Of a stretch of 28,880 nucleotides of DNA, positions 1 through 28,880 are shown one piece after another (within the stretch, counting starts at the first letter, position 1; each line of letters starts with the position of its first letter). A program made the translations under genes and the position numbers. Origin of the DNA: a virus; the IMG/VR virus record IMGVR_UViG_3300026089_000300, positions 1 to 28,880 of that record; one strand, 5' to 3'. The notes under the pieces were generated by a model. The model saw only the letters and a list, made by a program, of their open reading frames with translations, was not told where the DNA came from and made no database searches.

Positions 1-1167
1 ATGTCGAAAATGCCTACGTTTGCGGTTCAGAACACAGCCTATGGATGGCGCGTCCGTGTCCCAAAAGCGCTTTCCGACACCGGCAAACCTCAGTGCAGGT
101 TCTTTCCCGCGCGGCGTGCTGCGGAGGACTTCGCGAAGAAGTTGCGGTCCGAATTTCGAGCCAACGGCGAGAGGGCATCAGTGCTCCCTCCGCGTGTCGC
201 AGATGATGCTTTTCGCGCTTGGACTTTGCTCGAACCGCTCGGCATCAGTTTGACCGAAGCCGCCCGGCGGATTGTTCTGGAGAATGACGAATTGAAGCGG
301 AGCGTGGAAGCCACGTCCGCGCTCGAAGCGTGGGAACTTTCCCTCAAAAACCGGCTGCGCGACTCGACCCGCAAGAGCTACGAACTGACGGCGAAGCTGC
401 TCAAGACGGCACTGGGAAAAGAGATTCTGGCCGGCGTGAAACCCGAGGTGATAGCGGCGGCAATTCAGGGCCCGAGCTACACGTTCCACCGTCGCAATGC
501 CTCCGCGTTCTGGCGCTGGTGCGCCAAGGCTCCTCGCAAGTGGTGCCGCGCGGAGGTGTTCGCCGACGTGGAGACGATTGGCACCAAGAACGAAAACGAC
601 ATTGGCACCCTCGCCCCGGCGCTGGTGAAAAATCTCCTGCGGATCGCGGAAAAGCATTTCCCCGAAACCGTTCCTGTCTATGCGGTTGGCTTTTTCGGAG
701 GCGCTCGCGTCGAAGAGCTGAAGCGGTTGACCGGCGACGAGTTCACAACGGATGGCATCGAGGTCGGCGCATCAATCGCCAAAAAGCGCCGGCGTCGTCA
801 TATCCCGATGAACGACACACTGGCCGCCTGGCTGAAAGCCTATCCGTTTGCGCCGTGCCCGAACTGGGCCGAAAAGCACAAGGCGGTGCGTCGCCTCGCC
901 GGTTGGGATGTTGCCGCCCGCCTGCTCGAAAAGCAACCCAAGCCCACCCTGGGTAAATGGCCGCGCAACGTTATCCGGCACACTCACGCGTCGGCCGAGA
1001 TCGCCAACGGCGCGTCCCTCGAAGACCTGCTTTTCCGATTTGGCCACACCGATGGGCCGGACGTGCTCCGCGCTCATTACGTCGGCCGCTACACCAAAAA
1101 GGATGCGGTCGCTTTTTGGTCGATCGGCCCGAAAGGAAAGACTATTGACCTCCTCAAGTCGGCTTGA
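1..1167 (+). CDS. int: Tyrosine recombinase (phage-type integrase)
   Basis: This 388-residue protein should catalyse site-specific integration and excision of the element. The C-terminal catalytic domain shows the family residues in order: Arg236 in GGARVEEL, basic residues KKRRRR at 261-266 supplying the active-site Lys, Arg326 in NVIRHTHAS, His349 in FGHTD and Tyr360 in AHYVG as the likely nucleophile. The His of the usual HxxR box is Asn323 here. Residues about 105-200 look like a core-binding SAM-like domain. The ATG is the first base of the window, so an upstream start cannot be excluded. A position at the edge of the phage genes fits an integrase next to attP. Confidence 0.93.
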   Translation: MSKMPTFAVQNTAYGWRVRVPKALSDTGKPQCRFFPARRAAEDFAKKLRSEFRANGERASVLPPRVADDAFRAWTLLEPLGISLTEAARRIVLENDELKRSVEATSALEAWELSLKNRLRDSTRKSYELTAKLLKTALGKEILAGVKPEVIAAAIQGPSYTFHRRNASAFWRWCAKAPRKWCRAEVFADVETIGTKNENDIGTLAPALVKNLLRIAEKHFPETVPVYAVGFFGGARVEELKRLTGDEFTTDGIEVGASIAKKRRRRHIPMNDTLAAWLKAYPFAPCPNWAEKHKAVRRLAGWDVAARLLEKQPKPTLGKWPRNVIRHTHASAEIANGASLEDLLFRFGHTDGPDVLRAHYVGRYTKKDAVAFWSIGPKGKTIDLLKSA

Positions 1168-1265
1168 CCCCCACCCCCCTCAAAACCGCCAGAGCGATAA
1201 AAAAAGGTTGGGCGTGCTCTGGTATTTGAAGGGGCTAGAAATGCGCCTCCCCCCTCCCTTTTGAG

Positions 1266-1309
1266 GCCAAAAACGGGCGATTTTGGGCCGATTTTGACCC
1301 CTTTTTGGC
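1266..1309 (+). promoter_or_regulatory. Imperfect inverted repeat abutting the HNH start codon
   Basis: GCCAAAAACGGG at 1266-1277 can pair with CCCCTTTTTGGC at 1298-1309 with one mismatch. The hairpin touches the ATG at 1310. The loop contains two copies of CGATTTTG. It could be a weak terminator after the integrase or a structure that masks translation of the HNH gene. No clear Shine-Dalgarno precedes that start. Confidence 0.3.
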
Positions 1310-1633
1310 ATGAAAAAGCCCCCGATTTTTGCCCCGAATCGACCCGCTTCCGGCAGCTTCCGAAGGCTGCGCGACGGCAATCGCTACGACGCCACATGGA
1401 ACCGCATCAGCAAGGCGATGCTGAAGGCGAATCCCGTGTGCTCTTGCGACGCCGTGGCGACCTGGCAGGGCGGACGGGTTGTGGTTGTTGCGTTCGCGCC
1501 CGAAGGTTCTCGTTCGCCGTCCGCTCACGTCGATCACATCCAACCGCTGAACATGGGCGGGACGCACCAGCGCGGGAACCTGCAAAGCCTTTGCCACTCG
1601 TGCCACAGCCAAAAAACGTCGCGTTTCGGCTGA
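1310..1633 (+). CDS. Small HNH endonuclease
   Basis: A 107-residue HNH nuclease of the phage type. The ββα-metal core is visible as VDHIQPLNMGG (Asp75, His76), Asn90 in GNLQSL and the CHSCHSQK element (Cys95, Cys98, His99). Upstream cysteines 44 and 46 may complete a zinc site. In many siphophages a small HNH protein lies beside terminase and helps cleave DNA during packaging; here it sits by the integrase, so that role is uncertain. Start chosen at the first ATG, giving a normal family length. Confidence 0.85.
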   Translation: MKKPPIFAPNRPASGSFRRLRDGNRYDATWNRISKAMLKANPVCSCDAVATWQGGRVVVVAFAPEGSRSPSAHVDHIQPLNMGGTHQRGNLQSLCHSCHSQKTSRFG

Positions 1634-1691
1634 TCTTCTAACGACGCTTCCTTTGATTCTGGAATTGCCGCTAGTTCGGTCTCGTTGTTCT

Positions 1692-2165
1692 ATGTGCGGC
1701 ATGTCCGAATCCCCCGAGCCTGTGGTCGCCGGCGCTGCGCCTGCGCCTCAACAAACCGCCTGCCCGTTCTGCGCTGAACTCATCATGGCAACCGCCAAGA
1801 AGTGCCGTCACTGCGGCGAAATGCTTGATCACGCTCTGCGTGCGATCGAGGACTTGAAGCGCCAGCCGCAACAACAGCAGCCGATGGTGTTCATGAACGC
1901 CGGCGGGGGCGCTTCCTCGTCTTCATCCGCCGCCGTGGCCGCTGGCGTCGGCTCGTCCGTCAGCACCAAAAGCAAAGCGGTTGCGATCTTGCTCGCCATC
2001 TTCCTTGGCGGTCTTGGTGCCCATAAATTCTACCTCGGCAGGCCCGTATTTGGCGTCATTTACCTCCTGCTTTGCTGGACCCCGATCCCGTGGGTTATTG
2101 GTATACTGGAGGCCATCACCTACATCTTCACCGGTCGGCAGAAATGGGCAGCGCTCTACCCGTGA
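1692..2165 (+). CDS. Zinc-ribbon / TM2-domain membrane protein
   Basis: About 157 residues. The N-terminal part has a rubredoxin-like zinc ribbon, CPFC near residue 24 and CRHCG near residue 39. A Gln- and Ser-rich linker follows. The C-terminus is a TM2 domain: two membrane helices around the GGLGAHKFYLGR signature. TM2 proteins are small inner-membrane proteins of unclear function that are often carried as cargo. There is no good Shine-Dalgarno, so ATG 1692, ATG 1701 and the TTG at 1653 all remain possible. The gene ends just before a strong terminator, so it closes the integrase-side transcript. Confidence 0.8.
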   Translation: MCGMSESPEPVVAGAAPAPQQTACPFCAELIMATAKKCRHCGEMLDHALRAIEDLKRQPQQQQPMVFMNAGGGASSSSSAAVAAGVGSSVSTKSKAVAILLAIFLGGLGAHKFYLGRPVFGVIYLLLCWTPIPWVIGILEAITYIFTGRQKWAALYP

Positions 2166-2202
2166 GTCGCGCCCAACGCTCTCTGCATCTAACCAAACTA
2201 AT

Positions 2203-2232
2203 AAAAAGCCCCGGATTACTCCGGGGCTTTTT
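2203..2232 (+). terminator. Rho-independent terminator, probably bidirectional
   Basis: A perfect 13-bp stem AAAAAGCCCCGGA / TCCGGGGCTTTTT with loop TTAC. It has a T-tract in both directions, so it can end rightward transcripts from the integrase side and leftward transcripts from the regulator gene at 2331-2576. Confidence 0.92.
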
Positions 2233-2299
2233 CATTTCATTGTCTCTCAAGCGGTCGCGCCAACTTCCGTTTTTTCCGATGGACTCCACCCGCCGATGG

Positions 2300-2313
2300 T
2301 GTTCACGTGAACG
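2300..2313. promoter_or_regulatory. SOS-box-like palindrome TGTTC-ACGT-GAAC
   Basis: TGTTCACGTGAACG contains the perfect 12-bp palindrome GTTCACGTGAAC. It has the TGTTC-N4-GAAC form I recall for Verrucomicrobiota LexA and resembles the site at 17808-17821. It lies between the terminator and the 3' end of the leftward regulator gene, an odd place for a promoter operator. It may control an antisense or unannotated short transcript, or be coincidental. Confidence 0.4.
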
Positions 2314-2330
2314 CATGAACAGCATTCATT

Positions 2331-2576
2331 TCATTCTTTCCTCCCGCGCTTCCCTGACTTGGGCGCTTGGTCCATCAGTCGTTTGAAGAGGGATTCCGGG
2401 ACTACTCGGAAAGGGAATGTCAGTTCCTTTTGTTCATCCCACGTTTTGGTTAGGCCGCGAATCGAAGCGGCCACCAAGGCGACTTGGGAAATCCCGCTCT
2501 CGTCGGCCACGCGTTTGAGGTCGTCGAGAACATCTTGAGATTGCCGCTGCGACAGGCGGCCTTCGTTTTCTGCCAT
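2331..2576 (-). CDS. Ribbon-helix-helix-like regulator (leftward member of a divergent pair)
   Basis: 81 residues. Residues about 8-45 (LSQRQSQDVL...SGISQVALVAASIRGL) have the pattern of an Arc/CopG-type fold: a short polar strand, a helix, a G-I-S turn and a second helix. Such proteins bind DNA as dimers at short palindromes. The start at 2576 is preferred over the upstream ATGs at 2585 and 2633, because those would place the palindromic operators inside the coding region. It is divergent from the small protein at 2679-2855. I infer a repressor of early genes and of itself; no sequence search supports the family. Confidence 0.6.
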   Translation of the reverse strand: MAENEGRLSQRQSQDVLDDLKRVADESGISQVALVAASIRGLTKTWDEQKELTFPFRVVPESLFKRLMDQAPKSGKRGRKE

Positions 2577-2674
2577 GCCACCCATTGGCACCTTTTGGGT
2601 GGCAAAGTAAAGCGAAAACACGAAACCACCCATTGGGTGGCAAAAAATGATTTACATGCCACCCGTTGGGTGGC
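2576..2674. promoter_or_regulatory. Operator array of three palindromes between divergent regulators
   Basis: Three related palindromes share the half-site GCCACCC / GGGTGGC. The first has TGCCACCCA at 2576-2584 and TGGGTGGCA at 2596-2604. The second is CCACCCATTGGGTGG at 2626-2640. The third is GCCACCCGTTGGGTGGC at 2658-2674, a 17-bp palindrome. The outer sites touch the leftward start codon and lie 5 bp before the rightward one, so bound protein should block both genes. A possible rightward promoter is TTGGCA, 17 bases, TAAAGC, inside the array. Confidence 0.75.
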
Positions 2675-2678
2675 TTCC

Positions 2679-2855
2679 ATGTCCCCAGATATGAGCGCAA
2701 GCACACTCGAAACGAAATTGGCCTGGTATTCCCGAGACACGGGGATTCCGAAACGTGAACTGCGCCGCATGTGCATGCAGGCAGGGCTTGAACAGCTTCA
2801 GCGCGGTGAACTGAAGGTTTCGGCGAAATCGGAGGCCCCGAAGCGGAAGCACTGA
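2679..2855 (+). CDS. Small ribbon-helix-helix-like DNA-binding protein
   Basis: 58 residues, first gene of the rightward early operon. The segment SASTLETKLAWYSRDTGIPKRELRRMCMQAGLEQL has the helix-turn-helix spacing of Arc/MetJ-like proteins, with a Lys/Arg-rich tail. It starts 5 bp after the last operator palindrome. By position it corresponds to a Cro-like partner of the leftward regulator. Function is inferred from size, layout and operators, not from a confident family match. Confidence 0.55.
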   Translation: MSPDMSASTLETKLAWYSRDTGIPKRELRRMCMQAGLEQLQRGELKVSAKSEAPKRKH

Positions 2856-2859
2856 GCCG

Positions 2860-3141
2860 ATGCCACTTCTCCGCCTTCGCATCCTTCACGCCCACGTCCG
2901 GCTGTTCCTCGCTGCGCTGCCGTTCCTCGCCCTGATGCTGCGCCGGCAGCTCCGCACGCCAGCCGGTCGCCGTGGGCTCGCCCGCTTCGCCTTCGAGGCC
3001 GCTGCCATGTTCGGGCTTTGCCACCTCATCGGCTCCCTGCCGGACGTCGCTCACCTCGTGGTCGGTCGCCTCGCCACCGGCGCCCTGATCGGCATCCACG
3101 CTCCCCGCCTTTTCGCCCGCTTTATCTGGAAGACCAAATGA
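2860..3141 (+). CDS. Hypothetical small membrane protein
   Basis: 93 residues, 4 bp after the preceding gene. It has a hydrophobic segment at about 13-27 (RLFLAALPFLALML) and weaker hydrophobic stretches further on, between Arg-rich stretches. Not recognised. Its stop overlaps the start of the excisionase-like gene by ATGA, so it is a true operon member or at least a translated spacer. Confidence 0.5.
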   Translation: MPLLRLRILHAHVRLFLAALPFLALMLRRQLRTPAGRRGLARFAFEAAAMFGLCHLIGSLPDVAHLVVGRLATGALIGIHAPRLFARFIWKTK

Positions 3142-3353
3142 AAGCATCTACCGCTCCTGAGTTTCTCAAAGCAAAGCAAGTCGCCGAAAAATACGGCGTC
3201 ACCTCCCGCCACATCACCCAGCTCGCCAACGAGGGCACTATCCCCGGCTTCCGCGTCGGCACCACCTGGCGGTTCGACGCGGAGGAAGTCCACCAGGCCC
3301 TCAAGGACGTGAAGGCCGTCTCCCGGAAGCGCTCCAACACCATCGAGCCGTGA
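3138..3353 (+). CDS. Excisionase-family / MerR-like helix-turn-helix protein
   Basis: 71 residues. FLKAKQVAEKYGVTSRHITQLANEGTIPGFRVGTTWRFDAEEVHQAL is the classic helix-turn-helix plus wing of the excisionase/HTH_17 family. Such proteins bind DNA at att sites or promoters. With an integrase in the same element it could be the recombination directionality factor or an early-gene regulator. The start at 3138 overlaps the previous stop (ATGA) and gives the family length. Confidence 0.85.
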   Translation: MKASTAPEFLKAKQVAEKYGVTSRHITQLANEGTIPGFRVGTTWRFDAEEVHQALKDVKAVSRKRSNTIEP

Positions 3354-3565
3354 CCTATCGCCCCGACCGCACTCGGGCGCTCGACCCGGCCCGCCACACT
3401 ATCATGGGTTATTCCGACGAGGCACTGAACGGAGCCATTGACCAGCTCCGCTCCGCCATCGTCGCCGGCACCGCCCGCTCGTGGGAAAAGAAGCGCCACG
3501 CCGCCTTGCGCGACGAACGCGCCCGCCGCGACCGGAACCGCCGTGGAAAGGATGCCGCCCGATGA
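3350..3565 (+). CDS. Hypothetical small basic protein
   Basis: 71 residues from a GTG that overlaps the previous stop (GTGA). ATG 3404 is an alternative start. The middle (DEALNGAIDQLRSAIVAG) looks helical and the C-terminus is rich in Arg and Lys, as in many small phage early proteins that bind nucleic acid. Not recognised. The four-base overlaps on both sides indicate translational coupling within the operon. Confidence 0.5.
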   Translation: MTYRPDRTRALDPARHTIMGYSDEALNGAIDQLRSAIVAGTARSWEKKRHAALRDERARRDRNRRGKDAAR

Positions 3566-3816
3566 CCCGCCTTGCTCGTCTCCGGCGCGAATCCGCCCGT
3601 GCGTTCCTGCTTTGCACCCTCGCGGGCATCATTGCCCCGCACGCCGCGGGTGGCGCTTGGCTCCTGTTCGCCGTGCATCCGGTCCTCGCGATCCTGCTCG
3701 GCCTGTTCGCCGCCGCCTGCGTCTTCGCCGGCATCTCCTACGGCCGCGAGGCCTCCCGCCTCTTCGCCCACATTGAGCGTGAGGAAATCGAAAAACTCGG
3801 CCTTCCCCGTCTCTGA
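3562..3816 (+). CDS. Hypothetical two-helix membrane protein
   Basis: 84 residues, overlapping the preceding stop by ATGA. Two hydrophobic segments (about 15-37 and 39-58: LLCTLAGIIAPHAAGGAWLL and VLAILLGLFAAACVFAGISYG) are followed by a charged tail ending in EREEIEKLGLPRL. Not recognised. A small inner-membrane protein in an early operon could act in superinfection exclusion, but nothing in the sequence proves that. Confidence 0.55.
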   Translation: MTRLARLRRESARAFLLCTLAGIIAPHAAGGAWLLFAVHPVLAILLGLFAAACVFAGISYGREASRLFAHIEREEIEKLGLPRL

Positions 3817-3818
3817 CC

Positions 3819-4181
3819 GTGTCGCACGTCTTCCTGACGATCACCCTCCCGATCCCGCACAAGTGCCTTTCCCCGAACGCTCGCCCCCATTGGGCGACGA
3901 AGGCCAAGCAAACCAAGATCCACCGCCAGCGGGCGAAGATCGCCACCCTTGAAGTCCTCGCCGGCAACAAGCCGCCGGCCGTCACCGGCTACCGCCTCGC
4001 GTTCTTCTTCCCCACGAACCGGAACCGCGACGACGACAACGCCATGGCGTCGTGCAAGGCCTACCGCGACGGCATCGCCGAAGCGCTCCGGGTGGATGAT
4101 TCCACGCTCGCCCTCGCCGGCCGTCCCACGCTCGCCGTGGACGCTTCCAATCCCCGCGTGGAAATCACGCTTCTCCCCTAA
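3819..4181 (+). CDS. rusA: RusA-like Holliday junction resolvase
   Basis: 120 residues, GTG start two bases after the previous stop. The N-terminus carries the PIPHKCLSPNARPHW motif of RusA. The acidic cluster RDDDNAMASCKAYRDGIAEALRVDD supplies the catalytic aspartates (Asp71-73, Asp84, Asp93-94). RusA proteins are dimeric Mg-dependent nucleases that cut four-way DNA junctions to clear recombination and replication intermediates before packaging. It fits a replication/recombination block with the exonuclease that follows. Confidence 0.88.
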   Translation: MSHVFLTITLPIPHKCLSPNARPHWATKAKQTKIHRQRAKIATLEVLAGNKPPAVTGYRLAFFFPTNRNRDDDNAMASCKAYRDGIAEALRVDDSTLALAGRPTLAVDASNPRVEITLLP

Positions 4182-4202
4182 CCGTTAGCCTGTTAGCTAA
4201 CC

Positions 4203-4865
4203 ATGACCCATCACCTATTCATCGACTTCGAAGCACTCGCCCAATCGCCGGACGCCGCCCCCATCGAGCTTGGCGCGGTCCTGTTCGATCTGAACACCGG
4301 GAAAATCTCCGCCGAGTTCCACCGCGTCATCATTCCCAATCCCTGGCTGCGCACGGAAGCCGACACGCTCGATTGGCACGCCGAGCGCGGTTCCTATCCG
4401 TTCGATGACGCCCGAAAGGCCGCGGCCATTCCTCTTCTCAACGCCCTGTTGGAGTTCAAGGCGTGGCTTCAGGTGCTCCCGCCGGCGGAATCCGTCTGGT
4501 CATGGGGAAGCACCTACGATTTCCCGATCCTTGCGACGGCTTGCGCGATGGAACAGCTCGCGATGCCCTGGCACTACGCGCAACAGGAATGCGCCCGCAC
4601 CGTCTGGCGGCGCGCGTTCGGTGATCGCCGGCACGCACCGCGCCCGCATCACGCCTTGGAAGACTGCCGCGCCGGCGTCGCCGATCTGCGCGAGGCCCTA
4701 GCCGCCGAGGCCCGCATCGCATCGGCTCTCCGTTCCGCAATCGCCCGGATAGAAACGATCCGGGAAACGCACCCGGAAATCAGCCTCGACCGCGATCTGG
4801 TCATCTACCGCGCCGCCCTCGCCGGAAAGTTCAGCCCCTCCGAGACAGAAGGAACCGCCGGATGA
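4203..4865 (+). CDS. DEDDh-family 3'-5' exonuclease
   Basis: 220 residues. The exonuclease triad is visible: FIDFEAL (Asp8, Glu10) near the N-terminus, STYDFPIL (Asp106), and HHALEDC (His149/His150, Asp154). The DFEALAQSPDAAPIELGAV start resembles the Rv2179c-like group of phage and bacterial RNase/DNase proteins. It probably trims DNA or RNA ends during replication or recombination. The C-terminal 50 residues are helical. It lies between the RusA-like gene and an unknown gene in one co-directional block. Confidence 0.87.
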   Translation: MTHHLFIDFEALAQSPDAAPIELGAVLFDLNTGKISAEFHRVIIPNPWLRTEADTLDWHAERGSYPFDDARKAAAIPLLNALLEFKAWLQVLPPAESVWSWGSTYDFPILATACAMEQLAMPWHYAQQECARTVWRRAFGDRRHAPRPHHALEDCRAGVADLREALAAEARIASALRSAIARIETIRETHPEISLDRDLVIYRAALAGKFSPSETEGTAG

Positions 4866-4875
4866 TCCCCTGACC

Positions 4876-5535
4876 ATGCGCAACGAACTCCCCGCCCCCT
4901 CGAAGCGCTCTTTCGGTTTCCCGCTGCCCGTTCGCGCTCTCGACTTCTTCACCCATCCAGGCGGATCGCCGCGGGCCGAACTCTTCTCCGAGCCGTTTTT
5001 CTACGCCAGCAGCGTCTACGCCTCCAACGGATTCCTGGCCATCCGCGCCGACCGTTTCGACGGCCTGCCGCCAGCGGAGAACCCGGCAGCCTACGAGCGC
5101 ATCGCCGCGCGGCTCCCCGCCGGCGTCGAGAGCTTCGCCGCCTACACCGCCGACCGCGAGGCCCGCAACCTCATCCCCCGGCCTCGCGCCGATTGGGATG
5201 CCCGCTGGCGGCCGTTTGACGACTGCGGCTTGGCTCTCTGGAAGCGCGGACCGCTCGCCCCTTTCGATTTCGCCGCCGGCCAGTGGCGCTTGCGGAAAGA
5301 CCCAATCGTTCGAGTGGGAGCCGCCTCCTTGGTCCCGCTGCCATTGCTCCAGCTCCTCGCCCGCCTCCCGCGTTCGCAGGCCTGGATCGACAATACTGCC
5401 CGCGGTGGCCTCGTCGTCCGCTTCAATGGCGGCGTGGCCGTCGTCGCGCCGGTCTATGGCGACGCCGTGCCCTCTCCTGCCTTCTCCATTCTCGCACCTA
5501 AAACCGACCTACTCGGCCAGTTCAACACCTTCTAA
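4876..5535 (+). CDS. Hypothetical phage protein
   Basis: 219 residues, starting 10 bp after the exonuclease stop. Not recognised. The segment FFYASSVYASNGFLAIRADRF and the later RGGLVVRFNGGVAVVAPVYGD look like β-strands. They recall short phage proteins with sliding-clamp-like repeats that carry an A-T/S-(D/N)-G turn. That resemblance is weak and would need structure prediction. Its place between exonuclease and replication genes suggests a DNA-metabolism role. Confidence 0.6.
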   Translation: MRNELPAPSKRSFGFPLPVRALDFFTHPGGSPRAELFSEPFFYASSVYASNGFLAIRADRFDGLPPAENPAAYERIAARLPAGVESFAAYTADREARNLIPRPRADWDARWRPFDDCGLALWKRGPLAPFDFAAGQWRLRKDPIVRVGAASLVPLPLLQLLARLPRSQAWIDNTARGGLVVRFNGGVAVVAPVYGDAVPSPAFSILAPKTDLLGQFNTF

Positions 5536-5538
5536 CCC

Positions 5539-6486
5539 ATGTCCCTTGCCGCCACCTCCTACGTGCTACACCGCACTTTCGGGAACCACATCCGCAAGTT
5601 GCTCATGATCTCCATTGCGGACTTCGCCAACGACGCCGGCGAGGCCTTCCCGTCGATCGACACCCTTGCCGCTCGCGCCGAGTGCTCGCGCCGCAGCGTG
5701 CAAGAGCACCTGACCATCCTCGAAAAAACCGGGGAACTCGCCATCATCCCAAACGCCGGCATCCGCGGCACAAATCTTTACCGCATTCTTTTTAGAAAAA
5801 ACCCCGCCGTTGAGCCCGCCCCGCAGGGGGTGCAGGAGCTGCACGGGGGGGTGCAAATGAGCGACGCCCAAGCCGCAGGGGGGGGTGCAAATGAGCGACG
5901 CCCATCTGCACCCGAACCGTCAGGAACGTTCAGAGAACCGTCAGGAAGGAAAGAGGGAGAGCGCGCTTGCGCGCCAGCCCCCACTCTCTCGCCAGATTCC
6001 CGGTCGATCCCGGAACCTTCCCCAGGCCGCACCCCTCTCGTTCCCGGCGAGCGCCACCTCCCGCAGCTCGCCACCGTCTGGCCGAACGCTCCCCGCCACA
6101 TGACCGCCGCCGAGCGGCACAGCCTCCACGGCTCGCTGCGAGTCCTGGACGAACTCACCGACGAGGACTGGCTAGCCGCCGCCGCATGGGTTCAGGCCCC
6201 GCAGCGCATCCGCGGTGGCCCGCTCTGGCCCCGTTCCCGCGCCGAGTTCGTCGCCAACGTCGGCGAAGCCATGGAGAAAATCCGCGCCTGGTGGAAAGCC
6301 GGCGGCCAGTCGTGGCACAGGAGCCGCGAAGGACGCGGCAGCGGAGCAGCCATCCCGGACGCGCCGAAGTCACAGCAGCGGCAGCCACAGGCGCAAGAAC
6401 AGCCTGCGGGCGAGTTCGCCAGCAAAGCAGATGCAACCGACTATTTCCGATCCCTCCGCGATGACAAAGCTCCAGCTCTGCCCTGA
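5539..6486 (+). CDS. Helix-turn-helix replication initiator-like protein
   Basis: 315 residues. The N-terminal 90 residues form a winged helix (RKLLMISIADFANDAGEAFPSIDTLAARAECSRRSVQEHLTILEKTGEL), typical of phage O-like replication proteins. A Gly/Pro-rich linker (about 95-175) is encoded by DNA with direct repeats, and a helical C-terminal domain follows with WPNAPRHMTAAERHSLHGSL. Lambda-type initiators carry their origin inside the gene, so the repeats at 5841-5947 may be the origin. No helicase or loader is seen downstream, so host factors may be recruited. Family assignment is by architecture only. Confidence 0.7.
   Translation: MSLAATSYVLHRTFGNHIRKLLMISIADFANDAGEAFPSIDTLAARAECSRRSVQEHLTILEKTGELAIIPNAGIRGTNLYRILFRKNPAVEPAPQGVQELHGGVQMSDAQAAGGGANERRPSAPEPSGTFREPSGRKEGERACAPAPTLSPDSRSIPEPSPGRTPLVPGERHLPQLATVWPNAPRHMTAAERHSLHGSLRVLDELTDEDWLAAAAWVQAPQRIRGGPLWPRSRAEFVANVGEAMEKIRAWWKAGGQSWHRSREGRGSGAAIPDAPKSQQRQPQAQEQPAGEFASKADATDYFRSLRDDKAPALP
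5841..5947. repeat. Direct repeats inside the replication gene (candidate origin)
   Basis: Two 30-bp copies, at 5841-5870 and 5875-5904, differ at one base. Each has a run of seven or eight G followed by TGCAAATGAGCGACGCCCA. A shorter related unit GCAGGGGGTGCA lies at 5823-5834. Two copies of GAACCGTCAGGAA follow at 5914-5926 and 5935-5947. The 34-bp spacing of the first pair is not a multiple of three, so the repeat is not kept for its protein sequence. That favours a DNA role such as initiator-binding iterons. Confidence 0.55.
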
Positions 6487-6580
6487 ACCATTCCAATCCC
6501 AAGCGGCTGAACTCCCCCGAAGCCTTCCCACTCGCCATCCTACCAGTCTCTCCCCGTCACGCCTAACGGCAGCCTCAAAC

Positions 6581-7375
6581 ATGCTTCAAACCTCTGAATT
6601 GCCCGCGCCCTTCTGGAAAAACTCCGCTTCCACCCTCTACCAAGGCGACTCTCTCGCCATTCTCCGCGCACTGCCCACCGCCAGTGTAGACGCCGTTGTC
6701 ACCGATCCGCCCTATTCCAGTGGCGGCATGATGCGCAGCGACCGCAACCTCAAGACCTCCGACAAGTACACCATCACCGGCACGCAGCGCATGCACCCCG
6801 AGTTCTTCGGTGACAACCGGGACCAGCGTTCGTTCCTCACTTGGTCGTCCATGTGGTTGACGGAGTGCTTCCGCGTCACGAAGCCCGGCGGGATTCTCTT
6901 GTGCTTCTCCGACTGGCGGCAGCTCCCCCTCATGACTGACGCCATCCAGTGCGGCGGATGGGTTTGGCGCGGCATCGTCCCCTGGGACAAAACCGAAGGC
7001 GTCCGCCCGCAAATGGGCTGGTTCCGCGCCCAGTGTGAATACGTGCTCACCGCCTCCCACGGCAGCATGGGACAGGAGCAAAGCCGCGCGCACCGGGTGT
7101 GCTTGCCTGGCATTGTTCGGGAAAACGTCCGCGCGAAGGAGAAGCAGCACATCACCGGGAAACCCCTCGCCCTCATGAAACGTTTGCTTGAGGTGCTGCC
7201 CGCGGGTTCCAGCGTGCTCGATCCGTTCGCCGGCAGCGGCACCACCATGCTTGCCGCGGCGGAAATGGGGATGAAGTCGATCGGCGTCGAAATGAGTGCC
7301 GCATACTGCGACCGCATCGCGGACCGTCTCGCCCAGCATTTGCCCGCACCTCCCGGAAATCCCGCCCTCAACTGA
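6581..7375 (+). CDS. DNA methyltransferase, DPPY type (orphan)
   Basis: 264 residues from ATG 6581; an ATG at 6461 in the same frame would add 40 residues but overlap the previous gene. The catalytic motif TDPPYSSGG is at 42-49 and comes before the SAM-binding motif LDPFAGSGTT near 213-222. That order is the β class of amino-methyltransferases, modifying adenine N6 or cytosine N4. No restriction partner is nearby. Likely roles are protecting phage DNA from host restriction, or timing of gene expression or packaging. Confidence 0.9.
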   Translation: MLQTSELPAPFWKNSASTLYQGDSLAILRALPTASVDAVVTDPPYSSGGMMRSDRNLKTSDKYTITGTQRMHPEFFGDNRDQRSFLTWSSMWLTECFRVTKPGGILLCFSDWRQLPLMTDAIQCGGWVWRGIVPWDKTEGVRPQMGWFRAQCEYVLTASHGSMGQEQSRAHRVCLPGIVRENVRAKEKQHITGKPLALMKRLLEVLPAGSSVLDPFAGSGTTMLAAAEMGMKSIGVEMSAAYCDRIADRLAQHLPAPPGNPALN

Positions 7376-7377
7376 CC

Positions 7378-7992
7378 ATGCCGCCCGTGCTCTCCCTCCC
7401 GCTTCCCTATTCCTCCGCGGAACGGCACCTTGGCCCGCTCCACCTTGGCACGCTCGCCGCGATCCGTCGCGGCGGGCTTGTCGTCCACGGGCGGGCCGAT
7501 GAGTTGATCGAGCGCGTGACCGGTCTCCCAGCCATCCAGGCCGGTCCGATTCTCGACCACCTGGCCGCGCAAAACCTCATCCTCCGACACCAGTCCGACG
7601 CCCTGCTTGCGCTCGCTTGTCCGCGGTTTGTCCGCACTTCCTTGCGTTCCGAAAAAGACCGGAATCGAAAACGCTCCTCACGCGGAAAGCCTTCTGAATG
7701 GCCGATTTCCGACACGATCCGCCGGCACTTCCCGGCGACGTGTCCGCAGCCTGTCCGCACCGACTCCCGCCCCGTAAGTTATCTCCTGCCGTCCGTCTTC
7801 GAACCCCTGCTGAAGAAGTTCCCCCACTCGCACCTGAAGCAGCGGCCTGTGAACGGCGAAGTGATCGCCGGCCCCTACCTCCCCGCGGACTTTCCCATGC
7901 TGGTCCGCCTGCTAGAAGAGAAGATGACCATGGGCTTCCGCCTGCACCTCCTCTACACCCGGAAAAGCGTCTCCGTCGCCCGCCTCCACTGA
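7378..7992 (+). CDS. Hypothetical protein, possible winged-helix N-terminus
   Basis: 204 residues, last gene of the rightward operon, two bases after the methyltransferase stop. Residues about 15-80 (LGPLHLGTLAAIRRGGLVV...GLPAIQAGPILDHLAAQNLILR) could form a winged helix. The middle is basic and the end is predicted mixed α/β. Not recognised. By position at the end of the early block it could be a late-gene regulator, but there is no direct evidence. The stop codon lies within a hairpin shared with the convergent fibre gene. Confidence 0.55.
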   Translation: MPPVLSLPLPYSSAERHLGPLHLGTLAAIRRGGLVVHGRADELIERVTGLPAIQAGPILDHLAAQNLILRHQSDALLALACPRFVRTSLRSEKDRNRKRSSRGKPSEWPISDTIRRHFPATCPQPVRTDSRPVSYLLPSVFEPLLKKFPHSHLKQRPVNGEVIAGPYLPADFPMLVRLLEEKMTMGFRLHLLYTRKSVSVARLH

Positions 7993-7999
7993 GGCGGGC
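7978..7999. terminator. Hairpin between convergent transcripts
   Basis: GCCCGCCTC (7978-7986), loop CACT, GAGGCGGGC (7991-7999): a perfect 9-bp GC stem covering the stop of the last early gene and 9 bp from the end of the leftward late operon. It lacks a T-tract on either side, so it may pause transcription or protect 3' ends rather than act as an intrinsic terminator. Confidence 0.5.
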
Positions 8000-8008
8000 C
8001 GCACGGCC

Positions 8009-9478
8009 TCATGAGTTGGACTCCCACGACGGCACGGAAACCGCGATCGTCTGGCCGCTGGTTTCGCTCGTCATGATCCCGATCCCGATCCGGTCCGCCT
8101 TGTTCGCCGATCCGGTGCCGCCGAACATCGCCGCCACCGTGTATTCGCCGATCTTCCACCAGCGTTCCCCGTAGTTGGAAAGCCACACCTCGTAGGTCGC
8201 CGTCGCGGACACATACTTGACGCGCACCCACTCGTTGAAACCGCCGGCGGTGGTCGGCGCTTGCAGGTTGCTCGTCTGCGCGCCCGTCGTCGCGTTCGCG
8301 CGCATGATCGTGAAATCGTTGAAGTCCCGCCAGCCGATGTTCGCCACCACGTTCGCCGGCGAGCTGATGAGCGCGATCCCGTAGACGATGCCGTTTTGGC
8401 GTGGGAACTGGTTCAGGATGCGGGCCGTCACCTGCCAATCGCCCGTCGCCGCGATCGAGCGCCAGCAGTACTTCGCCTTCCAGAGGTTTAAGCCCGCGCC
8501 GAAGGTGAAGTTCGGGCCGTCCACCGTCGTGTCGGTCAGCGTCGCCGCCGGCGTGATGCCGGAAATGTTCGGCCACGTCGCGGCCGGGACGAACGTCGAT
8601 CCCAGCATGTCCTGAATCTGCCCGAGGTTCGGCAGCTGATTCGCCGCCGTCGCCGGAGTCGAGGAAACCACCGGCGTGTTCGACGTCAGCGTCTGAGCCG
8701 TGATGCCCGTCGTGAAGGTCTTCGCCCCGGCGATGCTTTCCGTCCCCGTGCGATGCACCAGGCCCGTGTTCGCCGCCACCTGCTGCGCCACCCGCAGCGG
8801 CGTCATCATCCGGTTGTTCGCCGTGCCGGCCTCCGCCTCCGCTTGGGTCGCTGTAGCGGAAACCGCTGCGTTCAGCGCCGCGATTTCGTCCAGCGCATCC
8901 GCTGCCGCCTGTTCGGCGGCCGCCGCCGACTCCGCCGCCGCCGTCGCGCTCGCCGCCGCGGCCGTCGCCTCGCCCATGATTGTCCCGGCCAGCGCCAGCA
9001 CCAGCTCGCCCATGTCATCGCCGCCCACACCGGCCGGGTTCACCACCGTGAACTGCGCCGAAAGGTAGACCGCCACGCTGTCATCCGTGCCGCGGCCTTC
9101 CACGTGCAAGCGGTAGCTCCCCGCCGGCAGTGCCGCCGCGGCTGCCGGAATCCGCAGGCCGTTCACCTGCCCCGGCCCGCCGGCCTCCCATGCGGTCAAC
9201 GCCACGTTCAGGTCGCTCGGCAGCGGCACCATGTCCGGCGGCACCAGCGTTTTCGACCAGAACGAAAGCCCCTCGTGCTCACTGGTCAGCGGCCGCAGGG
9301 AAACCGTCACCGACGCGAAATCCTGCGTCGGCACCGGCAGCCCGGATTCCGCCAGCAGCAGTTCGAGCGACACCTCCGACCCGCGGAAGTAGCCCGGCCC
9401 GACGCCGGTCAGCTCGTCGATCACCGTGGCCGTCAGGTTGGCCGAGTCGCACAGCAGGCGCATCACATTCGAGGGCAT
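8009..9478 (-). CDS. Distal tail fibre / receptor-binding protein
   Basis: 489 residues, last gene of the late operon. Residues 1-150 form a β-rich attachment region. Residues about 160-215 are an Ala/Glu-rich coiled coil (AAAASATAAAESAAAAEQAAADALDEI as a heptad-like stretch), the sign of a trimeric stalk. A typical fibre shaft motif follows, TGTESIAGAKTFTTGITAQT. The C-terminal 200 residues, with W and Y in β-strands (NEWVRVKYVSATATYEVWLSNYGERW), look like a jelly-roll or laminin-G-like head that would bind the host surface. Lies 61 bp after the tail-tip gene. Confidence 0.8.
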   Translation of the reverse strand: MPSNVMRLLCDSANLTATVIDELTGVGPGYFRGSEVSLELLLAESGLPVPTQDFASVTVSLRPLTSEHEGLSFWSKTLVPPDMVPLPSDLNVALTAWEAGGPGQVNGLRIPAAAAALPAGSYRLHVEGRGTDDSVAVYLSAQFTVVNPAGVGGDDMGELVLALAGTIMGEATAAAASATAAAESAAAAEQAAADALDEIAALNAAVSATATQAEAEAGTANNRMMTPLRVAQQVAANTGLVHRTGTESIAGAKTFTTGITAQTLTSNTPVVSSTPATAANQLPNLGQIQDMLGSTFVPAATWPNISGITPAATLTDTTVDGPNFTFGAGLNLWKAKYCWRSIAATGDWQVTARILNQFPRQNGIVYGIALISSPANVVANIGWRDFNDFTIMRANATTGAQTSNLQAPTTAGGFNEWVRVKYVSATATYEVWLSNYGERWWKIGEYTVAAMFGGTGSANKADRIGIGIMTSETSGQTIAVSVPSWESNS

Positions 9479-9539
9479 GGCCGCATCGTCGCCACCGCGG
9501 TGCGGGGCGTCATGGCCCGGCGGACCCCGTTCGATCCGT

Positions 9540-11474
9540 TCAAACCACCACCGGCTCGGCCTCCTGGTCCGGACCCAGCGTGTTGTCGCTCAGCTTCGCC
9601 CGGGCGAACGCCGCCACCACGTGCCGGGTGTAGACCTTCCCCGTGATGTCCAAAGACACATTCAGCGTCGCCGAGCCACCCGTCACCGTCGCCGAGGTTT
9701 CCACCTCGCCGGCCGTGCCGTCCTCGAAGAACATCGTCACCGTCACGCTCGCGAACACGTTCGACAGCTCCAGCCCGTCCAGCTCCGGCGGCGTCCAGGT
9801 CAGCAGGTAGGACGCCGCGAACGTTCCCTCCGTTCCCGTCACCGTTTCCTGGTAGAACACGTTGTCGAGGAAGTTGGAAACCGTCGTCTCCGTCAGCGTC
9901 TCGCCGCGCGCCATCGGCTGCACGTCCGTCTCCGGGTTCCACTCGAACATCGCCGAATCGTAATCCGCCAGATCCAGCCGCGCCGTCAGCGCCTTCCCGT
10001 CAGCGCTCGCCCCGAGCTGCCACCCGATCACCTCGAACTCGCGGGCATCCAGACCGATTTCTGGCGCGGAATACCGCAGCACGTCTCCCGCCTGAACCAG
10101 CATCCCCCGCAGGTCCGTCGAGAGCGAGAGCGACATGCGGGACCTCGACCGCCGCAGCATCACCCGCGCGATCCGCTGCGCCGCCTCGTGGCTCGTCGTC
10201 AGCGGCAGCTCCACGTCCAGCCAAGACACCACACCGCCGTCCGCCGCCACCGCCGCCGCATCCTCCCACCCGGGGAAGCTGCTCGGCTGCCACGTCACCT
10301 CGTCCATGAACGTCCCGCGAACCGCGTTCGGCAGGCTCCGCGTCGGCTTCTCGATCGCCACCTCGTAGTCCTCCAGCACCATCCCCTCGTCCAGATCGAA
10401 ACTCGCCGCCACCGGTGCGCCGGCCACGATCTTCCACATCCCCGAGGCGTAGAGGATTTTCCCGGCCATCGCGTCCGCCATCATCTCCAGCACGTCCGCG
10501 TGCGGTTGGTCCGCGCTCACCACTCCGTTCATCTCATACCGGCGGGAGAATCCCCCGTCCTTCACCGGCACCAGCTCGTCGCACACGTCCGCGGAGCGCT
10601 TCAGCGTGTCCATGTCTAGCGCCTCCCACGGGAAGCCCATGCACTCGACCAGGTAATCCGCCACGCACAGCGCCGCGTTCGGCGTGTAGCGCGTCGTCCC
10701 CGTCCGCGGGTCGAACACCCGCTTGCCACGCACCGTCGCCGAGAAATCCGGCGATACCTGCTCGAAATTGATCGAGAAATTCTCCGTCCGCACGACAAGC
10801 GCCGCGATCCCCTCGAACCGGTCGTCCTCCGTCAGCACGTCGATCCCGATCGGCACTTTCTCGTAACCGGAAAGACCGAAGCTGCCGGATTTGAACGTCT
10901 TGCCGTTCTTCCGCGGGTCGAGCACATCCCGGCAGAATTTCCCGAGGTTCTGCCCCGGCTCGCCCTTGAACGGCCACACGATCAGGCTTTTCGCGAACTT
11001 CCCGGACACGCGGCCGAACGTGTCCTGCCGCGTCCAGAGGTCCACCCCGAGCGAGATTTCGAGGATGCCCGGCACCAGCGTAAGATCCACCAGCTCGCCC
11101 CAATCGCCCCGGCGCTGTTCTACCTCGATCTTGTCCTTGATGATCCAGAAATCGTCGAACGCCTCGATCTCGTGCGCCGCGATGGCCACGATCACCCAGG
11201 CCACCTTCTTCTTGTCCGGGTTGTGCATGAACACGAACGGCCCAGCCACCCGCGTTCTCCCGTAAATGATCCGCCGCGGCGTCAGCGGGTTGAGGAAGTT
11301 CCGATAGGCGTTCCGGTTCTGCGCCGCCAGCGCCTCCCGCTGCGCTGCCTTCTGCGCCTTTTGCTGCGCCGAGTAGCTGGCGAAAGTCGTGTAGACCGCA
11401 GCCGCCGCGATTGCGACCTGAACGACCCAATAATACTCAATGATGTAGGCGACTACCGCGTAAATGGTTTCCAT
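9540..11474 (-). CDS. Tail tip / host specificity protein (lambda gpJ-like)
   Basis: 644 residues from ATG 11474. A hydrophobic N-terminal segment and an Ala/Gln helix (SAQQKAQKAAQREALAAQNRN) precede PRRIIYGRTRVAGPFVFMH and WVIVAIAAHEIEAFDDFWI. This is the pattern of the J-like tail-tip hub in siphophages, where the protein forms the central hub and baseplate core. The C-terminal part is β-rich and includes a fibronectin-like stretch (LTWTPPELDGLELSNVFASV). Its start overlaps the preceding peptidase gene by 22 bp. An upstream in-frame extension exists but overlaps that gene heavily and is rejected. Confidence 0.82.
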   Translation of the reverse strand: METIYAVVAYIIEYYWVVQVAIAAAAVYTTFASYSAQQKAQKAAQREALAAQNRNAYRNFLNPLTPRRIIYGRTRVAGPFVFMHNPDKKKVAWVIVAIAAHEIEAFDDFWIIKDKIEVEQRRGDWGELVDLTLVPGILEISLGVDLWTRQDTFGRVSGKFAKSLIVWPFKGEPGQNLGKFCRDVLDPRKNGKTFKSGSFGLSGYEKVPIGIDVLTEDDRFEGIAALVVRTENFSINFEQVSPDFSATVRGKRVFDPRTGTTRYTPNAALCVADYLVECMGFPWEALDMDTLKRSADVCDELVPVKDGGFSRRYEMNGVVSADQPHADVLEMMADAMAGKILYASGMWKIVAGAPVAASFDLDEGMVLEDYEVAIEKPTRSLPNAVRGTFMDEVTWQPSSFPGWEDAAAVAADGGVVSWLDVELPLTTSHEAAQRIARVMLRRSRSRMSLSLSTDLRGMLVQAGDVLRYSAPEIGLDAREFEVIGWQLGASADGKALTARLDLADYDSAMFEWNPETDVQPMARGETLTETTVSNFLDNVFYQETVTGTEGTFAASYLLTWTPPELDGLELSNVFASVTVTMFFEDGTAGEVETSATVTGGSATLNVSLDITGKVYTRHVVAAFARAKLSDNTLGPDQEAEPVVV

Positions 11475-11878
11475 GAAAATGCCTCCCGTCTTTCGGTTTC
11501 CGGCATCCGAACCTGACCGGCGCATCCCTGCACCGCGGACACAATCGCCGCACCGTCGAAAATTCCAGGCGATCCGCCGCGCGTGAGCACCACGTCGCCG
11601 GCGCGCAGCGGTTCGTCGTCCGCCAGCTCCACCCAGCCATCGGAAAGCAGCAGCGCCCGAAAGCCGCCCGTCAATCCGCCGGCCGCGTGCCTTCGCAGTC
11701 CCTCGAACTTCGTGCGGTAGCTCCCGCGAACCCGTTCCTGGTGCCGCGTGCCCGTCAGCGCGTCGATCCACCCCAGCGCCAGCAGCGCGCAATCGTGCTC
11801 GCCCTCGCGATAGGGCAGGGCGAAGCGCCCGGCGAGATACCCCACCGCCGCGGCCGTCATGTCCGGTCGATCGTCCAT
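11453..11878 (-). CDS. NlpC/P60-like tail-tip peptidase (DUF6950-type)
   Basis: 141 residues. FALPYREGEHDCALLALGWIDALTG has the Cys of the papain-like NlpC/P60 fold (HDC motif), as in phage gpK-like proteins. The later DVVLTRGGSPGIFDGAAIV is where the family normally shows G-x-x-(H)-x-G; the catalytic His is not obvious here. Gene order tape measure, two tail proteins, NlpC-like, J-like matches lambda M-L-K-J. Such proteins cut peptidoglycan or cap the tail tip during DNA entry. The start shares one base with the previous stop. Confidence 0.72.
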   Translation of the reverse strand: MDDRPDMTAAAVGYLAGRFALPYREGEHDCALLALGWIDALTGTRHQERVRGSYRTKFEGLRRHAAGGLTGGFRALLLSDGWVELADDEPLRAGDVVLTRGGSPGIFDGAAIVSAVQGCAGQVRMPETERREAFSWKPFTR

Positions 11879-12426
11879 CACAGCCGGATCGTCACGTCTT
11901 GGATGCTCTGCACGAACCGCAGGCCCGTGTCGCCCGGGTGCAGCGCCTGTTGGTGCGCGTCCGTGTAGATCTGCCCCCAGCTCTCCCGCAGCTTCGCCAG
12001 CTCGTTCGTCAGCGTGATCTGGATCGTCGTCCCCTTCGCCTTCCGGGAAACCTTCAAAACGTCCATGCTGCCGCGCATCAGCGTCTCCACACCGATCAGC
12101 TCCCCGCCGTCGCCGGCGAAGATCGCCAGCGAAAGTTCCGCCCGGCGGCCCTTGAAATTCAACGTCGAGACAGACGACAGCGCGTGATTTGGTACCTCGT
12201 TGAGCGTTAGGTTCACCGATCCCGCCCGGATTTCCGAATACTCTTCCACCGCGTCCACCTGGCCGAACGCGCCCACGCCCTGCCATTCCTCGCCGGCGTA
12301 GAACAGCTGGCCAACCCCCGTCCAAGCCCGCACCGGTTCACCCTCGATGTCGAGGAACGCCAGCAGGGCCGGCCGCACCTCCGCCGCCGCGCACGCCGTC
12401 GCAAAGTCTGGATGAAGATCGCGCAT
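11878..12426 (-). CDS. Minor tail protein (lambda gpL position)
   Basis: 182 residues, between the M-like and NlpC-like genes. β-rich, with FLDIEGEPVRAWTGVGQLFYAGEEWQGVG near the N-terminus, resembling DUF2163-like or baseplate-hub proteins that start with a short helix and then a W-x-G-x-G-x-(L/I)-x(W/Y/F) pattern. The body (SEIRAGSVNLTLNEVP...LNFKGRRAELSLAIF) has alternating strands. Function is assigned from order and fold style. It likely sits at the junction of tail tube and tip. Confidence 0.68.
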   Translation of the reverse strand: MRDLHPDFATACAAAEVRPALLAFLDIEGEPVRAWTGVGQLFYAGEEWQGVGAFGQVDAVEEYSEIRAGSVNLTLNEVPNHALSSVSTLNFKGRRAELSLAIFAGDGGELIGVETLMRGSMDVLKVSRKAKGTTIQITLTNELAKLRESWGQIYTDAHQQALHPGDTGLRFVQSIQDVTIRL

Positions 12427-12438
12427 CGTGGAAAACGG

Positions 12439-13089
12439 TTAGGACCACCCAATCGGCACCGGCGCTTCGTCACCGCGCAGCACCACCTGCACCCCGGAAA
12501 GTTTGAACTCGTAGGGCCGCAGCAGCTTACCGGCGTCCAGATCCCACGCCGGCGCATCGCTCAGCATGCGGAACAACCCGCGCGCCGGGCGCGCCATGAT
12601 CCGGGTTTGCACCGGCAGCGCGTGCATGATCTTCGGCCACACGTCGAGCGTCGCCCGGCCATCTGCGCCCGCGTAGGCGGTCTCCCGCACCTTGCTAAGC
12701 TGGTTGCCGATCTGCACCCAGTCGCCTGGCATCAGCGCCGTTCCCGGCTTCCAGCCCTCCGTTTCCACCGTCCGCGCGCCGGCCGCCGCGGCCACCCGCA
12801 GCACCGGCAGCCCCTGCCCGTGCCCCAGCGGCTTGGATGCCGACGGGTCGAACATGCGAAACACGTTCACCGGCCCTTCCAGCCTCAGGAAAAACCCCTG
12901 CGCGATCTGCGCATCACGCCGGTTCATCGGCTTCACGCCCATGACGAAAGACCACCTTTCCACCTGACCGAGCTGCACCTGCACATGCCCGGAAAACGGG
13001 CTCTCCGCCACGCCGTGGTTGTTCTCCATCGTCCACGAAAGAGTCATGGCGCGTTGCAGCTCCGCCGGCAGTTCGATGATCGATGGCAC
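12439..13089 (-). CDS. Minor tail protein (lambda gpM position)
   Basis: 216 residues from a GTG start. The segments WTMENNHGVAESPFSGHVQ, ERWSFVMGVKPMNRRDA and PVNVFRMFDPSASKP, then a β-rich core with GDWVQIGNQLSKV, match a conserved siphophage minor tail protein lying directly after the tape measure. It probably caps the tape measure C-termini at the tail tip. Lies 12 bp before the next gene and about 108 bp after the tape-measure stop. Confidence 0.68.
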   Translation of the reverse strand: MPSIIELPAELQRAMTLSWTMENNHGVAESPFSGHVQVQLGQVERWSFVMGVKPMNRRDAQIAQGFFLRLEGPVNVFRMFDPSASKPLGHGQGLPVLRVAAAAGARTVETEGWKPGTALMPGDWVQIGNQLSKVRETAYAGADGRATLDVWPKIMHALPVQTRIMARPARGLFRMLSDAPAWDLDAGKLLRPYEFKLSGVQVVLRGDEAPVPIGWS

Positions 13090-13197
13090 GCCAAAGCATT
13101 CCCCGGCCGTGCCATCCAGTCACCGAGCCCGCCCCACCGTTCGCCCCGTTCGCCCCTTTTCTGTCTCTCAACTCTCAGCCCTCACCTCTCAACATCC

Positions 13198-16092
13198 TCA
13201 CTGGAACGCCTCCCGATACGCCCCGCCCCGCTGGATCAGCGCCGGGATGATGTTGATGATGTTCTTCTGCACCTGCGGCAGAATGCGGCCCAGCTCCTCA
13301 TGGGAGACACCCGGTTGCAGCGTGATCGGCACCGAAACATTCACCGCGCCCCGTTGGCGACGGCGGGAGCCGCGCACCTTCGTGTGGTCGATCACCGTTT
13401 CTTGCGGGTGCAGCATCGCCAGCCGGCCGCCCTGGCCATCCAGACCGCCCGTGCGCGCGCCGTTGCCCGTGTAACCGCCGCCGGCGAAGCTCGCCCCGGA
13501 AAACGCGCTGCCGATCGCGGAGAGGATACCACCCCACCCGCCCGCCGACGAACCGCCGGAAGCTCCGCCGCCCAGCCCGTTGATGAGCGCCATCAGCCCG
13601 TTCTTGATGAGGTTCTTCGTCATCTCCTGCGCGAAGCTCGTCCACAGGTCGCGGAACTTCACCTTGCCCGTTTCTACGAACTGGTCGATTGCTCCGCCGA
13701 GGTGCTGGAAAACGACGCGGTAGCGTTCCTCGATCGGCTTCGCGTCGCCGATCACATCGTCCACCACCTTCGCTTTTTTGACCTTTTCCCAGTGGTCTCC
13801 GTATTTCGCCCAGCCCTGCCCCCAATCGTCCACCTTCATCCCCTGCCCGGCAGCCATCGCCGATGGCGTCAGTTTCACCGCCTCGCCCGCCTTCGTCAGG
13901 TTGCCAAGCTCGCCGATCACCGGGCGGATGCCGCCGGTGATGAGGTGTTGGAAGAAATCGACGCCTTCCAGGCACATGTCCTTCAGCCACGAGTGCTGCG
14001 TCGCGTCGTCGTGCATCTGCTCGCCGGCGGCGGTGAACTTCCGCATCCAAGCCGTTGCGCCGTCGATCGCGCCGGTCAGCTTGTCGAGGTAGCCTTTCGC
14101 CTGGTCCACCATCGTCTTGACCGCGTTGGAAATGGCAGAGAAGGCGTCCTTGGCCATGGCCGAAAGCGTGCCGATCGCGCCGCGCAGCCATTCGACCGCC
14201 TTGCCGAACAGCTCGACGGCCGCTTTCGCCAAGCCAGTTTCGACCACCAGCTTTTGCCAAGCCGCTTGGATCGACACCGAAACGAGGTCGAACACCGAAC
14301 GCCAGAACGCCCCGGCGCTTTGCAGGTAGCTCCCGAAGGACTCGAACGCCCCCTGCGCCGGCGCGAGGAACTCCGCCACCCGTCCGAACCACTGCTGGAT
14401 CGTCTGCACGATACCCGCCACCACCTCGCCGGCCCGCGTGCCCGCCTCCGGCAGGTTCGTCGTCAGCCATTGCACCAAGCCGGACGTCCAGTTGATCGCC
14501 GCAGTCAGGCCGTTCACAAAGACCGTCAGCGCCGCCGCCGCCATGTCCGCGAAGCCCGACACCGCCGCGCCGGAATCCACGCCGAACGCCTTCAGCAGCG
14601 CGCCAGCGAAGTTCAGCAGCGCCGAGCGCAACGCGCCCAGCAGCGGGCCGAACGACGCCTTGAGCTGCGCCCAGGCCGCGCCGAGCGCTTGCAGCGCGCC
14701 CGCGTTGCTCGCCTGCCAGCCGGCGAACCATTGCTGGATCGCCGCCACGCCGGCGACGATCTCGCCTTTGAACATCGCCCAGGCACCCACCGCCGCCACG
14801 ATCGCCAGCCCCCACGGACCCGTGAGGAATCCGGCAATCGAGCCAATGGCCGCCAAAATCGCCGGACCCGCCGTGACGATCGAGGAAATCGCCAGTGCGA
14901 ACGGCGGCAGCGCCGCGGCGGCGAGTCCGAAACCCACCGCCAGTTGCTTCGCCCAATCCGGCAACGTCGAAAGCCGGTTCACGAGGTCCACGCCCTTCAT
15001 CACCAGCCCCGTGAGCGAATCCAGCAATCCGCCTTCCGCGAGGCTGATGGAAAGATTCCCGAACGCGTTACGCAACCGCGCGAGGCTCGCCAGCCAGCCC
15101 TTGTTCTGCGCGTCCGCCAGCTTGCTCGCCGCCGTCTGATCTTTCGTCGCTTCGACGTACTGGTTGAGCTCCGCCGCACCGGCCTCCGTCATGATTGCCG
15201 CGGCGCGCATCGCGTCCGTGCCGAACATCGCTTGGAGCGTCGCCACCTTCTGCGATTCGCTCATCTTGCCGAGCTTCCGATGCAGAATTTCCGCCACCTG
15301 CGCCAATTCGAGGAAGTTCCCCTTCTTGTCCTTGAACGAAATGCCGAGCGAATCGAACGCCGCCGCGGCCGACTTCGTTTGCGGTTCCAGCCGAAGCAGC
15401 ATCGTTTTCAGCGACGTGCCCGCGTCGCTACCCTTGATTCCGTTCTGAGCCAGCAACGCCAGCGCGCCGGCCGTTGTGTTGATGTTCTGGCCGGAAATGT
15501 TCGCGACAGCCGAAACCTGCGCCAATCCCTCCGCCATGTCGGCCACCCCCGCCGTGGATGCGATCGAGGCACCGGCCAGCGCGTTGACGATCCGCCCGGA
15601 ATCCTGCGCCTGGAGTTTGAACGCCCCCATGGCCTCCGCGACCACCGCCGAAGCCCTCCCCAGCTCCATGTTCTCCGTCGCTGCGAGCTGGATCGTGGAC
15701 GCCAGCGCACCGGCGGAAATCTGCGCCGGAGTCAACCCGGCCTTCACCAGCTCCAACATGCCGTCCGCCGCCTGGTTCGCGGAAAAGACCGTGGTCCGCC
15801 CCATGTCCAGTGCCGTGGCCTTGAGCTGCGCCATCTCCCCCGCCGTCGCGCCCGACGCGCCGGCGATCTTGTTCATGGACAGCTCGAACTGGCCGGCCGT
15901 GTTGACCACCTGGTTCAGTCCGGCGGAAAGCCCCGCGCTGATGCCGAGATTCCCCAGGTTCGTAAGCCCGGAAAGCGACTTCTGGAAGTTGGTGGCCTTC
16001 TTCTGAAGATCCTTCTGCCACGCATTGAACTTCGTCCCGAAATTCGCCGTATCGAGAAGCGCGCGGATTTGCAGCGTGCCGAGAATAGCCAT
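13198..16092 (-). CDS. Tail tape measure protein, TP901 family
   Basis: 964 residues, which would set a tail of roughly 140 nm at the usual 0.15 nm per residue. The N-terminal 330 residues are the TP901 core: QFELSMNKIAGASGATAGEMAQL, ANQAADGMLELVKAGLT, MGAFKLQAQDSGRIVNALAGA and MLLRLEPQTKSAAAAFDSLG. Four or more hydrophobic stretches lie at about 380-460. The C-terminus has the TKNLIKNGLMALINGLGGG and GLDGQGGRLAMLHPQETVID segments common to tape measures. It is separated by about 4.8 kb from the tail chaperones that normally precede it directly. Confidence 0.95.
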   Translation of the reverse strand: MAILGTLQIRALLDTANFGTKFNAWQKDLQKKATNFQKSLSGLTNLGNLGISAGLSAGLNQVVNTAGQFELSMNKIAGASGATAGEMAQLKATALDMGRTTVFSANQAADGMLELVKAGLTPAQISAGALASTIQLAATENMELGRASAVVAEAMGAFKLQAQDSGRIVNALAGASIASTAGVADMAEGLAQVSAVANISGQNINTTAGALALLAQNGIKGSDAGTSLKTMLLRLEPQTKSAAAAFDSLGISFKDKKGNFLELAQVAEILHRKLGKMSESQKVATLQAMFGTDAMRAAAIMTEAGAAELNQYVEATKDQTAASKLADAQNKGWLASLARLRNAFGNLSISLAEGGLLDSLTGLVMKGVDLVNRLSTLPDWAKQLAVGFGLAAAALPPFALAISSIVTAGPAILAAIGSIAGFLTGPWGLAIVAAVGAWAMFKGEIVAGVAAIQQWFAGWQASNAGALQALGAAWAQLKASFGPLLGALRSALLNFAGALLKAFGVDSGAAVSGFADMAAAALTVFVNGLTAAINWTSGLVQWLTTNLPEAGTRAGEVVAGIVQTIQQWFGRVAEFLAPAQGAFESFGSYLQSAGAFWRSVFDLVSVSIQAAWQKLVVETGLAKAAVELFGKAVEWLRGAIGTLSAMAKDAFSAISNAVKTMVDQAKGYLDKLTGAIDGATAWMRKFTAAGEQMHDDATQHSWLKDMCLEGVDFFQHLITGGIRPVIGELGNLTKAGEAVKLTPSAMAAGQGMKVDDWGQGWAKYGDHWEKVKKAKVVDDVIGDAKPIEERYRVVFQHLGGAIDQFVETGKVKFRDLWTSFAQEMTKNLIKNGLMALINGLGGGASGGSSAGGWGGILSAIGSAFSGASFAGGGYTGNGARTGGLDGQGGRLAMLHPQETVIDHTKVRGSRRRQRGAVNVSVPITLQPGVSHEELGRILPQVQKNIINIIPALIQRGGAYREAFQ

Positions 16093-16172
16093 GCCGCCAG
16101 CGTCCCGGAATCACTCCGCCGATTCAGCGGCTCCGTTCCCGCTTTCGGGCGGTTCACCTTTGGGGCTAGTAG

Positions 16173-16188
16173 GCGCTAGGGCTAGCGC
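16173..16188. promoter_or_regulatory. Palindrome GCGCTAG-GG-CTAGCGC
   Basis: GCGCTAGGGCTAGCGC is a 7-bp inverted repeat with a two-base centre, with another CTAG nearby. It lies between the leftward tape-measure gene and the rightward promoter at 16218, so it could be an operator for either. No protein in the window is obviously matched to it. Confidence 0.4.
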
Positions 16189-16217
16189 GGAAATCTCACT
16201 CTAACACTTGAGATGAG

Positions 16218-16245
16218 TTGACAAACAGGAAAAGCGTGCTACGGT
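16218..16245 (+). promoter_or_regulatory. Sigma70-type promoter for the 23-residue peptide
   Basis: A perfect -35 box TTGACA (16218-16223), 16-bp spacer, and -10 box TACGGT (16240-16245, keeping the TA...T positions). It points at the hairpin leader and peptide gene and away from the tape measure, so the peptide is transcribed independently of the late operon. Confidence 0.72.
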
Positions 16246-16256
16246 GAACGCCTCTT

Positions 16257-16298
16257 GCTTGTTCCGGATCAACCGAAACAAGCTGGTAGAAAGGAGGT
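16257..16298 (+). promoter_or_regulatory. Leader hairpin plus extended Shine-Dalgarno
   Basis: GCTTGTT (16257-16263) pairs with AACAAGC (16277-16283), with an inner CGG/CCG pair and loop ATCAA. Four bases later comes TAGAAAGGAGGT (16287-16298), which complements 12 contiguous bases of the usual bacterial 16S rRNA 3' end. The ATG follows after AATT. This is a far stronger ribosome-binding site than any other gene here shows. The hairpin forms the 5' end of the transcript. Confidence 0.7.
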
Positions 16299-16302
16299 AA
16301 TT

Positions 16303-16374
16303 ATGAAAGAAGAAAAAAATCTAATTCTGATTTTGATTCTGATCCTGCTCGTAATCGTCGCGGTCAAAGCTTGA
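16303..16374 (+). CDS. 23-residue hydrophobic membrane peptide (possible type I toxin-like)
   Basis: The peptide begins MKEEKN and then has about 15 uninterrupted Leu, Ile and Val residues (LILILILILLVIVAV), ending KA. This is one membrane helix with a charged N-terminus. Its size and composition resemble small membrane peptides such as Ibs-type toxins, although no homology can be claimed. It has its own promoter, leader hairpin, near-perfect Shine-Dalgarno and terminal hairpin, which argues strongly that it is expressed. Alternatives are a regulatory membrane peptide that modulates a host complex, or a lysis or exclusion factor. No antisense RNA promoter is clear on the opposite strand. Confidence 0.7.
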   Translation: MKEEKNLILILILILLVIVAVKA

Positions 16375-16382
16375 TCTGAGAA

Positions 16383-16410
16383 GGGGGCGTCAGTTGCTGC
16401 TGACGCCCCC
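16383..16410 (+). terminator. Hairpin ending the peptide transcript
   Basis: GGGGGCGTCAG (16383-16393), loop TTGCTG, CTGACGCCCCC (16400-16410): a perfect 11-bp stem starting 8 bp after the stop codon. AAAATCC follows instead of a T-tract, so it is not a textbook intrinsic terminator but should stabilise or end a short RNA of about 160 bases. Confidence 0.7.
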
Positions 16411-16514
16411 AAAATCCTATGAAACTAAAAAAGATCAATATTATTCTTTCTGATTCGTTTTTTTTCGATCCTTTAAACATCATGCAATTCGTTGAATTTG
16501 AATGGATTACAAAA

Positions 16515-17111
16515 CTAATATTTTTGCACGACCGAACGAGATCCTTCCGCTGACAGCAGCCCCTTCGCCGCCCACTGCCTCGCCAGCGCGACCTGCCGCT
16601 GGCCGATTTTGGCGGACTTCTCCCGGTTCATCCGGGCCGGCATGAACTCCAGGTTGTAGAGCTTGCAGTCGAGTTCCGGCACCACGGCACGCGGGAGAAT
16701 GTGATCCACTTCGACGATGTCGCCCGCGTATGGCCCGCGGGTGATCGTCGGTGCGTTCCCTATCCGCAGCTTCGCCATCCCCTCGTCCGTCAGGCAGCCG
16801 AGGCGCTCCAGAATCGTCAGGTTGCGCAGCAGCGCCGCCTTCTCCACCTCCGCCCGCGCAGTGCCGGCGTAGCCCGCCTTCCGCTGCGCCTGGTCGATCA
16901 CGGCCGCCGCGTCCTGACCACTCCGCCGGGCCGCCTCCAACCAATAGACGATCTTCCGCAGCCGCGGATTGGCCGCCCGTGAGCCGTCGAGCGTGTCCAC
17001 CTTCTGCGGGCAGACCAAGGGTGCCAAAATCTCCACCTCGCCGATGGCCAGGGCGAACGGAGCGAGAATGAACCACAGCAGGGCGAAGAGACGTACGAAC
17101 ACGCGCCCCAC
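16515..17111 (-). CDS. Exported HNH endonuclease-like protein
   Basis: 198 residues. GTG 17111 is chosen because GGAG lies 8 bp upstream and the first residues then form a signal-peptide-like segment (VFVRLFALLWFILAPFALAIG). A helical middle region follows. The HNH core is VEVDHILPRAV (Asp136, His137), LYNLEFMP (Asn153) and MNREKSAKIG (Asn162). If the signal peptide is real, the nuclease works outside the cytoplasm, unusual for a phage HNH enzyme; a degraded nuclease anchored in the membrane is the alternative. It is divergent from the SRAP gene and lies in the island that splits the tail operon. Confidence 0.75.
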   Translation of the reverse strand: MGRVFVRLFALLWFILAPFALAIGEVEILAPLVCPQKVDTLDGSRAANPRLRKIVYWLEAARRSGQDAAAVIDQAQRKAGYAGTARAEVEKAALLRNLTILERLGCLTDEGMAKLRIGNAPTITRGPYAGDIVEVDHILPRAVVPELDCKLYNLEFMPARMNREKSAKIGQRQVALARQWAAKGLLSAEGSRSVVQKY

Positions 17112-17132
17112 GTGGTAATCTCCACTCCTCGA

Positions 17133-17159
17133 CAAGCGAGGCGAAAAGCGCTCCGCTTG
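17133..17159 (+). promoter_or_regulatory. Inverted repeat upstream of the SRAP gene
   Basis: CAAGCG (17133-17138) pairs with CGCTTG (17154-17159), and the inner bases GCGAAAAGCG could extend the stem. It lies in the short divergent spacer between the HNH and SRAP starts and could be an operator or a leader structure. No clear promoter boxes are seen here. Confidence 0.3.
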
Positions 17160-17172
17160 GCCGGATCCTGGG

Positions 17173-17787
17173 ATGTGCAACACCTTCATCCAGCGCCCGA
17201 AGAAAAGCGCCGACGCCTGGCAGGCCCGCGTGAATGAGGCCATCGCCCGGCTCAAGCGGTCGCTCGTCCGAAAGTCCGACCCGGCCGCCGTGCTGGTCAG
17301 CGACGCCGGCGACCTCCGCCCCGCCCTCATGCGCTGGGGCTTCCACCGGCCGTTCAATCCTTCGATCAACAACGCCCGTTCCGACAAGCTGGCCGGTTCG
17401 CTCTGGTCGCCAGCCTTCCGCGAGCGTCGCTGCCTCATCCCAATTTCCTCGTTCTTCGAATGGGGACCCATCCCGCGCGGCTCAAAGCAGGCCTTCGAGT
17501 TCCACCACGTCGACGACGATTGGCTGTGGATCGCCGGCCTGTGGGAGCCCTCGGCCGACTATGGCGACTGCTTCACCATGATCACGACCGACGCCCCGCC
17601 GGTCATGGCCCCGATCCACGACCGGATGCCCGCTGTTCTCGATCTGGATCCGGCCCTGGCCTTCCTCACCGGCGAGTTGTCCGACCTGCGCCCCTATCCC
17701 GGCCGCCTCACGGTCAGCGCCTGCGCCAGTCCTTTGAAAACCAAGGCCAAGCCGCCGCCTGACGATTCCCAAGGGCTTCTATTTTGA
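17173..17787 (+). CDS. SRAP / HMCES-YedK-type abasic-site sensor
   Basis: 204 residues. SRAP proteins attach covalently through Cys2 to abasic sites in single-stranded DNA and shield them from cleavage. The key residues are present: MCNTF (Cys2), NNARSD (Asn67), ISSFFEW (Glu96) and IHDRMPAVL (His149). RCLIPISSFFEWG and FTMITTDAP are family signatures. The chain ends in SQGLLF, matching the QxxLF motif by which proteins bind the bacterial sliding clamp; I infer recruitment to replication forks. It is upstream of a Y-family polymerase on the same strand, forming a damage-tolerance pair. Confidence 0.93.
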   Translation: MCNTFIQRPKKSADAWQARVNEAIARLKRSLVRKSDPAAVLVSDAGDLRPALMRWGFHRPFNPSINNARSDKLAGSLWSPAFRERRCLIPISSFFEWGPIPRGSKQAFEFHHVDDDWLWIAGLWEPSADYGDCFTMITTDAPPVMAPIHDRMPAVLDLDPALAFLTGELSDLRPYPGRLTVSACASPLKTKAKPPPDDSQGLLF

Positions 17788-17807
17788 GCCTCCCCGCCGC
17801 GAGAGAG

Positions 17808-17821
17808 TGTTCATTTGAACT
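17808..17821 (+). promoter_or_regulatory. SOS/LexA-box-like palindrome upstream of the polymerase
   Basis: TGTTCATTTGAACT fits TGTTC-N4-GAAC, the form I recall for the Verrucomicrobiota LexA motif, and lies 47 bp before the polymerase start in the SRAP-polymerase spacer. A damage-inducible polymerase is the expected kind of target. The sequence does not show whether host LexA or a phage repressor binds it. Confidence 0.62.
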
Positions 17822-17868
17822 CTTTTCCAGATTGACGCCGCGGCCTGCCGGGCGCATCGGTCTCGGTT

Positions 17869-19116
17869 GTGGACCTCCCGCTGACCGCCCTGTTCGTGGA
17901 CTGCGACTCGTATTTTGCGAGTGTCGAGCAGCACCTCGATCCGCGCCTACGGGGCAAGCCGGTCGGCGTGGCACCGGTTCTGGCGGAGTCTTCCTGCTGC
18001 ATCGCCGCCAGCTACGAGGCCAAGGCCTTCGGCGTGAAAACCGGCACCGGCATTCGCGAGGCTCGCATCCTCTGCCCCGGCATCCAGATCGTGCAGGCGA
18101 AGCCCGCCGAGTACATCAAGCACCACCACCGGATCGTCGAGGCCGTCGAGGACTGCATCCACGTCGAAAAAGTCCTCTCCATCGATGAGATGTGGGCGTG
18201 GCTGCCGCTCAACCTGCGCGAGCCCTCCACCGTCGAGGCCATCGGCCGGCGGATCAAGGAAACCGTTGCCCGCGAGGTCTCCCCCGTGATCAAGGTTTCG
18301 GTCGGGGCCGGCCCCAACAAATACCTGGCCAAGATCGCCAGCAAGATGCGCAAGCCAGACGGCCTGTTCATCCTGGAAGCCAAGGACCTGCCGCACGTGC
18401 TCCACCCGCTGAAGCTCCGCGACCTGACCGGCATCGCCCGCAGCATGGAAGCCCGCCTGCACGCCTCAGGCATCCACACCGTGGAAGCCCTCTGCGCCGC
18501 GCCCAAGCCGGTCCTGCACGGCGTCTGGGGCGGCGTGCTCGGCGATCGCCTCTGGCACCTGCTACGTGGCGACGAAATCCCGGACCTCGTATCCGCCCGC
18601 AAGACCATCGGCCATTCCCACGTCCTGCCGCCGGACCTCCGCAAGCCGGACGCCGCTTGGGACGTGCTGTGCAAGCTCACCCACAAGGCCTGCGAGCGTC
18701 TCCGTTCCCACGGCCTGCTGGCCGGCAGTCTCACCGTCCAGCTTGCCTTCCTCCGTGATACCAGTTGGGCGCACGAGCTGACCTTCGACGCAACCGACTC
18801 CACGGTCCTGATCTTCCGCCGCCTCGACCGCCTCTGGCGTGACCGCCCGGACCCGCGTGCCCAGCTCCTCCAGGTCGCGGTGGTACTCTCGCGCCTGGTC
18901 GCCAGCATCAATCACACCCCATCCCTGTTCGACGATCCGCTGGACCGCGACACCGACGCGGCGAAACACCGCCGGCTCGACGCCACCATCGACAAGCTCC
19001 GCGCCCGCTACGGCCGCAGCTGCGTCTACTTCGGCACCGTGCAGCCAGCACGCGAAGCCGCCCCGATGCGGATCTCCTTCACCCACATCCCGGACCTACG
19101 GCTTGAGCAGGATTGA
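17869..19116 (+). CDS. Y-family DNA polymerase (DinB/UmuC-like)
   Basis: 415 residues from GTG 17869. Catalytic acidic residues are seen in ALFVDCDSYFASVEQ (Asp11) and VLSIDEMWAW (Asp106, Glu107). The palm and fingers contain GKPVGV and CCIAASYEAKAFGVKTGT. VGAGPNKYLAKIASKMRKPDG and the helix-hairpin-helix thumb region (LRDLTGIARSMEARLHASGIHT) follow, then a little-finger domain. Such enzymes copy past damaged bases and are usually SOS-controlled, which agrees with the upstream palindrome. No strong clamp motif is seen at its own C-terminus, so the SRAP partner's motif may matter. Confidence 0.94.
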   Translation: MDLPLTALFVDCDSYFASVEQHLDPRLRGKPVGVAPVLAESSCCIAASYEAKAFGVKTGTGIREARILCPGIQIVQAKPAEYIKHHHRIVEAVEDCIHVEKVLSIDEMWAWLPLNLREPSTVEAIGRRIKETVAREVSPVIKVSVGAGPNKYLAKIASKMRKPDGLFILEAKDLPHVLHPLKLRDLTGIARSMEARLHASGIHTVEALCAAPKPVLHGVWGGVLGDRLWHLLRGDEIPDLVSARKTIGHSHVLPPDLRKPDAAWDVLCKLTHKACERLRSHGLLAGSLTVQLAFLRDTSWAHELTFDATDSTVLIFRRLDRLWRDRPDPRAQLLQVAVVLSRLVASINHTPSLFDDPLDRDTDAAKHRRLDATIDKLRARYGRSCVYFGTVQPAREAAPMRISFTHIPDLRLEQD

Positions 19117-19152
19117 AGATCGTATTCGACGATGTGCGCAAACATCAAAAAA

Positions 19153-19185
19153 AAGCTCGATGCCTTTAGTGTCAGCATCGAGCTT
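19153..19185 (-). terminator. Rho-independent terminator for the YjzC-like gene
   Basis: On the - strand AAGCTCGATGC pairs with GCATCGAGCTT (11-bp stem, 11-base loop). The second arm is followed by a run of T, giving eight consecutive T including the last two bases of the stem. It ends the leftward transcript from 19406, 41 bp past the stop. It also lies close after the convergent polymerase gene. Confidence 0.88.
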
Positions 19186-19226
19186 GCGTTGTCCGCATTC
19201 GCGGATTTAAGCGAAGCACAGGCGTC

Positions 19227-19406
19227 TCAATTCTTGTGCTTGGTCTTGTCGATCAGGTTGTACTTGATCCCGGGCTTCGGGGCAGGCGGCAGAGGATTAC
19301 CTTTGGTAGAGGTAATTTCGCCCGGCAATTTGCCGCCCCGGGGCCCGATCCTTTCGTACTGACCCGACGCTGGTGCCGGAGTCCCCGGCGACAGAGGTCG
19401 TTTCAT
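19227..19406 (-). CDS. YjzC-like small protein
   Basis: 59 residues. LSPGTPAPASGQYERIGPRGG, TSTKGNPLPPAPKPGIKY and LIDKTKHKN fit the pattern I recall for the YjzC-like family: P-G-x-x-A-P-x-S-G-Q-Y, G-x-R-G, then a K-G-x-P-x-P-P segment. The function of the family is unknown. ATG 19406 is the only start in frame before the leader. It is a single-gene unit with its own promoter, leader hairpin and terminator, transcribed against the polymerase gene. That argues for expression from the lysogen. Confidence 0.72.
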   Translation of the reverse strand: MKRPLSPGTPAPASGQYERIGPRGGKLPGEITSTKGNPLPPAPKPGIKYNLIDKTKHKN

Positions 19407-19422
19407 AGAAGTGGTCGGTCTA

Positions 19423-19447
19423 TCCTTTCTACACGCTCGAAAGCGTG
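19423..19447 (-). promoter_or_regulatory. UUCG leader hairpin followed by Shine-Dalgarno-like sequence
   Basis: On the - strand CACGCT-TTCG-AGCGTG is a 6-bp stem with the very stable UUCG tetraloop. TAGAAAGGA (complementary to the 16S rRNA 3' end) follows directly, but 16 bases from the ATG, which is longer than normal. The hairpin-then-TAGAAAGGA layout repeats that of the peptide gene at 16257-16298. Confidence 0.55.
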
Positions 19448-19490
19448 CCCCATAGTTCCACATCACGGGGAAGCGGCAAACACTTTTTGG

Positions 19491-19527
19491 ATCATATGGT
19501 ATTCACAAACAGTTCACAATACCATAT
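19491..19527 (-). promoter_or_regulatory. Promoter embedded in an inverted repeat
   Basis: On the - strand TTGTGA (19519-19514), a 17-bp spacer and TATGAT (19496-19491) form a good sigma70 promoter for the YjzC-like gene. The arms ATATGGTATT (19494-19503) and AATACCATAT (19518-19527) form a 10-bp inverted repeat that overlaps both boxes, so it should act as an operator that blocks polymerase when bound. The binding protein is not identified. Confidence 0.72.
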
Positions 19528-19630
19528 ATTGTGCCGCTCGACTCGCTGCGATGAGCTTCAAAATGTGAGCAACCTTATTCACAAAGGCTTCCAGGCCCTT
19601 GATTAAGGAAGCGCTTGTGGTCGAAAAAAA

Positions 19631-19852
19631 TTACCTTCCCTTCCAATTACACCCCGCCGCGCCGCAGCCCTTCGACATCCGCTCCACGTCGGCCCGCAGG
19701 CCGTCGATGATCCGGTCTTGGGCTGCGAGCCGCGACGCCATCGTGCGCCAGATCGTCACCGCCAGCGTCACGATTGCACCGCAAAGGCCGCTGATGATGC
19801 TGAGAATCCACGAGATCGGCAGCACGATTGAATTCGGATCGGGCGGGGTCAT
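19631..19852 (-). CDS. Small membrane protein of the lysis cassette (holin- or spanin-like)
   Basis: 73 residues. One membrane segment at about 9-32 (IVLPISWILSIISGLCGAIVTLAVTIW) is followed by a helical, coiled-coil-like tail (SRLAAQDRIIDGLRADVERM) and a C-terminal CGAAGCNWKG. The one-helix plus cytoplasmic or periplasmic coil layout occurs in XhlA-type holin accessory proteins and in Rz-type inner spanins. The start overlaps the amidase stop by ATGA, tying it to lysis. Confidence 0.62.
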   Translation of the reverse strand: MTPPDPNSIVLPISWILSIISGLCGAIVTLAVTIWRTMASRLAAQDRIIDGLRADVERMSKGCGAAGCNWKGR

Positions 19853-20448
19853 GCTTTCGGCAGTCCTTTGAACCCGCAGGCCTCGCGGAGCTTTTCCATC
19901 GGGAACGCCGGGCCGGGGTCGTTCTTGCGATCGGGGGCGATGTCGTCGTGCCCGACCACGTCGTCGAGCCGGTAGCGCGCCACCAATGCCTTCGACACCG
20001 CCTCGCACGCGGCGAGCTGTTCGGCCGTGAAGCGCTCCCACTCGCACACCGGCCCGCCGTTCTTGTGGCGGGCTTTCAACAAGGGCATGCGCGACCACTT
20101 CCGCGCCAGCGAGTCGTCGTCGCCGGCGTTCGCCAGCTCGATCCCGATGCCGCACGCGTTCAGGCCGTCGTAGCGAATGCCGGTTTTCGGATCGCGCCAG
20201 GTGGACTTGCCCGCGTGTCCGCACGTTCGGTTGAACGGGCGGCACTGGTACACGGTCCCGTCGCGATCGATGATCACGTGAGCACACGCGCCCTTCGCCT
20301 CAGGCGATTTCCAAAACTCGACCGACGAACGCGCCGTAGCGCCGCTGGTGAAGTGCATGACGAGAAAGCGGCGGACCGGCATCGCTGCCCCGCCTGGCAA
20401 TGGCAACCGCGTCGCGTCGGCAAGCCAATGATCTTCAGTGATGGTCAT
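19849..20448 (-). CDS. Phage endolysin: N-acetylmuramoyl-L-alanine amidase
   Basis: 199 residues from ATG 20448. MHFTSGATARSSVEFWKSPEAKGACAHVIIDRDGTVYQ is the Amidase_2 N-terminus with zinc-ligand His, and VGHDDIAPDRKNDPGPAFPMEKL is the C-terminal zinc motif (His and the Asp in NDPGPAF, where many members have D-x-G). This enzyme cuts the bond between muramic acid and the stem peptide at lysis. It lacks a signal peptide, so a holin is needed for release. It lies between two membrane-protein genes in a compact lysis cassette. Confidence 0.93.
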   Translation of the reverse strand: MTITEDHWLADATRLPLPGGAAMPVRRFLVMHFTSGATARSSVEFWKSPEAKGACAHVIIDRDGTVYQCRPFNRTCGHAGKSTWRDPKTGIRYDGLNACGIGIELANAGDDDSLARKWSRMPLLKARHKNGGPVCEWERFTAEQLAACEAVSKALVARYRLDDVVGHDDIAPDRKNDPGPAFPMEKLREACGFKGLPKA

Positions 20449-20455
20449 GGCTGTG

Positions 20456-20851
20456 TCACTTCGCCGGCAGCACTTCCGCCGGAACCTCGATCGCCGGTTC
20501 TTTGTCCTTCTTGACAAGCTCGGCCCACACTTCGCGGGCGAACTCGCGCCATGGCTTCACCGCCGCCTCATCCACCTGGCGAACCACGGTGCCATCTGGG
20601 CGCGTGGCCGTCATGCAAGAGACGGAACACAGCGCGAGAATCAGCGCCGCGGCCCACGCAAGCGGGGCGAGATTCGTCTTGCCGGCGTCCACGGTCGCCG
20701 GCGCGGCGTCGTGAGCCTTAATCAACCCCCAGCCGGCCGTCACGGAAGCCGCGGTGGTGGCGAAATCGAAGGTGCCGACTTTGAGGAAGGAAATCACCGC
20801 GTTGGCCACGGCGACGACGATCGTTAGAACTCCAAGGGCGGTCGTTTTCAT
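20456..20851 (-). CDS. Two-helix membrane protein with lipobox-like site (holin-like)
   Basis: 131 residues. The first hydrophobic segment is near the N-terminus (ALGVLTIVVAVANAVISFL). The second, at about 67-80 (LAWAAALILALCSVSC), ends in a Cys that resembles a lipobox. A charged, periplasmic-looking C-terminus follows (VRQVDEAAVKPWREFAREVW). The layout suggests a holin fused to an outer-spanin-like lipoprotein, or an ordinary holin. It ends 7 bp before the amidase start. ATG 20851 is chosen for the hydrophobic N-terminus. Confidence 0.58.
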   Translation of the reverse strand: MKTTALGVLTIVVAVANAVISFLKVGTFDFATTAASVTAGWGLIKAHDAAPATVDAGKTNLAPLAWAAALILALCSVSCMTATRPDGTVVRQVDEAAVKPWREFAREVWAELVKKDKEPAIEVPAEVLPAK

Positions 20852-20867
20852 CGCCGCCACCTTGGAA

Positions 20868-21481
20868 TCACTCCGCCGCCGGCTCGACGGTCGCCGCCGT
20901 AGATTCGGCTCGTTCGCGCTCGTAGCGCGCCGCGTTCTCCGCGATCTGTGCGTGATACCGCGCCAGCCCATCGCGCGCTTTCGCCTCATCCACCGGCCCG
21001 GATTCGTCGGGGAGGAAGTCGGCCCGGCTCCACTGCTTCTTCCCGCCACCGAGCAGGTTGCAGAGGATCGCGAACAAATCAGCATCCCGCGCTCGCTCCG
21101 AGCGGTCGCGGTCATGCACGGCATCCACCGCGGCGGATACCTCGTCAACCGTCAGATCGTCGAAAGCGGCGCGGGGAATCCCCGTCGCCGCATGAAGAAA
21201 GGCCCACGCTTCCGTCAGGCCGTCGCGGACTTTCCCGGATCACCTCCGCCCATGTAATCCTTCATGGCGTTGGCGAGGTCGAGCAGGTCCATGTCCTCGA
21301 TCTGTTCCATCGTCGGCGGGTTTTCCCAGCCGCGGGAGCCTTCGAAGTAGAGATCGGCGAGGAAGTCCGGCGAGATGTTCGCCGCGTCCTCCCCCATGTT
21401 CAGCAGGTTCTTGATGCCGTGCCGCTTTTGCAGCTCGCGAACGGACTTCACTTTCAGGGACAGCGCTTGTTTTTTTGCCAT
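20868..21481 (-). CDS. Tail assembly chaperone GT, made by -1 ribosomal frameshift
   Basis: The short product is gpG-like (stop at 21215). At the slippery site 21230-21236 the ribosome can shift -1 and continue in an open frame to 20868, giving a G-T fusion of about 204 residues. The T part begins VRDGLTEAWAFLHAATG and runs to the acidic/basic C-terminus ending ATVEPAAE. In lambda such a fusion holds the tape measure and recruits tube subunits. The T frame has no ATG or Shine-Dalgarno before 21128 (GTG), so the fusion reading is preferred. Confidence 0.75.
21215..21481 (-). CDS. Tail assembly chaperone G (zero-frame product)
   Basis: 88 residues from ATG 21481. Mostly helical and acidic, with SLKVKSVRELQKRHGIKNLLNMGEDAANISPDFLADLYFEGS and EQIEDMDLLDLANAM. 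Its position right after the tail tube gene, a -1 frameshift signal near its end and an open T frame together mark it as the gpG-type chaperone. It would be made in large excess over the GT fusion. Confidence 0.8.
   Translation of the reverse strand: MAKKQALSLKVKSVRELQKRHGIKNLLNMGEDAANISPDFLADLYFEGSRGWENPPTMEQIEDMDLLDLANAMKDYMGGGDPGKSATA
21230..21236 (-). other. Programmed -1 frameshift site GGGAAAG
   Basis: On the - strand the zero frame reads ccG GGA AAG, a canonical X-XXY-YYZ heptamer identical to the lambda G/T slippery site. After slipping, reading continues as GGG AAA GTC into a frame open for a further 370 bases to 20868. Confidence 0.8.
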
Positions 21482-21569
21482 AGGGATGATGTGTTGGGAG
21501 ATTGGATCGAAGGAAACGCAACGGGAGCAGCCACCCGGCCACTCCCGCGCGCTCATCCTTCACTGAAAA

Positions 21570-22106
21570 TCAGGCACCCCATTGATCCTTCGGGGCCAAG
21601 GGAGCGGCCGGCACGGTCATCGCTTCGATGGCCTTGCCCTCCTTGTAAAACTCGCCGGTCGGCTCCAGCGTGATCGTGCGCTTCACGGTTTCGTTCGGCT
21701 TGTATTCGGCCGCGCCGATGGTCTTCACGGTGGCGTGAACCATGATGCCGCTTGGCTCGTCGGAATCCTCGTGGACGATGCGCCAGAACGTCGCCGTTTC
21801 CTTATCGAAGTCCTTGAGGAACAGATGATGATTTTCCGGGTTCGTCAGTGGCGTTTCCGTCGCGGCGGCGAACTCGACCGGGCCGTTGAAATTGAAAATA
21901 AGCTCCACTTCGAGGTCGCCGTATTCCTTGGTGCCGGGCGACTTCTTCTTGGTAGCGCTGCCGGTTCCAGCGCCGGGGCAGTCCAGGGTCAAATCTTCCT
22001 CGACCGTCTCACGGCTGAGTTCCGGGGAAGTGATGCTGGCGCGCTTGGAAATGAGATCCCACGTCGTGCCGTTCCAGCGTTCCAGTTTCGCGCAATTGCC
22101 TTTCAT
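21570..22106 (-). CDS. Major tail tube protein
   Basis: 178 residues. The N-terminus (KGNCAKLERWNGTTWDLISKRASITSPELSRETVEEDLTLDCPG) and the strand-rich body with GDLEVELIFNFNGPVE and KTIGAAEYKPNETVKRTITLEPTGEF have the gpV/tail-tube β-sandwich pattern; the EPTGE ending is a common tube C-terminal motif. The rings of this protein form the tail. It precedes the chaperone G gene as in other siphophages. Start at ATG 22106. Confidence 0.85.
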   Translation of the reverse strand: MKGNCAKLERWNGTTWDLISKRASITSPELSRETVEEDLTLDCPGAGTGSATKKKSPGTKEYGDLEVELIFNFNGPVEFAAATETPLTNPENHHLFLKDFDKETATFWRIVHEDSDEPSGIMVHATVKTIGAAEYKPNETVKRTITLEPTGEFYKEGKAIEAMTVPAAPLAPKDQWGA

Positions 22107-22180
22107 CGCCGCAGATCATTGTGCGCACCGTGGCACACGCTCCACGCCCGGGCGTTCGCGTTCGGGCGATTCGCCCGCCG

Positions 22181-22558
22181 TCACAATTCGCCGGCGCGCC
22201 GAAAGATCGCGTCCACGTCCTCGCTCGATTTTCCGAGCGCCATGGCCAGCGCCGACACAAGCGGGTAATCGCGGCGGATCACCGTCGCGAATTCCCAGTC
22301 GATCAAAGCCTCCTCGTCGCCGGCGAGCATCTCGGTGATGGCATCCGGCGACGTGCCGGCCTCCAGCAAGGCGCGCCGGAACTGTCTGGCCGATACCTCC
22401 CGCGGCACAGGCGGCGTGGAAAGCGCCAGCCATGCCGCTTCCAGCTCGGACAGCGTCGGCTTCGGGCTCGCGTCGAGCCATTCCAGGGAGGCGAAGTCGC
22501 CGCCACAGTTCCAAACCGTGCCGGGCCGCAAATGCAAAAGGGTCTTCTGGATGTCCAT
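22181..22558 (-). CDS. Fibre-associated small protein
   Basis: 125 residues. The N-terminus (DIQKTLLHLRPGTVWNC and PKPTLSELEAAWLAL) resembles short proteins found directly downstream of tail fibre genes. The C-terminal half, ARQFRRALLEAGTSPDAITEML and IDWEFATVIRRDYPLVSALAMALGKSSEDVDAIF, matches a widespread phage pattern (W-E-x-A-x-x-(I/V)-x-R-D-x-P). Possibly a fibre assembly or attachment protein. Lies 2 bp after the collagen-like fibre stop. Confidence 0.65.
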   Translation of the reverse strand: MDIQKTLLHLRPGTVWNCGGDFASLEWLDASPKPTLSELEAAWLALSTPPVPREVSARQFRRALLEAGTSPDAITEMLAGDEEALIDWEFATVIRRDYPLVSALAMALGKSSEDVDAIFRRAGEL

Positions 22559-22560
22559 GG

Positions 22561-24042
22561 TTAGAAATGCGTGACGATGACCACCAATCCCGAGCCGCCC
22601 TTGCCGCCGGCACCCGAATTCACGCCGTTCAGGCTGCCTCCGCCGCCACCTCCTCCGCCGCCGTAGTTCCCGCCATTGGCTCCCGCGGTCGGGGCTCCGC
22701 CGGCGTTCGTGCCACCGTCGCCACCGCCGCCACCGAAACCGATGTCGTTGACGCTGGTTCCCGCGCCGGTCGCCGGCGTCACCGTGACAAGCCCGGACGC
22801 TCCCCCGCCCGTGGTGCCCGTGCTCTGGACGTTCGCGCCGGTGATGCCGCCACCGCCGCCACCGCCCGTGGGGATAAACCCGTTGCCGTTCGGAGCCGCG
22901 GCGGTCGAGTTCGTTCCGCCGGTGCCGCCGGCGAGCGTGTCGCCGGTCGTGATGCCCGCCGCGCATGCACCGGTTTGAGCAGCCCCGCCCGCCGAGCTTG
23001 CTCCGTTGACGCCTCCGGTTCCGGCCAATCCACCCGCGGCCGTCAGGCTGCCGAACACCGACGCCGCGCCGTTCGCGCCGGCGTTGCCGTCCGTAGAATC
23101 CACCGCCGTCGCCGCGCCGCCGGTTTTTCGTCCGCCGTAGCTTACCGAAACCGTAGACCCGAGCAACGAGGCACGGAACATCCCGCGCACGATCGCGCCG
23201 CCACCTCCGCCCCCGCCGCCCGAACGATGCGTGGCCGATGCCCCGCGACGCCCGGAACCGCCCGAACCGCCACCACCGACCAGCAGCACCTGCACCCACT
23301 TCGCGTTCGCGGGCTTGGTCCACGTCGGCGAGCTGGTCGCGTTGTCCGCCAACGCAGATCCGTCGTAAACGTCGATCTGGCAGCCGCCGCTCGTGATCGT
23401 CAGCACCCCGCCGGTGAACGTCGCGCCGGAAACCTGGATTTCCTCGATCGCGCCGGCAGATGCCGTCGTGCGGCCGAGCAAGCGCGCCGTGTTCATGGTC
23501 AGGCCGGACGAACCCACCGCCCCAGACGACGCGATGGCCGCCGCGGTTTTCAGCGTCGCATAAGTCACGTCCGATGGAGCCGAGGGGCTGCCGCCTGTGT
23601 TCGCCCGAACCGTGCCTGCCGGCATGTTTGCCATCTTCGCGGTTGTCACCGCCCCGGCGTCGATCGTCCAGGCGGTGCCGCTGCCGGAAACCGTGATGTC
23701 TCCCTTGTCGCCGTCCGCCACCGCCGGGCCGGTCGGTCCCGTTGGACCTTGCGGCCCTTGAGCACCGGTCGCGCCCTGTGGACCCTGCGGCCCGATCGCC
23801 CCTTGCGGCCCTTGCGGTCCGGTCGCCCCTTGCGGCCCCTGCGGACCGGTCGCCCCTTGTGGTCCCTGAGGGCCGACGTTGCCTTGCGGTCCCTGGACTC
23901 CTTGGACGCCCTGCGGTCCCTGCGGGCCGGTTTCGCCTGGCAATCCCTGCGGACCGATCGCCATCCGCACCACGCGGACGAACGGCACAACGGCGTCGGG
24001 ATTCCCGACCGTCATTTTCACAACACGAATCAGCGGGTCCAT
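22561..24042 (-). CDS. Collagen-like and polyglycine tail fibre
   Basis: 493 residues. An N-terminal strand-like segment with two related stretches ([22 protein letters not shown]) attaches the protein. Residues 30-106 are about 26 Gly-X-Y triplets, mostly GPQ and GAT, which should form a collagen triple-helix stalk. A β-rich neck follows. From about residue 250 the chain is rich in Gly runs (GGGGGGGG) with patches of Asn, Thr and Ala, reminiscent of polyglycine-II receptor-binding tips such as gp38-type adhesins. It probably binds host surface structures. Codes next to a BppU-like gene and a small fibre-associated gene. Confidence 0.83.
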
Positions 24043-24045
24043 GGC

Positions 24046-24393
24046 TCAGAGCGGCTGGTTGAACTTCGTGGCGCGGCCTTCGACCGTGATCGGCTCCGTG
24101 GGGACGATGTGAACCACTTCGCCGTTCGGGTATTGGGCGAGCACGTCCCACACGTATTCGCCGGCGGCCAGCGCGTGCGTACGCTGAGGCGAAAGGTGGA
24201 TGGCCACTTTCCCCGCTTCCGCGTCCGTGATCGTCGGCGCGAGGTCGCACACCAGTGGACCTTTCGGCGTCGCCCGGATGTGGGAACGAATCGTGCATCC
24301 CGTCAGATCGACGGGCGTCTCTTCGAGCTTCAGGCATTCCAGCGCCAGCGCGAAGCTCTCGCCCTTGTAGATCGTCAATCCGCCCTCGTGCAT
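24046..24393 (-). CDS. β-sandwich fibre-adaptor-like protein
   Basis: 115 residues. [40 protein letters not shown], then [39 protein letters not shown], shows the K-G-x-x-F, P-V-D-L-T-G and Y-V-W-D motifs of phage proteins resembling BppU N-terminal or Ig-like baseplate domains that carry fibres. Stops 3 bp before the collagen-like gene starts, so both belong to one fibre block inserted between tail terminator and tube. Confidence 0.68.
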
Positions 24394-24462
24394 GCCGTCA
24401 CCCTGCCGCCGGCGGTTTCGCCTCGCGAGGGGCTGCCGGAAGCGTTCGAAGCGTTCGGCGCA

Positions 24463-25125
24463 TCACTCCGAGCGGATGTCCCGGATCGCTCGCGCCCTCA
24501 CGGCATCATAAAACTGTCGTTCTCGGCGCGACATCGACCAGTAGTCCCACGGATCTTTTTCCGTGTATTGAAGCATCATCTGGATCTGCCGTTCTTTCTC
24601 GGCGGAACGCTTCCTTTGTGCCGCAAGTATCGCTTTCGCATCAGCATTCGCTTGAGCGATAGCGAGGGCTGTTTCTTCTTCCGCTTTTTTGCGCTCGTAT
24701 GCCTCAGATTTCTCGCGGTCATACCCGCAAGCCTTTTTCACGTCATCCGGCAACCTCTCAAATTTCACACTGGTTGCCCCGCCGGAATACACGAACGAAA
24801 TCCCGCTTGGTGTGACCTTCACGCCTGAAACACCTTCGTAAATTTTTCCATCGGTCGTTTCCACTCTGGCCAGCTTCTGAATGCCCGCCTTCGCCTCATC
24901 AGTCGGCTCAAGGCCAATCGACTTTTGCGATTCTGGAGTCAAATCTCCTGCGGCAATCCGGCTCACGCCACCCGCGTGCACGACTCGCAGTTTGTCGCCG
25001 TCCATTTCCGCCGAAGTCACGCCTTCAAACGTCCGCCCATTTCTCAGGGCCAGCTTTTGCGGTGGAACACCTGAGAAAGCGGGCACGGAAAGGACGAGGA
25101 AAACCGCGGCAAGCAGCGCTTTCAT
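24463..25125 (-). CDS. Exported protein with duplicated domain (cargo or moron)
   Basis: 220 residues. Signal peptide MKALLAAVFLVLSVPAFSG. Two related β domains follow: one from LALRNGRTFEGVTSAEMDGD to VSRIAAGDLTPESQ, one from VETTDGKIYEGVSGVKV to TSVKFERLPDDVKKACGYD. Each ends with a proline and short helix, then comes a Lys/Glu/Ala-rich coiled coil and a charged tail. I associate this duplicated-domain style with exported Verrucomicrobiota proteins, which is part of my host guess. It is not a structural phage family. Role unknown; it may be a lysogenic cargo gene. Confidence 0.68.
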   Translation of the reverse strand: MKALLAAVFLVLSVPAFSGVPPQKLALRNGRTFEGVTSAEMDGDKLRVVHAGGVSRIAAGDLTPESQKSIGLEPTDEAKAGIQKLARVETTDGKIYEGVSGVKVTPSGISFVYSGGATSVKFERLPDDVKKACGYDREKSEAYERKKAEEETALAIAQANADAKAILAAQRKRSAEKERQIQMMLQYTEKDPWDYWSMSRRERQFYDAVRARAIRDIRSE

Positions 25126-25127
25126 CC

Positions 25128-25190
25128 CTAATCCTTAACCCCAACCAGCCAATCCTCGCAAGACGTGATCCCGAGGAGGTCCATTTCCAT
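25128..25190 (-). CDS. 20-residue ORF coupled to the tail terminator stop
   Basis: The ATG at 25190 overlaps the TGA of the tail terminator gene (TGATG) and the stop lies two bases before the next gene's ATG. The peptide has an acidic N-terminus and ends VGVKD. Tight packing suggests translational relay to the exported-protein gene, but no independent support exists. Confidence 0.3.
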   Translation of the reverse strand: MEMDLLGITSCEDWLVGVKD

Positions 25191-25597
25191 CACCCACCGA
25201 GATAGAACGCTACCACGGCGAGCGACCCGTAATCCTCCGTCTCGCGGTCAAAGGTGTATTCCGCGTCCGACCAACGCGTGCCGGTCATGCGGAGCACCTC
25301 TGTGATCGCCTCCGGGGCTCGATTCTGGAACGCTTGGCGGATCGCCTCCCGCACGGCATTGGCATCCTTGCGGGTCGATCCGTAGCACCGAAATTGCACC
25401 GCGAACGCGCCATCGCCCACCGCACCGGAGTCGAGCACGTCCTCGAACTCCTCCGGCAGGAACTGATAGACCACGCACGGGTTCGCCGTGCCGCCCGGTG
25501 CCGCATCGGGGAAAATGCGGTCGGCCACGAGATCGGACAGAGATTCGTTGCCGGACAGCTCGGCGAACATCCAGTTGAGAAAGAGTTCCGGGTTCAT
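25190..25597 (-). CDS. Tail terminator / completion protein (DUF3168-like)
   Basis: 135 residues. NPELFLNWMFAELSGNESLSDLVADRIFPDAAPGGTANPCVVYQF is the usual start, and AVQFRCYGSTRKDANAVREAIRQAFQNR plus ETEDYGSLAVVAFYLGG complete the α/β fold. The protein closes the top of the tail tube before head joining. Gene order gp6-like, gp10-like, terminator is standard for HK97-type phages. Confidence 0.85.
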   Translation of the reverse strand: MNPELFLNWMFAELSGNESLSDLVADRIFPDAAPGGTANPCVVYQFLPEEFEDVLDSGAVGDGAFAVQFRCYGSTRKDANAVREAIRQAFQNRAPEAITEVLRMTGTRWSDAEYTFDRETEDYGSLAVVAFYLGG

Positions 25598-25606
25598 GGA
25601 AAAAGG

Positions 25607-26071
25607 TCAGCTTCGCAATGCTTGCTCGATGCCGGCGGCGAGCGCTTCTTTCACGGCCTCCAGCGCTGCCGGCGCGGCGCTTTCCAAGGCGGGCTTCAGG
25701 AACGGCTTCGCGCGGTGATACTTCGTGCCGAGTTCCTGGAAGCGGTAGTAGCGCTCCACCGCGTCGGGGTGATATTCCTTGCTCTTGTTGCCCTTGCGGT
25801 GCGCCACGCGTTGCGACGCCAGCGCCGGACCGCGCACGGTGATCTTGATGCCGTAGAGCCCTTTCGACGCCTTCGTGCTCGATCGCACGACGAGGCTGCG
25901 CTTCGTGGTCCCGGTCTTCACCGGCACCAGCGAATTCGCCTTCGCCTTGATGACCTGGCCGCCTTCCTTCATCGCCCGGTTGTAAACCTTGCGCCGAAGG
26001 GCCGCGTCCAGGCGGTTCGCCCGCTTGGCGAGTTCCTTCAATCCCTTCACCTCGAATCGGACGCCGGCCAT
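25607..26071 (-). CDS. HK97 gp10-like head-tail protein
   Basis: 154 residues. VRFEVKGLKELAKRANRLDAALRRKVYNRAMKEGGQVIKAKANSLVPVKTGTTKRSL matches the HK97 gp10 family start, and YYRFQELGTKYHRAKPFLKPALE its middle motif (x-E-x-G-T-x-x-x-x-A-x-P-F-L-x-P-A). It joins the connector ring to the tail. Only 4 bp separates it from the gp6-like gene. Confidence 0.92.
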   Translation of the reverse strand: MAGVRFEVKGLKELAKRANRLDAALRRKVYNRAMKEGGQVIKAKANSLVPVKTGTTKRSLVVRSSTKASKGLYGIKITVRGPALASQRVAHRKGNKSKEYHPDAVERYYRFQELGTKYHRAKPFLKPALESAAPAALEAVKEALAAGIEQALRS

Positions 26072-26075
26072 CGGA

Positions 26076-26597
26076 TCATGCGAAAAAGAGGTTCCGCCAC
26101 GGATCGAGCAACGATTTCACCCCGAGCGGCAGCTCGACGGCCGCCACGCCCGACCCTACGGCCACCGCCCCGCGGTTCTCGTAGTAGTGCGAGACGAGGA
26201 ACAACGCCGCCAATTTCAGCGCCGGCGGCATCGTCCCGCCCTCGAAACCGTATTCCAGCGTGATGCGGTGCAGGGCGACCGGACCGGCGATGTCGAGGAC
26301 GTAGCCGAGATCGTGGTTGCCGGAAAGATTCCACTCCGATTCCGGTACCAGCGCCCAGGTATCGCCGTCCCGCCGCTCGACCTTCTTCACGGACTGCACC
26401 GGAATGCAGCGGATTCGGAAGCGCGTCGTCCGCGCCTCGTGCTCCCGGTTGCCTTCCAGCTCGCCGGCAAGGCCGATCACATTCAAGACGTGATCGACCG
26501 CCGCCGCGGCGAAATGAGCAATCAACACGTCGTCGAGATCATGCTCCACGCGCAGGTGCTGTTTGACCAAGGTCAGATCGAGGACGGGCTTTGCCAT
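26076..26597 (-). CDS. Head-tail connector protein (HK97 gp6-like)
   Basis: 173 residues. It opens LDLTLVKQHLRVEHDLDDVLIAHFAAAAVDHV and later has MPPALKLAALFLVSHYYENRGAV and KSLLDPWRNLF, the gp6/Phage_connect_1 pattern (L-x-x-x-K-x-H-L-R-x-D, then helical bundle with x-H-x-Y-E-N-R). It forms the adaptor ring under the portal. Confidence 0.92.
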   Translation of the reverse strand: MAKPVLDLTLVKQHLRVEHDLDDVLIAHFAAAAVDHVLNVIGLAGELEGNREHEARTTRFRIRCIPVQSVKKVERRDGDTWALVPESEWNLSGNHDLGYVLDIAGPVALHRITLEYGFEGGTMPPALKLAALFLVSHYYENRGAVAVGSGVAAVELPLGVKSLLDPWRNLFFA

Positions 26598-26600
26598 GGG

Positions 26601-26912
26601 TCAGGCGTGCGGGTGGCCAAAGTAGCCGGCGGCCACGGTCGGGGTGATGAACTGCGGCACCGGGTTCGCCGACGCTTCCTCCTTCGGTTCGTCCGTAGAA
26701 GGCACCGAAGGTGCAGGCGGTGCAGGAGGCTCGGAGTCTCCCGGATCGGCGGGCGGTTCGGTTTCCCCGGGAGGATCGTCGTCGCCCTCGCCGGATTCCT
26801 CCTGGGCGGCGTCTTGCTCGCCGGTTTCCTGCGGCGCGGGATTCGCTGGCGTGTCGGCAGCGGGAGATTGCACCGGCGCTTCGTCGGCGGGTTTGGGGGC
26901 TCGTTTGGCCAT
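26601..26912 (-). CDS. Acidic, Pro-rich hypothetical protein between capsid and connector
   Basis: 103 residues, mostly disordered: rich in Pro, Glu, Asp and Ala after a basic start (AKRAPKPADEAP), with a conserved-looking end TVAAGYFGHPHA. Stops 3 bp before the gp6-like start. Small low-complexity proteins in this position occur in HK97-type operons. Not assigned to a family. It might be a decoration or head-joining factor. Confidence 0.6.
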   Translation of the reverse strand: MAKRAPKPADEAPVQSPAADTPANPAPQETGEQDAAQEESGEGDDDPPGETEPPADPGDSEPPAPPAPSVPSTDEPKEEASANPVPQFITPTVAAGYFGHPHA

Positions 26913-26937
26913 GTCGTTTTAGGATTGGAAGGGAAAA

Positions 26938-26965
26938 GGGCTGGCCGGCCGAAGCCAGCCAGCCC
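26938..26965 (-). terminator. Attenuator-like hairpin after the capsid gene
   Basis: On the - strand GGGCTGGC and GCCAGCCC pair, with an inner GGC-TTCG-GCC stem, then CTTTTCCC. It lies 18 bp past the capsid stop. Partial termination would leave more capsid mRNA than mRNA for downstream tail genes, suiting the need for hundreds of capsid copies. Confidence 0.6.
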
Positions 26966-26983
26966 CCGTCATGCCTACGCAAA

Positions 26984-28294
26984 TCACGCCTTCACCTTCA
27001 GGCGCGCGAGATACTTCTTGAGCGTCACCAGCGCCCCGAAACGCACGTCCCCCTTGATGGCGGTCATGTTGTTCCCGAACAGGAAGTGTTCGCTCTTGGA
27101 GATCGTGAGCCCCTTGCGGAGCGCGATCTTGTGACCGGAATCGAAGTTGCCGTAGACCGCCGGGAACTTGCCCGCGGTGATCGTGCCGAGGCGATCGGAA
27201 CGATGCAGCGGCGCGCCCAGCAACGTGGACGGCTGGCCGGCGGCGAGCGACGGCATCCAGATCGGGCGGCCGGTCGTGTCCTTGAGCAGGAGAACGGCCT
27301 GAAGAAACTCCTTGGACGCCATCCACGCGGCGTTGTTCTGCGCGGCGGCGACCACTTCAAACGGCAGTTTCAGAAGGTCATCGACGCCGACCGCCAAGGA
27401 AGCCGCGGTGACGAGTTCCGCCACGTTGTCCGTGGTTTCCTGAAGGATGCCGGTCGGCACCTTGTTCGCCAGCGTCAGGGTGACGGGGTTGCCCGCCATG
27501 TTGGTGAAGCCAGTTTGACCGGCCGCGCCGTTCAGGCCGTATTCCTCGACGGTCTCGGCGAAGCTGCGGCCGAACAACTCGGCGAAGGTCGCCTCCAGCG
27601 CCGGCGCGTCCTGCATCAGTTCGTTCGCCACCGGGAAGAACTTGCCGAAGTTGAAAATCTTCAGCGTCTTGCCGGTCAGCGCAGGTTCGCTGAGCACGTA
27701 GGCTTCGCCCTCTTCGCGCGGAGCCATGATGCCGCCGTCCGCGATGAACGGCAGCGAGTTGATGCGGCCGGACAAGTTGATGCGGCCGGAGATCATCAGC
27801 AGCGGCGAGTTGGACGCCGCTTCCATGTAGATCGCCTTTTCCAGTTCGGTCGGAATCAGCACCGCACCGGTGGACGGGGCCGTGCCGGTCAGGTTCTGGA
27901 AGCGGTCGGCGGTGCCGACCATGGTCGCAAGCTCGTTGAGCAGGTCGCCGCGGAAACCGTGGTTGATCGCGTTGTGGAAGCGCTCGCGGTATTCGTCCGA
28001 AGCGTGCGGCAGGTCGGAGACGTTGCGCAGGTTGAGGTCTTCGGCGGTCTCGCGGTCGGCACGGTCGCAAGCGTCGTGCGCCTTCAGGGCCGCTTCCACG
28101 CTGTTCAGGCTGGCGTTGAGTCGCTCGATTTCCGCGCCCATCTTCGCGGACTCGGCGTGCTCTTCAGCGGTGAAAGCCCGGTCCTCGCCCTTGTCGTTTT
28201 TGATCTTGGCGAGGAAGGCGTGATACTGGTTGAGGATCGGCTGAAGCTCGTTCTTCAGAGCCGTCTTTTTGCGAAGCAAATCGTTTCGGTCCAT
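26984..28294 (-). CDS. HK97-family major capsid protein with N-terminal delta domain
   Basis: 436 residues from ATG 28294. The N-terminal coiled coil (DLLRKKTALKNELQPILNQYHAFLAKIKN and AEIERLNASLNSVEAAL) is a scaffold-like delta domain that is usually cleaved. The fold core starts near LLNELATMVGTADRFQNLTGTAPSTGAVLIPTELEKAIYMEAAS, with further HK97 features in FNFGKFFPVANELMQDAPALEATFAELFGRSFAETVEEYGLNGAAGQTGFTN and ITAGKFPAVYGNFDSGHKIALRKGLTI. No protease or portal gene lies directly upstream in this window, so the protease is elsewhere. Confidence 0.94.
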   Translation of the reverse strand: MDRNDLLRKKTALKNELQPILNQYHAFLAKIKNDKGEDRAFTAEEHAESAKMGAEIERLNASLNSVEAALKAHDACDRADRETAEDLNLRNVSDLPHASDEYRERFHNAINHGFRGDLLNELATMVGTADRFQNLTGTAPSTGAVLIPTELEKAIYMEAASNSPLLMISGRINLSGRINSLPFIADGGIMAPREEGEAYVLSEPALTGKTLKIFNFGKFFPVANELMQDAPALEATFAELFGRSFAETVEEYGLNGAAGQTGFTNMAGNPVTLTLANKVPTGILQETTDNVAELVTAASLAVGVDDLLKLPFEVVAAAQNNAAWMASKEFLQAVLLLKDTTGRPIWMPSLAAGQPSTLLGAPLHRSDRLGTITAGKFPAVYGNFDSGHKIALRKGLTISKSEHFLFGNNMTAIKGDVRFGALVTLKKYLARLKVKA

Positions 28295-28304
28295 GGCTCC
28301 AATG

Positions 28305-28328
28305 GTATGCCGCACTCGCGCGGCATAC
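28305..28328 (-). promoter_or_regulatory. Leader hairpin upstream of the capsid gene
   Basis: GTATGCCGC (28305-28313) and GCGGCATAC (28320-28328) form a perfect 9-bp stem with a 6-base loop, 11 bp before the capsid start. It may stabilise the capsid mRNA or end transcripts from upstream. No T-tract is present. Confidence 0.45.
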
Positions 28329-28415
28329 GCCATGAGCCCCGGCCCGCGTTCGGCGCGTTCGACCGGGGCACAAGCCAGACAGCAAGCGTTACCAAGATTT
28401 TCCTTACGCCTCTGT

Positions 28416-28880
28416 CTACTCTTTCCGCTCTTGCAAGATCCAAAAAGTGCCCGTTCCCGGACGATACAGCGCGATGTGATCGAGCTTTCCGGTATGATTG
28501 AAGTCGAAGGCAAATGCTCGGTCGGCTCGGCTCTTCAAATCGTAGCCTCCGATACCGTTTCCGGGGTCTCCCTGGTGGTAAACAGGGCTAAAGACCCCGT
28601 TCTTGTTTTCTAGAATCCAAAAAGTGCCCGTTCCCGGACGATACAGCGCGATGTGGTCGAGCTTGCCGGTATGATTGTAATCGAAGGCGAATGACTGGTC
28701 GGCTCCGCTCTTCAAATCGTAGCCTCCGATACCGTTTCCGGGGTCTCCCTGGTGGTAAACAGGGCTAAAGACCCCGTTCTTATTTTCAAGAATCCAAAAG
28801 GTGCCCGTTCCCGGACGATACAGCGCGATGTGGTCGAGCTTGCCGGCATGATTGTAATCGAAGGCGAATGACTGGTCGGC
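28416..28880 (-). CDS. C-terminus of an FG-GAP/VCBS-like repeat protein (partial)
   Basis: The last 154 residues of a protein whose 5' end lies beyond the window; the frame is open to the edge. The unit of 59 residues contains FAFDYNHTGKLDHIALYRPG, GTGTFWILENKNGVFSPVYH and GNGIGGYDLKSGAD. It resembles β-propeller FG-GAP/VCBS-like repeats with acidic, Asn-rich calcium-binding-style loops, found in bacterial and fungal surface or toxin-associated proteins. It ends GTFWILQERKE. The role is probably extracellular binding. It is not a phage structural gene by any family I recognise and sits directly upstream of the capsid gene. Confidence 0.75.
   Translation of the reverse strand, partial: ADQSFAFDYNHAGKLDHIALYRPGTGTFWILENKNGVFSPVYHQGDPGNGIGGYDLKSGADQSFAFDYNHTGKLDHIALYRPGTGTFWILENKNGVFSPVYHQGDPGNGIGGYDLKSRADRAFAFDFNHTGKLDHIALYRPGTGTFWILQERKE
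28441..28880. repeat. 177-bp tandem repeats within the partial FG-GAP-like gene
   Basis: The motif CAAAA(A/G)GTGCCCGTTCCCGG recurs at 28441, 28618 and 28795, a period of 177 bp (59 codons). Copies are almost identical at DNA level, indicating recent amplification or ongoing homogenisation. At least two full copies and part of a third are present before the window ends. Confidence 0.95.

Follow-up and report, generated by a model that had tools for sequence, protein, structure and literature searches.

Three shared palindromes between divergent genes for small ribbon-helix-helix-like proteins in a putative temperate-phage immunity region

The viral DNA analysed here (the window, 28,880 bases) is an entire IMG/VR record, which is linear and possibly a fragment. 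The record opens with a tyrosine integrase gene (phrog_1, E 6.8e-17) at 1..1167 (+ strand), and genes for an HNH endonuclease and a zinc-ribbon/TM2 membrane protein (1310-2165) separate it from the putative immunity region. The latter consists of two small divergent genes, the left one (2331..2576, - strand) encoding a ribbon-helix-helix (RHH)-like protein of 81 residues and the right one (2691..2855, + strand) an RHH-related helix-helix protein of 54 residues, with three palindromic elements in the gap between them. An early operon, recognised by matches to Pfam and PHROGs, lies further to the right (3138..4181, + strand) and includes an excisionase-like HTH_17 gene (3138-3353, + strand) and a RusA resolvase gene (3819-4181, + strand) preceded by small ORFs; genes for an exonuclease, an O-like replication protein and an N6/N4-type DNA methylase follow in the same rightward direction. 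The layout is that of an immunity region, in which a divergent pair with shared palindromes is flanked by the integrase on one side and the early replication genes on the other. Elsewhere in the window, the interval 17173-19116 encodes a phrog_1599 protein resembling SRAP (YedK-type) by eye and, beside it, a UmuC/DinB-like DNA polymerase (phrog_1268).

A preliminary description of the locus had located three palindromes of the type GCCACCC(A/G)NTGGGTGGC in the gap, and they are indeed present there, with centres at 2590, 2633 and 2666, i.e. 43 and 33 bp apart. Putative operator site 2 (2625..2641) reads ACCACCCATTGGGTGGC, with the core CACCCA-T-TGGGTGGC, and putative site 3 (2658..2674), just upstream of the right gene, reads GCCACCCGTTGGGTGGC, i.e. 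GCCACCC-GTT-GGGTGGC; both are compact odd palindromes of the form CACCCR-N-TGGGTGGC. Putative site 1 (2577..2603; 2576-2604 in the preliminary description), which adjoins the left start codon, differs in kind, being a split palindrome with two arms of 8-9 bp, GCCACCCA and TGGGTGGC, and 11 bp between them that hold one additional half-site, CACC. A scan with GCCACCCNTTGGGTGGC, allowing up to three mismatches, gave six matches in 28.9 kb, five of them in the gap, against an expectation of 0.6, and none of 100 shuffles reached six; the 13-bp core with at most one mismatch gave four matches, all in the gap, against 0.17 expected. These counts are far above expectation and a chance origin of the palindromes is therefore excluded. 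At 10.5 bp per turn, the distances of 33 and 43 bp amount to approximately three and four helical turns, and the sites should thus be presented on much the same face of the helix.

The same divergent layout is found in a close relative, IMGVR_UViG_3300042532_000029, whose left and right proteins are 79% and 78% identical to those of the window. Relatives of either protein were sought in viral contigs, genome contigs and isolate phages, and those of the left protein alone in plasmids; no other close relative was found in these searches. All three sites are kept in the relative with identical centre spacing (33 and 43 bp), and the palindrome arms agree at 43 of 44 positions, as compared with 39 of 70 in the remainder of the gap and 75% in the coding DNA. 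In site 1, both arms are identical and the interior agrees at 2 of 11 positions, and the extra half-site reads CACC (rightward) in the window and GGTG (leftward) in the relative; since its orientation flips between the two phages, the outer arms are the conserved part of the site. Retention of the arms amid diverged surroundings is, as far as can be judged from the alignment, the pattern of a protein-binding footprint. A scan of viral contigs for the operator-pair pattern matched the relative and two other contigs, L005 and L007, the match in L007 being rejected as an in-frame coding repeat. L005, an otherwise unrelated viral contig, has a long gap (4640-5250) with about ten ACCCANTGGGT palindromes ahead of a gene that probably specifies a terminase small subunit, and encodes neither of the window proteins nor a relative of them.

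A candidate leftward promoter, TTGCCA-17 bp-TGTTTT (2615..2643, - strand), agrees with the consensus at 8 of 12 positions; its hexamers are identical in both phages and site 2 overlaps it. A strict sigma-70 consensus scan found no promoter. Sites 2 and 3 are separated by 16 bp (2642..2657, + strand), the most conserved of the spacers (14 of 16 positions identical in the relative), which, judging from this conservation, is probably the core of the rightward promoter, where the consensus match is weak (AAAAAT/AATAAT at 2643-2648).

The right protein had been described with 58 residues, the length obtained from the upstream start at 2679; the protein is present, but the start common to both phages is the ATG at 2691, giving 54 residues and the conserved beginning MSxxxLE. 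It was detected with E 6.2e-6, and its homologue in the relative with 6.3e-5, by a profile of six RHH-type proteins from the phages L021, L023 and L027 described below, the window protein being left out; these six have weak matches to Pfam RHH families. The AlphaFold2 (AF2) model of the right protein is a two-helix hairpin with a mean pLDDT of 80 and helices above 90, of which residues 1-38 align to residues 8-45 of CopG and 9-46 of PutA with Z about 4. Foldseek searches gave no significant E-value, with RHH chains, including CopG and PutA, at many of the top PDB ranks. No N-terminal DNA-contacting beta-strand is seen in the model from the conserved start, the helix beginning at residue 3. As the model opens with a helix and its residue 1 corresponds to CopG residue 8, the protein has RHH-like helices and, from the conserved start, no strand. 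Thus, it appears from the model to be devoid of the DNA-contacting strand, an assignment that use of an upstream start might alter. It is best read as the first product of the early operon, occupying the Cro/Arc position.

For the left protein, the best PDB sequence match is CopG (E 0.13, not significant), in exact register, with residues 7-44 placed on CopG residues 4-41. The match to Pfam RHH_5 (E 0.12) reaches 12.6 of the 26 bits needed, and RHH matches of this protein fall under the threshold in every library searched. The left protein of L024, a related phage described below, aligns to it in the same register (p 0.015). Its model is poor (pLDDT 56), with helices at 10-27 and 31-47, the segment RLSQRQS before them and no strand modelled, and comparison of the model with the PDB was uninformative. 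On the basis of the register of these alignments, the left protein is probably an RHH protein. The proposal that both proteins are RHH-like is accordingly borne out for the right one, which is RHH-related by profile (E 6e-6), while the left one remains below threshold; structure prediction likewise returned an RHH-like two-helix model lacking the strand for the former and a poor model for the latter. CopG thus comes out both as the nearest sequence to the left protein in the PDB (at the non-significant E-value given above) and among the near folds for the right one; unlike the window pair, it is a single plasmid protein, a copy-control repressor.

Related phages were reached through a search with the RusA gene. 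In five of them (L021, L023, L024, L027 and L037), the corresponding position, upstream of RusA and beside the integrase where the contig extends so far, is occupied by a divergent RHH-type pair, each with an intergenic sequence of its own; in L037 the right member and the start of the left member are present, the contig ending there. The left protein of L024 exceeds the Pfam RHH_1 cut-off (25.3 bits against 20.5). Palindromes lie between the two divergent RHH-type proteins of L021, L023 and L027, and the intergenic motifs are AGTAG..CTACT in L027, GTATACGnnnCGTATAC in L023, GTAGTCnnnnnGACTAC-like in L021 and TTGCA-type in L024. The best palindrome is marginally above shuffled sequences in L021, L023 and L027 (p 0.04-0.06) and not above them in L024 and L037. 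The intergenic motif differs with each RHH-type pair.

Lambdoid immunity regions are known for block swaps that carry the repressor and its operator together. L024 and L027 share 88.9% identity in the integrase and 92.4% in a 5.2-kb stretch of early genes, and do not align across the RHH pair and the operator; the operator has changed along with the proteins in a block exchange. By sequence comparison, this pattern is the hallmark of an immunity region that has been exchanged, seen in the relatives and not in the window phage itself; of the evidence bearing on function, it is the strongest. In L017 (3727-4116), L018 (3263-3679) and L019 (2035-2421), the left gene encodes a protein with a YdaS/CI-like HTH at its N-terminus, matched weakly in Pfam, and a C-terminal part that is RHH-like by eye only, with a right partner of 49-58 residues; these left proteins are possible HTH-RHH hybrids, and Pfam gave no RHH match for their C-terminal halves or for the right partners. 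No clear RHH-type pair was noticed in a non-exhaustive listing of divergent genes for L015, L022, L025, L026 and L028-L032.

No match to HTH_3 was found in the window record, in the relative or in nine of the ten records of the group, all linear and perhaps fragments, and none to Peptidase_S24 in the window record or the relative, both of which may be fragments. The contrast with the CI/Cro type drawn in the preliminary description therefore holds for the record, possibly a fragment, in which the searches gave no HTH_3 or S24 domain of the CI type; a CI-type repressor may lie outside it. The resemblance to lambda CI/Cro lies in the divergent repressor and early regulator, the three shared operators and the early operon on one side, whereas the proteins of the window are RHH-like, HTH_3 and S24 domains were not found in its record and site 1 is split.

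The locus is interpreted, with a probability of roughly 0.6, as the immunity region of a temperate phage in which the left protein silences the early operon and the right protein opposes it. The left protein is proposed to be the lysogenic repressor and its own regulator. We infer that it is an RHH protein that binds the sites, that the promoters are related to the sites as outlined here and that the right protein acts against it. The left 81-residue protein would bind the three GCCACCCA/TGGGTGGC palindromes, occupying sites 2 and 3 and, cooperatively, site 1. At site 2 it would cover its own promoter and limit its own synthesis, and at sites 2 and 3 together it would cover the promoter of the early operon, comprising the right protein, the excisionase-like gene, RusA, the exonuclease and the replication protein, so that the lysogen would be silent. 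At the onset of lytic growth, the right 54-residue protein, as the first early product, would oppose or replace the left one. The minimal RHH lysis/lysogeny switch suggested earlier is supported in part, by the immunity-like cassette, with the swap seen in relatives, by the recurrence of the divergent RHH-type pair and by the failure to find an HTH_3 or S24 domain in the record, and is qualified by the below-threshold left protein and the apparently strand-less right one.

The apparent lack of the strand raises the alternative that binding to the palindromes is confined to the left protein, the right one being not a Cro-like repressor but an antagonist that acts by protein contact, e.g. through mixed dimers unable to bind DNA; this is a variant of the favoured explanation, compatible with an immunity role. 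It agrees with the conserved MSxxxLE start, with the model and the alignment beginning at CopG residue 8, past the strand, and with the poor conservation of the DNA just upstream of the right start (7 of 16 positions, with an indel). However, the sequence score between the left and the right protein is within the shuffled range, and the start codon of the right protein is an inferred choice. This variant is unlikely though worth considering, and the pair may comprise a single DNA binder and a partner instead of the two DNA-binding RHH proteins supposed. Folding of the leftward mRNA points to another possibility, namely that the palindromes act chiefly at the RNA level, as attenuator or ribosome-site hairpins, and not as protein sites. 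In both phages this leader folds into a stable hairpin at site 1, the last pair of which adjoins the left start codon (z-scores -2.3 and -2.2; -5.9 for the entire gap), and scans for terminator-like structures also detect the palindromic sites. Nevertheless, RNA folding is expected of any DNA palindrome, and the three sites share identical letters with no compensatory change, as protein sites would, and a spacing fixed at 33 and 43 bp, which makes a mainly RNA-level role very improbable; the site 1 hairpin may provide extra translational control of the left gene.

Antitoxins and centromere binders are common among RHH proteins, and the proteins of the related phages have weak matches to CopG_antitoxin, RelB and HicB, as would befit a toxin-antitoxin or partition locus with an RHH protein. 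In Pfam and PHROGs scans, however, neither gene had a ParA or toxin-family neighbour, and the gene after the right protein is different in the relative; such a locus is the least probable of the alternatives considered. The mnt and arc genes of phage P22 are divergent around shared operators. P22 immI, in which the RHH repressors Mnt (82 residues) and Arc (53 residues) serve the lysogenic and the lytic side, respectively (PMC2629481, PMC7549136), is the closest precedent of the window locus; an RHH repressor pair for opposite phases is already known there, a precedent that the preliminary description, sound in part as to the RHH-pair switch, left unmentioned. The pair may be a secondary immI-type module that controls an antirepressor, with a conventional primary repressor elsewhere. 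Both loci encode two small proteins, RHH repressors in P22 and RHH-like in the window, of nearly equal sizes (82/53 and 81/54 residues; PMC7549136). In L024 (3242-3895) and L027 (3075-3728), the right RHH-type gene is followed at a distance of about 1 kb by a gene with AntA and ANT domains, which recalls immI, and the record of L019 also has an ANT gene. By contrast, no AntA/ANT domain was found in the window record (possibly a fragment), the relative or the records of L021 and L023, and HTH_3 searches showed no primary HTH repressor. P22 immI, moreover, is situated in the late region (PMC2629481), controls ant and coexists with a separate CI-type repressor, c2, whereas the cassette of the window lies between the integrase and the early replication genes, the usual location of a main lysogeny switch, with neither an ant gene nor a CI-type domain found in its record. 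A secondary module is consequently regarded as rather improbable. The Arc-type RHH protein YosL of SPbeta has been implicated in lysis-lysogeny management (PMC10516654); unlike the window pair, it is a secondary factor beside the master repressor MrpR and has no divergent partner.

In the literature searched, which took in few of the subscription journals, no description was found of an RHH pair that serves a group of phages as principal immunity cassette. A class of temperate phages with a divergent RHH-type pair in place of CI/Cro as the primary lysogeny switch, with heteroimmune cassettes passed between phages and, in the lineage of the window, a strand-less antagonist partner, is put forward very tentatively. 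The phage switches of textbooks are built on helix-turn-helix repressors, and RHH pairs are known from the side switch of P22. If a group of environmental phages relies on such a pair as its main switch, that switch would be compact (about 0.5 kb) and its specificities interchangeable. The several naturally varied sets of protein and operator would then be useful for understanding how RHH repressors change their DNA target, and would help explain the unannotated repressor genes of such phages.
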